A DNA stretch of 64,000 nt, taken from the NCBI RefSeq assembly GCF_002215215.1, contig NZ_CP018632.1, forward strand, positions 3,530,501 to 3,594,500, read 5' to 3'. This document shows positions 1-64,000 of this stretch, in pieces; positions within the stretch are counted from its first letter, which is position 1; each line of letters opens with the position of its first letter. This stretch comes from Granulosicoccus antarcticus IMCC3135. Its GTDB lineage: Bacteria; Pseudomonadota; Gammaproteobacteria; Granulosicoccales; Granulosicoccaceae. The position numbers were made by a program, and so were the translations under genes. The notes under the pieces are model-generated. The model was not told the origin of the DNA. It saw only the letters and a list, made by a program, of their open reading frames with translations, and did no database searches.

Positions 1-846
1 GAGGCGCGCTTTCGACCAGAGCGTGTCTACCGTGCATTGATGAGCGGTGTGACCGTGTTTCCGGGGGTTCCGCAAATGCATGCACTGGTAATGCAGTATG
101 TGAGCACGCAGGGCTTTATCCGGCTGGAGAATAGCCAGCTACGGTATGTCTCTTCAGGCGCCGCGCCACTGGATCCGAGCTGGAAACGCAAGGCTGAAAG
201 TTTCTATGGCCTGGCCTTGCAGAACGGCTACGGTATGACTGAGAGCACGGCTGGCATCTGCGCCACCAGCAATCCGATTGGTACCGCTGATACCAGCGTC
301 GGCCCTGCATTGCCTGGCATTGAAATTCGAATCGACAACTCCATCGGTTCTTCGAATGACTCTGCCACGGGTGAGATTCTGACCCGTGGTCAGCATGTGA
401 TGAAAGGCTATTTCAGGAACCCCGAAGAGACGGCCAGAGCGATTGATGTCGATGGCTGGTTGCGCACCGGTGATCTGGGTAGCATCGATGAGCAAGACAA
501 CCTGCATGTCGTCGGACGGTGCAAGGAGCTGATCATTCGTGGTGGTTTCAATGTCTACCCGCCTGAAGTTGAAGCGGCTCTGAATGATCACCCGGATGTG
601 ATTCAATCAGCGGTTATCGGTCGAAAACTTGACAACGGCGATGAGGAAATAATTGCCTTCGTTCAATGTGTTGAGCCTGATACGGTAGATACGGTGGCCT
701 TGGCAGCCTTCGTATCCGAACGGTTGGTCAGCTACAAGCGACCTTCACGCATCATCACGACAACGGAGCTGCCAGCGGCCGCAACTGGCAAGGTACTAAA
801 GCATAAACTGCTGGGCACATTCACCCAGCAACTGCGCGACGCCTGA
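1..846 (+). CDS. Acyl-CoA synthetase (AMP-forming), C-terminal part, 5' end outside window
   Basis: The frame is open from the first base, so only the last 281 residues are seen; the full family is usually 500-560 residues. These enzymes activate a carboxylic acid with ATP and couple it to CoA in the cytoplasm. The order of ANL-superfamily motifs is clear: SSGAAPL, NGYGMTES (A5), GWLRTGDLG (A7, ribose-binding Asp), GRCKELIIRGGFNVYPPEVE (A8 hinge) and the A10 lysine in TGKVLKHKL. The hinge and catalytic lysine are intact, so the visible part looks functional. The substrate cannot be read from this part; a medium- or long-chain fatty acid or an aryl acid is possible. An esterase and a thioesterase follow on the same strand, which suits acyl metabolism, but a terminator-like hairpin separates them. 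Confidence 0.9.
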   Translation, partial: EARFRPERVYRALMSGVTVFPGVPQMHALVMQYVSTQGFIRLENSQLRYVSSGAAPLDPSWKRKAESFYGLALQNGYGMTESTAGICATSNPIGTADTSVGPALPGIEIRIDNSIGSSNDSATGEILTRGQHVMKGYFRNPEETARAIDVDGWLRTGDLGSIDEQDNLHVVGRCKELIIRGGFNVYPPEVEAALNDHPDVIQSAVIGRKLDNGDEEIIAFVQCVEPDTVDTVALAAFVSERLVSYKRPSRIITTTELPAAATGKVLKHKLLGTFTQQLRDA

Positions 847-862
847 TCTGCAAAGAAGCTGA

Positions 863-890
863 AACCCTCATCCTGCGGGAGGGGTTATTT
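863..890 (+). terminator. Possible intrinsic terminator after the acyl-CoA synthetase
   Basis: AACCCTC and GAGGGGTT pair around a 9-nt loop with one bulged G, followed by ATTT. The stem is modest and the U tract is short, so read-through into the esterase is possible. Confidence 0.4.
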
Positions 891-910
891 CAACAAGGAG
901 ATAGATCCCC

Positions 911-1801
911 ATGTACACAGTAACTGTATCGCGATACACCTCAGTGAGTCTGGTTAGCGCCCTGGGGCTATTGGCACCGCTGACGGTTAACGCCGGCGAC
1001 ATCACTCATCATGACTTTGCCTCTGAGGTGCTGGGCAAGGACTATCCGTATACGATCTACCTGCCGGGTGGCTATGCAGAGGATGCACTGGAATATCCGA
1101 CGCTCTATCTGTTGCACGGCTCTTTTGGTAGCGAGAATGACTGGGCAATCAAGGGTGGGCTCAAGCAGACAATGGATAAGCTGATCAGCAGCGGCGAGAT
1201 ACCACCAGCCGTTGTCGTCATGCCCGGTGCGCAGAGCTGGTGGGTTGATGGTTATAACGAGGCGGCCGAGACTGCCTTCTTTGACGATCTGATTCCGCAT
1301 ATTCAGAGTACCTATAGTGTGATACCCGAACGCGAAGGACGTGTGGTCGGTGGATTGTCCGCAGGCGGCTACGGTACCGTCAACTTTGTACTTGAGCACC
1401 CGGACATGTTTGCCGCAGGTGCTGCATTGAGCCCGGCATCCTATGTGCCGGTACCACCGGATCATTCGTCGGGTAAGCGACATCCTGCTTATCTGGGGGA
1501 AGATGGTGAGTTCGATGCAGAGAAGTGGTCGGCACTGAATTACACCGCCTATATTGACGACTACAAGGCGCAGGAGCTTGTCGTGCCGTTGTATATCAAT
1601 TCAGGTGATCATGACACCTTCGATATTGCCTACCACGCAGCGGTGCTCTACCAGAGCTTGCGCGAACATCAACCCAAAGCCGTCGAATACCGGGTAGTCG
1701 ATGGCGATCATGAGTGGCAGGTCTGGTCAGATACGCTGCCCGAAGCACTGGATTATGTGTTCTCTTATACCAGCCGCCCCCGTAGCACCACACCCAATTA
1801 A
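911..1801 (+). CDS. Secreted alpha/beta-hydrolase esterase (esterase D / enterochelin-esterase type)
   Basis: A 296-residue protein with a probable signal peptide (residues 1-28, ending near LTVNAGD), so it should act in the periplasm or outside the cell. The fold is that of the esterase D / antigen 85-like hydrolases, which cleave carboxylic esters. Visible catalytic parts are the oxyanion HG at 69-70, the nucleophile Ser150 in GLSAGGYG, an acid near Asp233/Asp235 in SGDHDTF, and His267 in DGDHEW. A ribosome-binding site AAGGAG lies about 9 bases before ATG 911. The thioesterase follows after 12 bases, so the two are probably co-transcribed. The natural ester is unknown. Confidence 0.85.
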   Translation: MYTVTVSRYTSVSLVSALGLLAPLTVNAGDITHHDFASEVLGKDYPYTIYLPGGYAEDALEYPTLYLLHGSFGSENDWAIKGGLKQTMDKLISSGEIPPAVVVMPGAQSWWVDGYNEAAETAFFDDLIPHIQSTYSVIPEREGRVVGGLSAGGYGTVNFVLEHPDMFAAGAALSPASYVPVPPDHSSGKRHPAYLGEDGEFDAEKWSALNYTAYIDDYKAQELVVPLYINSGDHDTFDIAYHAAVLYQSLREHQPKAVEYRVVDGDHEWQVWSDTLPEALDYVFSYTSRPRSTTPN

Positions 1802-1813
1802 GGTAGTTTACTG

Positions 1814-2260
1814 ATGAACGACGATGCGACCACGAGCGCTATCATAGAAGGCGAGACCGGTGCCCAGCGCCTGATTGGCTATACGCTTGATGTGGGCCAG
1901 CCCGATGCCCGCGCCCGTTGCTATCTGACGCTGAGCGATGCGCATCTGAATCGTCATCACGTATTACATGGCGGTATTGCCACCACGATGCTCGACAACG
2001 CGATGGGTGCGACCGCCAGTCTGACGGTGGATGCCAGTGGCCGCATACCCTTCATGACCATCTCGTTGAATACGCATTTTCTGGCCCCCGCCGCGCACGG
2101 CACGCAATTGATTGCCACCGGACGCATCGTCGGTGGGGGTAAGTCGTTGAAGTTTATCGAAGGCGAGCTTGTAGACTCTACCGGCAGGCTGATCGCCACC
2201 GCCAGTGGAGTATTCAAGCGTGTGCCGGCGACTCGTCTGGAGGCAAATAAGCCAGCCTAG
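1814..2260 (+). CDS. PaaI/YigI-family hotdog thioesterase
   Basis: A 148-residue cytoplasmic protein of normal length for the PaaI-type hotdog thioesterases, which hydrolyse acyl- or aryl-CoA thioesters. The family signature HVLHGGIATTMLDNAMG spans residues 49-65, with the HGG turn and the catalytic acid Asp61 on the central helix. The C-terminal half has the alternating strands of the fold, with GGGKSLKFIEGELVD. It starts 12 bases after the esterase stop and likely shares its mRNA. A role in releasing CoA from intermediates made by the upstream ligase is plausible, but this is inferred from position only. Confidence 0.85.
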   Translation: MNDDATTSAIIEGETGAQRLIGYTLDVGQPDARARCYLTLSDAHLNRHHVLHGGIATTMLDNAMGATASLTVDASGRIPFMTISLNTHFLAPAAHGTQLIATGRIVGGGKSLKFIEGELVDSTGRLIATASGVFKRVPATRLEANKPA

Positions 2261-2333
2261 TGGGTTGAGCTATATTTACTCTGTATTACTGATTCGCATC
2301 GCTCTGCAAACACATTCGGCAAAAAACTGAACC

Positions 2334-2951
2334 ATGATTACACTGCATCACCTCAATCGCTCTCGCTCTCACAGAATTTTATGGTTGCTGGAGGAGTTGG
2401 AGCAACCTTATACCGTCATTCCCTACCAGCGCGATGCCCAGACCAACCTGGCGCCACCAGAGCTCAAGCTGGTGCACCCACTGGGCAAGTCGCCGATGAT
2501 CGAACTTGATGGTGCGCTACTCACCGAGAGTGCCGCCATTGTCGAGGTACTGTGCGCGCGTTTTGCACCGCAGATGATTCCCGAACGCGACACCTCAGCT
2601 TACTTGAGACATCTGGAATTGATGCATTTTGCCGAAGGCTCGGCGATGATACCGATTTTGCTGAACCTGTATGTTGCTCGTCTGGGTGATGCGGGCAAGC
2701 CGCTGCATCCGCGTATCAGCTCCGAGCTTGATAGCCATTTCAGCTATATGAATGATCTGGTGCGCTCATCAAAGCATTTTGTCCAGGACAGCCTGTCGGC
2801 GGCCGACATCATGCTCAGCTTTCCTGCACAGATCGCCATGCGTGAAGAGCGTGGTGCAGATTTTCCGGCACTGGCAGAGTTTGTCGAGATGATCCAGAGT
2901 CGTCCGGCCTATCAGCGTGCGACACAAATCGAGCAATCGAAACAGACATAG
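2334..2951 (+). CDS. Glutathione S-transferase family protein
   Basis: A 205-residue protein with the two-domain GST plan. The N-terminal thioredoxin-like domain (about 1-78) has the SRSHRILWLLEEL helix and the glutathione-binding SPMIELDGALLTESAAI, with the cis-Pro before Met and the Glu-Ser pair. The all-helical C-terminal domain (about 88-200) ends with SAADIMLSF and the N-capping Asp. Such proteins conjugate glutathione to electrophiles or act as isomerases or peroxidases. The start follows a 73-base gap, so it may have its own promoter. It converges with the patatin gene, and I see no strong terminator between them. Confidence 0.85.
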   Translation: MITLHHLNRSRSHRILWLLEELEQPYTVIPYQRDAQTNLAPPELKLVHPLGKSPMIELDGALLTESAAIVEVLCARFAPQMIPERDTSAYLRHLELMHFAEGSAMIPILLNLYVARLGDAGKPLHPRISSELDSHFSYMNDLVRSSKHFVQDSLSAADIMLSFPAQIAMREERGADFPALAEFVEMIQSRPAYQRATQIEQSKQT

Positions 2952-3013
2952 GCATTTTGGGCCGAGGGTAGGGGTAAACTGTCGAGGCCTCTATCCAGGG
3001 CCTGGCAAATTGA

Positions 3014-4123
3014 TCATGCCTGGCGCCTATCCTCACCTCGGGCTTGTGGGCCGGTGTCCATGAACATGGCTCGCAAATCGACCGTTGAACGCTCACCGAC
3101 ATCGCAAAAGTTGGTCTCCAGCCACTGCGTCGCAGTCTCGCGGCCCAGGTCGCGCAGATGAGTCAGAAATGCCCATTCAGCATTCATTTTGGATGACGCC
3201 CCCAGTGGGATAAGCGCATCCTGATTTTCGATGATATGAATGCGTTCGTGCCGGTAATGAGCTTCATCCAGCTTGCCTTCGTCGATCAACCGACCAACGA
3301 ATTCGATGGCACGCAGTTCTTTGAGCAGGCTGGAATTAAAGGCGATTTCGTTGAGTCGGTTCTGTATTTCCTGTGGCGTGCGAGGGATGCCCTTGCGCTC
3401 CACCGGGTTGATCTGGATGACGGCGATATCGGCGCAATCGTTACTGGCATGAAAAGGGAATAGCGCAGGGTTGCCCATATATCCGCCATCCCAGTAAGGT
3501 ATATCGTCGATCACGACAGCCTGAAAGACGTTAGGCAGACAAGCCGAGGCCATGACCATATCTGAGGTCAGATAATGGCTGTCGAAGATCTTGACTTTGC
3601 CAGTCTCCACATTGGTTGCGGATATATACAGCTTGATGCTATCGCAGTGTTGCACGCAGTCAAAATCAACACAGCTCTCCAGTACATCGCGTAAAGGATT
3701 CATGTTCATCGGGTTGAGTTGATAGGGCGATACCAGCCGGCTTAATGCATCCATCGCGTGGTAGCCCCAGGAACGATCAAGGCTCCAGTTGCCCATCATC
3801 ATGTCAAGAGAGCTGCGTTTGACAGGACTGTTTTTGGCCGCCTTTGACATGGTGTGCCAGAACTCTTCCAGCTTCTCGCGCGCACCATCCGCACCACCCT
3901 CGGTATAGCCATTGGCCAGAGCTACCGCATTCATGGCACCTGCAGAGGTCCCGGAAATGGCATCGATTTCCAGTCGCCCGTCCTCCAGGATGCGATCCAG
4001 TACGCCCCAGGTGAAGGCGCCGTGAGAGCCACCGCCTTGCAAGGCAAGGTTGATGCATTTACGTTTTTTGCCAGATTTACGCCTCCTTGCACCGATACTG
4101 GCGGTTTTCTTTGCCTGCGCCAT
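3014..4123 (-). CDS. Patatin-like phospholipase with DUF3734 C-terminal domain
   Basis: A 369-residue serine lipase/acyl hydrolase. The catalytic dyad and oxyanion loop are complete: GGGSHG at 30-35, nucleophile Ser60 in GTSAG, and Asp212 in YWDGG. Residues about 255-350 match the DUF3734 extension found in proteobacterial patatins, including LRDLGRETATQWLETNF. The N-terminus is rich in Lys/Arg (residues 5-22) and has no signal peptide. These proteins are often encoded beside a 3-hydroxybutyrate dehydrogenase and linked to lipid or PHB turnover. Here the gene starts inside the stop codon of a 49-codon SDR-like ORF (TGATG overlap), so it is probably translated by coupling. Confidence 0.9.
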   Translation of the reverse strand: MAQAKKTASIGARRRKSGKKRKCINLALQGGGSHGAFTWGVLDRILEDGRLEIDAISGTSAGAMNAVALANGYTEGGADGAREKLEEFWHTMSKAAKNSPVKRSSLDMMMGNWSLDRSWGYHAMDALSRLVSPYQLNPMNMNPLRDVLESCVDFDCVQHCDSIKLYISATNVETGKVKIFDSHYLTSDMVMASACLPNVFQAVVIDDIPYWDGGYMGNPALFPFHASNDCADIAVIQINPVERKGIPRTPQEIQNRLNEIAFNSSLLKELRAIEFVGRLIDEGKLDEAHYRHERIHIIENQDALIPLGASSKMNAEWAFLTHLRDLGRETATQWLETNFCDVGERSTVDLRAMFMDTGPQARGEDRRQA

Positions 4124-4272
4124 CAGTGAGCTGCCCGTACGCCATTGACGGGTAAAGCAGCTTTGATGTCATTGAGGGCGCGGTTGTAGTCAGCGGCGTC
4201 AAGCCCGTTGGCGATGCGCTGGCCGATATCGATAGACGCATCGGTGATGAGGGTAATTCTGGAATGAGTCAT
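4123..4272 (-). pseudogene. SDR-like N-terminal remnant (49 codons), coupled to the patatin gene
   Basis: A short ORF beginning MTHSRITLITDASIDIGQRI. It reads like the first beta-strand and nucleotide loop of a short-chain dehydrogenase (normally TGxxxGIG), but the first glycine is Asp and the third Gly is Asp as well. The rest of the ~250-residue enzyme is missing. Its TGA overlaps the patatin ATG by one base, the arrangement expected when a complete dehydrogenase gene preceded the patatin. I infer an internally deleted dehydrogenase (3-hydroxybutyrate or acetoacetyl-CoA reductase type) whose start and stop were retained, perhaps because they drive translation of the patatin. It could also be a chance short ORF. 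Confidence 0.5.
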
Positions 4273-4529
4273 TCTATTGTTTTTCTGATTTCGAGCAAGT
4301 CAGGCTTTTTGCCAGTAGCGGCAGCGACGAGTGTGGGACCGTTAGGGTTACACATCGTTCGCAGCGCAGCGTGCTACAAAAAACGAGCCCACACTGAAGA
4401 TCGACAATTTCCAGAAAAACTTGATTTATTCTTGTTTATTCACATGTTAGCGGTCCCCGAGATTCCGGCGGGTAAACCCAATGCTCCTGCCATGATGCTC
4501 GGCGACCACTGTGCTGATCTTGTACGGGC

Positions 4530-5384
4530 TCAGAACTTGCCGTTGTCGTGAGCCATATCAGCAGGAATGTCGGCAACGACATCCCAATGCTCCACTATCT
4601 TGTCGTTAGAGAGGCGGAAGAGATCAAAGAATGCGGTGGGTTTATCGGCCTGTATTCCTCGTGAGGCTGCGAAGACGAAATTGCCTTCGGCTACCACCAG
4701 CGGTGTTTCGGTATAGGCCATGCTGATACCTGCAGCTTGCATCGCCTTGAGAGCGTCTGCCAGGCCTGATAATCCGTCACCCACACGGGCATTGTGCTGA
4801 ATGTAGGTCTCTGTCGACAGGTAGTCCGTGATCTTCTCCGGTGCCTCACCTTTCAGAACATCATTGATGAAGGCTTCAACCAGGGCTTTGTTGTCAGCGC
4901 TCTTGTCCAGGTCCTCGATTTTTGTGGCACCGTCTACCATGGAGTGGCCCGATACCGTTTCTGTAGCGAAAGGCTGCAGGTTGTCCCAATGCTCTGCCAC
5001 TTTGCCATCCTCGATGCGGAAAACATCAAAAGCGACCAGTGTCTCGCCACCGAATGCCTGAGCGTTCTCGTAGACGTTATGAGTCACTACCAGGTCACCT
5101 TCGGCAAGGATTCTATAGGTGGTGGGCTTGATGCCACTATCCTTCAAGGCGGGAAGAAATCCGATGATGGCAGCCGCGCCGGTGGGCACGGCAGGGTTGT
5201 GCTGAATGTAGTCTTCGGCCAGTAGATTGCCGGTTGCAACGGGGTCGAAGTCTACAAACATGGCGTTGATCGCTTCTGTCACCAGTTGTTTGTTTGCATC
5301 CAGTTGGTTGGCATCACTGGCGTAAGCCACTGCTGAGAAAGTGCTGAGGGCCAGTAAGCTGGCGGCCACTGTTTTTATGTTCAT
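4530..5384 (-). CDS. Secreted tandem SnoaL/NTF2-like protein
   Basis: A 284-residue protein. I chose the internal ATG at 5384 because it starts a clear signal peptide (MNIKTVAASLLALSTFSAVAYA) while the upstream extension does not. Two SnoaL-like cone-barrel repeats follow, about residues 32-150 and 160-280. Each opens with a helix and QHN (DYIQHNPAV; TYIQHNARV) and ends with VAEHWD or VEHWD. The second repeat ends PADMAHDNGKF, close to the end of the single-domain SnoaL gene at 56747-57130. SnoaL proteins include cyclases, hydratases and isomerases of small polar ligands; many exported ones have no known role. The LysR gene 5473-6408 is divergent across 88 bases and may control it. Confidence 0.85.
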   Translation of the reverse strand: MNIKTVAASLLALSTFSAVAYASDANQLDANKQLVTEAINAMFVDFDPVATGNLLAEDYIQHNPAVPTGAAAIIGFLPALKDSGIKPTTYRILAEGDLVVTHNVYENAQAFGGETLVAFDVFRIEDGKVAEHWDNLQPFATETVSGHSMVDGATKIEDLDKSADNKALVEAFINDVLKGEAPEKITDYLSTETYIQHNARVGDGLSGLADALKAMQAAGISMAYTETPLVVAEGNFVFAASRGIQADKPTAFFDLFRLSNDKIVEHWDVVADIPADMAHDNGKF

Positions 5385-5472
5385 GAAGGTGTTTCGTGTG
5401 TGGTTGAAGTTGACAAGACGGATGGTGAGGCTAGACTGACTATTTGAAAAGCTGATAAAGTCGATAGCGTCC

Positions 5473-6408
5473 ATGGAAAAAACTGATTATCTGGATATCG
5501 ATGGTCGGCAACTGCGGTTACTGCTGACAATTCACGAATTCGGTTCCCTGACGCAGACTGCCCAGCATCTGGACATGAACCAGTCAACCGTTAGCTACTG
5601 GCTGGATCAGCTGCGACGCAAGTTCGATGATCAGTTGTTCACGCGTTCTGGAGCCGGGGTGGTTGCAACGGCCAGGGCGGAGCAACTGATGCCCCAGGCC
5701 AGGGAGCTGCTGAATGCCTTGAGCACCTTTGTCGAGCCCGATGCCTATGATCCATCACAAGACAGGGGCATTTTGCGTATTGCCGGCAATGCCCTGGAGC
5801 GGGATCTGTTCATCGCCCCCTTGGTGCAAGTAGCACGCAAGCTGGCGCCGACGTTATCCTTCCAGATCGTGAAGACAGGCTCTGCCTATCAGGTCATTGA
5901 AGATCTGCAGCAAGGAAGGATTGACCTGGCGTTCTTTCATACCAATGTCCGTGCTGCTGATGGCATCAGGCAAAAAGTCTTACTGAGGACAAAGTTCGTG
6001 GTCTTCCATGATCCGGCTACAGGCACGGCGCCAACTGATCTGGATGGTTTCTGTCGCTGTGAGCACGCATTGGTGTCACTGGGGCCGGATTCACATTCGG
6101 ATATTGATGAAAAACTTGCCAGTCTGGGCAAGCGTCGGCGAGTGATTTTCAAAGCCGCTGATTTTGACACCCTGGCCATTCTGGTTCGAGATACAGCGAT
6201 TGTGGTAACGCTACCAGAGGTGTTCAGGTATAGCAGTTTCAAGGACTTTGCCTACGTCCCCTTGCCGTGGGAGCCACCGACTGTCAGCTGGGCGGTTCTC
6301 TGGCATGCTCGGCAACATGAGGCCGCCCGGAGTCGTTTTTGGCGACAACGAGTGGCTGAGATTGATCTTGATAGCGGGCTCTCTGGCAAGCAGATAGCCA
6401 AGAAGTAA
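5473..6408 (+). CDS. LysR-family transcriptional regulator
   Basis: A 311-residue LysR-type regulator. The N-terminal winged helix-turn-helix is at about residues 8-66, with the recognition segment TAQHLDMNQSTVSYWLDQL and the wing FDDQLFTRSGAGV. The effector-binding domain starts at about 92 (ILRIAGNALERDLFI) and has the usual two-lobed pattern. It is divergent from the secreted SnoaL gene with an 88-base shared region, the usual layout for a LysR protein and its target. The inducer is unknown. It converges with the chemoreceptor gene with only 7 bases between stops. Confidence 0.88.
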   Translation: MEKTDYLDIDGRQLRLLLTIHEFGSLTQTAQHLDMNQSTVSYWLDQLRRKFDDQLFTRSGAGVVATARAEQLMPQARELLNALSTFVEPDAYDPSQDRGILRIAGNALERDLFIAPLVQVARKLAPTLSFQIVKTGSAYQVIEDLQQGRIDLAFFHTNVRAADGIRQKVLLRTKFVVFHDPATGTAPTDLDGFCRCEHALVSLGPDSHSDIDEKLASLGKRRRVIFKAADFDTLAILVRDTAIVVTLPEVFRYSSFKDFAYVPLPWEPPTVSWAVLWHARQHEAARSRFWRQRVAEIDLDSGLSGKQIAKK

Positions 6409-6415
6409 GTGGACG

Positions 6416-8185
6416 TTATTCGTCCGCAATATGCCCGGATACATCCAGTGAAAAGTGGCTGATCATGTGTTCGATCTGATTGGCCATGACCGTTAATTGC
6501 TCAGCGGATCCGCGTCCCTTATCGATCACATCCAGACTTTCGTAGGCCAGTGCCGCCACTTGCTTGAAGCTGGCGGCAATCTGAACGGTACCTTCCGATG
6601 TCTCGTTGATTATCTGGTTCATTCCGGCAGAGACGGAGCGTTGTTCTTCGACCGCGGCGGCAATGGTGGATTGGCTGATGTTGATGCCTTCGATGGTTTC
6701 GCTGATTTCATTGATGACCTGGGTGGCTGCCTGACTATCAGCTTGTATGGCGGCAATCTTGACACTGACCTCTTCGGTGGCACGGGCGGTCTCCTTGGCA
6801 AGCTCCTTGACTTCATTGGCGACCACCGCGAAGCCTTTTCCCGCCTCTCCGGCACGAGCCGCCTCGATGGTTGCGTTCAGAGCCAGCAGGTTGGTCTGCT
6901 CGGCAATGGAGTTGATGACCTTGACCACAGCGCCTATGTCTTGCGAGGATTGGGCCAGCTGAGAGACATTGTTTCTGGCACGGTCCGACAAATCGACAGC
7001 CTTCTCGGCGACAGAGACAGCTGTGTGGGACTCTTTGGCGATCTGCATGATCGAGGCGGTCATCTCCGTCAGGGCATTCGCAACAACAGAGGTGCTATCG
7101 GCAATCTTGTCAGTGGCGCGGGAGGCATTTCTAGCCTCTTCAGCCGTTGCATTGGTTGCCCGACTGGCCTGCTTGCTATTCTCATCCATTGAAAGGGTGG
7201 ATGCTTTCAAGGTGGCCCCATTGTCAATGAGCTGTGAGATCACCAGGCTGGTTTGAGCAATGGCCTTGTTAATGGCATCGCTCAGGCTGTTCAGAGGAGC
7301 AGGGTAGCTGCCTGTTACTTTCCTGGTCAGGTCACCTTGTGCCACCAGGCCCATGACACTCGATGCTTCTTCCAGGAGTAGCGTGAGGTTGCGCTCATCA
7401 TTGACCCGTTGAGTAATGTCAAAGGCGAACATGACAATCTTGAACGGTTTGCCTGCTGCATTGATGATGGGTATATAGCTTTCCAGCAAACAGACGATCT
7501 GACCCTGCTTGCCAAGGCGATCGTATCGCTCTTCAATGAATTCGCCCTGTTGCAAGCGCGTCCAATGCTCGGCGTAGCCTGGCGCGTCCCGCTCTTCCAG
7601 CGTCAGTAGCTCACGGTGATGCTTGCCTGTGAGCTCTGCGCGGGTATAACCGAATGTATCGATGAATTTCTGGTTCGCCTTGAGGATGTTGCCATCCGTA
7701 TCGAATTCAACAACACATCTCAGTTTATGAATAGCGTCAAGTTGTGCCTGAACGCTGGCATTCTCTTTCCAGTGCTCGGTGATGTTTGAGGCAAATCTGA
7801 TGACCTTGTACGGTATGCCATTGCTATCGAGTACCGGATTATATTCGGCTTGCAGCCACAGCTCATCGCCCGCCTTGTTGATACTTTGAAACTGGCCACT
7901 GATGTATTGCCCGGAGCGCAATGTGTCCCAGAACGACTGGTATTCGCTTGACGCTGCATAGACAGGATCGACAAACATCCGGTGATTCTGGCCCAGAATT
8001 TCATCCAGTGTGAAACCGCTGACATTCAAGAAGTTGTCATTGGCAAACGTCACGGTGCCGTTCAGATCGAATTCGATAACGACCTTTGATCTGTAGATCG
8101 CTTTCAACTCATCGTGACGAAGTGTGTCGCGATCACGAGAGGCTTCATTTTCTTTACAGGGTTTACGAAACCATCGATTAAACAT
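6416..8185 (-). CDS. Soluble PAS-PAS methyl-accepting chemotaxis protein (BdlA-like)
   Basis: A 589-residue cytoplasmic receptor, using ATG 8185 ([10 protein letters not shown]), since the longer frame upstream is not protein-like. Two PAS domains (about 30-145 and 150-268) each have the [16 protein letters not shown] core and a terminal [12 protein letters not shown] or [12 protein letters not shown] segment. A short HAMP-like stretch follows (about 275-325), then a signalling coiled coil (about 335-570) with the hairpin tip centred on [20 protein letters not shown]. There is no transmembrane segment. The same plan occurs in BdlA and Aer2-type proteins, which report redox or small-molecule state to CheA. 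The ligand, and whether PAS binds haem or flavin, cannot be told here. Confidence 0.88.
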
Positions 8186-8366
8186 TGATGAGCAAAAGGC
8201 CGAGACTGATTGGTTGTAATCGGCAAATAGGTGCTGATCTGAACGGCCTTGTAAAAAGAGCTTGCTCCAACTTCTCGCACAACAGTATTGACAATGTCTT
8301 CGTAATTCTGTCATTCTATATAACAGCACTAGTGTGCCATATATCAGAACAAACACAGGAGATATC

Positions 8367-8819
8367 ATGTTGTTTAAGCTGAGCGGCCTGGTCGCAGTTG
8401 TTCTAGCGTTGCCCCTGTTTGCATCCGCAGCCGAGGTGAGCCCAACGGTCAAGAAAATCCAGGATCGTGGCAGCTTGCTGTGTTCCGAACACAACGGAAG
8501 TTACTTCGGTTTTGTGGAAGTTGACGATAAAAACGAGTGGAAGGGTCTGGACATTGATCTCTGTCGTGCCTTGACGACCGCCATACTCGGCGATGCTGAC
8601 AAGGTGCAGATTGTGCCGTTGAGCTGGGCACAGCGTTTTCCGGCGCTGCAATCGGGTGATGTGGACATCATCATCAAAGCCACTGGCTGGACCATGGGCC
8701 GGGATACCGAATTGGGTCTGCAATTCAGTTTGCCCTACTTTTTTGGCGGTACCCAGTTAATGGCGCAGGAGGCAAAATCCTGCCATGGTCACGTCAATTG
8801 CTCTGAGTGTTCGGCATAA
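8367..8819 (+). pseudogene. aapJ: Truncated aapJ: general L-amino-acid-binding protein, N-terminal 150 residues only
   Basis: ATG 8367 follows AGGAGA and starts a good signal peptide ([22 protein letters not shown]). The mature part matches lobe 1 of the AapJ-type periplasmic binding proteins: [53 protein letters not shown]. Full-length AapJ is about 340 residues. Here the frame ends after SLPYFFGGTQLMAQEAK in an unrelated Cys-rich tail and runs 35 bases into aapQ. There is no room for the second lobe, so this is a deletion and not a simple frameshift. A single lobe cannot form the ligand cleft, so I call it a remnant. The AGGAGG at 8767-8772 near its end serves aapQ. Confidence 0.85.
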
Positions 8820-9915
8820 AAAACTCCTGATTCAGTTTCTATTGCTTGCCGGAACCATCGTGCTGGGCTGGTCGGCATTGAATAACGCTCGTACCAACCT
8901 TGATGCCCTGGGCATCACCAGCGGTTTTGCATTTCTGGATCGGGCCACAGGCTTGGGATATTCCTTTTCACTGGTGCCTCGTTCTATCGATGACAGCTAT
9001 GCGCGTACGCTGTTTATCGGGTTCATGAATACCTTGTTCGTCGGCTTCATTTCCATATTCCTGTCAACCATTCTGGGTTTTGCCATTGGCAGTTTGCGAG
9101 GCTCCAGCAAGTTGGGGTTGCAGGCTTTGTCATCTGTCTATGTGCAGATCTTTCGCAACATTCCACTCATACTCCAGCTCGTCTTCTGGTATTCGGTTCT
9201 GATTCACCTGCCAGGTCCGCGTCAGGCTTATTCGTTCATGGATGCAGTATTTCTGTCCAATCGAGGCCTGTTGCTGCCAATGCTCAATATCCCGATCTGG
9301 CTGGCACTGGGGCTGATACTGGTTTCTCTGTTATTGGGATTTATGCTGATTCGCAGAAAAACGGCGCTGCTGAGAGGCTTGATGATCTGGACGTTCAGCT
9401 GCGTGGCCCTGTTTGCACTGGCCAGTGTCATCATGACGCCAGCGGGCGAAAGTAGTGTCTCTGTGCCGGCTCTCAAGGGTCTGCGGTTCCAGGGCGGTCT
9501 GACTATTTCAGTGGAGCTGGTTGCCATGATCGTCGCCATTGTGCTGTATGGGTCGGCCTATATCGCAGAGGTCGTTCGTGGTGGCCTGGAGGGGGTGCCC
9601 GTGAATCTGGTTGAAGCGGGCAAGGCGCTGGGTCTGAATCGCCGGGTCATCTGGTCAGATATCAAGATGCCGCTGGCTCTGCGAAGCATCATTCCGCCGT
9701 TGGGTAATCAGTGGATCTTCATCATGAAAGCCACCACCATCGGTGTGGCGATCGGCTTCAGTGATCTGTTCATGCTGGTATCCACCTCCATTACCCAATC
9801 AGGTCAGACGCTTGAGCTGATTGGCATTCTCATGGGCGGATTTCTGCTGGTCAACTTCAGCCTGGCCCAGTTCATTAACTGGTTAAACCAGCACATTGCA
9901 TTGAAAGCCCACTGA
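8785..9915 (+). CDS. aapQ: General L-amino-acid ABC importer permease AapQ
   Basis: A 376-residue inner-membrane permease of the polar-amino-acid family, close to the usual AapQ length of about 400. Features are an N-terminal transmembrane helix (about 14-32), GYSFSLVPRSIDDSYARTLF with the start of the permease domain, SSVYVQIFRNIPLILQLVFW, the long AapQ-specific insertion in the middle (about 150-235), and the ATPase-coupling EAA loop VEAGKALGLNRRVIW. The extreme N-terminus (MVTSIALSVRHKK) is short, which fits a deletion that removed the end of aapJ and the first codons of aapQ. The start is ATG 8785 with AGGAGG 12 bases upstream. Its partner aapM is interrupted by a mobile element. Confidence 0.9.
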   Translation: MVTSIALSVRHKKLLIQFLLLAGTIVLGWSALNNARTNLDALGITSGFAFLDRATGLGYSFSLVPRSIDDSYARTLFIGFMNTLFVGFISIFLSTILGFAIGSLRGSSKLGLQALSSVYVQIFRNIPLILQLVFWYSVLIHLPGPRQAYSFMDAVFLSNRGLLLPMLNIPIWLALGLILVSLLLGFMLIRRKTALLRGLMIWTFSCVALFALASVIMTPAGESSVSVPALKGLRFQGGLTISVELVAMIVAIVLYGSAYIAEVVRGGLEGVPVNLVEAGKALGLNRRVIWSDIKMPLALRSIIPPLGNQWIFIMKATTIGVAIGFSDLFMLVSTSITQSGQTLELIGILMGGFLLVNFSLAQFINWLNQHIALKAH

Positions 9916-9949
9916 ATCCGGTTCTTTCCACTCCTATTCGGGATGCTGC

Positions 9950-9973
9950 ATGAACACCCATTTTACCCCAACG
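9950..9973 (+). pseudogene. aapM: Severed 5' end of aapM (first 8 codons)
   Basis: ATG 9950, 34 bases after the aapQ stop, opens MNTHFTPT, the kind of N-terminus AapM proteins have. The frame then enters the inserted element. Joining base 9973 to base 13291 continues in frame into LKKRAFATPTDAVLS, the first recognisable AapM segment. AACG stands at both junctions (9970-9973 and 13287-13290), so the exact boundary is uncertain by up to 4 bases. Confidence 0.65.
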
Positions 9974-9982
9974 CGCGGAAAG

Positions 9983-10002
9983 CCTCGTCCTTCAGGGCGG
10001 GG
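9983..10002 (+). repeat. Left-end hairpin of the tnpB element; intron target stem
   Basis: CCTCGTCC-TTCA-GGGCGGGG forms an 8-bp stem (two G.U pairs) with a 4-base loop. The intron begins 8 bases downstream. IIC introns are known to insert just after stem-loops such as terminators, so this hairpin is a natural target. Confidence 0.65.
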
Positions 10003-10010
10003 ATGGATAG

Positions 10011-11847
10011 GTGCGCCCGGCATGGGTGCAATCTTGGAGGTGAAAGTCCTCCCGGAAGCTGACCATAGCGACCGAAGTGAAGCACAACTGCGCAAGGGCG
10101 ACCAAGCGTGGGGAGGAAGTGTCTAGCGAAACCACGAGCCGATGAACAAGAACCGAATATTGAGGCGTTATCAACCAGGGCGAGCGGGCCTATCATCGCG
10201 AAGCTCTTGTGGTCAAAGGGAGATAATGTAGATTCGGCGGTTGTGTGGGGAAGGATTGCAGTCTTACCCGGGGAGATCTCACCTTGCGCCTGAAAGGGCG
10301 ACGATCGTCTGGTCGGAGTGAGAAGTCAGCAGAGGCCATAGTAGTCGTCATCATGCGATGAAGGGCTAAACGAGAAGGAGAGCTAGAAGACGATGACGCT
10401 CGACAAAGCAAAGCACCAGAAACTCGGGAGATCGAGGCGCAGTGAGAGACGAACGGGTGAAGCCCGAAAGCTTTCTGCGCGCGGTGAAGCGGTGTCGGTG
10501 CCTCAACGAACCGAAGGCTTGGGGCGGGAGAATCTGCTTGAGCAGGCGCTCTCGCGAGAGAACATGGTGGAGGCGTGGAAACGCGTCAAAGCCAATAAAG
10601 GTAGTGCGGGCGTAGACGGTCTTTCAATCACTCAAACGATTGAATATCTTCACACCCAGTGGCCAGTGATCCGGGATGAATTGCTGCGCGGTAGTTATCG
10701 GCCATCGGCCGTGCGACGCGTGGAAATTCCGAAACCGGGTGGAGGCTCCAGGGAATTGGGGATACCCACCGTCATTGATCGCCTGATCCAGCAGGCACTG
10801 TTGCAAGTACTGCAACCCCTGCTTGACCCGACGTTCTCAAAGTTCAGCTACGGCTTTCGCCCGGGTCGAAGTGCCCATGATGCTGTGCTCCATGCACAGC
10901 AGTGTGTGCAACAAGGCTATCAGGTGGTGGTTGATGTGGATCTTGAGAAATTTTTCGACAGGGTTAATCACGACGTTCTCATGGACCGGCTGAGTAAGCG
11001 AATCGACGATAAGGCCGTTCTTCGGTTGATTCGACGATTTCTTCGAGCTGGCGTCATGATCAACGGCGTATTGGTGGAACGCTTGGAGGGAACCGTACAA
11101 GGCTCCCCTCTTTCACCGTTACTGGCTAATGTGCTGTTGGACGAAGTGGATCAGGCTCTGGAGAGGCGCGGACACAAGTTTGCCCGATACGCCGATGACT
11201 GCAATGTGTATGTTCGTAGTCAACGGGCGGGGGAACGGGTACTGCGCTCTCTTCGGAAGCTGTATGCAAAACTGCACCTTCGGGTGAACGAGGCAAAGAC
11301 TGCAGTCGGGCCCGTGTTTGGTCGTAAGTTTCTGGGCTACTGCTTACGGCGGTGGAGTGGGAACACGGTTAAAATTGCGGTATCACCTTCGGCAATCGTC
11401 AAGTTCAAGCAGCGCATCCGGCAAATCACACGTCGCGTCGGTGGTCGCAGCCTTGTTCAGGTCGCGGTAGAACTTCGAAGTTTCATTCCCGGTTGGAAGG
11501 CCTACTTTCATCTGGCACGTACTCCGAAAATCTTCCGTGATTTGGACGGCTGGATACGACGCCGATTGCGGGCCATCCAGCTCAAGCACTGGCGACGTGG
11601 CCGTACGACGTTTGACGCTTTACGTCGTCTCGATGCCTCGCAGGAGTTGGCTAAGCTCATCGCTTGTTCTAGCAAACGTTGTTGGCACAACAGCCTTTCG
11701 GGATTGCACTTTATTCTATCAGTCAAATACTACGATGGCTTAGATGTACCTCGTCTCTCATGACCTCAACTTCTCGAACCGCCCGGTGCGGACCCGCATG
11801 CCGGGTGGTGTGGGAGGGGCCCGTCTTCGGTCGGCCCCTATCCCGAT
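10011..11847 (+). ncRNA. Group II intron (IIC-like) ribozyme with encoded maturase
   Basis: The 5' end is GTGCGCCCGG, matching the GUGYG start of group II introns. Domain V is at 11776-11809: ACCGCCCGG pairs with CCGGGTGGT, capped by TGCG-GACC-CGCA, and it carries CGC in the triad region as IIC introns do. Domain VI follows: GGGA/TCCC and GGGGCC/GGCCCC stems with a bulged A at 11840, 7 bases before the proposed 3' end at 11847 (GAT). Domain IV holds the reverse transcriptase. All catalytic parts I can see are intact, so splicing and mobility are plausible. EBS/IBS pairings were not worked out, and the class assignment rests on domain V, the protein and the hairpin target. Confidence 0.85.
10393..11763 (+). 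CDS. ltrA: Group II intron reverse transcriptase/maturase
   Basis: A 456-residue intron-encoded protein in domain IV of the intron. RT motifs are in order: GSAGVDGLS (71-78), SYGFRPGRSAHDAV (152-165), VVDVDLEKFFDRVNHD (179-194, first catalytic Asp), QGSPLSPLLANVLLDE (236-251) and the active-site YADD (266-269). The maturase domain X covers about 320-440 (GWKAYF, LDGWIRRRLR) and ends GLDVPRLS. There is no HNH endonuclease domain, as in IIC-type introns that invade hairpin or replication-fork targets. The start ATG 10393 has AAGGAG 13 bases upstream. No frameshift or lost catalytic residue is visible. Confidence 0.93.
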   Translation: MTLDKAKHQKLGRSRRSERRTGEARKLSARGEAVSVPQRTEGLGRENLLEQALSRENMVEAWKRVKANKGSAGVDGLSITQTIEYLHTQWPVIRDELLRGSYRPSAVRRVEIPKPGGGSRELGIPTVIDRLIQQALLQVLQPLLDPTFSKFSYGFRPGRSAHDAVLHAQQCVQQGYQVVVDVDLEKFFDRVNHDVLMDRLSKRIDDKAVLRLIRRFLRAGVMINGVLVERLEGTVQGSPLSPLLANVLLDEVDQALERRGHKFARYADDCNVYVRSQRAGERVLRSLRKLYAKLHLRVNEAKTAVGPVFGRKFLGYCLRRWSGNTVKIAVSPSAIVKFKQRIRQITRRVGGRSLVQVAVELRSFIPGWKAYFHLARTPKIFRDLDGWIRRRLRAIQLKHWRRGRTTFDALRRLDASQELAKLIACSSKRCWHNSLSGLHFILSVKYYDGLDVPRLS

Positions 11848-11999
11848 CGCTAGAGGCGAAGCCTCTTGCTCGCCTAGCTCGAAGGTTTCTCTTCCCTGAT
11901 TCGATAGTAATTATACATTCCTGCATGGCTGTATATAAATACAGTATATTTTGAGTATCTGTGGCATGATCTCTATCGGTCCAGTGTATTCTTCATTCC
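11848..11999 (+). other. 152-bp spacer between intron and tnpB
   Basis: The first bases form a stem AGAGGC-GAA-GCCTCT inside an outer GCTAG/CTAGC pairing. An AT-rich stretch with the LexA-like site follows. No ORF is supported. Confidence 0.5.
11929..11944 (+). promoter_or_regulatory. LexA-like SOS box upstream of tnpB
   Basis: CTGTATATAAATACAG fits CTG-N10-CAG with the alternating TA core of the gammaproteobacterial LexA consensus, and is followed by TATATT as in many SOS promoters. It lies 55 bases before the tnpB ATG and 81 bases after the intron end. If functional, tnpB would be repressed by LexA and released by DNA damage. Confidence 0.65.
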
Positions 12000-13238
12000 A
12001 TGGAACGTCTACAAGCCTTCAAATTCGAGCTACGCCCCAATGGTGAACAAACCCGCCAGCTGTGGCAGTTTGCAGGCAGTTCTCGGTTTGTCTACAACAA
12101 GGCATTGGCACTTCAGCAAGAGAACCATAAGGCCGAACTGAAGTACATCAGCTATGTCCAGATGTGCAAGAGCCTGACAACCTGGCGTAAAGATCGAGGC
12201 ACACTGTGGCTTCAACTAGCACCCGCTCAAACGTTGCAGCAATCGCTGAAAGATCTTGATCGGGCCTATCAGAACTTCTTTTCCAAACGCGCTGCTTTCC
12301 CCTCGTACAAAAAGAAAGGCCGTGGGAATAGCTTTCGCTTCCCCGAGCCCAAACAGTTCAAGCTTGATCAGACCAATAATCGTATTTTTCTACCCAAGTT
12401 AGGCTGGATGCGCTACCGAAACAGCCGTCATGTCATCGGCACGCTACGCAATATCACCGTCAGTGAGCGAGGCGGTAAGTGGTACTTTTCAATTCAGACT
12501 GCACAACAGGTTGAGACTCCTCTACACCCATCCACAACAGCGATTGGTCTCGACTTGGGCATCACCGTTTTTGCAGCACAAAGCGACGGTGTCATTCATT
12601 TGCCGAAGAACAGTTTTGCACAACTTCGACGACAACTGGCACACGCACAGCGAGCCCTGGCTCGTCGGTGCAAGTATTCCCGCAATTGGAAAAAACAGAA
12701 AGCGAAAATTGCTCGTCTGTATATTCGAATCGCCAATGTCCGAGCAGACTACCTACATCAGAAATCACACCTCATTTGCAAAAATCACGCGGTGGTGTGT
12801 ATCGAAGACCTGAAGGTCAGCAATATGTCTCGTTCGGCTTCCGGCACCCAACAAAATCCTGGAAAAAACGTCAAGGCGAAATCGGGTCTCAATCGAGCAA
12901 TTCTCGATCAAGGTTGGAGTGAATTCCGTCGACAGTTGGGCTACAAGCTCAAGTGGGCGGGTGGTGATCTGATTGTGGTGCCAGCTCAGTACACGAGTCA
13001 GCAATGCTCGGACTGTGGCCATATCGCGCAAGAGAACCGCAAGATTCAAGAGAGCTTTTGCTGTGTGTCTTGTGGGTTTGCAGAGAACGCCGATATCAAT
13101 GCGGCAAAGAATATCGTAGCGGCGGGACACGCCGTGATGGCCTGTGGAGGGGACGTTAGACCTGAATTGCACGAACATGCAGTTAAGGCAGCCCCAGTGA
13201 AGCAGGAACCCACCGAAGCGATTCAGGCATGTGCTTGA
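12000..13238 (+). CDS. tnpB: TnpB RNA-guided nuclease of an IS200/IS605-family (IS1341-type) element
   Basis: A 412-residue TnpB, the ancestor-type relative of Cas12, which uses an omega-RNA made from the element's right end to cut DNA beside a short motif. The N-terminal OrfB_IS605 domain starts MERLQAFKFELRPN. The split RuvC site is complete: Asp185 in GLDLGI, Glu269 in VCIEDL and Asp365 in NADINAAKN. The zinc ribbon is Cys336/339 and Cys355/358 (CSDCG, CVSCG). The tail ends VKQEPTEAIQ, the usual end that runs into the omega-RNA scaffold. No Shine-Dalgarno is obvious before ATG 12000. There is no tnpA. The protein appears active. Confidence 0.93.
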   Translation: MERLQAFKFELRPNGEQTRQLWQFAGSSRFVYNKALALQQENHKAELKYISYVQMCKSLTTWRKDRGTLWLQLAPAQTLQQSLKDLDRAYQNFFSKRAAFPSYKKKGRGNSFRFPEPKQFKLDQTNNRIFLPKLGWMRYRNSRHVIGTLRNITVSERGGKWYFSIQTAQQVETPLHPSTTAIGLDLGITVFAAQSDGVIHLPKNSFAQLRRQLAHAQRALARRCKYSRNWKKQKAKIARLYIRIANVRADYLHQKSHLICKNHAVVCIEDLKVSNMSRSASGTQQNPGKNVKAKSGLNRAILDQGWSEFRRQLGYKLKWAGGDLIVVPAQYTSQQCSDCGHIAQENRKIQESFCCVSCGFAENADINAAKNIVAAGHAVMACGGDVRPELHEHAVKAAPVKQEPTEAIQACA

Positions 13239-13290
13239 ACGCCGTAGGAATCCCCTTCGTTCGTTTTAGGGAGGGGAGGACGTCAAAACG
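13150..13290 (+). ncRNA. Predicted omega-RNA scaffold and right end of the tnpB element
   Basis: By analogy with characterised TnpB elements, the guide RNA covers the 3' end of tnpB and the right end. A stem CCCCTTC (13252-13258) with GGGAGGGG (13269-13276) is followed by AGGACGTCAAAACG. The guide would be the next ~16-20 bases, 13291-13310, which are the first codons of the interrupted aapM. The 5' limit is a guess. Confidence 0.5.
13273..13280 (+). promoter_or_regulatory. Shine-Dalgarno supplied by the IS right end to the aapM fragment
   Basis: GGGGAGGA, the 3' arm of the right-end hairpin, lies 10 bases before TTG 13291, the only start codon that keeps all recognisable AapM sequence. It is shared with the hairpin, so opening of that stem would affect translation. 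Confidence 0.5.
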
Positions 13291-14319
13291 TTGAAAAAGC
13301 GGGCGTTTGCCACGCCGACCGATGCTGTTTTGTCGATCATCATTTTCGGTGGACTTGCCTATGCGCTGTGGCTGGCGCTGGATTGGGCTGTGTTTCGAGC
13401 CGTGTGGAGCAAGGAGAACGTGGCGGCCTGTGGTGAGGCGGTCGGGGCCTGCTGGTCGGTCATCGATGCACGGCACCGGCTCATTCTTTTCGGGTTATAC
13501 CCCTACGAAGAACATTGGCGTTCGACACTGGCCTGCCTTGCCATTGTGGCAACCGTTGTTGTGTCCTGCTTTCCATGGTCGTGGAAAACAGCGCGACTGA
13601 GCACACTGTGGGTGGCAGGCTTCGCCCTCTATTATCTGTTGATGACCGGCACCTTGCTCGGTTTGCCGACGGTTACCACCGATCAATGGGGTGGTCTGGC
13701 GCTGACACTATTCCTGTTTGCAAGCGTGGTACTGATCGGTATGCCCATGGGGCTTGGACTAGCATTGATGCGTCGTTCCGAGATGCCGGTAGTGCGGTTG
13801 CTGGCCTCGTTGCTGATTGATTTCATCAGATCCTTGCCCTTGCTGACAACCTTGTTCACAGCGGCCGTCGTTTTCCCTTTGCTGCTGCCTGACTGGTTGC
13901 AGGGTGACAAGATCTGGCGTGTGATTTTCGCATTCGCCCTGTTTTTTGCCTGCTATCAGGCCGAGGTTTTTCGAGGTGGGTTTCAGGCCATTCCAAAGGG
14001 GCAGTTTGAAGCGGGCAAGGCGCTGGGTCTGGGCTACTGGAAGATACTGTTCAACATCGTATTACCCCAGGTCTTTCGACAGGCATTGCCATCGACCATC
14101 AATATGGTGGTCATTACTTTCAAGGAGACGGCCATTGTCATCATCATCGGTTTTTTCGATGTACTAGCCTCTGCCAATGCCGCCTTTGGTACGGGAGAGT
14201 GGTCGCCGTACTATATGGAAGTGTATGCGTTTGTGGCAGCCCTGTACTGGCTGTTCATCTTTTCTCTGGGGCAATACGGGGAGTATCTGGGTAAGCGGAT
14301 GTCGGTGGCGCAGCGTTAG
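13291..14319 (+). CDS. aapM: General L-amino-acid ABC importer permease AapM, 5' end displaced
   Basis: A 342-residue frame from TTG 13291 that matches AapM from its conserved LKKRAFATPTDAVLS segment to the end. It has the AapM-type extracytoplasmic part with CGEAVGACW and FGLYPYEEHWRSTL, the permease core DFIRSLPLLTTLFTAAVVFP and the EAA loop FEAGKALGLGYWKILF. The native start (codons 1-8) lies at 9950-9973, beyond the inserted element. Translation might restart here using the GGGGAGGA of the IS right end, but transcription from aap would have to cross the intron and IS. No ATPase gene follows; the nearest AapP-like ATPase is at 35496-36239. Confidence 0.85.
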   Translation: MKKRAFATPTDAVLSIIIFGGLAYALWLALDWAVFRAVWSKENVAACGEAVGACWSVIDARHRLILFGLYPYEEHWRSTLACLAIVATVVVSCFPWSWKTARLSTLWVAGFALYYLLMTGTLLGLPTVTTDQWGGLALTLFLFASVVLIGMPMGLGLALMRRSEMPVVRLLASLLIDFIRSLPLLTTLFTAAVVFPLLLPDWLQGDKIWRVIFAFALFFACYQAEVFRGGFQAIPKGQFEAGKALGLGYWKILFNIVLPQVFRQALPSTINMVVITFKETAIVIIIGFFDVLASANAAFGTGEWSPYYMEVYAFVAALYWLFIFSLGQYGEYLGKRMSVAQR

Positions 14320-14347
14320 GGATTGTTTCACTATCCCTTAGTGCTGG
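14311..14347. terminator. Imperfect hairpin at the aapM/PucR convergent ends
   Basis: AGGGAT and ATCCCT pair around TGTTTCACT, with outer CAGC/GCTG pairing. It includes the aapM stop codon. There is no U tract, so terminator function is uncertain. Confidence 0.25.
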
Positions 14348-14411
14348 TTCGGGTGGATGCAGAAAACGGTAAATTGTCCTAATGCATAGCACCTTGAAGG
14401 CCTGGAGCCTC

Positions 14412-15866
14412 TCAGTTCTTGCCATGAAAAAGATCTGAATTCTTTCCAGCCTGGATTGCAATCCAGAAACGCGCTACTCCAATGGTTGTTGTGGGTTTGA
14501 TCCCTGTCAGTTGCTCCACGAGCTTTAGTCTGTAGACGAGTGTCTGGCGGTGAACGCCGAGCTCAAAGGCTGAGGCTTTCCAGTTGCCATCATTTTCAAG
14601 GAACCTCATAAGCGTTGTTAAAAGAGAGGTTCCTTGCGTGCGGTCGTGTTCAATCAGCGGGCCCAGGTAGCGTCCTACCAGCGCTCTGGCTTCCTCCAGA
14701 GACTTGGGCGCCATGATGAGGCCAGTTTCGGCTTCCCCATAGCGCAGAATCTTCATATCGACTTCTCGAGCTTGCGTCAGAGCTAGCTTTGCTTGCCTGA
14801 CGCTCTCACGAAATCCCGTTGCTACGGCAATCGGTCCACTTATTCCAATCACGCATCCATCGCCGAGGTTGTCACACAGGAAGTCGAACATGCTGTTATC
14901 GTCACGGCCAATTGCCAGTAACAGGCCTTTTTCACTCAGAAAAATGGGGTTTGAAGCATGCAGGGCGGGGGCATGGTGTATCTCATCCGGAAGCCAGGGC
15001 CCATCGTTCCCAGGTGCTATTGCAAGACTGACGAGTGCGCTGGTAAGGCCTCGTCGCTCCAGGATAGGACGCGCGAGAGTAAACTCCGTTTCGCCTTCCA
15101 GTAGACTATGTAGCAGAGCGGCACCTTCATCGCGCTGCAGGTCTCGGTGAATCATGAGGCGCTCAATCTCCACACCGAGCAGGCCGACAAGCGAACGCAC
15201 AAGGATCGAGTCATCCTGCATCCGCTTTTCGTGTCGGGTAATGATGAGGTTGACTCGGGATCGCCCGGCAATCGGAATCCGTTCAACCAGACCAGGATCC
15301 TTTGCCGCAGCCGGGGTTGCCTGTGTTTCAACGATATTGGCTCCGCTGACCGCATCCTCAAGTGCCAGATTGAGATTCAGCTTGTTTGCCAATATCGAAA
15401 GACGCCCATTCATATTCGGCTCTTTGCGCAGTGCTTCAGCGTATGTTTGGAACAGACGCTCGCTTGCGTTGAATCGTTCGCGTTGGGCCTTCAGGACACT
15501 TTCAATGACATGTTGGGATAGCTTGACAAACTCAAGCTCGAAGTTGGCGCGAAGAATCGGAAACAGGCAGCGATCGGCTGCTTCGAGCATCTTGCTCGAC
15601 AGTGCTGGAGCGTTTTGACTGGGAGCGACAACCAATGCACTGGCATTGCTTTTCACCAGTTTCTCTAACCAGGCGACTTGATCCTCTGCGGTAAGTGGCA
15701 TGCCCACGCCGGTTGTCATGACTAGATGCCCCGGAGAAATCCATTTCCAGGGATCTGGCAAGTCAACGGCATGGGCCCACGTTATCAGCCTGCTCGTGCC
15801 GGCTTGACCGGCTATAGCCTGTAACTTCAATAAATCTATATCGATCAGGTCCTGCACGGTGAGCAT
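14412..15866 (-). CDS. PucR-family transcriptional regulator
   Basis: A 484-residue regulator with the PucR plan. The N-terminal purine-catabolism-type domain (about 5-125) has LTVQDLIDIDLLKLQAI and ALVVAPSQNAPALSSKMLEAAD. The middle GGDEF-like region is degenerate. The C-terminal PucR helix-turn-helix (about 425-475) has FLENDGNWKASAFELGVHRQ. PucR relatives control use of purines, prolines, polyamines and amino acids. It sits downstream, on the same strand, of the permease/oxidase/cupin operon (16022-19245) with a 155-base gap, so it is probably its regulator. The effector cannot be read from the sequence. Confidence 0.85.
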   Translation of the reverse strand: MLTVQDLIDIDLLKLQAIAGQAGTSRLITWAHAVDLPDPWKWISPGHLVMTTGVGMPLTAEDQVAWLEKLVKSNASALVVAPSQNAPALSSKMLEAADRCLFPILRANFELEFVKLSQHVIESVLKAQRERFNASERLFQTYAEALRKEPNMNGRLSILANKLNLNLALEDAVSGANIVETQATPAAAKDPGLVERIPIAGRSRVNLIITRHEKRMQDDSILVRSLVGLLGVEIERLMIHRDLQRDEGAALLHSLLEGETEFTLARPILERRGLTSALVSLAIAPGNDGPWLPDEIHHAPALHASNPIFLSEKGLLLAIGRDDNSMFDFLCDNLGDGCVIGISGPIAVATGFRESVRQAKLALTQAREVDMKILRYGEAETGLIMAPKSLEEARALVGRYLGPLIEHDRTQGTSLLTTLMRFLENDGNWKASAFELGVHRQTLVYRLKLVEQLTGIKPTTTIGVARFWIAIQAGKNSDLFHGKN

Positions 15867-16021
15867 GAGCTCCCCCTCTTATTACAACGCAAGCGGAGAC
15901 GCTCAATCAACGCGGAATATCGATTGAACACGCCATATCAGGCAGTATGCCAAGTCACTGTATCAGTAATATTCTCATCCGTGGTCGCACACGATAATGC
16001 AACCATGCGAAATCTCTGTGC

Positions 16022-16372
16022 TTAGTAAATCGCATAGATCTTTCTAACCGCTTCAATAACATCCCAACGACCGCTCCAGCCAGGAGGCAAGATAATCAGG
16101 TCGCCAGAAGTTACCTCTACCACTTCACCCGTCGCATCATCCGTCAACACGGCGCGACCAGAGATTATATAGGTGAACTCAGTGTCGGGACGATTTACCA
16201 CAGGCCACCCACCAGGTTGGCACTCCCAGATACCGAGATTACCAACAGCTTCAGGTGCCAGTTGCTGAATTGCGATTTGTGGATCGCCCTTGTCGGCACC
16301 AGCACGCTGACCGACAGAAGCCAGTTCACACGACTGTATATCGGTTGATTTGACAATAGTAAATGTATTCAT
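16022..16372 (-). CDS. Small cupin-domain protein (cupin_3 / DUF861 type)
   Basis: A 116-residue single cupin. The strand order LGIWECQPGGWPVVNRP, DTEFTYIISGRAVLTDD and GDLIILPPGWSGRWDVIEAVRKIYAIY is that of the cupin_3 family, which includes ureidoglycine aminohydrolase and EutQ-like domains. The usual HxH metal ligands of classical cupins are not evident, so a binding or sensing role is as likely as catalysis. Start ATG 16372 has AAGGAG just upstream. It follows the FAD oxidase by 12 bases, and such cupins are commonly encoded with PuuB-like oxidases. Confidence 0.8.
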   Translation of the reverse strand: MNTFTIVKSTDIQSCELASVGQRAGADKGDPQIAIQQLAPEAVGNLGIWECQPGGWPVVNRPDTEFTYIISGRAVLTDDATGEVVEVTSGDLIILPPGWSGRWDVIEAVRKIYAIY

Positions 16373-16384
16373 TTCATACTCCTT

Positions 16385-17767
16385 TTAATGTGCACCCGTT
16401 AATTTTTCAAGTAGCATTGCGGTGCGTGATGGGCGTTTGGTAAATCTCTCTTCGGCATCGCTGAGCGAAGCGGCAGCGAGCCCTCCATTTATACCAATCC
16501 AGCGCAGTGGCTCTCGCTCCCAATCTGGAGAGCGGTGATTGACAATGGGTAATTCATTGACCTCATCGTGCTGTTCGAGGATCAAATTGCGAAGGATACG
16601 ACCCGCCAGATTGCTTGTAGCAACACCGTCCCCTACATAGTTTCCAGCCCAGGCTATGCGATTCTTTGGATCCATACTGACTGTCGGGCACCAGTCGCGG
16701 GACACGCCTAAAGCGCCGCCCCAACGATGCGTAATTCGAGCATCGGCCAGGTCAGGAAAGAATTCGATCAGCGTGTCATGGATTTTTCCATGGATCTTGC
16801 CTGCCAGATCGACTTCATCGGATACCTTTGAACCCCAATGATAGGGGGCCCCTCTGCCACCAAATACCAGTCGCCCCTCAGCAGTGACTTGTCCGTATAC
16901 GCGAAGATGACGCATATCATTGAAGGCAATACGGTGTTCAAGATTCAATTTACGCAGTACGTCACTCGATAACGGTTCAGTTGCGAGCACCATTGAATAA
17001 AGTGGAACAACGAAGCGTGAATGTCCGGTCTGCTGTGAGGTAAATGCCTCGGTCGCACGAACAATGACATCCGTCCTGACCGAGCCATGATCAGTATTGA
17101 CAAGCCCTTTCGCCATGTCCCTGACATTGGAGTGTTCATGGATCGTGGCCCCCATCTGCTCAACGAGCCGCGCCAGGCCTCGTACAAGCTTTCCGGGATG
17201 GATCAAGGCACAGTGTTCCGTGTAGAGAGCACCCGTTATATCTTGAGCGCCGATCTTGGAAGACGCTTCAGCGCTATCAAGTACCTGCCATTGATCTGGC
17301 AGTCCGAAGCGCGTTGAAGCTTCAACGGTAGCCCTGGCACGAGCCAGTTGCGGTGCACTGCGCGCAAGTGAAAGAAATCCCTGCTTTGCGTAATCAGCCT
17401 CGACACTTTCCAAAGCGAGTACGCGCCCGATTTCATCGACAGTGTCATTCATGGCAGCCTGTAGTTTGAGAGCGTCGGCATGTGAATACATTTGAGCAAC
17501 TCTGGATAAGGAAACCGGGAATATTGCTGAAGCCCAGCCGCCGTTCCTGCCGGAGGCACCGAAACCTACTTCTTCTTTCTCTAGCAACACCACTCGAAGC
17601 GATGGACAGCTTTTCAACAAGTAGTACGCAGTCCATAGGCCCGTGTATCCGGCACCGATGATGACAACGTCGGCCCTCACCGTATCCTCCAAACGCCTGC
17701 GCGTCTGGTCTGGCTCGAACCAGAGAGGCTTGTTGGGTAACTTGCTTAAATCGACTTCTGCTGACAT
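16385..17767 (-). CDS. FAD-dependent amine oxidase (DAO family, PuuB-like)
   Basis: A 460-residue flavoprotein of the D-amino-acid-oxidase family. The FAD-binding beta-alpha-beta is VVIIGAGYTGLWTAYYLL (about 34-51), then VVLLEKEEVGFGASGRNGGW, the second GASGRNGG contact. Near the C-terminus, RWGGALGVSRDWCPTV and WAGNYVGDGVATSNLAGR complete the cofactor site. The closest functional model is gamma-glutamylputrescine oxidase or a related amine oxidase, giving an aldehyde, ammonia and peroxide. It lies between an amino-acid permease and a cupin in one transcription unit, so its substrate is probably what the permease imports. Confidence 0.85.
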   Translation of the reverse strand: MSAEVDLSKLPNKPLWFEPDQTRRRLEDTVRADVVIIGAGYTGLWTAYYLLKSCPSLRVVLLEKEEVGFGASGRNGGWASAIFPVSLSRVAQMYSHADALKLQAAMNDTVDEIGRVLALESVEADYAKQGFLSLARSAPQLARARATVEASTRFGLPDQWQVLDSAEASSKIGAQDITGALYTEHCALIHPGKLVRGLARLVEQMGATIHEHSNVRDMAKGLVNTDHGSVRTDVIVRATEAFTSQQTGHSRFVVPLYSMVLATEPLSSDVLRKLNLEHRIAFNDMRHLRVYGQVTAEGRLVFGGRGAPYHWGSKVSDEVDLAGKIHGKIHDTLIEFFPDLADARITHRWGGALGVSRDWCPTVSMDPKNRIAWAGNYVGDGVATSNLAGRILRNLILEQHDEVNELPIVNHRSPDWEREPLRWIGINGGLAAASLSDAEERFTKRPSRTAMLLEKLTGAH

Positions 17768-17841
17768 ATCGGTGTATTCCGTCTGATTGCCCTGAATGTG
17801 AAATTATTTTCCATGCGATTCGGTGCTGCCGAGTGACAGGT

Positions 17842-19245
17842 TCACGATACGTTGCTTGCCGGTTGCGCTTCAATGTTCGTGACGCGTTGGCTTGCACGTA
17901 CGAATCTGCGGAGTACATATGAGGCACCTATCAGGGCAATCACTAACAGGCATTGCAGAAGACTGATCTGCATCGTGGGGTCAAAAGCCATACTTGTCAG
18001 TACGGCAATAATCGAGGCGACAACCAAGAGTGGAAGCCAAGGGTGACCCCACATTGCAAATTTCAAGGTGCCCTCACTGATCCATTTCTTTCGAAGCTTC
18101 AATTGCGACAGGCAGATCATCAGGTAAACAAACAGGAAGACTGTACCTGATGAGTTGATGAGAAACTGGAAAACGGTATCTGGCCAGAATGCGGCAATGA
18201 CTACACATCCGTAGCCTACGAGGGTAGAGGCGATAACAGCGCGGGCAGGAACCCCTTTGCTGTTTGCCTTGGCAATCCATTCGGGGGCTTCATCGTTTGA
18301 GCTCAACACGAAAAGCAGACGTGAGGATGTGTAAAGTCCCGCATTCAATACGGACAATACGGCAACTAGAATCACTATCGTCAGGATTGTACCGGCGCCT
18401 GGAATTCCGATTTTATCCATTGTGGTCACAAACGGCGATATACCCGGAATTATTTCTGTCCATGGCTGCGCGACTACAATCAGGAAGGTAGCCAGAACAA
18501 AGAACACCAGGATGCGAAGCATGACGGTATTGACCGCCTTGCGTATGTTGTTGGATGGGTCCTCAGATTCTGCTGCAGCAATGGTGGCTACTTCTACGCC
18601 AGTCATGGAGAAGATGACTACGACCACTCCAGTGAATAATGAGGTCACACCGAAAGGGAGGAAGCCGCCATGCTGAGTAAGATTACTGAGGCTCGCAGTT
18701 GATCCTGGCCATAGCTTCAAGACAAAAGCCCCCGTCACAGCAAGGAAGAGAATGATGGCGGTAATCTTGATGCCCGCAAACCAATATTCGGCTTCTCCAA
18801 AGGAATGAACAGACATCAGGTTCAGTAGCGTCATCGTCCCCATTAACCCAAGAGCGATGAGCCACACCGGAAAATCAGGCAGCCAGACGTTGATGATTTG
18901 CCCACCAACTACGGCTTCAAAGCCAACCACAATCACCCAGAAATACCAGTACAACCAGCCAGTCATATATCCAGCAGGGCGCCCAAATGCCATGGAAGCG
19001 TAGTCTACGAATGAGCCTTTGCTAGGGTGCGCAGAAGCCATCTCGCCGAGCATGCGCATCACCAATGCCACGATGAGACCTGTGATGGCATAGGTAATGA
19101 AAGCACCGGGTCCAGTGGTGGCAATAACGGCACTGGAACCTACGAATAAACCAGCACCTATCACTCCACCTAGAGCCAGCATGGTTATATGTCGTGTCTT
19201 GAGTCCACGCTTCAATCGTGGGTCATATTCCGTCTGAATAGGCAT
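17842..19245 (-). CDS. APC-family amino-acid permease (GabP/YhdG-like)
   Basis: A 467-residue, 12-helix transporter. I use ATG 19245 because AAGGAG stands 7 bases before it and MPIQTEYDPRLKRGLKTRHI is the typical amino-acid transporter start. The first helix holds ALGGVIGAGLFVGSSAVI, the substrate-binding unwound segment of APC proteins, followed by GPGAFITYAITGLIVALVM and the MLGEMASAHPSKGSFVDYA loop. The long C-terminal part has six further helices. It is the first gene of an operon with the amine oxidase (74-base gap) and cupin. GABA, proline or a gamma-glutamyl amine are candidates for the substrate. Confidence 0.88.
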   Translation of the reverse strand: MPIQTEYDPRLKRGLKTRHITMLALGGVIGAGLFVGSSAVIATTGPGAFITYAITGLIVALVMRMLGEMASAHPSKGSFVDYASMAFGRPAGYMTGWLYWYFWVIVVGFEAVVGGQIINVWLPDFPVWLIALGLMGTMTLLNLMSVHSFGEAEYWFAGIKITAIILFLAVTGAFVLKLWPGSTASLSNLTQHGGFLPFGVTSLFTGVVVVIFSMTGVEVATIAAAESEDPSNNIRKAVNTVMLRILVFFVLATFLIVVAQPWTEIIPGISPFVTTMDKIGIPGAGTILTIVILVAVLSVLNAGLYTSSRLLFVLSSNDEAPEWIAKANSKGVPARAVIASTLVGYGCVVIAAFWPDTVFQFLINSSGTVFLFVYLMICLSQLKLRKKWISEGTLKFAMWGHPWLPLLVVASIIAVLTSMAFDPTMQISLLQCLLVIALIGASYVLRRFVRASQRVTNIEAQPASNVS

Positions 19246-19841
19246 TGCCTGTCTCCTTTTCGTTTGTATGCAGCTTTGCTGTCGACGGAAGGCTACACGC
19301 ACCCATGCGGGCTTGAACATCATCAAATTCCAAGCTCAAGATGCGCCGATCATACAAATGTATGAAGAGCAATGATCATTCAATGAAGCAGGGTGGTGAA
19401 GTTAATTCAGCTTCATACCCGCTAGCCATCAACAGCTGCCAACCCAGGCAGCGTGTTCTGATGCCTTCTGATCAGGGGTTGCAGTTTGGCCGCGATGATT
19501 GCTTGCCTATCTGCTGGACATGCAAGCCGGGGGCTAGCTTGAGGACTACTCGATCAGGTGTCGGGTAGCCATTATCAGATAGCCATAAGGCCACAGGCAG
19601 GGCGCAGAGTGCTGGCGTTGCAAACTCGAAGGCGTGCCTGGATCTGACAGGTCAGGGAATGGACAGATATGAGAGTTCTGGGCGGCATTCCGCTGGGCGG
19701 CATTCCGCTGGGCGGCATTCCGTTGGGCGGCACCCCGCATGTGGTGTTTCAGCGGGGGCGGCCTTTCGTCCAATAGTCGCTACCGTCACCGCGTGACGCA
19801 GTTACGTGGTAGCAAGGTCATAATCTTCGACTGAGGGGATA
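19246..19841. other. 596-bp intergenic region with a pentapeptide-type tandem repeat
   Basis: It contains the start region of the permease operon and, at 19678-19737, four copies of a 15-bp unit. A 35-codon ORF (19669-19776, plus strand) would read MRV, then LGGIP three times and LGGTP once, with no Shine-Dalgarno that I trust. Nothing else here looks coding. Confidence 0.6.
19678..19737 (+). repeat. 15-bp direct repeat, 4 tandem copies
   Basis: The unit CTGGGCGGCATTCCG occurs three times exactly (19678, 19693, 19708), then once as TTGGGCGGCACCCCG (19723). Because 15 is a multiple of 3, copy-number change would keep any frame open. Confidence 0.95.
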
Positions 19842-20588
19842 TCAGGGAGCGAATTCGGAGCTCAGTATATTGGCTACCAGCTCCTTGCGCTGCTCCAGCG
19901 TGAAGACTGACTTCCAGGCTGGCATTTTGCGAAATCCGTTGGTGACACGATCAAAGACAAAATCAGGGGTGTAGGCGGAAGGTCGCAGCTTGGGCGCCTT
20001 GCCGGGGTAGGCTGAATTGCCATGACAGTGACGGCACTGAGTGGCCCAAAGCTCACCACCATTTTCTATGGCGGTGCTTGATGCAAGAAATTCGTCGGTG
20101 AATTCGGGCACAGGTTCCTCTTCCAGTGTCGAACTGATGACTGGCAAGGCTGTGCCAGCAGCAACTTCGGGGTCAACAGCTGCCAGCGAATCTGCTTCAT
20201 AGGCCGGCGAAAACTGAATGAGATAGGCCAGAACGTTCTTTATTTTCTTTTCTGTTCTGAGCCCTTCAAAGCCCATGATCGTGTCCGGTACGTAGCGTTG
20301 CGGTCCTGCGATGAACTGGAACAGGGTCTTCTCATTCCAGATCAGAGACTCATCGGCTCCCTTGGCCCGCATTGCATCCGAGTAGTTGGCGTCTTCGACG
20401 CTGCCGGCGGTTCGTCCGAATAGATGGTTGAGATTTGGGCCAACCGTATTGGGTGCATCCGCGCCTACTTGATGGCAAGCGGCGCATTGCTGAAAGATTT
20501 CCTCACCCTTGATCGGGTTACCGGCACTGGCCGCAAATAGCTCGAAACTCAGGCAGAGGAGTGCGGGAGCGAGTAGCAGGATTTTCAT
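19842..20588 (-). CDS. Periplasmic di-haem cytochrome c
   Basis: A 248-residue protein. I use ATG 20588, which gives a signal peptide (MKILLLAPALLCLSFELFAA); the frame extends 18 codons further without one. Two haem c sites are visible. CAACH at 35-39 lies in a class I cytochrome c domain with the axial Met105 in DTIMGFEG. CRCHG-type CRHCH at 185-189 has a probable Met ligand in RKMPAWKS. A Glu/Pro-rich linker (about 130-170) joins them. It lies downstream of the PQQ-type sugar dehydrogenase on the same strand and is the obvious electron acceptor for it, although a terminator-like hairpin separates the genes. Confidence 0.88.
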   Translation of the reverse strand: MKILLLAPALLCLSFELFAASAGNPIKGEEIFQQCAACHQVGADAPNTVGPNLNHLFGRTAGSVEDANYSDAMRAKGADESLIWNEKTLFQFIAGPQRYVPDTIMGFEGLRTEKKIKNVLAYLIQFSPAYEADSLAAVDPEVAAGTALPVISSTLEEEPVPEFTDEFLASSTAIENGGELWATQCRHCHGNSAYPGKAPKLRPSAYTPDFVFDRVTNGFRKMPAWKSVFTLEQRKELVANILSSEFAP

Positions 20589-20654
20589 GGCAGCAATATT
20601 CAAAGGAGCAGTGGAGGTGGCTGTCGCCAATAGGTGCGTCATGTGGCGTGATGC

Positions 20655-20682
20655 AGAAAAGCCACCTGCCTGAGCAGGTGGC
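20655..20682 (-). terminator. Intrinsic terminator of the sugar dehydrogenase gene
   Basis: On the minus strand GCCACCTGC-TCAG-GCAGGTGGC is a perfect 9-bp stem followed by TTTTC. A second hairpin, two TGCCGGCA copies 3 bases apart (20693-20711), lies just before it. Confidence 0.75.
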
Positions 20683-20726
20683 CTCTTCCGGATGCCGGCA
20701 GAATGCCGGCAGGTTTTGCAATCTAC

Positions 20727-22034
20727 CTATTCGGCAGGTACGACTTTGTAGATGGTATCCAGTGAACCGACCGGGCCGGTGGTAATGGATGTCAATGCAT
20801 AGACATCGCCCGCCGAGTCCTGCCCGAATGCCAGTACATAGGGGCGTTCGCCTTCCATGTTGACCACTTCGGTTTCACTCATTTCCCACTGGTCGTTATC
20901 ACCGGGTGATCCGACAAAAATCTGTCCTTTCATCTCGGCGAAGGACTTGCTCCAGTCACCGAAGATGTACTTGCCCTGCCAGGCTTCGTTCGAGCCACGG
21001 TATACATAGCCGCCAGTAACGGATATGCCCAGGCAGCCATCGGGTTGTGCTGTGCAGTTGTTGTATTCCATGACCGGATCAATCAGTCCTTCGGTCTCAC
21101 AGGCCGCCGGATGATCGTCTGGGCGGGCATAGTCGAAGCAATGGGCCGCCTCGCGAATGCGCCAGCCATAGTTTCCACCTTTTTCAATGATGTTGACTTC
21201 TTCGAAACTGTTTTGCTGCACATCGGCGCACATCAACTTGCCGTCACCCGTGTCAAACGAACAACGCCAGGGGTTTCTCAGGCCGTAGGCCCAGATTTCC
21301 GGACGCGCCTCTTCGTTGTCAAGGAAAGGGTTGTCGCCAGGAATACCGTAGTTGTTGCCGTTTTCCGACTTGTCCACATCGATGCGCAGAATCTTGCCAT
21401 TGAGTGAGGTCAGATCCTGGCCGTTGCCTTCGGTAACGTTGTGTCCGATACCCCAGTCATTGGCGTAACCGCCGTCACCAGTGGATATGTACAACATCTT
21501 GTCCGGGCCAAAACCGATCCAGTGGCCGTTATGGTTGAACTGCGGCCAGTCGATGGAGCTGATGATGCGCATGGAAGAGGGATTTGCAATATTCGGATCC
21601 GCTTCGGAGACCGTGTACTCGGCAACCGTGTTGGTGTGATCCCACCAGAACTGCTTGCCCAGGTCTGAGCCGAAATTTATATCGCCGCTGTAGGCAACAT
21701 AAAAACGACCGTTTTCCTGAAAGTCGGGGTGAAAGGCCAGGCCCAGCAAGCCGCGCTCATCGAAGTCCAGGAACTGCTGAACGATGAGGTTGCGTATATC
21801 CAGAAACGGTGTTGCCTGCAGTTCGCCATCAGCGCTTATGAGTCGAACCCGACCCCATTGCTCGAGAACAAATTTACGATCATCACCGTCTGGTTGAACC
21901 ATGGCAACGGGAGAGTTGAGGCCGGATACATAGGGTTCCAGTTTGATTTTGACCGGCTCCGCGCTGTGCGCCGCCGAGGCCAGTGCCAACCCGCAGCTCA
22001 TCAAAAGAGCGGATGCAATTCTCTTTCCTGACAT
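20727..22034 (-). CDS. PQQ-dependent sugar dehydrogenase (soluble glucose/sorbosone dehydrogenase family)
   Basis: A 435-residue periplasmic beta-propeller enzyme with a signal peptide (about 1-24, ending AHSAEPV). Family features: SGLNSPVAMVQPDGDDRKFV, the loop DERGLLGLAFHPDFQENGRF, FNHNGHWIGFGPDKMLYIST with the catalytic-type His, GDGGYANDW, YGLRNPWRCSFD and YGWRIREAAHCFDY. These enzymes oxidise aldoses at C1 with PQQ and pass electrons to a cytochrome c or quinone. No PQQ synthesis genes are in the window. The di-haem cytochrome c is next on the same strand. Cysteine pairs (HCFD..AACE; CTAQPDGC) suggest disulfides. Confidence 0.88.
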   Translation of the reverse strand: MSGKRIASALLMSCGLALASAAHSAEPVKIKLEPYVSGLNSPVAMVQPDGDDRKFVLEQWGRVRLISADGELQATPFLDIRNLIVQQFLDFDERGLLGLAFHPDFQENGRFYVAYSGDINFGSDLGKQFWWDHTNTVAEYTVSEADPNIANPSSMRIISSIDWPQFNHNGHWIGFGPDKMLYISTGDGGYANDWGIGHNVTEGNGQDLTSLNGKILRIDVDKSENGNNYGIPGDNPFLDNEEARPEIWAYGLRNPWRCSFDTGDGKLMCADVQQNSFEEVNIIEKGGNYGWRIREAAHCFDYARPDDHPAACETEGLIDPVMEYNNCTAQPDGCLGISVTGGYVYRGSNEAWQGKYIFGDWSKSFAEMKGQIFVGSPGDNDQWEMSETEVVNMEGERPYVLAFGQDSAGDVYALTSITTGPVGSLDTIYKVVPAE

Positions 22035-22652
22035 TCTTCTATTTCTCCTTGAACTTCAAGTTGACAGACTCCATCACTGCATCAGAGCAGGCTGATGTGG
22101 GTGAGGGGGCTTCGCAGAACACGGTCAAGCTATTTTCACTGGACGGACAAATGGGTTGTTGTTTTTCGCAATCAGGAATTTACATTCCTTCACGTCATTT
22201 CACTTGTGCCATTTCAGAGTGTCTGAAAACTAACATAATGTCGACAGGCAGGGCTAGGGATATATTTCGTGTAGGTGTTAGCGCTCTGATTCAATGTGGG
22301 TCAAATTTGTCCGGACGATAGGACGAACCGTTGTAGCCATGCAGGCTCGCAGTCATTGAACAAGGACGATGCTGTCTTTTGCCTCTTTATGGTCATGGGT
22401 CAAAAGTAGAACATCATCTGAACGGGGCTCGTGCGACAGGAATGAAGCGCCATGCTTTGGCACTTTGCCGACGCTTCGGCAGACCGATCGGTTCAGAATT
22501 CGCCCGTTCACGATTGATCGGGCTTTGCTGTAATACAAGGGTGGTTAGATGTAAAGCACACATTGAAGCACATAAAACTATTTTGGCTGTTAGGTTCGCG
22601 TGATCTTAATCATTCCCATGATAGTTACGCATGACATCACAGATCTTTGGAT
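22035..22652. other. 618-bp region without a supported gene
   Basis: Short frames exist on both strands but none shows domain-like sequence, a good ribosome site or codon use like the neighbours. The sequence is more AT-rich than the flanking genes. It borders a VOC gene fragment, so it may be decayed DNA. Confidence 0.5.
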
Positions 22653-22802
22653 TTACTCTGCGATACGCACATAAAGCTCAATTTGATTTCCATCAGGGTC
22701 GTTGAAATACAATGACTGAACTTCCCGGTGCGCATAGGGTTTAACGTCAATACCCGACGACTCTATCTTGCTATTGATTCTTAGCTTTGAATTATGTATG
22801 AG
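22653..22802 (-). pseudogene. C-terminal fragment of a VOC (glyoxalase/bleomycin-resistance) protein
   Basis: On the minus strand a 49-codon open stretch ends at TAA 22653-22655. It reads SGIDVKPYAHREVQSLYFND followed by PDGNQIELYVRIAE. This is the last beta-alpha-beta-beta-beta unit of a VOC protein, with the metal-ligand Glu in IELY. It is closed upstream by TAG and has no start codon, and the N-terminal module is absent. The intact VOC-type gene just upstream (22837-23472) is of a different subfamily, so this is not simply its duplicate. Confidence 0.75.
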
Positions 22803-22836
22803 CTATCGACTTTTGGCCCATAGTTGATCCTTAACA

Positions 22837-23472
22837 CTAATCAATAACCACAACCCCCTTCGGACTCTGCAATTCAAACGCCAAACCAATATCACCTTCC
22901 ACGGCTTGCGCCAGGTGCGATATCTGTAGCGTCTCGAGCATCTTGTTGATCTTCTGAAAATCTGGGTGGCTAAGCCGGATGCCTTGCAGCTGAACGCCCA
23001 GATCAGCTTGTGCTGTGCTTGGATGAGGGCCTGGTGACCATTCAATGAAGGCGGGTAGCAGTCCGTGCTCGGGTAAATGACCATCGGCAGGTACTGTCAG
23101 TCGCCAGGAGCGTTCGCCGCGTGTGAAGGTGATGATTTCGCCTAGATCCACCGGTGACGAGGCTACAACCTCGTCCAGATTATCGGTGTTGACCACCCAA
23201 CATAATGCTCGAGGACGTTCAGCCAGGCGCTGTGTGGTGCTGGGATCATCCAGCGAAAACCAGCGTGGCCGCGCAGGGGTTGGAGCAGCAGGGTCAATGG
23301 CAATCAGTTCGAAGAAGCTTTCTTTGCCTGACTGCATGACGCAGTTGTGGGTACTCATAAGGTCGTGCTTGCCGCCCGGGCTGAGTGTGACACCCAATGC
23401 CTCGGCCATGGCTGGCATGCCGTTTTCCAGTAGATCGGTACCCACGGCGAAATGATCAATCTTGTTCAACAT
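22837..23472 (-). CDS. Glyoxalase-like (VOC superfamily, Glyoxalase_3) domain protein
   Basis: A 211-residue protein. The N-terminal module MLNKIDHFAVGTDLLENGMPAMAEALGV has the first ligand-type His of VOC folds, followed by GGKHDLMSTHNCVMQSG and FFELIAIDP with the Glu position. The later half (LPEHGLLPAFIEWSPGPHPS; GIRLSHPDF) is the second module. This subfamily is distributed as stand-alone proteins of unknown substrate. It is 22 bases downstream of the C-S lyase-like gene on the same strand, so the two should be one transcript and possibly one pathway. Confidence 0.82.
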   Translation of the reverse strand: MLNKIDHFAVGTDLLENGMPAMAEALGVTLSPGGKHDLMSTHNCVMQSGKESFFELIAIDPAAPTPARPRWFSLDDPSTTQRLAERPRALCWVVNTDNLDEVVASSPVDLGEIITFTRGERSWRLTVPADGHLPEHGLLPAFIEWSPGPHPSTAQADLGVQLQGIRLSHPDFQKINKMLETLQISHLAQAVEGDIGLAFELQSPKGVVVID

Positions 23473-23494
23473 GTGTTTGCTCCTGTTGGCTTGT

Positions 23495-24679
23495 TCAGTT
23501 GCTACTGTTCAAAAGGGGTAGAGCTTCGAGCAGATCAGCTTTCAAGCTGTCTGTATCTTCAAAGCCGATATTGAAACGGACCAGTTTGCCGGGCTCATCC
23601 CAGCTTTTTGCCGTTCGTACGGGTGTCACCGGCAGGACCAGACTTTCATATCCACCCCAGCTGACACCAATACCAAAATGCTCGAGTGCGTTAACAAATT
23701 CGCGCAGTTGTTCATTATCGCAGGGATGGAAAATGACGCCAAACAGTCCGGCAGAACCCGTACAGTCCCGCTTCCAGAATTCATGGCCAGGGCAATCTGG
23801 CAGGGCCGGGTGCAGCAATCGTTTCACTTGCGGCTGTTCTGCCAACCACTGTGCCATTTCAAGTCCGGAGGCTTGCGCTGCCTGTATACGCATTTTCAAG
23901 GTACGCAGACCCCGCAACGCCAGATAGACCTCCTGAGCCCCGGTCTTGTCACCGATGGCCATGACGTAGCGTCGCAGCCGCTCGTGCATGTTGGCATCGC
24001 CTGAAGCGATAACACCCATCATGCAGTCAGAGTGGCCACTGATGTATTTTGAAGCCGAATAGACCAGCACATCAACACCCAGATCCAGCGGTTGGCAAAA
24101 CACCGGTGTCGCCCAGGTGCCATCCAGCACGCTCCACACACCTGCATGGCGGGCGACTTCTGTGATGCCAGTGATATCCGGGAATTCGAAAGTGCCGGAT
24201 CCTGGTGCCTCGAACATGATGAGTATTGTCTCAGGGCGAAACAGGCTCTCGATCGCGGTACCGATCATCGGATCGAAGTATTCGACGGTCACGTTCATTC
24301 TGCTCAGGACCGTGTCGCAGAAGGCGCGCGTATTGCCATAGACATGATCGGCAACCAGTACGTGATCGCCGGGTTTGAGTAGTGCCAATAAGGTGAGACT
24401 GATGGCCGCGACACCCGATGAGGTCAGCGTGACACCGGCAGCATGTTCAAGGGTGGCAAGCATTAGCTCAAGCTCGAAGCTTGCCGTGTTTCCATAGCGG
24501 CCATAATACTGAACGCCTGTCTGGTAGCGATGATCACGAGCCTGTTCAAAGGCCTCGATCGAGTCAAACACGACGGTTGAACCCAGTTCGATAGGCAAGT
24601 TGACTTGCCGGGTTTGCAAGGGCTGAGGCCGACCGGCCTGCACCAGTGTGTTATCAATGGATGTAGTGTGTTTTGACAC
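23495..24679 (-). CDS. PLP-dependent C-S lyase (cystathionine beta-lyase family)
   Basis: A 394-residue Cys/Met-metabolism enzyme of fold type I. Features: the substrate/phosphate tyrosines in YYGRYGN (58-64), TLTSSGVAAISLTLLALL with the PLP-phosphate Ser/Gly, the PLP-ring aspartate in VLDGTWATP (near 186), and the Schiff-base Lys211 in YSASKYISGHSD. Members cleave the C-beta-S bond of cystathionine or related S-conjugates to give pyruvate, ammonia and a thiol. It is divergent from the molybdenum S/N-oxide reductase, and the shared 100-base region holds the palindrome described at 24740-24761. This suggests catabolism of a specific sulfur amino acid or conjugate instead of methionine synthesis, but that is inference. 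Confidence 0.85.
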   Translation of the reverse strand: MSKHTTSIDNTLVQAGRPQPLQTRQVNLPIELGSTVVFDSIEAFEQARDHRYQTGVQYYGRYGNTASFELELMLATLEHAAGVTLTSSGVAAISLTLLALLKPGDHVLVADHVYGNTRAFCDTVLSRMNVTVEYFDPMIGTAIESLFRPETILIMFEAPGSGTFEFPDITGITEVARHAGVWSVLDGTWATPVFCQPLDLGVDVLVYSASKYISGHSDCMMGVIASGDANMHERLRRYVMAIGDKTGAQEVYLALRGLRTLKMRIQAAQASGLEMAQWLAEQPQVKRLLHPALPDCPGHEFWKRDCTGSAGLFGVIFHPCDNEQLREFVNALEHFGIGVSWGGYESLVLPVTPVRTAKSWDEPGKLVRFNIGFEDTDSLKADLLEALPLLNSSN

Positions 24680-24739
24680 GATTAATAGTGATCGTCTGGA
24701 GACAACTTCAGAGTGACATTGATTATACTATGTGTCAAT

Positions 24740-24761
24740 ATATGAAATGCACGTTCCATAT
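24740..24761 (+). promoter_or_regulatory. 22-bp palindromic operator (site 1), likely IclR-type
   Basis: ATATGAAA-N6-TTCCATAT, preceded by GTGTCAAT and by a TATACT -10-like hexamer at 24724-24729. The same pattern, ATATRRAA-N6-TTYYATAT with GTGTCAAYATAT at the same distance, occurs in reverse orientation at 28387-28408. The palindrome ends 18 bases before ATG 24780. Confidence 0.65.
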
Positions 24762-24779
24762 AGCGATACGGTGACAGTC

Positions 24780-27092
24780 ATGAAAAAAATAGCAGGAAGG
24801 TTGACCGCCAGTCATTGGGGTGTGGGTGTTGTCAATGTCGAGAAGGGGCGCATAATCTCTGTGGATTCTCATCCGCAAGATCCCAAGGGCTCTGCCATCA
24901 ACGGCAATATAGCGGGCAGTCTGCATGGCCGTGCACGCGTATTGCGCCCAGCTGTGCGCCAGGGATGGTTGGAGAACGGGCCGGGTCATCGCGGCGTGGA
25001 GCGCGGCAAGGATCGTTTTATTGAAGTTGATTGGGATCAGGCACTGGATCTGGTCGCGAATGAATTGAAGCGGGTACGAGTTGATCATGGCAATGAAGCG
25101 ATATTCGCCGGCTCCTACGGTTGGTCCAGTGCCGGGCGGTTTCACCACGCCCAAAGCCAGCTCAAGCGTTTCCTGAATACTCAAGGCGGCTTTGTTCGCT
25201 CGGAAGGTAACTACAGTTACAATGCAGCTCTGGTGCTGATGCCCCATATTGTCGGCCACTATCGCCAGCATGTAGTACAGGCAACACGTTGGTCCGTGGT
25301 AGCCAGGCACACCAAGCTGGTTGTCTTGTTCGGTGGTGTGGCTGAGCGCAATACGCAAGTGAGTGATGGTGGCGTCTCCCGGCACAAGACGGCTGACAAT
25401 CTGAACGCTTGCGCCAAGGCTGGGGTTCGCTTTGTCAATATCAGTCCCTTGCGCGGTGATTGCATGGAGACATTGGAGGCGCAGTGGCTTCCGCCACGAC
25501 CCGGCACCGATACCGCTGTCATGCTGGGGCTTGCCCATACGCTGTACACAGAAGACTTGTACGATCGCGCCTTCATCAAATCTCACACCGTCGGCTTTGA
25601 TAAATTCCTGCGTTACCTGTCGGGCCAGGAAGATGGTGTGGCTAAAACCGCTGAGTGGGCGGCGCAAATCAGTGGTCTGGAGGCAGACACTATCCGTGAG
25701 CTGGCCCGTGAAATGGCCAGTAAACGCACCATGCTCAGTACGGCTGCCGGTGTGCAGCGTACCGATTATGGCGAGCAGGTGTTGTGGATGACGGTGACAC
25801 TGGCATCCATGCTGGGGCAGATCGGCCTGCCCGGCGGCGGCTACACCATCGGTTATGGCGTCAACGCCAATATCGGTAATACCGAGCGCCTGTTTCGCTG
25901 GGCAACGTTGCCGCAAGGCAAGAACCCGGTCGAGAACTTCATCCCGGTGGCCATGATCAGTGAGATGCTGCTCAAGCCAGGCACCCAGTATCCCTATAAC
26001 GGTCAGCAACGGACATTTCCGGACATCAAGATGGTCTGGTGGGCGGGCGGCAATCCTTTTCACCATCACCAGGATTTGAATCGACTGCATCAGGCGTTTC
26101 AGCGTCCGGATACCATCATTGTCAACGAGTTCAACTGGGCCTCGACGGCGCGGCATGCCGATATCGTCTTGCCGGTGGCAGCCCCCCAGGAGCGTTGTGA
26201 TTTTGGAGCAGGCAAGTCCGATGATGGCTTGGTACCCATGCCCGCCCATGTGCAACCGGCGGGTCAGGCCCGCACCGAATACGATATCTATTGTGATTTG
26301 TCCGAACGCCTGGGGAGTCTGGCTGAATTTTCTGAAGGTCGCGATGGGGATCAGTGGCTTCGAGTGCTCTGGGAGCAAACGCAACAAGCCGCTGAGCAGG
26401 CGCAGGTCGAGCTACCTGATTGGGATACCTTTATAGCTGGCGATATGCTGCAAATACCGGATCCATCACCCGATCAGGTGTTTCTGGCGGACTACCGCGC
26501 CGATCCGGATGCCCATCCGCTGCCGACCCCCAGTGGCAAGATCGAACTGTATTCGGAAGCTATTGCAGGCTTTGGTCTTGATGATTGTCCGGGTCATGCC
26601 ACTTGGTTCGAAGTTCGGGATCAGCAGCGTCCGGGGCATGAGCGCTACCCCTTGTTCATGTTGTCCGGTCAGCCGAAAACACGTTTGCACAGCCAGCTGG
26701 ACAATGGTGATTACAGTAAACAGTACAAGATAAAAGACCGAGAACCGGTGCTGGTGCATCCGCAGGATGCCGCACCGCGCAACTTGCAGGACGGTGATGT
26801 GGTTGAACTGTATAACGAGCGTGGGCGATGCCTGGCGGGAGTCAGAATTACCGACGACATTCGTCAGGGCTGTATCTTCTTGTGGACCGGTGCCTGGCAT
26901 GATCCTGACTACAGCACAGCGTCTCACCGTGATCGACATGGCAATCCGAATGTCCTGACTCACGATGAGCGGACATCCTCACTGGCACAGGGCCCGGCAG
27001 CGCATTCCACCCAAGTGCAGATGCAGCGATTCGACGATCCATTGCCGACGGTCACCGTTCACGAGGCGCCCGAGTTTGCAAGCCTTCCCTGA
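24780..27092 (+). CDS. Molybdopterin S-/N-oxide reductase (BisC/TorZ type)
   Basis: A 770-residue cytoplasmic bis-MGD enzyme; BisC itself is about 740-780. I chose ATG 24780 because the next upstream ATG (24747) lies inside the operator. There is no Tat signal and no N-terminal [4Fe-4S] cysteines. SASHWG-like TASHWGVGVVN starts the fold, followed by VDWDQALDLVANELKRV, IFAGSYGWSSAGRFHHAQSQ, the Mo-ligand Ser in SEGNYSYNAAL, MLGQIGLPGGGYTIGYGVNA, IKMVWWAGGNPFHHHQD and the C-terminal dinucleotide-binding SGQPKTRLHSQLDNG. The family reduces sulfoxides (biotin or methionine sulfoxide) or amine N-oxides. The IclR gene follows after 64 bases on the same strand. Confidence 0.9.
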   Translation: MKKIAGRLTASHWGVGVVNVEKGRIISVDSHPQDPKGSAINGNIAGSLHGRARVLRPAVRQGWLENGPGHRGVERGKDRFIEVDWDQALDLVANELKRVRVDHGNEAIFAGSYGWSSAGRFHHAQSQLKRFLNTQGGFVRSEGNYSYNAALVLMPHIVGHYRQHVVQATRWSVVARHTKLVVLFGGVAERNTQVSDGGVSRHKTADNLNACAKAGVRFVNISPLRGDCMETLEAQWLPPRPGTDTAVMLGLAHTLYTEDLYDRAFIKSHTVGFDKFLRYLSGQEDGVAKTAEWAAQISGLEADTIRELAREMASKRTMLSTAAGVQRTDYGEQVLWMTVTLASMLGQIGLPGGGYTIGYGVNANIGNTERLFRWATLPQGKNPVENFIPVAMISEMLLKPGTQYPYNGQQRTFPDIKMVWWAGGNPFHHHQDLNRLHQAFQRPDTIIVNEFNWASTARHADIVLPVAAPQERCDFGAGKSDDGLVPMPAHVQPAGQARTEYDIYCDLSERLGSLAEFSEGRDGDQWLRVLWEQTQQAAEQAQVELPDWDTFIAGDMLQIPDPSPDQVFLADYRADPDAHPLPTPSGKIELYSEAIAGFGLDDCPGHATWFEVRDQQRPGHERYPLFMLSGQPKTRLHSQLDNGDYSKQYKIKDREPVLVHPQDAAPRNLQDGDVVELYNERGRCLAGVRITDDIRQGCIFLWTGAWHDPDYSTASHRDRHGNPNVLTHDERTSSLAQGPAAHSTQVQMQRFDDPLPTVTVHEAPEFASLP

Positions 27093-27156
27093 GCTGTGTG
27101 GTCGGGGCCTGATTTCTGTATATTCAACGCTCTTTGCAATAGCGTTCTGAATCGGC

Positions 27157-27924
27157 ATGGCTGACGAGAAAAATGAGACGAAGGTCGATTCCACCTTATC
27201 CAAGGGGCTGGCAATACTGGAGACGCTGGCAGCAGCGACTGATGGCAAAGGTGTAACCGAGCTTTCCAGGGAGCTGGGCTACACAAAATCCAATGTCTTC
27301 CGGCTGCTGCAGACGCTGAAGCATCTGGGTTATGTCAAGAATCGCGAAGACAAGAGCTATACGGCGACCTTGAAGACCTGGCAGGTGGGTCGTCATACCA
27401 TCGAAAATCTCAATCTTCGGGATGTGGCCAGTGAGGAGATGCGCTATCTGTCCAGAGAGACCGGGGAGACGATCTATCTGGCCGTGCGTGAAAATCTGTC
27501 TGTGGTGTATATCAGCAAGATTGACAGCATCAAGCCGATTCGTTCCTGGAATCCGATAGGCGGCAGTGCACCCGTACATTGTGTGGGTGCCGGCAAGGCC
27601 ATTCTGGCATCCAACTACACGACGTTGCGAGACGCTGTCAAAGGTAGTCTGACTCGACACACTGATAAGACGCTGACGCGCATCACTGATCTGGACGCCG
27701 ATATGGCGCTGACTCTGGAGCGTGGTTACTCCTACGATAGTGGCGAGTTCAGGGAAGGCATCATCAGTGTGGGTGCGGCCATCAGTCTGCCCGATCAGGA
27801 GACGATAGCCTCAGTGAGCATCTCCTTACCCGAAGTGAACCTGGGTGATATCACTAAGGAGAAGTTGGGCGCTCTGGTTGTTGAGGCTGCAGCCAAGGTG
27901 TCAGCCAAGCTGCAGCGTTTCTGA
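27157..27924 (+). CDS. IclR-family transcriptional regulator
   Basis: A 255-residue regulator. The winged helix-turn-helix is at about 12-70 (STLSKGLAILETLAAATDGK, ELSRELGYTKSNVFRLLQTL). The IclR effector domain is at about 85-255, with ETIYLAVRENLSVVYISKID, the loop HCVGAGKAILA and GYSYDSGEFREGIISVGAAI. IclR proteins bind palindromes near the -10/+1 region and respond to small organic acids. Two matching palindromes at 24740-24761 and 28387-28408 flank this gene and are the best candidates for its operators. It therefore probably controls the reductase, the rhodanese and the hydantoinase operon. Confidence 0.88.
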   Translation: MADEKNETKVDSTLSKGLAILETLAAATDGKGVTELSRELGYTKSNVFRLLQTLKHLGYVKNREDKSYTATLKTWQVGRHTIENLNLRDVASEEMRYLSRETGETIYLAVRENLSVVYISKIDSIKPIRSWNPIGGSAPVHCVGAGKAILASNYTTLRDAVKGSLTRHTDKTLTRITDLDADMALTLERGYSYDSGEFREGIISVGAAISLPDQETIASVSISLPEVNLGDITKEKLGALVVEAAAKVSAKLQRF

Positions 27925-27958
27925 ATTCAACCCACTTCCAATAGCCTGGTTCTAGCCG

Positions 27959-28366
27959 CTATTTGGCCGTGTCTGCGGCTGCATGCTCTACCGGGCCGTT
28001 CTGCTTCGCCCAGGTAGAAAAGCCTTCCTTCAGGTGTGCAGCCTTGAAGCCCATATCCTGCAAGGTGGCCACGGTCAGTGCTGAACGCCAGCCTGATGCG
28101 CAGTGGAAGACAAACTTCTTGTCTGCTGCAAAGATCTCCTTGAAGTAGGGGCTGTCCGGATCGACCCAGAATTCGATCATGCCACGTGGTGCGTGGAAAC
28201 TACCCGGAATGAAGCCACTGCGTTGACGTTCACGCACGTCGCGAATATCCACGATAACCACGTCGGGGTCTCCGACCATGGCAATCAGATCAACGGTTTC
28301 AATCTCTTCTATGCGTTCTCTGGCAGCTGCAACCATCTGCGCCGATGAGGTTGTCAATGAAGTCAT
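27959..28366 (-). CDS. Rhodanese-domain sulfurtransferase
   Basis: A 135-residue single rhodanese domain. Landmarks: VVIVDIRDVRERQRSGFIPG (CH2A-like), HAPRGMIEFW, and the active-site loop with Cys89 in HCASGWRSA, which would carry a persulfide. The Trp in the loop and WVDPDSPYFKEIF are typical of a small-rhodanese group. It would transfer sulfane sulfur to an acceptor in the cytoplasm. It is divergent from the FAD oxidoreductase operon across 112 bases that hold palindrome site 2, whose orientation points at this gene with the same spacing (20 bases to the ATG) as site 1 has to the reductase. Confidence 0.88.
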   Translation of the reverse strand: MTSLTTSSAQMVAAARERIEEIETVDLIAMVGDPDVVIVDIRDVRERQRSGFIPGSFHAPRGMIEFWVDPDSPYFKEIFAADKKFVFHCASGWRSALTVATLQDMGFKAAHLKEGFSTWAKQNGPVEHAAADTAK

Positions 28367-28386
28367 GATAAATATCCTGTATTGAT

Positions 28387-28408
28387 ATATGGAACAGTGA
28401 TTCTATAT
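28387..28408 (-). promoter_or_regulatory. 22-bp palindromic operator (site 2), likely IclR-type
   Basis: ATATGGAA-N6-TTCTATAT. Read on the minus strand, the block 28416-28376 aligns with 24732-24771: GTGTCAA, ATAT, GTTCCATATA and ATAC are shared at matching positions. The site lies between divergent genes and could govern both. Confidence 0.65.
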
Positions 28409-28478
28409 GTTGACACGATGCAAGTTAGAGTGCAACATGCCCACATCGATACTACAGGACTGCCAACGGCGACTGACC

Positions 28479-29753
28479 ATGACATCAAAACCTGTTTCTC
28501 TGTGGGATCATTCGGCTGAAGAGCCTGAAGTTTCGCAGCCATTCAAGCCCGATTCGAAGGTCGATGTCGCCATTGTGGGTGGTGGATTCACAGGCCTGTC
28601 GACAGCCTTGCATTGCGCCGAGAAAGGACTCTCCGTCCAGCTGTTTGAGGCCGAGCAGATTGGTTATGGCGGTTCTGGACGAAACTGTGGATTGGTGAAC
28701 GCAGCCTTGTGGCTGCCACCTGCGCAGGTTCGCGAAAAACTGGGTGAAACCTACGGGCCACGATTTATCAAGCAGTTTGGCAAGGGGCCAGAGTACGTCT
28801 TCTCCTTAATCGAAAAGCACCAGATGCGTTGTGAGGTAACTCGCACCGGCACCATCCATGCGGCACACTCACCCGGTGGCCTGCGTGATCTGCAAGGCCG
28901 GATGGATGAATGGCAGCGATTGGGCGAGCCTGTTGAGTTGCTCGATCGTGCCGCGGTGTCAGAGATGATCGGTACAGAGCGCTTCTATGGTGGTTTGCTG
29001 GATCACCGGGCCGGTACGATCAACCCGATGGGCTATTGCCGGGGGCTGGCGCGTGCCGCTGATCAGGCGGGGGCCACGATATCCACGGGCATACGGGTGA
29101 CCCGCTTGCAAAAAGAGGGTACAGGCTGGGTGGTTGAGACCGACCAGGGCGTTGTGCATGCCAAAGCCGTCATATTGGGCACCAATGCCTATACCGACGA
29201 GCTGTGGCCAGATCTGAAGCGCATCTTCACCATGATCAATTACTTCCAGCTGGCAACCCGTCCTCTGGATGGCAAGGCTGCTTCCATTTTGCCTGGTAAG
29301 CAAGGTCTCTGGGACACAGCTCCCATCATGTTCAACATTCGTAGAGATGCCTTCGATCGGCTGTTGATTGGCAGCATGGGCAAGGTGATGGGAACCGTTG
29401 ATAGCGGCTTGTCACAGCGCTGGGCCAGTCACCAGATTCGCAAGATCTTTCCTCAGCTGGGACCGGTTGAATTCGAAACGGCCTGGCACGGACAGATTGC
29501 CATGACGCCGGATCACTTGCCGCGCATTCATGAGCTGGGCACCAACGCCTATACGGCGATTGGCTACAACGGTCGAGGGATCACCACGGGCACCCTGTTT
29601 GGCAAAGCCATGGCGGATCTGTTGACGGGGATGGACAAGGCTGATCTGCCTCTGCCCATTACCTCGCTGTCCACGGTACCCAGTGCGCCGTTCTACTCCC
29701 GTCTCTATCAGACGGCTTTCACGGCCAATCAGGTGGCCAGGAGCATTGTTTAG
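28479..29753 (+). CDS. FAD-dependent oxidoreductase (DAO family)
   Basis: A 424-residue flavoprotein. I use ATG 28479 (MTSKPVSLWDHSAEEPE), which matches the usual start of this group; ATG 28437 is possible. The FAD motif is VDVAIVGGGFTGLSTALHCA, then YGGSGRNCGLVNAALWLPP. The C-terminal WHGQIAMTPDHLPRIHELG and AIGYNGRGITTGTLFGKAMA complete the flavin site. The relatives oxidise secondary or N-methyl amines (sarcosine-oxidase-like, PuuB-like). It heads an operon with HyuA (19-base gap), HyuB, a PrpE-like ligase and an ABC ATPase, so it probably acts on an N-substituted amino acid released from a hydantoin or lactam. Confidence 0.85.
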   Translation: MTSKPVSLWDHSAEEPEVSQPFKPDSKVDVAIVGGGFTGLSTALHCAEKGLSVQLFEAEQIGYGGSGRNCGLVNAALWLPPAQVREKLGETYGPRFIKQFGKGPEYVFSLIEKHQMRCEVTRTGTIHAAHSPGGLRDLQGRMDEWQRLGEPVELLDRAAVSEMIGTERFYGGLLDHRAGTINPMGYCRGLARAADQAGATISTGIRVTRLQKEGTGWVVETDQGVVHAKAVILGTNAYTDELWPDLKRIFTMINYFQLATRPLDGKAASILPGKQGLWDTAPIMFNIRRDAFDRLLIGSMGKVMGTVDSGLSQRWASHQIRKIFPQLGPVEFETAWHGQIAMTPDHLPRIHELGTNAYTAIGYNGRGITTGTLFGKAMADLLTGMDKADLPLPITSLSTVPSAPFYSRLYQTAFTANQVARSIV

Positions 29754-29772
29754 TGTGCAAGGAGAATCGCTT

Positions 29773-31872
29773 ATGAACAAGTCGATACGAGTTGGTGCCG
29801 ATGTGGGTGGAACCTTCACCGATGTTGCCCTTCAATTCGTTGATAGCCAGGGCAAGCTGGAATTATCAACCACCAAGGTGCTGACCAATTACAGCCATCC
29901 GGAACTGGCAATCGTTGAGGGTGTCGTGCAAGCGGCTGAACAGGCAGGTGTCGCTCTGGAGAATATCGGGCAGCTTATTCACGGCACCACGCTGGTCACC
30001 AATTCCCTGATTGAGCGTCGTGGTGCGAATCTGGCCTTTATCACTACGGAAGGTTTTCGCGATGTGATCGAGATGCGTGCTGAAAATCGTTTCGAACAAT
30101 ACGATCTGAACCTGAAGCTGCCCATTCCTCTGGTCGCACGCCAGCATCGTTTCACCATCAACGAACGTCTGGCCGCCGATGGCAGCGTTTTGCTGGCACC
30201 CAGTGCCGAGCAGATTGAAAAAGTGGCCAGACAGGTGGTTGATGCTGGCTATGAAGCGGTTGCCATCGGTTTCATGCACTCCTATGCGAATGATGCTCAT
30301 GAGCGGCAGATGGCCGATGCCATCAAAGCCTTGAAGCCTGAGTTACTGGTGTCTTTGTCGTCGGTAGTCTCACCACAAATGCGAGAGCTGCCGCGCTTCA
30401 ATACGGTCATTGCCAATGCCTATGTCCAGCCACAGGTGGCTGACTATCTGGGTCGACTGGTGCTGCGTTTACAGGAGCGCGGTGTGGATGCACCGGTGTT
30501 CATGCTGCATTCCGGCGGTGGTTTGATCACGGTACAGACGGCCACCGAGCAGCCGGTACGCTTGCTTGAGTCCGGACCTGCCGGTGGTGCCATCTACGCA
30601 GCTGACTTTGCCAGGGCTTATTCTCTGGATAGCGTCTTGTCCTTCGATATGGGGGGCACGACCGCGAAAATCTGTCTGATCGAAAACGGTTATCCCAAAA
30701 CCGCCAATTCCTTTGAAGTGGCTCGTACCTACCGGTTCAAGAAGGGCTCTGGCATGACGCTGAGCACACCGGTGGTGGAGATGGTAGAGATTGGTGCCGG
30801 TGGTGGCTCTATTGCCGCTATCGATAGCATGGGGCGTATCCAGGTGGGGCCTCGCTCGGCAGCTTCCGAGCCTGGACCTGCTTGTTATCAGCGTGGTGGT
30901 CTTGAGCCGACTGTCACCGACGCCAATCTGCTGCTTGGTCGACTTGATGGTGACAACTTTGCAGGCGGTGCCCTGGTCTTGTCGGCATCGGCATCAGAAG
31001 CGGTTGTGCAGGACAAGCTTTGTGCGGCATCGGGCTTCAGTGTCGAGGATGCCACCTTTGGTATCACCGAGATGGTCGATGAGAACATGGCCAACGCTGC
31101 CCGTGTTCACACTGTTGAAAACGGACGTGACATCGAGAATTTCACCATGATCGCCTTTGGTGGCGGTGCGCCTTTGCATGCTTGTCGTTTATGCGAAAAG
31201 CTGAATATCGACACGCTGTTGATTCCACCCGGAGCAGGCGTTGGCTCTGCCATCGGTTTTCTCAAGGCACCCTTCAGCTACGAGGCGAGCCGGGGTTTGT
31301 TCCAGCGACTGGCCCATTTTGATGCCAAGGTTGTTCGAGCAACGCTTGAGAATCTGGAAGAGGAGGCCCTGTCGTTTGTGAATCAGGGTGCTGCGGGTGA
31401 GAAAACAGTGCGAAGCCTGACCGCCTTCATGCGCTATTCAGGGCAGGGCTGGGAAATACCGGTGCCACTGGATGAAAGCGATGAGGCATCGTTGAATGTT
31501 GAGCATATCGAGAAAGCCTTCGAGCAGGCGTATCGCACTTTGTTTGGCAGAACCATCGACGGTCTGGGTATTGAAATTACCAACTGGTCGTTGAGCATCA
31601 GCACCGAACTACCGGCTGTGACGCCGGTGGAGCGCAATACGACGGGCAGCAATGTGAACTCCAGCGGTACGCGTGAGTTCTTCGATGCCGCCCAGCGTTG
31701 TCGCGTCTGGGCGCAAGAAGTCACACGTGAGCAAATGCGTGCGGGTATCAAGGTGGAAGGGCCGGCGGTGATCGTCGAGCGCGAAACCAGCACCATTGTC
31801 ACCTCTGCTTATAACGCCATCGGCCAGGCCGACGGAAGTCTGTTGATACAGCGAAAGGGAGCCAGCGCATGA
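29773..31872 (+). CDS. hyuA: Hydantoinase/oxoprolinase subunit A (ATP-binding)
   Basis: A 699-residue N-methylhydantoinase A/acetone-carboxylase-beta-like subunit. ATG 29773 follows AAGGAGA by 8 bases. The actin/hexokinase-like fold starts RVGADVGGTFTDVALQ (P-loop-like ATP site). Further landmarks are LIHGTTLVTNSLIERRGA, SSVVSPQMRELPRFNTV, MLHSGGG, ESGPAGGAIYAA, SFDMGGTTAKICLIE and EIGAGGGSIAAID. These enzymes hydrolyse cyclic amides (hydantoins, 5-oxoproline) or carboxylate ketones with ATP, together with subunit B. The ATGA overlap with hyuB shows translational coupling. No hyuC or N-carbamoylase gene is nearby. Confidence 0.92.
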   Translation: MNKSIRVGADVGGTFTDVALQFVDSQGKLELSTTKVLTNYSHPELAIVEGVVQAAEQAGVALENIGQLIHGTTLVTNSLIERRGANLAFITTEGFRDVIEMRAENRFEQYDLNLKLPIPLVARQHRFTINERLAADGSVLLAPSAEQIEKVARQVVDAGYEAVAIGFMHSYANDAHERQMADAIKALKPELLVSLSSVVSPQMRELPRFNTVIANAYVQPQVADYLGRLVLRLQERGVDAPVFMLHSGGGLITVQTATEQPVRLLESGPAGGAIYAADFARAYSLDSVLSFDMGGTTAKICLIENGYPKTANSFEVARTYRFKKGSGMTLSTPVVEMVEIGAGGGSIAAIDSMGRIQVGPRSAASEPGPACYQRGGLEPTVTDANLLLGRLDGDNFAGGALVLSASASEAVVQDKLCAASGFSVEDATFGITEMVDENMANAARVHTVENGRDIENFTMIAFGGGAPLHACRLCEKLNIDTLLIPPGAGVGSAIGFLKAPFSYEASRGLFQRLAHFDAKVVRATLENLEEEALSFVNQGAAGEKTVRSLTAFMRYSGQGWEIPVPLDESDEASLNVEHIEKAFEQAYRTLFGRTIDGLGIEITNWSLSISTELPAVTPVERNTTGSNVNSSGTREFFDAAQRCRVWAQEVTREQMRAGIKVEGPAVIVERETSTIVTSAYNAIGQADGSLLIQRKGASA

Positions 31873-33515
31873 ATCGTCAGAGTATCGATTTCCAGATCAT
31901 GTGGAACCGTCTGATTGCCGTTGTCGAGGAACAGGCAACGACGCTTATCCGAACTGCATTCTCCACCTCGGTGCGTGAGGCGGGTGATCTTTCCGCAGGA
32001 CTGTTCGATCGTCGCGGTCGCATGATGGCCCAGGCGGTGACCGGCACGCCGGGCCATGTCAATGCGATGGCCGAGAGTGTCACTCATTTTGTACGCGAGA
32101 TTGGCGAGGGCAATATTCGCGAAGGTGATGTATTCGTGACCAATGACCCCTGGTTCGGGACCGGGCATTTACATGACATCACCATGGTGTCACCGGTTTT
32201 TCGAGCCTCGCAGCATATCGGCTTCTTTGCATGTACCGCGCATGTGGTCGACATTGGCGGGCGCGGTTTCGGGCCCGATGGCAATGATATTTTCGAAGAA
32301 GGTCTGCAGATTCCGATCATGAGATTTGCCAATCAGGGAGTCATCTCAGATGATCTGATAAGACTGGTGCGAGCCAATGTGCGTGTGCCTGACCAGGTGG
32401 TGGGGGATTTGTATTCTCTGGCTGCGTGTAACGAGGCCGGGGATCGTCGCTTGCAAGCCATGCTGGATGAGTTTTCTCTGGGCGAGCTGCAAGGTCTGGC
32501 TGATTTCATCATTGAAAGTAGTCGTCAGGCTACGTTGAAGGCTATTGCTGCAGTGCCCGACGGGATCTTTCGTAACTCCATGCAGGTGGATGGTTACGAC
32601 GAGCCGGTCATGATGGTTGTCAGCCTGAACATTGATGGCGAATCGCTGATAGCCGACTTTGCAGGCACCTCTGGCATGAGTGCGTTTGGTGTCAACGTGC
32701 CCGAGGTCTACACGCGCGCCTATGCCTGTTATGGACTCAAGTGTGCGATTGCACCTGAGGTGCCGAACAATACCGGTTCGCTGGAACCGTTTGTGATTAC
32801 AGCCCCTGAGGGGTGCATCCTAGCGGCGGCTCGACCAGCGCCGGTCTCTGTCAGACACGTCCTGGGGCATCTGGTACCCGATGTGGTGCTGGGTGCACTG
32901 CATCAGGCCATGCCCGATACGGTGCCTGCCGAAGGCGCAAGTGCTTTGTGGAATATTCAGATTTCCGTACGACCCAATACGCCTGAGTCCACTGTGGGTA
33001 ATTCAGAAGTTCTGATGTTCAATTCCGGCGGCACCGGTGCCAGGCCGCAACTGGATGGCTTGTCAGCTACCGCCTTTCCATCGGGTGTATCCACCATGAG
33101 TGTCGAGGCAACTGAACACGTCGGCCCTATCGTTGTCTGGCGTAAAGACTTGCGCGCAGATTCTGCAGGCTCGGGACGCTTTCGAGGTGGCTTCGGTCAG
33201 ACCATTGAAATCGAACCTCGAGAAGGCTTCGATTTTTCCTTCAATGCCATGTTTGATCGTGTAAAGAATCCGGCACGTGGTCGCGACGGCGGGCACAGCG
33301 GCGCCACCGGTGTGGTCGAGCTGGCAGATGGCGCGGTGCTGAAAAGCAAAGGCAAGCAGCTAATCAAGAATGGTCAGCGACTCAAGCTGAGTTTGCCGGG
33401 CGGCGGCGGGTATGGCGATCCGAAAAATCGTGATCCGGAACTGATCAAGGCTGATATGGACGCCGGCTTGATCTCCATTGACAAGGCCCGCGATGATTAC
33501 GGATTCAGTGGCTGA
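31869..33515 (+). CDS. hyuB: Hydantoinase/oxoprolinase subunit B
   Basis: A 548-residue partner of HyuA, starting in the ATGA that ends hyuA. The typical beginning is IDFQIMWNRLIAVVEEQATT, LIRTAFSTSVREAGDLSAGL and the metal-site region DVFVTNDPWFGTGHLHDITM, VFRASQHIGFFACTAHVVDI, GGRGFGPDG. The end has the glycine-rich LSLPGGGGYGDPKNRDPELI common to the family. The length is normal. With HyuA it should form a heteromer that opens a cyclic amide using ATP; the substrate is unknown. Confidence 0.92.
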   Translation: MNRQSIDFQIMWNRLIAVVEEQATTLIRTAFSTSVREAGDLSAGLFDRRGRMMAQAVTGTPGHVNAMAESVTHFVREIGEGNIREGDVFVTNDPWFGTGHLHDITMVSPVFRASQHIGFFACTAHVVDIGGRGFGPDGNDIFEEGLQIPIMRFANQGVISDDLIRLVRANVRVPDQVVGDLYSLAACNEAGDRRLQAMLDEFSLGELQGLADFIIESSRQATLKAIAAVPDGIFRNSMQVDGYDEPVMMVVSLNIDGESLIADFAGTSGMSAFGVNVPEVYTRAYACYGLKCAIAPEVPNNTGSLEPFVITAPEGCILAAARPAPVSVRHVLGHLVPDVVLGALHQAMPDTVPAEGASALWNIQISVRPNTPESTVGNSEVLMFNSGGTGARPQLDGLSATAFPSGVSTMSVEATEHVGPIVVWRKDLRADSAGSGRFRGGFGQTIEIEPREGFDFSFNAMFDRVKNPARGRDGGHSGATGVVELADGAVLKSKGKQLIKNGQRLKLSLPGGGGYGDPKNRDPELIKADMDAGLISIDKARDDYGFSG

Positions 33516-33578
33516 AGCCATTGCACTCACACTCAGGCAACGACATTACAGTCATCAACTACACCTGTTGAGCAAGAA

Positions 33579-35492
33579 ATGACAAGCAACTACAAGGCAG
33601 TCTACGAGCAGTGGCAGCAAGATCCTTCGGCATTCTGGGAAAAGGCTGCTGAGAATATTGACTGGATACGTCCGGCAACACAGGTATTCAATGCTGAGTC
33701 GGGAGCCTATGGTCGCTGGTTCGACGGAGCTCTATGCAATACCTGTGCAAACTGTGTCGATCGGCATGTCGAGGCCGGCAACGGTGAGCGACTGGCATTG
33801 ATATACGACAGTCCGGTTACCGGACAGGTCAGGAAATACACCTATCAGCAATTGCTGGTGGAAGTCGGTGCACTGGCCTCGGTCATGCTCGATGCGGGCG
33901 TCAGCAGAGGTGATCGGGTCATTATCTACATGCCCATGGTGGCCGAAGCCATCATCGCCATGCTCGCTTGCGCCCGTATCGGAGCCGTACATTCGGTTGT
34001 GTTTGGCGGATTTGCAGCGCCGGAGCTGGCAACTCGCATCGAGGATGCCACTGCCAAGTATGTGATTTCTGCCTCTTGCGGTATTGAGCCGGGACGTCTG
34101 GTGGCCTACAAACCACTGCTTGATGAGGCGATCAAATTATCGTCACACAAGCCCGATGGCTGCCTGATATTGCAACGCGAGCAGCTGTCTTGTGAGTTAC
34201 TCGCCGGGCGCGATGCTGACTACGCAGAGCTGGTGGGTGCCGCCATGGCTTCAGGACGGGTCAGTGAGTGTGTGCCGGTTGCGGCAACCGATCCTCTTTA
34301 TATTCTGTACACCTCCGGTACCACAGGGCAACCCAAAGGGGTGGTGCGTGACAATGGCGGGCATATGGTTGCGCTGCGCTGGGCGCTGGAAAATCATTAC
34401 GGTATGAAGCCTGGTGATGTGTTCTGGGCAGCCTCGGATGTGGGTTGGGTGGTCGGACATTCGTTCATCTGTTACGGCCCGCTACTGAACGGCAACACGA
34501 CGGTGGTCTACGAAGGCAAACCTGTTGGCACACCCGATGCCGGTGCGTTCTGGCGGGTTATTCAGGATCATAAAGTTGCGGCACTGTTCGCGGCACCGAC
34601 GGCTTTGCGCTCTATCAAGAAGGTTGATCCGCAAGGCGAATTTATCAAGCAATACGATCTGAGTGCTTTTCGTACGCTTTTTCTGGCGGGTGAGCGTTCA
34701 GACGTTGCAACCATTGAATGGGCGCAAGAAAAACTGCAACGCCCGGTGGTGGATCACTGGTGGCAAACAGAAACAGGATGGCCAATGTCGGGTAACCCGG
34801 TTGGCCTCGGCTTGCTGCCTGTGAAGCCAGGTTCCCCCGGGGTGCCCATGCCAGGATATGACATCCAGGTGCTCGACGATGAAGGTCATTCCTTGCCTGC
34901 GGGTGAGCTGGGTAACATCGTCTGTAAATTGCCGTTGCCACCATCCGGATTCCCGACGCTGTGGAATGCCGAAGAACGGTTTCACGATGCCTACCTGAGT
35001 GAGTACCCCGGCTACTATGCAACAGCCGATGCCGGGATGATCGATGAGGAGGGCTATGTCTTCATCATGTCGCGTACTGATGACATCATCAATGTGGCAG
35101 GCCACCGACTGTCAACCGGAGCCATGGAAGAGGTCATAGGCGGCCATCCTGATATTGCAGAATCTGCGGTTGTCGGGCTGGCGGATCCCTTGAAAAGACA
35201 GTTGCCGGTCGGCTTCTACGTCACCAACGATGGTGTCGATAAAGACCCTGAGCTATTGCAGGCCGAACTGGTGCAGCGAGTACGTGAAGCCATCGGCCCG
35301 GTCGCCGCTTTCAAGATTGCCATCGAAGTGCCGCGTTTGCCAAAAACCCGCTCTGGCAAGGTGCTTCGAGGCACGATTCAGAAAATAGGTGACGGCGTCG
35401 ATTGGAAGTTGCCGGCTGCCATCGATGACCCGGAGAGTCTGGCAGAAATTACAGAAGCTCTGGTACGCAAAGGAATTCTAAAACGAGGGTAG
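33579..35492 (+). CDS. prpE: Propionyl-CoA/acyl-CoA synthetase (PrpE-like)
   Basis: A 637-residue acetyl/propionyl-CoA synthetase-type ligase, normal for PrpE (about 630). Motifs: NTCANCVDRHVEAGNGERLAL, LYILYTSGTTGQPKGVVRDN (P-loop A3, with the PrpE-like VVRDNGGH), DVGWVVGHSFICYGPLL, WWQTETGWPM (A5), ATADAGMIDEEGY (A7), SRTDDIINVAGHRLSTGAME (A8) and the acetylatable Lys in RSGKVLRGT. It converts propionate or a related short acid to the CoA ester. It sits between hyuB and the ABC ATPase and may activate the acid left after ring opening and oxidation. Confidence 0.87.
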   Translation: MTSNYKAVYEQWQQDPSAFWEKAAENIDWIRPATQVFNAESGAYGRWFDGALCNTCANCVDRHVEAGNGERLALIYDSPVTGQVRKYTYQQLLVEVGALASVMLDAGVSRGDRVIIYMPMVAEAIIAMLACARIGAVHSVVFGGFAAPELATRIEDATAKYVISASCGIEPGRLVAYKPLLDEAIKLSSHKPDGCLILQREQLSCELLAGRDADYAELVGAAMASGRVSECVPVAATDPLYILYTSGTTGQPKGVVRDNGGHMVALRWALENHYGMKPGDVFWAASDVGWVVGHSFICYGPLLNGNTTVVYEGKPVGTPDAGAFWRVIQDHKVAALFAAPTALRSIKKVDPQGEFIKQYDLSAFRTLFLAGERSDVATIEWAQEKLQRPVVDHWWQTETGWPMSGNPVGLGLLPVKPGSPGVPMPGYDIQVLDDEGHSLPAGELGNIVCKLPLPPSGFPTLWNAEERFHDAYLSEYPGYYATADAGMIDEEGYVFIMSRTDDIINVAGHRLSTGAMEEVIGGHPDIAESAVVGLADPLKRQLPVGFYVTNDGVDKDPELLQAELVQRVREAIGPVAAFKIAIEVPRLPKTRSGKVLRGTIQKIGDGVDWKLPAAIDDPESLAEITEALVRKGILKRG

Positions 35493-35495
35493 GTC

Positions 35496-36239
35496 ATGAC
35501 TGAGCAGCCAGCGGTGCAGATGCAGGACGTCAATAAATACTATGACGATTTCCATGCATTGAAGCACATCAATCTTGAAGTCAAGCGCGGTGAAAAGATT
35601 GTCGTCTGCGGTCCCTCGGGGTCAGGCAAGTCGACAATGATCCGCACTATCAACCAGCTGGAAGAGCATCAGTCGGGTGAGATAAAGATCAATGGCAATC
35701 GTATGAGTGCTGATTTACCCAATATCGAGCTGATGCGCCGAGATGTGGGTATGGTCTTCCAGCACTTCAATCTGTTCCCGCATATGACCATTCTGGAGAA
35801 CTGCACCCTGGCGCCGATCAAGGCCCGCAAGGTGCACCAGGCGGATGCAGAGGCTCAGGCCATGCAGTATCTGAACAAGGTTCATATAGGTAATCAGGCC
35901 AATAAATTCCCCGGGCAACTCTCCGGTGGACAGCAGCAGCGTGTGGCGATTGCACGTGCCTTGTGCATGCGCCCGGAAATCATGCTGTTCGATGAGCCTA
36001 CATCTGCACTTGACCCCGAGATGATTGGTGAAGTGCTGGATGTCATGATCACCCTGGCGCAAGAGGGCATGACCATGATTTGCGTGACGCATGAAATGGG
36101 CTTTGCCAGAAAAGTATCTGACCGTGTCATTTTCATGGATGCCGGGGAGATTGTGGAAGAGAATGAGCCTGAAGCGTTTTTCTCCGATCCGCAGCAGGAA
36201 AGAACTCGAAAATTTCTGGATCAGGTGTTGAAGGCCTGA
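35496..36239 (+). CDS. Amino-acid ABC transporter ATPase (AapP/GlnQ family)
   Basis: A 247-residue ATPase starting 3 bases after the ligase stop. Complete nucleotide-binding motifs: Walker [11 protein letters not shown]-loop [12 protein letters not shown], signature [15 protein letters not shown], Walker [16 protein letters not shown] and the switch His in [14 protein letters not shown]. No permease or binding-protein gene is in this operon. The damaged aap locus at 8.4-14.3 kb has permeases but no ATPase, so this protein may be its AapP or serve a transporter elsewhere. That link is inference from family resemblance. Confidence 0.9.
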
Positions 36240-36294
36240 GGCAGGTATCAGGTTGCAGGCGGGTTCATGGTTGTGTTGAAAGCGCGCTCATCAT

Positions 36295-36340
36295 CGTACT
36301 GTCGGGTGATATAGAAAGTCATCGCTCGCCCGGCAGTACG
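36295..36340. terminator. Long inverted repeat between convergent genes
   Basis: CGTACTGTCGGG (36295-36306) pairs with CCCGGCAGTACG (36329-36340): 12 bp with one G.T pair and a 22-base loop, followed by ATAAAAG. It lies between the ABC ATPase and hsp20 stops and may end transcription both ways, although U tracts are weak. Confidence 0.45.
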
Positions 36341-36374
36341 ATAAAAGCTGTCCGTACGCGACACTATCAACGAA

Positions 36375-36842
36375 TCATGCTAGCTCGAATGCTTTAAATC
36401 CGCTGGCCGCCATTCTCTTCGAGACAGAGACGACCAGAATTTCATTAGAAAACTGCATCTTGACGGTATTTTCCCTGACCCCGCTTTGCAGAGGAATAAT
36501 CCAACGGCAACCGGGCTGAGAGTACTCGCCCAGATAGTAACTCTTGCTCTGCAGCTCCCGTTCTCTGGTTTCGATGATCATTGACTGGTTCTGGAAAGAG
36601 ACATCAACATCACCCGGTTTGTATCCTGGTAGTTCGGCTTCTACCGTGATGGCATCATCGGTCTCCGTGAAACTCAGGTGTAGAGACTGGCCTTTGTCGA
36701 AGGACATACTGGAGGTGGATGTCAGTTGCGAACCTGCACTGTTGTCAAATACCTTGTTGATCTCTGCGCGAAGATGACCCATCAGGTCATCGTCTTGATG
36801 AGAACTTTCTGAAATGTTGGAAGTATATTTTCGTATCTGCAT
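36375..36842 (-). CDS. Small heat-shock protein (Hsp20/alpha-crystallin)
   Basis: A 155-residue chaperone. The alpha-crystallin domain covers about 50-145: LHLSFTETDDAITVEAELPG, GDVDVSFQNQSMIIETRERE, GEYSQPGCRWIIPL (GCR in place of the usual F-x-R-x-x-x-L-P) and MQFSNEILVVSVSKR (in place of the A-x-x-x-N-G-V-L motif). The C-terminal I-x-I/V anchor motif is not evident. The N-terminal arm is short and polar. ATG 36842 has GGAG 8 bases upstream. I saw no sigma-32-type promoter. Such proteins hold unfolded proteins; this one is a divergent member. Confidence 0.78.
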   Translation of the reverse strand: MQIRKYTSNISESSHQDDDLMGHLRAEINKVFDNSAGSQLTSTSSMSFDKGQSLHLSFTETDDAITVEAELPGYKPGDVDVSFQNQSMIIETRERELQSKSYYLGEYSQPGCRWIIPLQSGVRENTVKMQFSNEILVVSVSKRMAASGFKAFELA

Positions 36843-37379
36843 GTCATGCTCCAGAGTCAGTTTAACGTTGACTATTTCTAGATCAGTGGACGACCGGCGA
36901 CAATGCCATTTACTCAGGCAGTGCCCGTGTAGTTCAGAATAAGTCTATCGCCAGTGAAATATAGGGCCTGCATGTTAGATTCTTGTGTTTCAAACCTGTT
37001 CAATGCAAGGGTAATAACCTTACAGTTGATAGATGTCCCTTGGCAGATTGTGACGAACTGCAACTCAGCTTGGTCGCCACCGGCCGCGTCACGTGGCGGC
37101 TTGCGAGTAAAGTCATGAGTCAAGAGCCTGTCGATGCTGGTGCATTGCCTCAAGTCGCATGGAGGTAAATACGGTTACCGGTCTGTAACACAAGATCTTG
37201 CGTTACTCGGCTCCCGGACCTTGTTCTGAATCACAAATAACCTGCGTCGAGTCAATGAAATATTCGGCCAGACGCTATGGTTACAAAGGGCTCACCCTTG
37301 TTGCTATCAGGTGTGGTTGCAAGATGCCCTGGCGGTGAGTTTTAGTAATAGTCGTCTATTCACTCAAATACAGCGCTTA
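36843..37379. other. 537-bp intergenic region
   Basis: It contains the hsp20 and chemoreceptor upstream regions. A 79-codon minus-strand frame (36914-37153) shows no recognisable domain or ribosome site, and I do not call it a gene. Confidence 0.5.
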
Positions 37380-39557
37380 ATGTTAAAGCACGTACCGATA
37401 ACTCTAAAGGCCTTGCTGGCTCCACTGTTCTCAAGTTTACTGATTGCATTGGTGGTTTTCGTTTTCTATGCCAGTTACCAGTCGGCGGAAGAGCGAAGGG
37501 CTGAGGACAAGCTTGTCCGATCCATCAATGCAGAGTTGCATGAGCTATCAGTGCAGGTTGAAACCACGCAGGCGTTACTGGGTCGGTTCAGTAGCTGGAT
37601 TCAGACGGGCAATGAAATCGATGAGGCGTTAGGTGGTGTGCCCGGGCTTGTGGCGAACCTTGAGCTTTCCAATCAGATGCTGTCTGCTCTGGAAGCTGGC
37701 GTTGATGGTGGTAGCGCAGAGTTGGTTGTCGCCATCCGGACATCGTTTGATGAATACAAGACGGTATTCCTCAGGACTGCTGAGGTCATCGATTCCAATC
37801 CTTACATCTCGACCAATTTGCTGATCAGCAGTTATCCTGCCTTTGACGAGATGAAGTTCAGAATTGTTGCGCTTGAAAAATATTTCATCGACTATCTGAA
37901 GCGAATGGATGAGGTAGCCACTGCTGCAAAACAAGATTCTCTGAACATCGTCGTAGCGGTGTCCGGGTTCGCCTTTTTGGCATCACTGCTGGCTGGGTGG
38001 TTGTTCGGACGCGCCATCGCGGTTCCTGTACGCAAGCTTTCAAGGATCATCGGTTGTCTGGCAAACGGTGAGTATGACGTTCGCGTCACTGGCACCAGGA
38101 ATCGCGATGAGTTGGGCGTCATGGCTCTGGCTGTCGAACGATTCAAGGAACAGTTACAGGAGAAACGGCGGCTGGAGAAGGCCAGTCAGCTGGGTGTCAA
38201 TAATGAACGAATCCGGCATGCCTTGAGCAGTGCCAATACCAATCTTATAGTGACGGATGAGGTGGGTGATGCCATTTTCGTCAATCATTCAATGAAGGCT
38301 TTGCTGGAAGGTGTTACGAAACATCTACCGCAAATAACGCTGCGTGCAGGCTCACTGGATTATGAGCATTTGAATTTGGGGATGTTGCTGAATGATATGG
38401 CGCCCGCAGAGCTGCTCGCTTTACGTCAGATAAAAACGTTTGAGCGCCAGCTGGGGGAATTTCATCTGCAACAGATCATCAGCCCTGTGTTTGACGAAAA
38501 CAATCAGCATATCGGCCTGGTCTTCGAGTGGGTCGACATGACTCAACGCAAAGCGAAAGAGGCACAGATACAGGAGGCTAATGCTCGTGAGCGCATGCAG
38601 GCTGAGCAGCTTCGAGCTGGCGCCGACGATTTGCTGCGCGTGGTGGCTGCGGCCCTTGACGGGGATCTGACCAAAAGAGTGGCGACGGGTGGCAATGATG
38701 CCATTGGTCAGATTGGCTCTGCTCTTGATCGTTTTTTCACATCTCTGGCAGGAAATATTCGACAAATATCGGTCAATGCCTATGATTTGAACGAGTTTTC
38801 AGGGGATTTCGAAGCTCTGAACCAGAAAATGCATGGGCTCGCCAGAGAGAGTGCTCAGCAGATTGATGATGTGTCGGCTGCCTCAGCCGATATCAGTAAT
38901 AACGTCAGCACTGTCTCTGTGGCCGTGACCGAGATGAACGTATCCATTCGCGAGATTGCCAGGAATTCGGAGCAGGCTAGCGTGGTGGCAGGAGATGCGG
39001 TGGAAATTGCCAAATCAGCGGATAAGCTGATGCGGCGCTTAAGCGAGTCGTCCATCAGTATCGGAGCAATGATCAAGGTGATTACCTCGATTGCCGAACA
39101 AACCAATCTGTTGGCGCTCAACGCCACCATTGAGGCCGCCCGTGCAGGTGATGCCGGTAAAGGCTTTGCCGTGGTGGCAAATGAGGTGAAGGAGCTGGCG
39201 AAGGAGACCGCCAAGGCAACCGATGAGATCAGAAGCAGGATCAATGCAATTCAGCAGGACAGCGATGGCGCGGTTTCGGCTATCAATGAAATCAGCGAAT
39301 TTATCGTCAACATCAGCAATCTGCAGGGGCAGATTGCCACCGGCATCCAGGAACAAAAACTGGCAACGGACGGTATCAGTCAATCCGCCGTGGAAACCGA
39401 TACTCGCACCTCAGGCATCATCGAGAACATTGCCAAGGTCTCCGCCAGCTCAGAGCACACCTTGGCGGAGACCGCCCATGCACAAGAATCTGCTTTGAAA
39501 CTGAAGAACATGGCTGGCTCCATGCACGCTCTGGTGGCAAAGTTCAATATCGATTAG
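37380..39557 (+). CDS. Membrane methyl-accepting chemotaxis protein with HAMP and PAS-like region
   Basis: A 725-residue receptor, using ATG 37380 (MLKHVPITLKALLAPLFSSL). Transmembrane helix 1 is at about 11-31, then a ~170-residue helical periplasmic sensor domain, transmembrane helix 2 (SLNIVVAVSGFAFLASLLAG, about 184-205) and a HAMP domain (VPVRKLSRIIGCLANGEYDV). A PAS-like region (about 270-395; NLIVTDEVGDAIFVN) and a second HAMP-like stretch (VVAAALDGDLTKRV) precede the signalling domain. The tip is [20 protein letters not shown] and the frame ends ALVAKFNID. No C-terminal CheR-binding pentapeptide is present. The ligand is unknown. Confidence 0.9.
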   Translation: MLKHVPITLKALLAPLFSSLLIALVVFVFYASYQSAEERRAEDKLVRSINAELHELSVQVETTQALLGRFSSWIQTGNEIDEALGGVPGLVANLELSNQMLSALEAGVDGGSAELVVAIRTSFDEYKTVFLRTAEVIDSNPYISTNLLISSYPAFDEMKFRIVALEKYFIDYLKRMDEVATAAKQDSLNIVVAVSGFAFLASLLAGWLFGRAIAVPVRKLSRIIGCLANGEYDVRVTGTRNRDELGVMALAVERFKEQLQEKRRLEKASQLGVNNERIRHALSSANTNLIVTDEVGDAIFVNHSMKALLEGVTKHLPQITLRAGSLDYEHLNLGMLLNDMAPAELLALRQIKTFERQLGEFHLQQIISPVFDENNQHIGLVFEWVDMTQRKAKEAQIQEANARERMQAEQLRAGADDLLRVVAAALDGDLTKRVATGGNDAIGQIGSALDRFFTSLAGNIRQISVNAYDLNEFSGDFEALNQKMHGLARESAQQIDDVSAASADISNNVSTVSVAVTEMNVSIREIARNSEQASVVAGDAVEIAKSADKLMRRLSESSISIGAMIKVITSIAEQTNLLALNATIEAARAGDAGKGFAVVANEVKELAKETAKATDEIRSRINAIQQDSDGAVSAINEISEFIVNISNLQGQIATGIQEQKLATDGISQSAVETDTRTSGIIENIAKVSASSEHTLAETAHAQESALKLKNMAGSMHALVAKFNID

Positions 39558-39739
39558 AGGCCCAGTGCTGCGCGTTTTTGATCGCTGCTAACAGCGAAAA
39601 ACATTCTCACAAATATACCACCATTGCTTTGGGGTCGGACCACCAGCGGTGCAAACACTCTTGCACTGTCCAACATCTCAACCATTCGAGATAGTAGACA
39701 CTGAGGAAGGTGCGCGATCGATGGAATAAGCGCAGAAAA

Positions 39740-40675
39740 TCAGGCTTTGCAATCCGCAGTCTGCTCAATGATGGCATCGGCTAACAACCGAGCTGCACGC
39801 GAAGGCCGGTCTCCACTGAAGATTATCTGAAATGGATTGGCAAACGTAATACGCGAAGGTGCCAATGCGCGCAATCGGCCTGACTGCAGGCCCTCAGCTG
39901 CGTAGTGACTTGGTAGAAAACCAATGTAACAGCCCGAGTTCAACAAAATGAGAGTGCCTTCCATGTGTGCAGTGACTGCGCGCCATTCGAAATTGACTCC
40001 GCAAATGGGGAGGCGTTGCATATAGCTTCTTCCGGCGAAAGCGTGTTGTGCAAGTAGTGTTGCGTTGATTTTCCTGTTGGCCACCTTGAACAAGGGGTGG
40101 TCCTTGCCACAGTAAAGATGCTGGGTTTCCGAAAAAATGGTGATCGCATTCGAACTTGAAAAATGCTGCTGTTCTGGCAGTAGTACCAAATGGTAGCGGC
40201 CACCCAGTACGCCCTGTAATAGAACTTGTGGTGCTGCTATATCGAAATCTGGCTCGACTTTGGGTGCACGTATCGCCAATGTGCGAAAAGCTTCGTGCAG
40301 ATTGAGGCTGCTGTTGGTCACCATGGCATCGACAGTACCGAAAGCCAGTTGTCCGTTGAGTTCGCCTTGCACATCGCCAACCTCGCCCTGAAAGCGCTCT
40401 ATCGAGCCGAAGAGGTCGAGTACCGCTGAATGCACGCGACTACCTTCAAGGGTCAGTTGGAAACCACTACGGCCGCGTTCGCACAATCGCAGAGCCAGTC
40501 GTTCTTCCAGATGACGCATATGAGTCGAGATAGTCGACTGACTCATACCGAGGCTTGCTTGTGCCGCTGAGAAACCATTGCAGCGCACGATTTCGGTGAA
40601 CACCTTAAGCAAGCGCAGATCAATGTCGTTGAGCACCAAGTGATGCTGACGGTGGTTGTAATTCGATTTGTACAT
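39740..40675 (-). CDS. LysR-family regulator of the adjacent ureohydrolase
   Basis: A 311-residue LysR protein. ATG 40675 (MYKSNYNHRQHHLVLNDIDL) is preferred; the frame opens 6 codons earlier only at a TTG. The helix-turn-helix is at about 20-75 (FSAAQASLGMSQSTISTHMR) with wing LALRLCERGRSGFQLT. The effector domain starts at about 105 (GQLAFGTVDAMVTNSSLNLH). It is divergent from the ureohydrolase gene with 92 bases between starts, an AT-rich stretch suited to LysR binding, so it is most likely its regulator. Confidence 0.85.
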   Translation of the reverse strand: MYKSNYNHRQHHLVLNDIDLRLLKVFTEIVRCNGFSAAQASLGMSQSTISTHMRHLEERLALRLCERGRSGFQLTLEGSRVHSAVLDLFGSIERFQGEVGDVQGELNGQLAFGTVDAMVTNSSLNLHEAFRTLAIRAPKVEPDFDIAAPQVLLQGVLGGRYHLVLLPEQQHFSSSNAITIFSETQHLYCGKDHPLFKVANRKINATLLAQHAFAGRSYMQRLPICGVNFEWRAVTAHMEGTLILLNSGCYIGFLPSHYAAEGLQSGRLRALAPSRITFANPFQIIFSGDRPSRAARLLADAIIEQTADCKA

Positions 40676-40767
40676 ACATTGAGAATTACACAAGTAAACA
40701 TCAAAAATCAGATATTTTTATAGCCTGAAATACTGAATATGCTTGTCGGAAATGGAGAGATGAACAA

Positions 40768-41739
40768 ATGACAACGAACTCTTACGACAGTGGGCGACTG
40801 AATCTTCCCTTTGTGGGTATCAGTACGTTTGGCAAGTCGCCTTATCTGGCGGACTGGGACAACATCGATGCTGATGTCGCCATTCTTGGGGCTCCGTTCG
40901 ATTTTGGTACTCAATGGCGCGCTGGAGCACGCTTTGGCCCACGGGGTATTCGCGAGGCCTCAACGCTGTTCTCATTTGGTCACGGTGGCGCCTACGATCA
41001 TGAAGATGACGTCACTTATCTGCCAGCCGACAAGGTTCGAATCGTTGATCTGGGAGATGCCGATATCGTACATACGGACACACAGCAATCACACGCAAAC
41101 ATTGCCTACGGCGTGGAAAAGATTCTCGCAGCCGGAGCCTTGCCTGTCGTATTGGGTGGTGATCATTCAGTCAATATTCCTTGCATCAATGCGTTTGAGA
41201 AAGACTGCACTGTTAACGGCCCCATACATCTGGTCCAGTTTGATGCGCACCTGGATTTTGTAGATGAACGCCACGGGGTACGTTATGGGCATGGCAACCC
41301 GATGCGTCGAGCAGCAGAAAAGCCCTATGTTACTGGTCTGACTCAGCTCGGTATTCGAAACGTTTCTTCTACAGCCAAAGACGGTTATGAGGCCGCTAGA
41401 TCCATGGGCTCAAATATCCTGTCAGTTCGGCAAATTCGAGCACTTGGGGTCAGTGCGGTATTGGAACAAATTCCAGTCGGTGTCCGTTACTACATCACGA
41501 TTGATATCGATGGCTTCGATCCTTCCATTGCACCTGGAACAGGCACGCCTTCACACGGCGGTTTCATCTATTACGAGGTGCTAGAACTTCTCGCAGGCCT
41601 ATGTAAAAGAGGGACCGTAGTTGGTGTAGACCTGGTCGAAGTGGCACCGGATTACGACCACTCTGGCACCACGACAACGTTGGCGGCGCAGGTGCTGATG
41701 AACCTGATTGGCAGAATCATGCACGAGAAGCAGACTTGA
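40768..41739 (+). CDS. Agmatinase/guanidinobutyrase-type ureohydrolase
   Basis: A 323-residue binuclear-manganese hydrolase of the arginase/agmatinase family, which removes urea from a guanidino compound. All metal ligands are visible: His133 in GGDHSV, Asp159/His161/Asp163 in FDAHLDF, and Asp246/Asp248 in TIDIDGFDPS. PGTGTPSHGG fits agmatinase-like members more than arginase. ATG 40768 has GGAGAG about 12 bases upstream. Control by the divergent LysR is likely. The substrate may be agmatine, 4-guanidinobutyrate or 3-guanidinopropionate; residues near the active site do not decide this by eye. Confidence 0.9.
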   Translation: MTTNSYDSGRLNLPFVGISTFGKSPYLADWDNIDADVAILGAPFDFGTQWRAGARFGPRGIREASTLFSFGHGGAYDHEDDVTYLPADKVRIVDLGDADIVHTDTQQSHANIAYGVEKILAAGALPVVLGGDHSVNIPCINAFEKDCTVNGPIHLVQFDAHLDFVDERHGVRYGHGNPMRRAAEKPYVTGLTQLGIRNVSSTAKDGYEAARSMGSNILSVRQIRALGVSAVLEQIPVGVRYYITIDIDGFDPSIAPGTGTPSHGGFIYYEVLELLAGLCKRGTVVGVDLVEVAPDYDHSGTTTTLAAQVLMNLIGRIMHEKQT

Positions 41740-41772
41740 GCCTGGGCAACTTGCTTTTGTGTCGACCTTGCT

Positions 41773-42290
41773 TCACCGAATCAGTGTACCCAACCAGTCG
41801 AGAAACACCCCCAGCCGCCGCAACCCTGAAATGCGCGTCAGATAGAGTGCTGAGATCTCTAGCGGCTCGGAATCCAGCTGTCCTGGAAACAGCTCGACCA
41901 GGCGGCCTGCTGCAATATCTTCTGCGACTCCGCTCGGAATTCAGCGAGTCGTGGGGCGAGTACGTGAAGGGCGAAGGGAACAGGGGCATTCACGCGCAGA
42001 GGTCCGTCAGGGGCTTGCCCGGTGGTCGTGATCTCTTGCAGGCATCCGGCCCGATCCAGAATGTCGCGTGCGGCGGCCAGAACAGTGGAACCTTCAGGTG
42101 TGATTTCGACAAGTCGCGTGGTTCGGCGCAGCAGGAAGACGCCTAGTTGCTGCTCCAGCCGGGTTAATGAACGGCTCAGTGTTGAGGCAGACACACCTCG
42201 GTTTCGCGTGGACTCGGCAAAGCCACCTCGACTCGAGAGCTGGCAGTTCTTGTTGGCAAAGGCTGTTTGTACAAACTACCCGGTGGTGGT
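41773..42290 (-). pseudogene. LysR-family regulator, internally deleted and frameshifted
   Basis: On the minus strand the start region reads LSSRGGFAESTRNRGVSAST, then the helix-turn-helix and wing SRSLTRLEQQLGVFLLRRTT, and the start of the effector domain (VNAPVPFALHVLAPRLAEFR). After about 110 residues the frame changes, and another frame reads GRLVELFPGQLDSEPLEISA then LYLTRISGLRRLGVFLDWLG to TGA at 41773-41775, the normal last segment of a LysR protein. About 140-150 middle residues are missing. The upstream end lacks a credible start codon and has a TAG just before. It is a decayed gene downstream of, and convergent with, the ureohydrolase. Confidence 0.8.
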
Positions 42291-42397
42291 CGAAGTACAC
42301 GCTACGCCCTGAGCGCGGTAACGCATTCTGGATGAAATGCTACAAACAGTTCTGAGTCATTATGGGCGGTGGGATCTGCACTGTTGAGATAGCATCG

Positions 42398-43189
42398 TTA
42401 GACTGCTTGTATCGCGCTACTGAAAAATGTGATCGCCATGCCAATGAATGCTATCCCACTGAAGCGAGTTAGCTTTTCGACCAAGTGCTGACTACCTGTC
42501 TTCTTCAATACATATTCCACCGTTTGCGCTATAACCAAAACCCATAGCCCACAGATCAAAATGTGTGTTAACACCAGGAGAAAGGAAGAGGTAACAGTAT
42601 TGTTTGACCCCTGGATAAATTGCGGAAAGACCGCTAAATAGAACAACGTGATTTTTGGGTTAAGAGCACTGATAAACAGCCCGTCTCTGAAGCAATTGAA
42701 TAACTCATTACTGCATGTCTGCTCATCTGTACTATCAAGCAGGATGTCTATTTCTGAGTCTGAACTGAAACCATTGAAGCCACATGAAAACAGGGCATTG
42801 GTTTGTACAGGCGCCCAGTTGTTTCTTACAGGTGACGAAAAGGTAACTGGCGTCAATAGAATATCAACGGTCGCTGTAATGAAGTCCGAACTCGCTTTTT
42901 GTTTGCGGATGGGGACAACTGATTTGATACCCAAATAAAGCAAGTACCCGGCCCCCGCTATTTTGATAACGGCCAACAGCAACGGTTCAGCAGCAAGCAA
43001 TGCGGACATGCCAAAAATAGCCAGTGCACCATGCATCATGTAAGAGAACCCAAATCCAGAAAAATTTGCCAGCGCGCCAATCTTTCCAAAAGTTGGGACG
43101 CTACGGATGATGAGGAAAAAATTCGGCCCCGGGCTGATTTCAATCAAAAAAGCCATTACGGCAAAGCCTGCAATTAACGAAATATCCAT
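42398..43189 (-). CDS. LysE/RhtB-family amino-acid exporter with a central insertion
   Basis: A 263-residue membrane protein; the family is normally about 205-215. The N-terminal half is canonical: FLIEISPGPNFFLIIRS (signature helix), GALANFSGFGFSYMMHGALA and AGYLLYLGIKSV. Residues about 100-160 form a hydrophilic Ser/Asp/Cys-containing stretch (SCGFNGFSSDSEIDILLDST) where the family has a short loop. FRDGLFISALNPKITLFYLA then resumes the standard pattern, and the last three helices are normal. The frame is open throughout. It may be a genuine insertion or in-frame acquired DNA. It may export a cationic or neutral amino acid; LysE family members often have a neighbouring LysR, here the broken gene. 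Confidence 0.8.
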   Translation of the reverse strand: MDISLIAGFAVMAFLIEISPGPNFFLIIRSVPTFGKIGALANFSGFGFSYMMHGALAIFGMSALLAAEPLLLAVIKIAGAGYLLYLGIKSVVPIRKQKASSDFITATVDILLTPVTFSSPVRNNWAPVQTNALFSCGFNGFSSDSEIDILLDSTDEQTCSNELFNCFRDGLFISALNPKITLFYLAVFPQFIQGSNNTVTSSFLLVLTHILICGLWVLVIAQTVEYVLKKTGSQHLVEKLTRFSGIAFIGMAITFFSSAIQAV

Positions 43190-43964
43190 CTCATGCTTCC
43201 ATCAATACATCAAGTGTGGGCTGTAAAGTTCGTACACTATTTATTCGTCAAGTTTTGGATAGAACGATCACAAAATATCAAACGAGCTTTTATGATCAGT
43301 TTCATGCACTGCACGCGAATAACGATAATCTCTATGGGCTGTCAAAATTTCTGGAGAATCGACTTCAAGAATGATTCACCGTGCCCAGTTGCGTGTTCTG
43401 AAAAACTTATATCGTTTCTGTTCTTAAATGTCAGAGTAAGCTTAAGCATGATTCCATTTTTGAGTGTCGGCTATGCCCTAAACTTTGGCGGAGGGCGGTA
43501 TTTTTACCTCATGATTCAATCCTCAAGGATGGGAGTTTCGACCTCTGTATTTCTCTGAACCCACTGGCGGTTACTGGAGGGTTTGTAGCAGCGCAGCCAT
43601 ACGTGATGCAATCTCGAGTGGTGCGGCAAATATGGTAGAACTTGTGCGACCACTCGCCTTGGTTCGGGACGTGCCAATCAGAGTGTCTGCTGACTCTGAT
43701 AACCGCGTAACACTCCCTGATCAGAGCACGGGCAAACCCAAAATCGATCGCATGGTCATGCTGAAGCTGACATGGTTTGGAACTCTGATTCATCGCATAG
43801 CCATAGTTCCCGATGATAAACTCACTACTTGGAGAACTGTTTTTGATACTCTGCTGGCATCAGGGATGTCGGCATTTAAACAGAGAAGGGCTTGATAGGC
43901 TGTCTAAAGAACTCAATAGGAACGACGGTGATTCAATTTGCGGGGTGAGGAGGAGAGACATGCA
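43190..43964. other. 775-bp region without a convincing gene
   Basis: Small frames are present: plus 43216-43374 (52 codons from GTG, ending LSKFLENRLQE) reads protein-like, and plus 43632-43895 (87 codons) has no recognisable domain. Neither has a good ribosome site or a family I can name. The region is AT-richer and next to a broken LysR gene and an unusual LysE gene, so it may be a scar of past rearrangement. AGGAGGAG at 43948-43955 belongs to the GNAT gene. Confidence 0.45.
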
Positions 43965-44558
43965 GTGCAGATATCAGTAGGAACGCCAGAGTTCGTCAGG
44001 TATCGTGCCGCTCAACTGTATGACGTCGCCTTCGGTAGCAAGTTAGCGCTGGCGGTGCCCGACGAAAAGCAGCGTATCGATATGCTCGCTAAAGGGTTCG
44101 TGCTAGAACACTCAATTGCTGCCATCACGAACGGTGAGCTGGTGGGGCTGGCAGGTTTTCCGACCCCTGATGGATCACTGACAAGTGGTATCGGGTATCG
44201 ATCGTTGTTGTCGGATTTTGGGTTTCTTGGCGGGAACCGAGCAGCTCTCGTATTCAGCGTATACGACCGAGAGTCGCGCAAAGGGGAGCTTCTGATGGAC
44301 GGTATTGTCGTCGATGCATCGTGTCGTGGCCAAGGGATTGGAACGCAACTGTTTTCCAGTTTGATCAAGCTGGCGATAGAGCGAGGATACTCGACGATCA
44401 GACTGGATGTGATCGACACCAATCCTGCAGCCCGACGATTGTACGAACGTCTGGGATTCGTTGCTACGAAGACAGAACGATTTGAGTTCCTGAGATGGCT
44501 GTTAGGATTTGGTGCTTCGACAACCATGATCTATTCGTTGCAGAGCAGCGATCCATAG
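43965..44558 (+). CDS. GNAT-family N-acetyltransferase
   Basis: A 197-residue protein from GTG 43965, chosen because AGGAGGAGAG ends 7 bases before it; the frame opens slightly earlier at a TTG without such a site. The acetyl-CoA-binding motif A is GIVVDASCRGQGIGTQLFSS (R/Q-x-x-G-x-G/A). The following TIRLDVIDTNPAARRLYERL with GFVATKT is the classical C-terminal beta-alpha of GNATs. The N-terminal ~100 residues are specific to this subgroup (GSLTSGIGYRSLLSDFGFLG). The substrate is unknown. The carbamoyltransferase-like gene starts 41 bases downstream, so the two likely share an mRNA. Confidence 0.82.
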   Translation: MQISVGTPEFVRYRAAQLYDVAFGSKLALAVPDEKQRIDMLAKGFVLEHSIAAITNGELVGLAGFPTPDGSLTSGIGYRSLLSDFGFLGGNRAALVFSVYDRESRKGELLMDGIVVDASCRGQGIGTQLFSSLIKLAIERGYSTIRLDVIDTNPAARRLYERLGFVATKTERFEFLRWLLGFGASTTMIYSLQSSDP

Positions 44559-44599
44559 AAGGTATGCTGGATCAACAAGCTTTGTAAGGGGATACAAAA

Positions 44600-45511
44600 T
44601 TGAAACAGATTGACCTGCTCTCGATCTCTGATCTGGATTTGCCCACGGTTGAACAGCTTGCAGTGCGTGCAATCGAATTGTCTGAACATTGGGACAATCG
44701 CACTATGCCTCAAACACTCACGGGTACCCGTATCGGTCTGATTGCTGAACTTCCCGGGTGGCGCAATCCGACTGCACTGGCTTTAGGCGTCGCCACAATG
44801 GGCGGTACATGCGTGACCGTGACGGCCAAATTGCAAGGCGCAGAATCTGTCGAAGATCTGGCCGGGTATATGGACAACTGGTTTGATCTATTGGCAGTGC
44901 GTACACCACAGCTTTCCCAGCTTCGTGAGTTTTCTGGGTCACTCGTTGCTCCTGTCATGAACCTGCGTACCCATGACAACCATCCGTGTGAAGTGCTGGG
45001 TGACCTTGGTTACGTGCTCTCGGTACGAGGGTCGTGGGACGAGCTCAAAGTCGCTATGGTGGGCCCTGCAGGGAACATAGCGCGTTCCTGGGTTGAAGCA
45101 GCTGCCGTACTTCCGATTGAGGTCGTGCAGGTAGCACCACCACATCTTGCGCTTTCAAAAGATGAGTTTGGATCACGATCCAGCACGACCAATGATCTGC
45201 GTGTCATTGAAGAGGCGGATATAGTCGTCACCGATTGCTGGCCAAACAATGCAAGTAACGAGGAGAAAGAGATACTCGGCTCCCTGCGTATCGATTCAAT
45301 CACGCTGGATCGCTGCCGCGCTGACGTTATGTTCATACCGTGTCCGCCAGTGACGCGCGGTGAGGAAGTGTCGATCGGTGCAATGAAGCATGAAAAATGC
45401 CTTGCCACACCGGCCAAGGCATTTCTGATGCATACGCAAAATGCGTTTGTCGAAAAGGCAACCAGACGAACCCAACAACTTGGCTCAGGTCGTGATAAAG
45501 ACTCTTCATGA
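44600..45511 (+). CDS. Divergent ornithine-carbamoyltransferase-like protein
   Basis: A 303-residue protein with the two-domain carbamoyltransferase plan. The start is TTG 44600 with AAGGGGA 8 bases upstream. The carbamoyl-phosphate motif STRTR of true enzymes is replaced by GWRNPTA (about 53-59). HPCEVLGDLG stands for HPxQxLxD, VAMVGPAGNIARSW for the VGDxxNVxxS strand, DIVVTDCWPN for the ornithine-site aspartate loop, and MHTQNAFVEKA for MHCLPxxRGxEV, with the ornithine-binding HCLP cysteine missing. So carbamoyl phosphate and ornithine binding are probably both changed. It may act on another amine or be a regulatory relative. It is paired with a GNAT gene. Confidence 0.75.
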   Translation: MKQIDLLSISDLDLPTVEQLAVRAIELSEHWDNRTMPQTLTGTRIGLIAELPGWRNPTALALGVATMGGTCVTVTAKLQGAESVEDLAGYMDNWFDLLAVRTPQLSQLREFSGSLVAPVMNLRTHDNHPCEVLGDLGYVLSVRGSWDELKVAMVGPAGNIARSWVEAAAVLPIEVVQVAPPHLALSKDEFGSRSSTTNDLRVIEEADIVVTDCWPNNASNEEKEILGSLRIDSITLDRCRADVMFIPCPPVTRGEEVSIGAMKHEKCLATPAKAFLMHTQNAFVEKATRRTQQLGSGRDKDSS

Positions 45512-45794
45512 ACAATCGCGCCCAGGTTCAGAACACTGATCACATCCTTGGGAACATGCTCATAGTTCTGGGTGTTGATCGTCAGCGGTTCATCGTTCGT
45601 ATCGTCGTCGGCGTTGTCAGGCACGTCGGTGCTGCCTTCATCGATAACGCTACCCTGTTTTTACCCCGCGCGACCAAAATAACAGTAGATCAGAATTCGA
45701 GGTACCATATTCACGCCTCGGCGATACGCCTACTCAGGTCAGTAAACAATTAGTCGCCTCTTTCACTTTCAATCACATCTTGCAAAGTACCGCC

Positions 45795-47075
45795 ATGACC
45801 TCTATCGCTGATCACCCCTTGCGCTACGCCATGACGAACGAGCTGCATGCGCGGCCCTTTCCCGTTGTTGCAGCACCCAGTCGGGCCGCCTACCTGGCTA
45901 TCAAGCCGGCAGCGAATGCAGCGGGGCGCGACAGGGAGGCAGATCGAGTTCATTTGATCTCTTTACTGGATCGTTTTGGTGCGCAGCATCCACAACCGGG
46001 AGCAACACATTACTCAGGCACTATTGGCAGGCATTCATTGAAATGGGAAAGCCACACTGAGTTCGTGACTTACACGATATTTGGTTTAGGTGTTGCGGAA
46101 ACGCCCTTCGATGCACAAACCTTCTCTGTCTTTCCCAAGCAATGGCTGGCTGAATCGCCAGGCACGCGCATTACATCTGCTTTGATAAGAGTGGAGGTGG
46201 CTGAGGGTGACGAAGGCATCTTCGAAAAGGCTAACGACTGGTTTGTGCCTGAAAGTCTCGCCATCAGCCGGGTATTGAATGATGGCTTGGTGATGGCTGG
46301 GGATTTTCGTATCGATCATTCAGGGCATATGCGGTTTGCATTGTTCGTTCGACCCGGAGTGGGGGAGCAGCGGATCGGAAGAGTCATGCAGCGGCTGTGT
46401 GAAATTGAGACGTACAAGGCGATGTCAATGATAGGCCTGCACCAAGCCAGAGTCCTCAGCCCGCAAATGGAAGGCATTGATAAAACTCTGACCTCTCTGC
46501 TATCAGACATGATTGGCACCATTAACAAGCCTGATGTGATGCTTCAGTCATTGTTGGAAGTGTCAGCAGAGTTGGAAAATATCGTTGCCCAGTCATCTTT
46601 CCGATTTGGCGCGACTGAGGCCTATAAAACCATCGTGAATCAGCGCATCAATATTCTGCGTGAACAACGATTTCAGGAACTCCAGACCTTTGGTGAGTTC
46701 ATGATGCGCCGATTCGATCCTGCCATGCGAACGGTAAAATCAACTCAAGAAAGGCTGTCGCACATGTCAGATCGTGCACAACGTGCCAGCGATCTATTGC
46801 GTACCAGAGTCGATGTGGAACGCTCTGCACAGAATCAGGAACTGCTGACATCGATGGACATGCGGGCGGCATTGCAGCTGCGGTTACAACGTACTGTTGA
46901 AGGACTATCGGTGGTGGCTATCAGCTACTACGCAATCAATATAGTGCTCTATGCCTTGGGGCCACTGGAAAAGTACTACGGCATATCAAAAACAGTCATG
47001 GCAGCCACGGCAACTCCGCTGGTTCTACTGGGTGTCTGGTGGATGCTAAAGAGAATTCACAAGCACTTTGATTAA
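45795..47075 (+). CDS. DUF3422 family membrane-anchored protein
   Basis: A 426-residue protein of the DUF3422 family, recognisable from the opening HPLRYAMTNELHARPFPVVA. ATG 45795 is preferred over the TTG 15 bases earlier. The family has no known activity. Most of the chain is soluble, with a helical part (about 255-350) rich in Gln/Arg (RTVKSTQERLSHMSDRAQRA). Two C-terminal transmembrane helices follow (GLSVVAISYYAINIVLYALG and MAATATPLVLLGVWWML), then a basic tail. The length fits the family. It seems to be a single gene with no partner in the neighbourhood. Confidence 0.88.
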   Translation: MTSIADHPLRYAMTNELHARPFPVVAAPSRAAYLAIKPAANAAGRDREADRVHLISLLDRFGAQHPQPGATHYSGTIGRHSLKWESHTEFVTYTIFGLGVAETPFDAQTFSVFPKQWLAESPGTRITSALIRVEVAEGDEGIFEKANDWFVPESLAISRVLNDGLVMAGDFRIDHSGHMRFALFVRPGVGEQRIGRVMQRLCEIETYKAMSMIGLHQARVLSPQMEGIDKTLTSLLSDMIGTINKPDVMLQSLLEVSAELENIVAQSSFRFGATEAYKTIVNQRINILREQRFQELQTFGEFMMRRFDPAMRTVKSTQERLSHMSDRAQRASDLLRTRVDVERSAQNQELLTSMDMRAALQLRLQRTVEGLSVVAISYYAINIVLYALGPLEKYYGISKTVMAATATPLVLLGVWWMLKRIHKHFD

Positions 47076-47123
47076 TAGGACTCGTGTTTATGCGTGCTCG
47101 GCTTTGTCGGCGGCGGTTTTTTT

Positions 47124-47146
47124 CTACTGACAGTTTCTGTCAGTAG
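47124..47146. promoter_or_regulatory. Perfect 10-bp inverted repeat upstream of the GST/WYL operon
   Basis: CTACTGACAG-TTT-CTGTCAGTAG is a 23-bp palindrome 47 bases before the GST start, preceded by seven T. There is no U tract after it in either direction, so an operator for the WYL regulator encoded downstream is more likely than a terminator. Confidence 0.55.
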
Positions 47147-47193
47147 GTGGATCTACACTGATTGCTCCTATCCACAGATACCAGAGCCACAAC

Positions 47194-47808
47194 ATGCGCC
47201 TTTATCATCATCCCATGTCCACCAATGCTCGGCGGGTCCTTATGACAGCTGAGCACCTTGGCATCAAGCTTGATCTCGTGCTGGTTGATCTGGCCAAGGC
47301 TGAGCAGAATGCGCCAGAGTTTCTGAAGCTTAATCCGAATCAGCGAATACCGGTATTGGAAGATGAAGGATTCGTGCTCTGGGAGTCTTACGCCATCATG
47401 CAGTACCTGGCAGACATCACGCTTGGGCAAACCGTGTATCCCGTCGATCCCAAGGCTCGAGCAGATGTCAATCGCTGGCTCTTCTGGTGCGCTCAAGACT
47501 TCATGCCCGGAGTTTCCATACTCAACTGGGAGAACTCCATAAAAACAATGATAGGCATCGGACCGTCCGATCCAGAGGCTGTGACTCGAGGGGAGAGTCT
47601 GCTAGGCAGTGCCGCAGGAATCCTGGACGAGCATCTTGCCAATTGTGAGTGGATCTGCGAGTCTGGTCTCTCATTGGCAGACTTTGCAATCAGCGCACCG
47701 CTGGCCGATCAGGATCGCGCCTGTCTTCCAGTGAAAGAGTTGAAGAATCTGCAACGATGGCTCAAGCAGGTGCAGGCTCTTGACGCATGGACGAATACCG
47801 ATTCCTGA
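47194..47808 (+). CDS. Glutathione S-transferase family protein
   Basis: A 204-residue GST. The thioredoxin-like domain (1-80) starts MRLYHHPMSTNARRVLMTAE, with Ser/Asn at the activating position, NPNQRIPVLEDEGFVLWESY (cis-Pro and Glu-Ser glutathione contacts). The helical domain (about 88-200) has FWCAQDFMPGVSIL and the SLADFAI capping box. It precedes a WYL-type regulator by 20 bases and follows a strong palindrome, so the pair looks like an autoregulated, stress-inducible unit. The electrophile is unknown. Confidence 0.87.
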   Translation: MRLYHHPMSTNARRVLMTAEHLGIKLDLVLVDLAKAEQNAPEFLKLNPNQRIPVLEDEGFVLWESYAIMQYLADITLGQTVYPVDPKARADVNRWLFWCAQDFMPGVSILNWENSIKTMIGIGPSDPEAVTRGESLLGSAAGILDEHLANCEWICESGLSLADFAISAPLADQDRACLPVKELKNLQRWLKQVQALDAWTNTDS

Positions 47809-47828
47809 TAACCGAGTTCGAAGATTCA

Positions 47829-48512
47829 ATGAGCAAGGCCATCCGGCTGCAGCAGTTACTACAAGAAATCCGCCTGCATACGCCTCCTGTGACGGCTGAC
47901 ACTCTGGCAGCCGCGATGGCAGTGTCTGAGCGAACGATCTACAGGGATATACAAACGCTTCGTGCCTCAGGCGCTGTCATTGAAGGGGAGGCGGGCTATG
48001 GTTTTACCCTGATTGAAGATCCGGCGATGCCCCCGCAGGTTTTTAAAAGGGAAGAAATCGAAGCTCTGGTGCTGGGGCTTCGAGAAGTGCAGGCCGTTGC
48101 AGATCCCGCTTTGGCCAAAGCAGCGGAACATGCGTTGGCAAAACTGCATGCATCACTTCCACCGCGTTTGAAGGGCTACCTGAAACATTCGGTGCTGCAC
48201 GCAAAGCGATTCAGTGCCCGGCCGGTCATCACTGTCGATGTAAGCCAGCTCAGAGAAGCTGCATGGCTGGAAAGAGCAATCGATATATCCTACATCGATG
48301 CCAAGGGTGCTACTTCCAGTCGTCGGATCTATCCGCTTTCCATCGTGTATATGGATGAGGCGCTGGTGTTGGTAGCCCATTGTTGCCTGCGAAAAGAGAC
48401 TCGTGTTTTCAGGCTGGACAGGCTTCAGCACGTCGAGATATCGAATGAGAGTTTTCATCCGAAAAGGGTGCCGATGTTGGCTAAGGCGATGAAGGAGCTG
48501 ATGAAGGGCTGA
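47829..48512 (+). CDS. WYL-domain (YafY/DeoR-type) transcriptional regulator
   Basis: A 227-residue regulator from ATG 47829 (MSKAIRLQQLLQEIRLHTPP); an earlier in-frame ATG 14 codons upstream overlaps the GST end. The helix-turn-helix is at about 5-58 (LAAAMAVSERTIYRDIQTLR). The linker DPAMPPQVFKREEIEALVLG leads to the WYL domain (about 135-215; RAIDISYIDAKGATSSRRIY, YPLSIVYMDEALVLVAHCCL, RKETRVFRLDRL). The canonical W-Y-L is partly replaced. It is co-transcribed with the GST and likely binds the palindrome at 47124-47146. Confidence 0.85.
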   Translation: MSKAIRLQQLLQEIRLHTPPVTADTLAAAMAVSERTIYRDIQTLRASGAVIEGEAGYGFTLIEDPAMPPQVFKREEIEALVLGLREVQAVADPALAKAAEHALAKLHASLPPRLKGYLKHSVLHAKRFSARPVITVDVSQLREAAWLERAIDISYIDAKGATSSRRIYPLSIVYMDEALVLVAHCCLRKETRVFRLDRLQHVEISNESFHPKRVPMLAKAMKELMKG

Positions 48513-48668
48513 AAGTCCTAGTTTGCACTTTAGAGCCTACAGGCGCAGATTGGAATTTATCGAGCGACGACTTTGACAGTGATACTACAGCACAGGGATG
48601 ACAACAGACTGCGCAAAAGATTCGATATTTCATCTCAAGACTTGAGTGATTTCCAGCTACCTCGTGCC

Positions 48669-49595
48669 TCAGTAGCCCGATGCCCGGTTGAGCAGAGGCG
48701 TGGGCAATGCGCCGCTTTCCAGTTTACGGATATTCTCGATGATGAGCGCAACTGCGGATGCTGCAAACGTGGCACCCGACATGTGCGGTGTGACATGCAC
48801 GAGGGGATGGCTCCAGAAGGGATCACCCATCGGTAGCGGTTCGATCGCGAAGGCGTCCAGAGCAGCGCCCGACAGATGACACTTGTTCAGTGCTACTAGT
48901 AAAGCCGCATTGTCAACGACGGCGCCGCGACTGATGTTGACAAAAAATGCACCGGGTTTCATCGCATCAAAGGCATCTTGTCCTAAAAGATGTCTGGTAC
49001 CGTGGGTCAGTGGCAGGCAATTTATCACCAAATCCTGATTCTCCAGGAAACTGCCTAGCCGATTGGCACCTGATGTAGTTTCTATTCCATCGATACTTCG
49101 TTCTCCAGCATCCCAGCCACTAACCGCATAGTCAAAACTGCGAATTCGAGTGGCAACTTCCAAGCCGATACGACCCAACCCCAGGACGCCCACTCGAAAT
49201 TCACAGCCTGGTGGAATAGCAAATCTGTGCCAATGCTTCTCGGATTGTTGTGCCCGGTAATCGGCATATCGCCGGTGCCGCTCCAATACCCAGTAGAGTG
49301 CATGGGCGGCCATGTCTCTGGCCACTGCCGGATCGGCAAGCAGGACCACCGGCACCTCGGGAAGAGAGGAGTCGGCAATCAGATGTTCTGCTCCTGCACC
49401 CAGTGAAAAGATTGCCTTGAGACCAGAATAGCGTTGCAGGTCTCCGGGAGGGTGGTTCCACACTAATGCATAAGTGATTTCAGTCGGATCAAATACATCT
49501 CCATGCCGGCGAACTGTGACCTCGGGCCATTGCCGTTCCAGTTCAGCCTGCCAGCCGTCATTGTCATAGCCGTTGTTGTTGAGCAGAAGTGTCAT
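48669..49595 (-). CDS. D-2-hydroxyacid dehydrogenase (GhrA-like glyoxylate/hydroxypyruvate reductase)
   Basis: A 308-residue NAD(P)-dependent enzyme. The Rossmann motif is GVLGLGRIGLEVATRIRSFD; the catalytic Arg lies in FVNISRGAVVDNAALL, and the His in PLVHVTPHMSGATFA. The shape (short substrate domain with FSLGAGAEHLI) matches GhrA-type enzymes, which reduce glyoxylate and hydroxypyruvate. It is 26 bases downstream of the class II aldolase in a three-gene minus-strand operon headed by a HIBADH-type dehydrogenase, which suggests sugar-acid or hydroxyacid degradation. Confidence 0.88.
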   Translation of the reverse strand: MTLLLNNNGYDNDGWQAELERQWPEVTVRRHGDVFDPTEITYALVWNHPPGDLQRYSGLKAIFSLGAGAEHLIADSSLPEVPVVLLADPAVARDMAAHALYWVLERHRRYADYRAQQSEKHWHRFAIPPGCEFRVGVLGLGRIGLEVATRIRSFDYAVSGWDAGERSIDGIETTSGANRLGSFLENQDLVINCLPLTHGTRHLLGQDAFDAMKPGAFFVNISRGAVVDNAALLVALNKCHLSGAALDAFAIEPLPMGDPFWSHPLVHVTPHMSGATFAASAVALIIENIRKLESGALPTPLLNRASGY

Positions 49596-49621
49596 GGGCA
49601 GGAACAGCTCCGAAAAAGTGG

Positions 49622-50395
49622 TTAGAACTTGTATGAAGGATCAGCTTTTTCAACTTGACGCAACAGGGCAGGCCATTCGTATTTGCCCAGTGGGAAATCG
49701 GCGTATTGACGATGCGCCAAATTCCAGATCCCTTCAGTGCTCTTATCCAGAGGTAGCCCTGTGGACAAAGCATCCACCATTACGCGACAGGCTCGTATGG
49801 TGTAATGCAGATTCATGAACGCTTCTCCCGCTGTTTCGCCGACAGCCAGAAAGCCGTGATTGCGCATGATCAGACATTTTTTGCCCTTGATGTTCTGAGC
49901 TAAGCGATCACGCTCATCCAGAGTCAGTGAAAGCCCTTCCCAATCGTGATAACCAATATCGCCATAGAGCATGGAGGAGTCCTGTGTAAGGAAGTCGAGT
50001 CCATCCTTGAGGGCTGTGATCGCCAGACCTGCTGGTGCGTGTGAGTGGAAAACCACCTTCATGTCGTGGTGCGCATTATGGATGGCTGAATGGATGACGA
50101 AGCCTGCAGTATTGACATCACTGGGGCCATGAAGAACATTGCCAGTCTCATCGATCTTGATCAGATTCGAGGCGGTTACCTCGTTGTAGAGAAGTCCGAA
50201 GCGGTTCAGCAGGAACTGATGATCGGTTCCGGGAACCCGCATCGTGATGTGGTTCCAGATCAGATCGTCATAGCCGTAGAGGTTGGCGAGACGGTACAAG
50301 GCGGCCAGGTCGATCCGTGCCTGCCATTCTTCCTGTGAGATGTTTGCGTGGCCACCCGCGGCTGAGAAATCATCGGCATTCAGTTCACGTGACAT
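49622..50395 (-). CDS. Class II aldolase/adducin-family protein
   Basis: A 257-residue protein with the zinc aldolase fold. Metal-ligand region: VVFHSHAPAGLAITALK (His-x-His) and the third His in MRNHGFLAVGETAGEAF; the acid Glu-type residues lie near WEGLSLTLDERDRL. The N-terminal LAALYRLANLYGYDDLIWNH and LLNRFGLLYNEVTASNLIKI are standard for the family. Members split phosphorylated sugars or act on hydroxyacids (for example OtnC-like decarboxylating aldolases). Its start overlaps the end of the HIBADH-type gene by 16 bases, so translation is coupled. Confidence 0.88.
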   Translation of the reverse strand: MSRELNADDFSAAGGHANISQEEWQARIDLAALYRLANLYGYDDLIWNHITMRVPGTDHQFLLNRFGLLYNEVTASNLIKIDETGNVLHGPSDVNTAGFVIHSAIHNAHHDMKVVFHSHAPAGLAITALKDGLDFLTQDSSMLYGDIGYHDWEGLSLTLDERDRLAQNIKGKKCLIMRNHGFLAVGETAGEAFMNLHYTIRACRVMVDALSTGLPLDKSTEGIWNLAHRQYADFPLGKYEWPALLRQVEKADPSYKF

Positions 50396-51321
50396 GTTTC
50401 TTTCTCCGTCGTTTTATTGTGAGATTGCGCTGCGGCAGAATTCCGCAAAGGCATAGAATTGGCATTTTCGAGCAGTTTGATGGCCATCAAGTGATTTTGA
50501 TCAAAGCCGAATTTCTGAACTGCTTGAGCGTAAATCGCTTCGACCTGAGTACACATCGGCAAGGTAGCCTCTACCGATTTCGCCAACTCCAGAGTCAGCG
50601 CCATGTCCTTGTGTGCCAGCCCCAGAGCAAACCCAGGATCATAACTTCCGTCCAGAATAGCGGGCCCATAGCGGTCGGACACATAGGATCGGCCGGTACT
50701 GTTCTGGATGATTGACAGCATTCTGTCAGCCGGCACGCCACCTTTGACACCGAGCATGAGTGCCTCAGAGAGCGCAACGGAGTGCAGGTAGCACAGCACG
50801 ACCTGAGCAATCTTGGCAACATAGCCTGCACCATGGGAACCCATATGCTGAACATTTTCGCCAACGATATTCAAAAGTGCTTCGTTTTTTGCGAATATCT
50901 CTGCCTGACCGCCAACCATGATTGTCAGTGTCCCCTTGGCTGCTCCTTCGATTCCACCGCTGACCGGTGCGTCAAGAAAATGAACGCCAGCAACTGTTGC
51001 CGCACCCCGTACCTCACGCTCCACCTCCAGGTTGTTGGTAGACATCTCGATCCAGGTACTGCCCTTTGACATAACGGCCAGAATGCCTTGAGGGCCGGTC
51101 GCCATAGCCTGTGTGACTTTTGGGTTGGGCAATGAGGTCATCACCACATCTGCACCGGTTGCTGCATCGAGAGCACTAATAGCGGGCTGTGCGCCCAACG
51201 CACAGAGCTGCGCCACCTTGTCAGGGTCCAGATCGTATACCGTCAGCTCATAGCCGGCTCTGGCAATGTTCCTGGCCATCGGACCACCCATATTTCCGAG
51301 GCCGATAAAAGTAATCCGCAT
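50380..51321 (-). CDS. 3-hydroxyisobutyrate-dehydrogenase family NAD(P)-dependent dehydrogenase
   Basis: A 313-residue beta-hydroxyacid dehydrogenase, from ATG 51321 with GGTGGAG 7 bases upstream. NAD motif MRITFIGLGNMGGPMARNIA, the catalytic-domain helices with FLDAPVSGGIEGAAKGTLTI (substrate loop) and the catalytic Lys in GSHGAGYVAKIAQVV. The C-terminal ~15 residues run past the usual end. The group includes 2-hydroxy-3-oxopropionate reductases and the LtnD-type L-threonate dehydrogenases that work with class II aldolases in aldonate/threonate pathways. Together with the aldolase downstream, threonate- or erythronate-like degradation is a reasonable guess. Confidence 0.87.
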   Translation of the reverse strand: MRITFIGLGNMGGPMARNIARAGYELTVYDLDPDKVAQLCALGAQPAISALDAATGADVVMTSLPNPKVTQAMATGPQGILAVMSKGSTWIEMSTNNLEVEREVRGAATVAGVHFLDAPVSGGIEGAAKGTLTIMVGGQAEIFAKNEALLNIVGENVQHMGSHGAGYVAKIAQVVLCYLHSVALSEALMLGVKGGVPADRMLSIIQNSTGRSYVSDRYGPAILDGSYDPGFALGLAHKDMALTLELAKSVEATLPMCTQVEAIYAQAVQKFGFDQNHLMAIKLLENANSMPLRNSAAAQSHNKTTEKETCHVN

Positions 51322-51481
51322 TGCTATCTCCACCTAAAGGTTCGCTTGAAAGCGACAGTTGCGCGGCGTCACCGAATTCGCATACCGGACGCTTGGATCT
51401 AGCATGGAGCATCAATCACGACTTGACAAGTGAATATAATTAGCAGTTAGTATCGAATAATCCGATGCAGAGGCCTTCAAC

Positions 51482-52327
51482 ATGAACATCGAGCACATTC
51501 GCGCATTTTTAGAGGTCACGGCAACAGGCAGTTTTCAACTGGCCGCCAATAAGCTGAACGTCACCCAATCCACGGTCAGTGCCCGGATCAAGGCGCTCGA
51601 GGATCGGTTGCGGCAACAACTTTTCCAACGCAAACGCAATGGGGTGGTATTGACAGCAGGAGGGCATCAGTTCCACAGCAGCGCAATCAATGTCGTACGT
51701 GCCTGGGAACGGGGACAGCAGGTTGTCAGCCTGCCAGAAGGTCAAAGCACGCTGATCAGTATCGGCATCGAAGAGAACCATTGGCCACTGCTGGTGACTG
51801 ATCTTCTAGCCCGCTTTGAATCCACTCTGCCAGATGTGGCCACCAGTGTTCTGGCTGAACCGTCGAATTTGCTGATGCAGAAACTGCGGGGAGGGCTGTT
51901 GGATATGGCGATCTTGTACGACCCTCAGCTTTGCGCCGAGGCCACCATTGAATTTCTGGTGCAGGAGGATCTGGTTATGTATTCCACCTCCCAACGAAAG
52001 GTTGAATCTGGAATCGTGCCTGGCTATGTTTTCGTGGACTGGGGTGACTCATTCCGTGCACTGCACAGCGCACATTTCCCTGGTGTTTTCAGTCACAAGC
52101 TTACATTGCGACAATCGTCGATTGCACTGGAACACATTCTCAAACATGGAGGGTCTGGCTATTTTCTCAAACGGATTGCGGATCCTCTTGTCGAGGCCGG
52201 TCGCCTGTTCGTTGTGAGTGAGGCACCTGTTTTACAGCGAGCATTGTTCGTTGCTGTGCGAACCGAGAGCGCCTCACCTGATTTGATCGCGACAGCCGTT
52301 AAGGCTGTGCGTGACACCATCGAGTGA
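51482..52327 (+). CDS. LysR-family regulator
   Basis: A 281-residue LysR protein. The helix-turn-helix is at about 3-60 (IRAFLEVTATGSFQLAANKL, NVTQSTVSARIKALE) with wing RQQLFQRKRNGVVLT; the effector domain is shorter than usual (about 90-275). It is divergent from the dehydrogenase/aldolase operon with 160 bases between starts and is followed after 36 bases by the enolase-superfamily gene, so it may control both. The region ahead of it has TTGACA at 51423-51428 and an ATCG...CGAT inverted repeat (51452-51466) as a possible binding site. Confidence 0.87.
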   Translation: MNIEHIRAFLEVTATGSFQLAANKLNVTQSTVSARIKALEDRLRQQLFQRKRNGVVLTAGGHQFHSSAINVVRAWERGQQVVSLPEGQSTLISIGIEENHWPLLVTDLLARFESTLPDVATSVLAEPSNLLMQKLRGGLLDMAILYDPQLCAEATIEFLVQEDLVMYSTSQRKVESGIVPGYVFVDWGDSFRALHSAHFPGVFSHKLTLRQSSIALEHILKHGGSGYFLKRIADPLVEAGRLFVVSEAPVLQRALFVAVRTESASPDLIATAVKAVRDTIE

Positions 52328-52363
52328 ACTCTCACTCCTCCTTTCTACTACCCTGGTTGCCCC

Positions 52364-53446
52364 ATGAAAATCACGCGCCTCAGAACCCGACTTGTCAATG
52401 TCCCGTTGCCCCGTCCGATCACTACGGCGATTCACAGTATCGAATCGGTCGGCTGTGTTCTGGTCGATCTGGAAACTGACGTTGGTCTGGTCGGGCAAAG
52501 CTATATATTCACCATCAATGCTACCCGGCTCAAGGCATTTGACGAGATGGTAAGAGGTTTTGCTCACCGTGTCGAAGGCATTGATCCTCATTATGTGACA
52601 GGTATGAACACAGCCATCTGGTCTGATATCAATCCGACCGGTTATGCAGGTGTCACCATTTCAGCCCTGGCTGCATTGGATACGGCTTGCTGGGATCTGG
52701 TAGGCAAGGCGGCAGGGCAGCCATTGCATTATATTTTCGGTGCTTGCAGAGATCGTATTCGCACCTATGCAAGTGGTGGGCTTTGGCTTTCCCAGTCCAT
52801 TGATGATCTGGCTATCGAGGCGCAGACGTTTCTCGATCAAGGATTTCGCGCTATGAAAATCAGAGTCGGTCATGCAGACCCTTGCATCGATGTCGAACGG
52901 GTAGGGGCGGTGCGCGAGGTCGTCGGGCCGGGCATTGAGCTGCTTACCGATGCAAACCAGGCATTGCAACCTAAACAAGCCATTCGACTAGGGCGGATGC
53001 TGGCCGAACTGGGTGTGTCCTGGCTAGAGGAGCCTGTCGATGTGCATGATCTGACCGGGCAGGCACAGGTGAGAGAGGCGCTGGACATCAACGTCGCATC
53101 AGGCGAGACGGAATGGACTCGCTACGGCATCCGACGCACCATAGAGGCAGGGGCTGCCGATGTGTTGATGCCGGACTTGCAGCGGATAGGCGGTCTGACT
53201 GAGATGCGTCGTGTGGTAGCGCTTGCCGAGGCGTACAGCCTTCCCATCTCGACCCATATATTTACCGAACACAGCCTTGCTATTGCAGGTTCAGCGGCTA
53301 ACTGTATCTCGGTGGAACACATGCCATGGTATGCCCCGCTATTTGTCGAAGAGCTGGAGATCGTGAACGGCGATATTCTGATTCCCAATAGACCAGGCTC
53401 AGGCTTTACATTTGACGAGACGGCAGTTGCCAAATTTGCACTGTAG
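52364..53446 (+). CDS. Enolase-superfamily sugar-acid dehydratase/racemase (mandelate racemase type)
   Basis: A 360-residue protein with the capping domain (1-115) and TIM barrel. Active-site elements: Lys165-x-Arg167 in MKIRVGHADP, metal ligands Asp196 (TDANQAL), Glu222/223 (WLEEP) and Glu248 (SGETEW), and the general-base His298 in ISTHIFTEHS. The K-x-R variant and the His place it in the mandelate-racemase subgroup, which dehydrates or epimerises sugar acids and related acids. With the aldolase and dehydrogenases across the divergent promoter it would supply a keto-acid. An ABC importer of the ProXWV type follows. The exact acid is unknown. Confidence 0.88.
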   Translation: MKITRLRTRLVNVPLPRPITTAIHSIESVGCVLVDLETDVGLVGQSYIFTINATRLKAFDEMVRGFAHRVEGIDPHYVTGMNTAIWSDINPTGYAGVTISALAALDTACWDLVGKAAGQPLHYIFGACRDRIRTYASGGLWLSQSIDDLAIEAQTFLDQGFRAMKIRVGHADPCIDVERVGAVREVVGPGIELLTDANQALQPKQAIRLGRMLAELGVSWLEEPVDVHDLTGQAQVREALDINVASGETEWTRYGIRRTIEAGAADVLMPDLQRIGGLTEMRRVVALAEAYSLPISTHIFTEHSLAIAGSAANCISVEHMPWYAPLFVEELEIVNGDILIPNRPGSGFTFDETAVAKFAL

Positions 53447-53638
53447 GATTAACAGGCAGGTTCTGGCCAGGTGCCTGCATTGGAATATTCGATATTAGAA
53501 AGAGATTATATTCGTTAGTCTGAAGAAGATCTCTCTTATACCATCAGCACACACTCAGAAGCTTCAAGAGTGATTGAGCGCAGGATGCGTGGTGAAGCGG
53601 TTCACTTAGCCGCACTGAGCAGGTAACGGGAGAACTAG

Positions 53639-54610
53639 ATGATATTTTCAAGGCCCAGGCTGATCTTGGCCGCTGTACTTCTGACAGCGGCGGGATCTCC
53701 CGCATTTGCCAAATGCGGTAATGTCACCATCACCGAAATGAACTGGTCGTCGGCAGCGGTTGTCACTTCTATTTCAAAATTCCTGATGGAGCAGGGTTAT
53801 AACTGTACCGTGACCACGGTTCCATCAGGCACTGTTACGGCCATCACGTCTGTTGCAGAAACGGGAGAGCCCGATATCGTCACGGAGCTGTGGTTGAGCG
53901 GTGTGCCCGCCTACGCTGAGTTGGAAGCAGCTGGCAAGATCAGGACTCTGACACATGTGCTTTCCGAAGGTGGAGTTGATGCCTGGTGGGTGCCGCAGTA
54001 TCTTATCGATGATCACCCCGAACTTGCCACAATGGAAGGCATTCTTGCCAATCCCGGGTTGGTGGGAGATCGGTTCCACAACTGCCCCGATGGCTGGGGT
54101 TGTAAAGTCACAAATGAGCATCTTGCACAGGCTTATGATCTTGCTGGGGCTGGGCTTGAAGTATTTGATCATGGCTCAGGAGAAACCCTCGCTGCAGCTA
54201 TTGCTGCTGCCTATGAAAGCAAAGAGCCCTGGTTCGGATATTACTGGGCACCTACCTCCGTGTTGGGGAAATACCCCATGGTCAAAATTGATCTTGGAAC
54301 CTTTGATAAGGCCATCCACGATTGCAATGCAGCGGAGGAATGTGCGACGCCCGGCAAGTCGTCTTACCCACCTGCCGAAGTAATCACGGCTGTGACTACT
54401 GATTTTGAATCGCGTCAGCCAGAGATCGCTGAGTTGATGTCACACGTCTCCTTCACTAACGAGCAGATGAGTAAGATTCTTGCCTGGCAAGAGGACAACA
54501 ATGCCTCCTCTGAAGAGACAGCTGTTCACTTTCTGACGAACTATCCGGACGTCTGGAGTACTTGGTTGAGCGAAGTGGCTCGCGAAAGGCTTTCGGCACT
54601 CTTGCAGTAA
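53639..54610 (+). CDS. Glycine betaine/proline-type ABC substrate-binding protein (ProX/OpuAC family)
   Basis: A 323-residue periplasmic protein with signal peptide (MIFSRPRLILAAVLLTAAGS, cleavage near AFAKCG). The OpuAC fold is clear: VTITEMNWSSAAVVTSISKF, VTELWLSGVPAYAEL, DAWWVPQYLIDDHPEL and WFGYYWAPTSVLGKYPMVKI. Aromatic residues Trp in EMNW, ELWL, WW and GYYWAP would form the cation-pi cage for quaternary amines. The two-Cys pair CPDGWGC suggests a disulfide. It is the first gene of a permease-ATPase set and follows the enolase-superfamily gene by 192 bases, so the ligand may be a betaine-like acid or an osmolyte. Confidence 0.88.
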   Translation: MIFSRPRLILAAVLLTAAGSPAFAKCGNVTITEMNWSSAAVVTSISKFLMEQGYNCTVTTVPSGTVTAITSVAETGEPDIVTELWLSGVPAYAELEAAGKIRTLTHVLSEGGVDAWWVPQYLIDDHPELATMEGILANPGLVGDRFHNCPDGWGCKVTNEHLAQAYDLAGAGLEVFDHGSGETLAAAIAAAYESKEPWFGYYWAPTSVLGKYPMVKIDLGTFDKAIHDCNAAEECATPGKSSYPPAEVITAVTTDFESRQPEIAELMSHVSFTNEQMSKILAWQEDNNASSEETAVHFLTNYPDVWSTWLSEVARERLSALLQ

Positions 54611-54675
54611 TTTCAGAGTACGCCGTATGCCGTTGATTGCGGCTAACACTTATCCAACTTCATGGAACAGGGCCG

Positions 54676-55704
54676 ATGGCACTATATAGCGATTTTTTTG
54701 ATTCAATGGGTCTGCGCGATTGGTGCGATGCAGGTACGACTGGTGGTCCTCAGACGATGGCCGATCTTCTTGCTCGCACCCATTCGGGTGAGGCTTCCGA
54801 AGCTTCCCAGATCGTCTTTCCCTCGTTGGATGTACTGCACAGCGCCTGCAGTGTCATTCCTCGAACTCGCGACTTTACCGCGGGGCTCGAGCATTACTTT
54901 CTCAGTGTCAAAGACCCGGTAAAATCAGTGTTGGGTCCGCTGACGCAGCCACTCAGCTGGGCGCTACAAGGTGCACTTGATCTTGTGCATGACTTGCCAT
55001 GGTGGCTGCTGGTTCTGACGCTTATAGTCATAGTGCAACTTGCAGCAAAGCGGGTACGAATCACGGTGTTCACCGCTCTTGTCTTCGCCATTCTGGCCTT
55101 CATTGATCATCTGGAACCCGCGTTGCAAACGTTGGCGATTATTCTGGTGTGTACGTTTATTTGCGTACTTGTTGGTGTGCCGATCGGGATAATGATGTCA
55201 AGAAGCTCTCGGCTTGAAAGGCTGGCAATTCCAGTACTCGATATGCTTCAGACCCTGCCAACATTTGTCTACCTGATACCACTTATTTTTTTGTTCAGCG
55301 TCACCGAGCCGAAGCTCTACGGTATCGCCATCATTCTCTATGCAATCGTCCCCGCCATCCGCTTGACCAATTTGGGAATCCGCCTGGTGGACAAGGATGT
55401 ACTGGAGGCGGCAGATGCCTTCGGTATGACCGCCAGGCAAAAACTGATACGCGTCGAATTTCCACTGGCACTGCCCAATATCATGGCAGGGGTGAACCAG
55501 ACCATCATGATGTCTCTTTCCATGGTGGTTATCGCCTCGCTGGTATCGGCTCCTGGCCTGGGTGCTCTGGTTTTGCGCGGTATCAACAAGCTGGAGCTTG
55601 GCGTTGGTCTGGTGGCAGGCTTGGGTATTGTGCTACTCGCCATTATGCTGGATCGTGTCAGCAAGGCTGCACTCGAGCGCATCAACAAGTCACATAAGGC
55701 ATGA
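54676..55704 (+). CDS. ProW-like ABC permease
   Basis: A 342-residue inner-membrane permease, using ATG 54676 (MALYSDFFDSMGLRDWCDAG). An unusual soluble N-terminal segment (about 1-75) precedes a helix pair and the MetI-like core: LVGVPIGIMMSRSSRLERLA, LDMLQTLPTFVYLIPLIFLF and the ATPase-coupling VDKDVLEAADAFGMTARQKL. Five to seven helices can be counted. Length and order match ProW of the betaine/proline system. Its TGA overlaps the ATPase ATG (ATGA-type), so both are translated from one mRNA. Confidence 0.88.
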   Translation: MALYSDFFDSMGLRDWCDAGTTGGPQTMADLLARTHSGEASEASQIVFPSLDVLHSACSVIPRTRDFTAGLEHYFLSVKDPVKSVLGPLTQPLSWALQGALDLVHDLPWWLLVLTLIVIVQLAAKRVRITVFTALVFAILAFIDHLEPALQTLAIILVCTFICVLVGVPIGIMMSRSSRLERLAIPVLDMLQTLPTFVYLIPLIFLFSVTEPKLYGIAIILYAIVPAIRLTNLGIRLVDKDVLEAADAFGMTARQKLIRVEFPLALPNIMAGVNQTIMMSLSMVVIASLVSAPGLGALVLRGINKLELGVGLVAGLGIVLLAIMLDRVSKAALERINKSHKA

Positions 55705-56750
55705 AAGCAATGGATAAGACTGACAGCCATATTTCGATCCGAGGCCTCTACAAGATCTTCGGGACCGAGGCTGAGGCTATGTTGCCTCTAGCCAAGAGTG
55801 GCATGAGTAAATCTGACATGCTTGCGCAGCATAAGCAGGTTTTGGGGCTGCGTAATATCAATATCGAGATCATGAAGGGAGAAATCACTGTCGTCATGGG
55901 ATTGTCCGGCTCTGGGAAATCCACTCTGATCCGCCATCTCAATCGTCTGATTGATCCTACCGATGGCGAAATTCTTGTCAATGGTAACGATGTATTGAAG
56001 CTGGATGAGAATGAGTTGCGCACACTGCGACGCACACAGATGTCGATGGTGTTCCAGAAATTTGCGTTGCTACCGCACGAAACCGTTCTGCAAAATACCG
56101 GCCTTGCGCGTAACGTTCGAGGAGAAGATATTGTTGAAACTGACAAGGTCGCACGCAAGTGGTTGAAGCGGGTAGGGCTGGAAGGGTCTGAGAATCTTTA
56201 TCCCAATCAGTTGTCTGGAGGAATGCAACAGCGTGTGGGACTGGCACGTGCGCTGACCTCTGATTCCGAGTTGATGCTGATGGATGAGGCTTATTCAGCT
56301 CTCGATCCATTGATCCGGTCCAGCATGCAGGATCTATTACTCGATCTTCAAAAAGATCTGAAAAAGACGGTTATATTCATCACACATGACCTGGATGAGG
56401 CATTGAAGCTGGCCGATCATCTGGTGATCCTGAAGGATGGCGAGATCGTTCAGCAAGGTGAGCCACAGGGCATCTTGTTGAGCCCGGCTGATCCCTACAT
56501 CGAAGACTTTGTCAGTGATATCAACCGAGCGCGAGTTATTCGGGTCGGATCGGTTATGAATGAAGATAGGTCCACTGTCACAGACTTGAAGATTGATGAG
56601 CAGGCAACATTGGAACAGGCCATTCTGGTGGCTCAAGGGCAGGCCGAAACCTCACTGACAGTGATGAGAGGCCATACACGAATAGGCACGCTCAAAATGT
56701 CGGATGTGCTCAGAGCGCTGGTCCCTCGGCGCTCTAGCACGAATTCCTAG
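55701..56750 (+). CDS. ProV-like ABC ATPase
   Basis: A 349-residue ATPase of the glycine betaine/proline type. The ProV-specific start SIRGLYKIFGTEAEAMLPLA is followed by Walker A GLSGSGKST, Q-loop VFQKFALLPHETVL, signature LSGGMQQRVGLARAL, Walker B LMLMDEAYSALDP (Tyr in place of the usual Phe) and switch THDLDEALKLAD. A C-terminal extension (about 270-345) with one CBS-like unit ends the protein, shorter than in ProV (400). That tail senses ionic strength in osmoregulated relatives; the short form may be a catabolic importer. The stop overlaps the convergent SnoaL stop in CTAG. Confidence 0.9.
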   Translation: MKAMDKTDSHISIRGLYKIFGTEAEAMLPLAKSGMSKSDMLAQHKQVLGLRNINIEIMKGEITVVMGLSGSGKSTLIRHLNRLIDPTDGEILVNGNDVLKLDENELRTLRRTQMSMVFQKFALLPHETVLQNTGLARNVRGEDIVETDKVARKWLKRVGLEGSENLYPNQLSGGMQQRVGLARALTSDSELMLMDEAYSALDPLIRSSMQDLLLDLQKDLKKTVIFITHDLDEALKLADHLVILKDGEIVQQGEPQGILLSPADPYIEDFVSDINRARVIRVGSVMNEDRSTVTDLKIDEQATLEQAILVAQGQAETSLTVMRGHTRIGTLKMSDVLRALVPRRSSTNS

Positions 56751-57130
56751 AACATCCCATTATCGTTAGCGCTTTCTGCCGGAATCACTTGCAGCACATC
56801 CCAGTGTTCGACAATCTTGCCGGCATCGTCGACACGAAATATATCGATACCGGCATATTCCAGTCCTTCAGGCCAGATCTGGTGGCAATGCAGGATCACA
56901 TGGTTTCCATCGACGAAGCTGCGTTTTATGTCGACATGCTTGCCCGGGAATTCATCGGCCATACGGATGAAATAGTCGATGAACCCCTGCTTGCCAGATG
57001 TCACATGTACATTGTGCTGAATGTACTCTTCACCGACGTAGCGCTTTATGGCTTCCGCCGGCTCGCAGTCATTGAACATCATTTCGTAGAATGCGATGAC
57101 GTTCTTTCTGTTCTGTTCAGGCGTTGTCAT
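56747..57130 (-). CDS. Single-domain SnoaL/NTF2-like protein
   Basis: A 127-residue cytoplasmic SnoaL-like protein, with the signature YVGEEYIQHNVHVTSGKQGF (His-Asn pair near 34-35), DEFPGKHVDIKRSFVDGNHV and the end EHWDVLQVIPAESANDNGMF. The C-terminus resembles the second repeat of the secreted protein at 4530-5384, so the two are paralogues. Some relatives act as polyketide cyclases or hydrolases and some are of unknown role. It lies downstream of the aldehyde dehydrogenase/SDR set on the minus strand with 35 bases between, so it probably belongs to that operon. Confidence 0.85.
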   Translation of the reverse strand: MTTPEQNRKNVIAFYEMMFNDCEPAEAIKRYVGEEYIQHNVHVTSGKQGFIDYFIRMADEFPGKHVDIKRSFVDGNHVILHCHQIWPEGLEYAGIDIFRVDDAGKIVEHWDVLQVIPAESANDNGMF

Positions 57131-57165
57131 ATCAGTATCGTTGTCGGTGAAAGGGGGTATAAAGC

Positions 57166-58611
57166 TCAGAAAGGAAAGTGCTGATGCGGATCTTCAATGG
57201 TTACCCAGCGTACCGAAGTGAAGGCATCAATGGCGGCCTTGCCTCCAAAACGTCCGTAACCACTGTCTTTCACTCCTCCGAAAGGCATCTGGGCTTCATC
57301 GGCAACAGTGGGACCATTGATGTGGCATATCCCGCTCTCTATCTGGTCGGCAACCGCCAATGCTCGCTGGATGTTGTTGCTATAGACAGCCGCCGACAAT
57401 CCGTAGGCTGTATCGTTGGCTACGTCAATGGCTTCCTGATCGCTGCTGACTCGGATGATTGGCTTGACCGGCCCGAAACTTTCTTCTGAATAGATTCTCA
57501 TGTCTGGTGTGACATTGTCGATCAAGGTTGCCTCTACGATGGTGCCGTTGCGTTTGCCGCCGGCAATGACTTTACCGCCTTTGGCAATGGCATCGGCGAT
57601 CAGGGCGTCCATTTTTTCCGCGGCAGCCGATGTAACCAGAGAACCCAGAACCACCTTTTCGCGAGGATTTCCCGCTGGCAGGGCATTGGCCTTGGCAGCA
57701 AAGGCTGCAATGAATTCATCGGCAATACCCTCTTGCACAATGACACGTTCAGTGGACATGCAAATCTGGCCCTGGTTCATGAATGAGCCGAAGGCTGCGC
57801 CATTGACGGCGGCCTGTACGTCGGCATCGTCGAGAATGACCAGAGGGGCCTTGCCACCCAATTCCAGCAATACCGGTTTCAGTTGTTCTGCCGCCTTTAC
57901 AGCGATGATGCGGCCAACACTGGTGGAGCCTGTGAAGTTGATGTGCCGTACCTCAGGTGCCGCAATCAATGCCGCGACAATCTCTGCCGCATCTGCAGGA
58001 TCATTGCTGATAACGTTCATGACACCCTCGGGAAAGCCAGCTTCTCTGAAGGCCTCGCCGATGGCCAGATGAGTGGCTGGGCAGAGTTCTGATGATTTCA
58101 AAATGGCAGTGTTACCACAGGCGATGGCCATGGCAACAGCACGTACGCCAAGGATCACAGGGGCGTTCCAAGGGGCAATTCCCAGACAAACGCCAAGCGA
58201 CTTGCGTTGCGCCATGGACAAAGTGCCGGGCTTGTTGGCAGGGATGATTTCACCGGTTATCTGCGTCGTCATGGCAGCTGCTTCTCGCAGAATTCCAGCA
58301 CCTAACATACAGTTGAAACCGGCCCAGGGCCCGGTGGATCCGGTTTCGGTGATCATGCACTGAATAATCCGATCCGTACTCGCCTCCAGAGCGTCAGCAG
58401 CTTTCATCAGCAAAGCACGACGCTCACTTGGCCCGGTGGCCGACCAGGCGGGATAGGCCGCAGCTGCCGCTCGAGCGGCTTTCAGTGCGTCTTCAACACT
58501 GGCTGCAGCTGCAGTGGTGGCAACCTCACCGGTGACTGGATCATGCCGTTGATAGGTTTGGTTGTTAGTTGCGGGCATGTCCTGGCCTGCGATCAATAGA
58601 GAAGTGTTCAT
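57166..58611 (-). CDS. NAD(P)-dependent aldehyde dehydrogenase (vanillin/salicylaldehyde-type)
   Basis: A 481-residue ALDH. Motifs: ISPWN-like GIAPWNAPVILGVRAVAMAI, cofactor strand GSTSVGRIIAVKAAEQL, the general base in LELGGKAPLVILDDAD, the nucleophilic Cys in MNQGQICMSTERVIV and YSEESFGPVKPIIRV. The pattern and the downstream GYGRFGGKAAIDAFTSVRWV resemble aromatic aldehyde dehydrogenases. It lies 12 bases after the SDR gene, so the SDR product (an aldehyde) is probably its substrate. It is 40-50 percent like the second ALDH at 59500-60921 by eye, an old duplication. Confidence 0.9.
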   Translation of the reverse strand: MNTSLLIAGQDMPATNNQTYQRHDPVTGEVATTAAAASVEDALKAARAAAAAYPAWSATGPSERRALLMKAADALEASTDRIIQCMITETGSTGPWAGFNCMLGAGILREAAAMTTQITGEIIPANKPGTLSMAQRKSLGVCLGIAPWNAPVILGVRAVAMAIACGNTAILKSSELCPATHLAIGEAFREAGFPEGVMNVISNDPADAAEIVAALIAAPEVRHINFTGSTSVGRIIAVKAAEQLKPVLLELGGKAPLVILDDADVQAAVNGAAFGSFMNQGQICMSTERVIVQEGIADEFIAAFAAKANALPAGNPREKVVLGSLVTSAAAEKMDALIADAIAKGGKVIAGGKRNGTIVEATLIDNVTPDMRIYSEESFGPVKPIIRVSSDQEAIDVANDTAYGLSAAVYSNNIQRALAVADQIESGICHINGPTVADEAQMPFGGVKDSGYGRFGGKAAIDAFTSVRWVTIEDPHQHFPF

Positions 58612-58623
58612 GTTTGTCTCCTT

Positions 58624-59409
58624 TTAGAATTCCATTACATCGGCAAGAATTGCGGCTTCGAGCCCGCCATCGCAGGCAAGGTTGCTACCGTTGACCCAAC
58701 GAGAACCATCTGATGCCAGAAAGAGGATAGAGGGGGCAATATCATTGGCGGTGCCAGCTCGACCTACCTTGTCAATGTCACTGTTCACCCGTTCGTCGCC
58801 CAGTACCGAGCGGAATTGCGTGAGTATCGGTGTTTCCACGGGACCAGGGCTGACAGCATTGACGCGTATGTTGCGATCCTTGAAAACGGGGTTGTGAGCG
58901 GCCTGATAGCTCCAGAGCAGCAGGAACTCCTTGGAGGTCGGGTAGGCGATTTCATCCGTGACACCATGATCAGAGGCAAAAGTGGCTGGGTCCGGAAATC
59001 CTTGAACGGCCACGGCAGCTTTGGCGCGTTGCAGATTCATTCGCCAGCCAAAGCCTGCAACGGAGGCGACATTGATTACAGAGGCATATTGGTTCATCTT
59101 CGGCGCAAGCCCCAGTGACAGCGCACGTAAGCCCAGGAAATTGACGGCAAGCGTTGGAGCAACGCCTGCGGTGCCGGACAGGCCCGCAACATTGGCCAGT
59201 GCATCGATACCCTTGGGCAACTGCTCAATGAGCGCATCGACGCCTTGTTGTGTGCCCAGGTCTGCTTGCAAAAATTGACCGCTGAGCTGATCGGGCTGAT
59301 TCCTGTCCACACCGTAGACATTGGCCCCCATGGACAGCGCCAGTTCGGCCGTACGTTTGCCGATACCTGAGGCGGCACCGGTAATGACAATGTTCTTACC
59401 CTGTAGCAT
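58624..59409 (-). CDS. Short-chain dehydrogenase (coniferyl-alcohol dehydrogenase-like)
   Basis: A 261-residue SDR. NAD-binding VITGAASGIGKRTAELAL, then LANVAGLSGTAGV. Catalytic Ser in INVASVAGFG and Tyr-x-x-x-Lys in AYPTSKEFLLLW. The short N-terminal half and the INVASVAGFGWRM/GVTDEIAYPTSKE spacing match the group of coniferyl-alcohol dehydrogenases and 3-alpha-hydroxysteroid dehydrogenases, which oxidise an alcohol to aldehyde. Gene order ALDH-SDR-ALDH on the minus strand suggests stepwise oxidation of an alcohol, aldehyde and acid, probably of plant or algal aromatic origin. This is inferred. Confidence 0.85.
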   Translation of the reverse strand: MLQGKNIVITGAASGIGKRTAELALSMGANVYGVDRNQPDQLSGQFLQADLGTQQGVDALIEQLPKGIDALANVAGLSGTAGVAPTLAVNFLGLRALSLGLAPKMNQYASVINVASVAGFGWRMNLQRAKAAVAVQGFPDPATFASDHGVTDEIAYPTSKEFLLLWSYQAAHNPVFKDRNIRVNAVSPGPVETPILTQFRSVLGDERVNSDIDKVGRAGTANDIAPSILFLASDGSRWVNGSNLACDGGLEAAILADVMEF

Positions 59410-59499
59410 TTGTATCTCCCTGATTGAAACTATAAATGATTTGGTATGTGAGTTGACAGTCGATAGAGTCGGGGCCGTGCCTGCAATACTCTGGTGTTT

Positions 59500-60921
59500 T
59501 CAGGCGCGGCTATTGTCTGTTTCCGAGAGGGTGATCCATCTCAGTTCAGTAAATTCATGCAGTGCCCAGCGTCCGCCAAAGCGGCCGTAGCCGCTGGATT
59601 TCACGCCGCCAAAAGGGGCATGCGGGTTGTCATCCACGGTTGCCCGGTTGATATGGCAAATGCCGCTGTGCAACTTTCCGGCAACGGCGAGGGCTCTGGA
59701 AACATCGCGACTGAATATGGCCACTGCCAGGCCGTATTCACTGTCATTGGCTATGGTGATGGCCTCCTGATCGTTCGCCACCCGCGTAATCGATAACAGC
59801 GGGCCGAAGACTTCTTCATTGTAGACGCGCATGTCAGGCTCGACACGGTCGAGCAAAGTGGGTTCCACGAACGCATCGCGAATACCTCCTCCTCCAACGA
59901 GGTTGGCGCCCTTGGATACAGCATCGTTGATCAATCCAGACAGCCTGTCCGCCGCCTCAAGACTAATGACGGGACCAATTTGTGTATCAGCTGCCTTCGG
60001 ATTCCCCACGACCATTTGTGCACGACCGGCTTCGATGCGTTTGATCAGTGCGTCAGCAACGGAATCGGCCACGATCAGGCGTTCGGTGGACATACAGATC
60101 TGGCCCTGATTCAGATAGGCGCCACGCAGAGCTGCCTCTGATGCCGCTTCCAGATCCGCATCCTCCAGTACCACCATGGTGGCTTGACCGCCGAGTTCCA
60201 GTAGTGAACGCTTCAAATGACTGGCGCACAATTCCGCCACACGTCGACCCACACGGGTAGAGCCTGTGAAATTGACTCGGCGAACAACTGGTGATTTGAT
60301 TAATGCTTCTACGATGGGTTCGCTATCCTGAGAGCGCGTGAGGAAGACCTCGGCGACGCCTTCTGGAAGTCCTGATTCGCGGATGGCATCGCCGAGCAAC
60401 CTGAAGGTCTGCGGTGCGATTTCGTTGCCTTTGAGCAATACGGTATTGCCACACAACAAAGGCGCTGCAATGGCCCGGATACCAAGAATCAAAGGTGCGT
60501 TCCATGGGGCAATGCCGAGACACACGCCACAGGGCGTTCGTTCAGCTCGACTGATGACGCCTTTTTCGTCGGGAATTGTCTCGATGCGATCAACTTCATC
60601 GGCATAACTGGCCACCGCTTCGAGCATCTCAACGGCGAATTCCACATTGTGTTCAGCCCAGGTTCGGGGGGTGCCGATTTCCCGAATCATGGAATCGCAA
60701 AACGTGTCGGACCACGCCTTGATAACCTGAGACAAGGCGATCAGTTTGCTGGCGCGGTACAGGGAGGTGGTGGAAGACCATGCCGGGAAAGCGGCGGCTG
60801 CACTGGCGATCAGATGCTGGCAGTGATCCAGATCACAGCTTGTTTCGCCAGGCTCCATAGAGGACACATGCGTCTCTTGATTTACTGCAATTTTATGCAT
60901 GTCTGATGGGTGTCGAGCCAT
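59500..60921 (-). CDS. Second NAD(P)-dependent aldehyde dehydrogenase
   Basis: A 473-residue ALDH. ATG 60921 is preferred because CGGAG lies 6 bases before it; ATG 60900 has none. Motifs: LGIAPWNAPLILGIRAIAAP, GSTRVGRRVAELCASHLKRS, LELGGQATMVVLEDADLEAA, the catalytic Cys in NQGQICMSTERLIVAD and YNEEVFGPLLSITRV, and the end GYGRFGGRWALHEFTELRWI. It is a clear paralogue of the ALDH at 57166-58611, with which it shares the GYGRFGG C-terminal motif. It is the first gene of the minus-strand operon and divergent from the AraC regulator, which probably activates it. Confidence 0.9.
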   Translation of the reverse strand: MARHPSDMHKIAVNQETHVSSMEPGETSCDLDHCQHLIASAAAAFPAWSSTTSLYRASKLIALSQVIKAWSDTFCDSMIREIGTPRTWAEHNVEFAVEMLEAVASYADEVDRIETIPDEKGVISRAERTPCGVCLGIAPWNAPLILGIRAIAAPLLCGNTVLLKGNEIAPQTFRLLGDAIRESGLPEGVAEVFLTRSQDSEPIVEALIKSPVVRRVNFTGSTRVGRRVAELCASHLKRSLLELGGQATMVVLEDADLEAASEAALRGAYLNQGQICMSTERLIVADSVADALIKRIEAGRAQMVVGNPKAADTQIGPVISLEAADRLSGLINDAVSKGANLVGGGGIRDAFVEPTLLDRVEPDMRVYNEEVFGPLLSITRVANDQEAITIANDSEYGLAVAIFSRDVSRALAVAGKLHSGICHINRATVDDNPHAPFGGVKSSGYGRFGGRWALHEFTELRWITLSETDNSRA

Positions 60922-61018
60922 GACAAACTCCGTTGATGGTTATTATGATCGATACAATTTCGCATTAAATGCTCATACTTGGGCATTCATTGCGTTTATT
61001 TGGAGGCGATATCCGCGA

Positions 61019-61882
61019 ATGACGATCGCATACACCACCGTGCAGGATGAATTGGAAGCCCTGCATGACAGAACCCTGCGGCTGCGGGTCGCTGATGAAT
61101 TCTCCACGCTGATTTTTCTGAAACAGGGGCAGCTGTCTTGGGGGGTGGAGGGGCAGGGTATAAAGGGGCCTGGCTTGTGCTATTGGCCACAAGGGCAGCG
61201 TCCGGTTCTGACTCTGGGCGCTGGCGGCAGTGTTCGCATTCTGGGGCTGAGTGACAATTGCATTCTCGATGCCATGGGCGCGCGTGCAGAGTCGGTTCAT
61301 CTACGCATGCTAGTCGAGTATCCATTCTGTGTGTCGGTAACCGACCCGAAGAACCTGACTCAGGTCATCGCCCTGTTTGATTGGTACGGCGATGAGTATC
61401 ATGATGTGGAGCGTCGCTCACCGATGTCGCTGGCTGCTTATCTTCGGCTGATCTTCGTCAGTGCGTTGCGAATCTATCGGCCTGAACCCGCTGAGGCTGG
61501 TGCTGATCAAACCAGCATATTGCGCCAGTTTCGACACCTGGTCGAATTGCATTACAGGGAGCACTGGCTAGTGCCACGGTATGCCGATGAGCTGGGTGTG
61601 GAGCGTGATCGCTTGCATCGCATCTGCAAGCGCGAAACCGGGCGCAGCCCGGCAGAGCTGGTTTATGAGCGACTGACCGCCGAGGCCAAGGCGCGGCTTG
61701 AGATGTCCGGTTTCCCGTTGAAAAAGATTGCCGCAGATCTGGGCTTTGCCGATGCAACGCGTTTCAGCCACTTCTTCAAACGTCGCACCGAGATTTCTCC
61801 GGGGGCCTACCGCGCGATAGTGTCTGCACCGGATGCCGATGATCTGGTGGAGTTGAAACGCGGCTTTGCAGACTGGCCTTGA
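61019..61882 (+). CDS. AraC-family transcriptional regulator
   Basis: A 287-residue regulator. I prefer ATG 61019, which has GGAGG 12 bases upstream; longer forms would start inside the divergent ALDH gene's 5' region. The N-terminal cupin-like effector domain covers about 1-170 (FLKQGQLSWGVEGQGIKGPG, LCYWPQGQRPVLTLGAGGSV). The C-terminal two-helix-turn-helix AraC domain is at about 180-280, with WLVPRYADELGVERDRLHRI and FPLKKIAADLGFADATRFSH, FFKRRTEISPGAYR. It is divergent from the ALDH2-SDR-ALDH1 operon with 97 bases between, and is its probable activator; the inducer would be an aromatic alcohol or aldehyde. Confidence 0.88.
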   Translation: MTIAYTTVQDELEALHDRTLRLRVADEFSTLIFLKQGQLSWGVEGQGIKGPGLCYWPQGQRPVLTLGAGGSVRILGLSDNCILDAMGARAESVHLRMLVEYPFCVSVTDPKNLTQVIALFDWYGDEYHDVERRSPMSLAAYLRLIFVSALRIYRPEPAEAGADQTSILRQFRHLVELHYREHWLVPRYADELGVERDRLHRICKRETGRSPAELVYERLTAEAKARLEMSGFPLKKIAADLGFADATRFSHFFKRRTEISPGAYRAIVSAPDADDLVELKRGFADWP

Positions 61883-61996
61883 GTACCTGTTTGAACGCCA
61901 GGGTGATCCAGTCAATAAGCCGATGGCTACATCTCAGCTCAGGCAAGTACACTGCATGATCCTTGTGCTTGAAAAACCTGGCGATAGGCTACCCCA

Positions 61997-63058
61997 ATGA
62001 CCAATGCTTTTACCCGAACGGCCCTGATGGGTAATCTGTTGCAGGACCCAGAGATCGCCCATGAATTCTCAGGAGCGGTTTTTATCGATCGAATGCTGCA
62101 ATTTGAACGGGCATGGACCGAGGCACTAAAGACAACAGGGGCTGTTGATGAGGCTGCCGCAGACATCGCGTTGCAGGCAATGGATGCGTTTGCGCCTGAT
62201 ATTGACGTTCTGGGCAGAGCCTCTGAGGTCGATGGTTTGCCTGTACCGGAATTGGTGCGGCAACTCAGAGCGGGGCTGCCCGAAAAAGCTCAGGCCGCGA
62301 TCCATACGGGGGCGACCAGTCAGGACGTCATTGATACGAGCATGATCCTCACCGCCTGCTCGGTATTAAACCTGTTTGAATGGCGCGCCAGGGCACTGCT
62401 GGAATGTCTGGATGATCTTGCCACGCGTTTTGCGGATAACCCCATCATGGGGCGAACCCGGATGCAGGCAGCACTACCCATTATGGCAGGTGACCGGATT
62501 GAAGACTGGCGCACCCCGCTGGCTGCGCATTTTGATCAATTGCCGGAGCTCATCGAACGAATCAGTATCGTGCAGGTAGGTGGCGCGGTCGGACTTCGCG
62601 CAACCTCCGGCAGCTGCGATGAAAATATCGCTACCTGCGTGGCTGAGTTGCTCAAGCTGAGAGTATTCCCTGTCTGGCACACTGATCGCTCTGTCATGCT
62701 GGATATAGGCCATTGGCTGACAAAAATTACCGGAACGTTGGGGAAGGTCGGGCAGGACATTGCGCTGATGGCGCAGCAGGGCATTGACGAAATAAAGCTC
62801 GATGGGGCAGGAGGTTCCTCTTCCATGCCGCACAAGCAAAATCCCATCCGGGCTGAAATACTGGTTGCATCTGCACGTGTTGTTGCTGGCCATCAGGGCA
62901 TATTGGCGCAGTCCATGATTCATGAACAGGAACGCTCAGGGGCTGCCTGGGCCATCGAATGGATGACATTGCCAGCCATGTTTGAATCAACCGGGGCGAG
63001 CCTTAACAATGCGGATCATCTTTTGAGGCAGATCCGACAAATCGGATCAGGAGCGTAG
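61997..63058 (+). CDS. 3-carboxy-muconate cycloisomerase-like lyase (fumarase/aspartase superfamily)
   Basis: A 353-residue lyase. Superfamily regions: the N-terminal helix bundle with FIDRMLQFERAWTEALKTTG, the substrate-site GATSQDVIDTSMIL (conserved Thr-Ser), LGKVGQDIALMAQQGIDEIK and the signature loop GGSSSMPHKQNPIRAEILVA with the catalytic Ser. The layout is that of PcaB, which closes 3-carboxy-cis,cis-muconate to a lactone in the protocatechuate branch of beta-ketoadipate. The rest of the pca set is not in view. With the aromatic-type dehydrogenases nearby, a ring-cleavage role is plausible; adenylosuccinate-lyase-like alternatives cannot be excluded. Confidence 0.82.
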   Translation: MTNAFTRTALMGNLLQDPEIAHEFSGAVFIDRMLQFERAWTEALKTTGAVDEAAADIALQAMDAFAPDIDVLGRASEVDGLPVPELVRQLRAGLPEKAQAAIHTGATSQDVIDTSMILTACSVLNLFEWRARALLECLDDLATRFADNPIMGRTRMQAALPIMAGDRIEDWRTPLAAHFDQLPELIERISIVQVGGAVGLRATSGSCDENIATCVAELLKLRVFPVWHTDRSVMLDIGHWLTKITGTLGKVGQDIALMAQQGIDEIKLDGAGGSSSMPHKQNPIRAEILVASARVVAGHQGILAQSMIHEQERSGAAWAIEWMTLPAMFESTGASLNNADHLLRQIRQIGSGA

Positions 63059-63092
63059 GTGCGTACAAACTGCATAGCTGCCTTTCAACTGA

Positions 63093-64000
63093 TCACCGCA
63101 TCTCTGCACTTTTCCTGGATTCCAGAAGTGCCTGCCGGAATAGACGGATTGTGGGTGTCGGATCTTCCTCGGATCGAGCCAGGATGCCGACGGGTCCAGC
63201 CATTGTTTTCGTATCAATAGGCAGCGTTACCATTCGTCCTGCCTGAATGTCGCGCGCGACTACACCCTTGCTGATAATCCAGATCGCTGCAGCAGGTCCC
63301 AATGTCATCGCACGCCCAAAAGAGCTGGATACGGTTTCAAGCCGATTGGGCCAGTCGCCAATTCCATTGGTGATGAAAAAGCGATCTACCAAAGGCCTGA
63401 TCGCAGCACCCTTGGGCGGGTAAAGAATGCGGTGGCTCCCCAACGCGTCGAGATTGCATTCATGCGCCATTGCATGCGCCAGTGGGTGATCTGCGGCAAC
63501 AGCAAAGACAACTTGTTCAGAATATAGCTGAGTAAAGGATAAGCCAGTCATTGTCTCAGGTCTGCCCATGCGTCCGATGACCAGGTCAAGGTCACCGGAA
63601 CGCAAGCGATCAACCAATGCGCCAATACGGCCGTCTTCCACTGTTACAGGGGTGGCAGGTGAAAGTTCTGAAAATCGAAGAACCACGTCAGGCAGTAAAT
63701 CAGCTGCAACACTTGGCAACGCGCCAATGCGCAGGGGTGATGAGGTGCCTGCTGACAGTGCGTCCAGACTGGCCAGACCATGGCTCAGGGCGGCCAGACT
63801 CTGTTCGGCGAAATGCTGAAAAACGGCGCCCTCACGAGTTAATTCGATACCGCCGCGGTCTCGATGCATCAAAGCGACCTCCAGGATGGTTTCAAGGTCT
63901 TTCAAGGTTTTGGAGATGGCGGGCTGTGTCAGAAAGGTACGCTCAGAGGCGGCTTTCAAGCTGCCGCATCGTACTGTTTCCACGAATGCGGATAGGTGCC
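63093..64000 (-). CDS. LysR-family regulator, 5' end outside window
   Basis: About 302 residues visible; the frame is open to the right edge, where it reads HLSAFVETVRCGSLKAASER, the first helix of a LysR domain lacking only a few residues and the start codon. The recognition region is FLTQPAISKTLKDLETILEV with wing MHRDRGGIELTREG. The effector domain begins SSPLRIGALPSVAADLLPDV. It converges with the PcaB-like gene (34 bases between stops). PcaQ-type LysR proteins often sit near pca genes, which supports the aromatic assignment weakly. Confidence 0.88.
   Translation of the reverse strand, partial: HLSAFVETVRCGSLKAASERTFLTQPAISKTLKDLETILEVALMHRDRGGIELTREGAVFQHFAEQSLAALSHGLASLDALSAGTSSPLRIGALPSVAADLLPDVVLRFSELSPATPVTVEDGRIGALVDRLRSGDLDLVIGRMGRPETMTGLSFTQLYSEQVVFAVAADHPLAHAMAHECNLDALGSHRILYPPKGAAIRPLVDRFFITNGIGDWPNRLETVSSSFGRAMTLGPAAAIWIISKGVVARDIQAGRMVTLPIDTKTMAGPVGILARSEEDPTPTIRLFRQALLESRKSAEMR

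Follow-up and report, generated by a model that had tools for sequence, protein, structure and literature searches.

Within the 64,000-nucleotide stretch of DNA analysed here (the window), an aapM-like permease gene very probably carries two nested insertions: a tnpB element that entered the gene, and a group IIC intron, of a kind that seems to home to IS ends, that then entered the left end of the element. The reading is drawn from sequence: the borders of both insertions, empty sites, independent histories of the two parts, a clade of intron-encoded proteins (IEPs) and the match between the intron's EBS1 and IBS1 all point to it.

The interrupted permease gene and its tnpB element

The interrupted gene is a permease by domain match (BPD_transp_1); the name aapM comes from the initial annotation only. 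The gene, its neighbours and the parts of the tnpB element are as follows.

8334..8819, +, aapJ-like gene, 3'-truncated, 161 aa (354 aa in its G019 counterpart)
8785..9915, +, aapQ-like permease gene
9950..9966, +, initial 17 nt of the aapM-like gene, terminating in the target TTTAC
9967..13286, +, whole insertion: IS608-type tnpB-only element with group IIC intron
9979..9982, +, left guide AAAG, immediately 5' of the left hairpin, an IS608-like layout (from passages of PMC5934647)
9983..10002, +, left-end hairpin sequence CCTCGTCC/GGGCGGGG, with two G-T pairs, not favoured by the single-stranded DNA fold
11848..11999, +, spacer from intron to tnpB, identical to that of an intron-free copy (F1)
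11929..11944, +, LexA-like palindrome CTGTATATAAATACAG
12000..13238, +, tnpB, intact, 412 aa, RNA-guided endonuclease family
13248..13251, +, right guide GAAT
13252..13276, +, right-end hairpin, the expected 3' hairpin of an omega RNA (a putative role)
13283..13286, +, right cleavage site TCAA
13287..14319, +, remainder of the aapM-like gene, its first 16 nt probably the would-be TnpB guide

The IS608-type tnpB-only element splits the permease gene after 17 nt. When 9967-13286 is omitted the permease ORF is open again, with 7 codons preceding LKKRAFATP; in G019, a sister species, the gene is uninterrupted, encodes a protein 88% identical, and has the 7 codons MQRHVAS at the same place. The initial annotation had noted the restored frame and called for a search for an intact gene in relatives. 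Its outline of the block holds in every part: a hairpin at each end and, between them, a complete intron, a spacer and an intact tnpB, all in the 5' part of the permease ORF. Its borders (9974-13290) needed correction by 7 nt on the left and 4 nt on the right. What had been taken for the first 8 codons of host AapM contains just 17 nt of host DNA, and of the AACG noted at both borders the left copy is element sequence and the right copy host flank. We rejected AACG as a target duplication: the resemblance is a coincidence, the left copy lying inside the element.

The corrected borders come from eight similar elements in the genome. Each left end is immediately preceded by TTTAC (6) or TTTAT (2) and each right end carries GTCAA, with dissimilar DNA beyond; the constancy of these motifs against variable outer DNA sets the borders at 9967-13286. 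The target is TTAC, the right end is TCAA and there is no target duplication. Target and left guide co-vary in two of these elements (the G elements), where TTAT goes with AAAA. The TTAC, AAAG, GAAT, TCAA layout and the presence of tnpB are shared with IS608/IS1341-type elements (layout from passages of PMC5934647); the differences are that no tnpA occurs among the ORFs of 9967-13286 and that an intron is carried. The element belongs to the IS200/IS605 family and is tnpB-only (IS1341-like). Its arrival in the permease gene, 3' of TTAC, was presumably the work of a Y1 transposase acting in trans; the genome has 12 Y1_Tnp matches, two of them within the related G elements. Folded in silico as single-stranded DNA, the two element ends did no better than shuffled controls, and at the left end the minimum-energy fold differs from the expected hairpin; it is conservation, together with the IS608-like layout, that argues for the end hairpins.

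The group IIC intron in the left end

The intron lies between the left hairpin and the spacer, with these parts.

10006..10010, +, IBS1 GATAG, 5' exon of the intron
10011..11847, +, group IIC intron, 1837 nt, borders defined by empty sites
10190..10194, +, EBS1 CTATC, 5 of 5 pairs with IBS1
10393..11763, +, intron-encoded reverse transcriptase/maturase, 456 aa, YADD present
11776..11847, +, putative intron domain V-VI region, placed by eye

The intron starts 8 nt past the left hairpin. Intron-free copies of the element read GATGGATAG|CGCTA at this point, and these empty sites make the intron borders (GTGCG...CCCGAT) exact. Rfam models match at 113.8 bits (group-II-D1D4-3) and 47.3 bits (D1D4-1). 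The IEP has the RVT_1 and GIIM domains only, without an endonuclease domain; its best structure match is the GsI-IIC RT (E 7e-131), which together with the 7uim maturase stands far above the next group II proteins among its solved relatives. By ribozyme core, class C RT and stem-loop site this is a group IIC intron, in agreement with the IIC-like intron that the initial annotation had noted in the element's left end, ahead of an intact tnpB. Splicing and retrohoming are predicted from the sequence, and the intron is presumably active.

The insertion site lies 3' of a stem-loop and pairs through a short EBS1/IBS1, although single-stranded folding does not favour the left-end hairpin; the target is the IS-end exon GATGGATAG, not the terminator T-tract or attC typical of group IIC. 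The intron would have entered by reverse splicing, guided by pairing of EBS1 (CTATC) with IBS1 (GATAG). Because its borders (10011-11847) fall inside those of the element (9967-13286), splicing cannot rescue the permease gene: 1483 nt of the tnpB element stay behind. On the earlier question of whether splicing limits damage to aapM, the answer is that it cannot repair the gene.

Separate histories of intron and tnpB element

Four full composite copies (E1-E4) occupy four genome sites with unrelated flanks, and the arrangement accordingly exceeds chance. The initial annotation had called for a search for other copies, with and without the intron, and would have taken its reading as refuted had intron and IS turned up only at unrelated sites and never in one copy; these four composites speak against that outcome. 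A pattern search of the genome gave six occupied left ends, and three left ends in the same genome (F1, F2 and G2) lack the intron, as do three copies with an empty intron site in G012, another species of the genus. The same intron family also occurs at the left end of a different tnpB+tnpA element (G1), and a second type of intron from it occupies the right end in H1, whose tnpB is of a third type. In all, five of the genome's 12 GIIM matches belong to this family.

The four composites could be explained if intron and tnpB element moved as one unit by Y1-transposase excision and insertion, making them a group II counterpart of the IStron. Carrying the intron has not disrupted TTAC, the right end, or the guide and hairpin on the left, and E2 and E3 have diverged to a similar extent in intron (1.8%) and tnpB (2.7%). 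Against this, the introns of E3 and E4 show 0 differences in 1837 positions, whereas downstream of the intron, from 11848 to the element's end, 102 of 1429 aligned positions (7%) are mismatched; the introns of E2, E3 and E4 are identical over their initial 1317 nt; and the tnpB tree places the intron-free F2 as sister to the intron-bearing E3 (99/99), so that intron presence does not mark a clade. The intron-free copies in this genome and in G012 likewise count against it. We regard movement as one unit as quite unlikely, although the composite could still move now and then. From the identical introns in diverged tnpB parts, and from the position of F2, separate insertions of intron and IS fit better than the joint movement raised in the initial annotation. 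A parallel comes from Thermosynechococcus elongatus, where identical inner introns of twintrons in diverged hosts were taken as evidence of separate insertion (passages of PMC2882425).

IStrons, as described in passages of PMC4227781, combine a group I intron with IS200/IS605 or IS607, and resemble the composite in being one insertion with an intron on the left and tnpB on the right. Here the intron is group II, not group I; it is nested in the IS, so that splicing would leave the IS (1483 nt); and both parts also occur apart. Set beside the marks of an IStron – a group I intron, splicing of the whole element, parts found only together – the composite differs in all three, and the reading as a group II IStron moving as a unit is weakened.

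Differences among the four introns are mosaic, with 15 positions private to E1, 32 at which E1 and E2 agree against E3 and E4, and one private to E2, a pattern indicating that recombination between intron copies takes part. Could the introns have been spread or homogenised by homologous recombination (gene conversion) among tnpB elements instead of by retrohoming? The mosaic would agree with this; however, the identity of E3 and E4 stops near both intron borders, the nearest flanking differences lying within a few tens of nucleotides, and the G1 and H1 introns reside in elements of other kinds, one with tnpB plus tnpA, the other with a third type of tnpB and the intron at its right end. As the main route gene conversion is thus unlikely. 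Under the preferred reading, of nested and separate insertions, the intron would have spread among left ends within this genome separately from the IS.

An intron lineage at IS200/IS605 end hairpins

We placed the IEP in two trees. The first had 94 rows, including four distant viral rows (L146-L149), and united 12 IS-end rows and one of unknown exon in a clade (SH-aLRT 100). The second had 91 rows, with L146-L149 omitted and L161 added. The G1 and H1 introns, whose ORFs are interrupted or deleted, are absent from both. In the second tree all 13 rows with an IS200/IS605-end-like 5' exon, a label given by a motif written after the sites had been viewed, form one clade (100/100) together with L045, which has an unknown 5' exon and the EBS1 CTATC. 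Outside it fall 61 rows with other exons, mostly terminator-like hairpins with T-tracts: the final 14 exon nucleotides include TTT in 54 of the 61, as against 0 of the 12 IS-end rows examined. An IS gene adjoins the intron in nine of the 13 members: TnpB in E1-E4, L041 and L141, a partial TnpB in L098, a shortened TnpB with tnpA in L161, and Y1_Tnp in L042. No IS gene was found adjoining the other four (L039, L040, L043 and L044).

EBS1 usually fits the occupied end, CTATC facing left-end GATAG and ACATC or ACGTC facing right-end GATGT. With the EBS1 position picked after complementary loops had been viewed, EBS1 and IBS1 were parsed in 76 of 78 rows (52 different combinations) and average 4.10 of 5 pairs, compared to 2.69 with shuffled partners (0 of 20000); the seven different IS-end combinations average 4.43, compared to 3.51 (174 of 20000). 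L042 and L044 have 4 of 5 pairs. The exception is G1, a left-end site with the right-end-type EBS1 ACGTC and 3 of 5 pairs.

IIC introns insert after terminator hairpins according to passages of PMC4424553 and PMC8919778, and an ordinary terminator-targeting intron might therefore have come by chance to lie after IS hairpins. We consider this very improbable: the 13 labelled members form one clade, the T-tract is missing from all 12 exons counted, and the IS-end EBS1 is not complementary to T-tracts, averaging 1.73 of 5 pairs with terminator IBS1. The introns here share with those at terminators and attC a DNA stem-loop target and a short EBS1/IBS1 (passages of PMC10190682), as well as an RT without an endonuclease domain whose best structural relative is the GsI-IIC RT. 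They differ in that their sites are IS200/IS605 end hairpins without a T-tract, and in an EBS1 that complements GATAG, GATGT, GATGA or GTTA, not a T-rich stretch.

Other group II introns are tied to IS. Passages of PMC2882425 describe the F4 introns of T. elongatus at a conserved site in ISEL1, of the IS200 family; they are a separate cyanobacterial set, and those passages do not mention a hairpin at the ISEL1 site. In E. coli, E.c.I2, I3, I4 and I9 are IS-specialised introns homing into Rsh IS, IS679 and IS3-type elements, which are other IS families; the same source places the class C introns Di.ze.I1 and So.gl.I1 at terminators (passages of PMC3522654). In the literature covered, which took in few subscription papers, we found no account of IIC introns at IS200/IS605 ends.

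Searches beyond the tree gave few matches. Of 369 genomes in the class, only the window's own had the right-end junction pattern (at most one mismatch); in viral contigs the left-end GGTTA junction had no match and the GGATRN junction one. Intron DNA matched five of 57 genomes of relatives, the four other than the window's own in short stretches only (at most five candidates per genome scored), and phage records yielded one partial match (16%). Comparison of the clade's sites and EBS1 sequences suggests that relatives of the intron in other bacteria share a preference for right-end or left-end hairpins, and that the lineage is a parasite of parasites, homing to transposon ends. The intron would then have come from a IIC lineage usually sited at IS200/IS605 end hairpins, either right (GGATGT|CAA) or left (GGATAG|C).

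A broader proposal, which we offer tentatively and think somewhat doubtful, is that these hairpins are the lineage's normal home, that splicing at the right end gates the TnpB guide, and that a switch to the left end keeps the IS mobile. If so, a right-end intron would separate the scaffold hairpin of the TnpB guide RNA from its guide part (GGATGT|CAA); TnpB would gain a working guide only once the intron had spliced out, which would put the nuclease under the intron's control. Three base changes in EBS1 would have switched one branch to the left end; insertion there spares hairpin, guide and cleavage sites, and the IS might still move, carrying the intron.

Published descriptions have group IIC introns inserting at terminator and attC hairpins. 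The end hairpins of IS200/IS605 elements, with a clade of their own, would add a third class of structured target, and one that touches the hairpin of the intensely studied TnpB guide RNA. At the locus described here, intron and IS would be two separate insertions, in a gene that splicing does not rescue. Within one genome H1 has a right-end EBS1, G1 has one of that type while lying at a left end, and E1-E4 have a left-end EBS1, a natural series in which the retargeting of a IIC intron can be tested directly.

An insertion in a permease gene

The aapM-like permease gene of the window starts at 9950 and is broken after 17 nt, in a genome of 7.78 Mb that forms a single contig. Two features are of concern here:

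9967-13286, insertion in the aapM-like gene
11929-11944, LexA-like palindrome CTGT-N8-ACAG, upstream of tnpB

The counterpart in a sister species (G019) encodes a protein 88% identical and carries no insertion. Seven codons stand ahead of LKKRAFATP in that species and seven in the window when 9967-13286 is left out; the borders proposed in the initial annotation yield eight. The aapJ-like gene alongside is truncated (161 aa versus 354 aa in the sister species, about 676 bp missing) and the operon therefore bears a second lesion; at 8334-8819 this gene has lost its 3' half and reads into an aapQ-like gene. Removal of the intron alone leaves 1,483 nt in the permease gene (3,320 minus 1,837). Within 13269-13293, the sequence GGAGGGGAGG of the right end lies about 11 nt upstream of TTG 13291, and given its presence a shortened permease might start at that TTG.

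Taking the IS608 end layout described in PMC5934647 as reference, the ends of the insertion are arranged in the same manner: on the left, TTAC precedes the end and AAAG the hairpin; on the right, GAAT precedes the hairpin and TCAA stands at the end. Inside, just two long ORFs occur, one for a group II RT/maturase (456 aa) and one for TnpB (412 aa). Eight elements of the genome were compared: E1 (the window copy) and E2–E4, which carry the intron in the left end, the intron-free F1, F2 and G2, and G1, an intron-bearing left end. Element starts and ends were cut by script at the end motifs, and the printed sequences show similarity ending there. The target is TTTAC in six of the eight and TTTAT in the two G elements, which have a Y1 transposase gene; the left guide shifts with it, from AAAG (with TTAC) to AAAA (with TTAT) (L010, L011, L019, L022, L023). 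Nine left ends of this type were recovered, six with the intron or its start (E1–E4, G1 and fragment L013) and three without (F1, F2, G2). The spacer of F2 holds another insert. Two short elements (L014, L016), in which the right end lies close to a left-end-like hairpin, resemble internal-deletion derivatives of a tnpB element. Elsewhere, at G000:C1:5197831-5198440 (L021, L175, L181), a Y1 transposase frame that contains a TGA has the remnant of a group II maturase some 110 bp away, in the same orientation.

In the intron-free copies the left 37 bp are joined to the post-intron part, which places the intron at 10011-11847. Rfam matched two group II parts within it, the RT/maturase is intact in all four E copies, and the closest solved structures are IIC proteins. 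Between E1 and E3 this gene shows 29 silent codon differences and 13 that change a residue.

The palindrome precedes tnpB, with varying inner bases, in all nine copies of this tnpB type viewed (E1–E4, F1, F2 and three in G012, another species of the genus; rows L184, L186, L187). Its exact form, CTGTATATNNATACAG, occurs five times in the genome against zero in the control; at lexA the motif is no more than the weaker CTG-N10-CAG. That tnpB is under SOS control is a guess.

Intron and IS histories

Judged from sequence comparison, the histories of the intron and the IS differ. E3 and E4 have no differences across 1,837 intron positions, yet differ at 20 of 147 spacer positions and 102 of 1,429 from 11848 to the end, and the spacer of E1 matches that of intron-free F1 without a difference in 152 positions. 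In a tnpB tree of eight rows, in which three of five inner branches are open, intron-free F2 joins E3 with support of 99/99. In G012 three copies have an empty intron site, GATGGATAG followed directly by CGCTA, and no intron match was reported among the 5 of 28 candidates scored there. The divergence between E2 and E3 (intron 1.8%, tnpB 2.7%), taken alone, would be compatible with joint movement of intron and tnpB element; against this, the first 1,317 nt of the two introns are identical. The E1–E4 introns are mosaics: among 48 variable positions, 15 are particular to E1, 32 divide E1 and E2 from E3 and E4, and one is particular to E2.

An intron lineage at IS ends

The tree of the intron-encoded protein (91 rows, 76 different) comprised the best 80 of 450 candidate relatives in GTDB genomes, the Polaromonas sp. 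JS666 plasmid pair, viral contigs and one E. coli chromosome. The exon ends in GATGT, GATGA, GGATAG or GGTTA in 13 rows, and these, together with L045, whose exon lies off its contig, form one clade (100/100). Of the 91 rows, 61 have exons of other kinds and 17 have none assigned. IIC introns are described as inserting at terminators and less often at attC sites (PMC4424553, PMC8919778); the 61 other exons have TTT within the last 14 nt in 54 cases and a perfectly matched stem of 5 bp or more within the last 40 nt in 57. Because the IS-end motif was written after the sites had been viewed, IS identity has to rest on neighboring genes. TnpB or Y1_Tnp adjoins nine of the 13 rows (E1–E4, L041, L042, L098 in part, L141 and L161, the last with a shortened TnpB of 272 aa), and neither was found beside L039, L040, L043 and L044. 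By record title the hosts are Pseudomonadota, Verrucomicrobiota (L043, L098) and Acidobacteriota (L039), assignments that are uncertain because several records are metagenome-assembled.

In JS666 the intron is followed, with no base in between, by another one, after which CAA stands; such tandems, in which a second IIC intron begins precisely where the first ends, occur in L141 (JS666 plasmid 2) and L043. A 461-base query across the JS666 right-end junction found matches in 90 of 5,426 E. coli genomes, 33 with 80% or more of the query covered; plasmids account for 86 of the 92 match places. The junction GGATGT/GTGCG is present in all six records inspected (five E. coli, one Klebsiella). Only L161 among them has an annotated RT/maturase, and only there was a TnpB gene found directly beside the intron, by annotation or ORF list. 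L151 and L164 hold short introns without an ORF, then CAA; an intact 3' end was not found in L152, L162 and L163 with the motif used. ORF-less introns of the lineage occur on a viral contig (L142), on the IncY plasmid of L151 and on the Klebsiella plasmid of L164, and on the two plasmids phage holin and tail-fibre genes lie close by.

The window's own genome also has a right-end copy. H1 is a copy from the family of the window's intron, 952 nt long and with a deletion in the ORF. It follows a right-end hairpin that belongs to another TnpB (Pfam OrfB_IS605, Cas12f1-like_TNB), and its junctions, GGATGT/intron/CAA, lie between the hairpin and the TCAA cleavage site. L015 is a 3' intron fragment followed by CAAGAG, its 5' side lost.

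Exon pairing and the proposed route

EBS1 is ACGTC in H1 and G1 versus CTATC in E1–E4. Within the initial 400 nt, 11 differences separate E2 from G1, and the adjacent bases 180-182 within EBS1 account for three of these. G1 sits at a left end, yet its EBS1 suits a right end and makes three of five pairs with its own IBS1; it could be read as a stepping stone or else as an exception to the rule linking EBS1 to element end. EBS1 and IBS1 could be parsed in 76 of 78 rows. The 52 different combinations average 4.10 of 5 pairs, compared with 2.69 when partners are shuffled (0 of 20,000 shuffles as good), and the seven IS-end combinations 4.43 compared with 3.51 (174 of 20,000); in L162, TCATC faces a GATGT site with one mismatch. 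Since the position of the loop was picked with the sequences already in view, we regard the pairing as support rather than proof. Its length fits the IIC structure reported in PMC10190682.

Group II introns specialized on IS are known from E. coli (Rsh IS, IS679 and IS3-type elements, PMC3522654), and from T. elongatus, where they occupy a site that is conserved within an element of the IS200 family (PMC2882425); an intron within an IS is therefore not new. A IIC clade bound to IS200/IS605 end hairpins, with EBS1 matched to the left or right end, was not found in the literature searched, which included few subscription papers.

At the level of DNA, the comparisons establish the IS insertion into a gene, the intron borders, separate histories, the clade and, for most copies, the EBS1 match. 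The right hairpin may be part of an omega RNA, a reading taken from work on TnpB (PMC8612924); the TnpB guide would then be the first 16 nt past 13286, adjoining TTTAC in the uninterrupted gene. The intron would have entered by reverse splicing into DNA and the IS would be moved by a Y1 transposase acting in trans, with an intron at the left-end site probably harmless to IS movement and one at the right-end site probably not.
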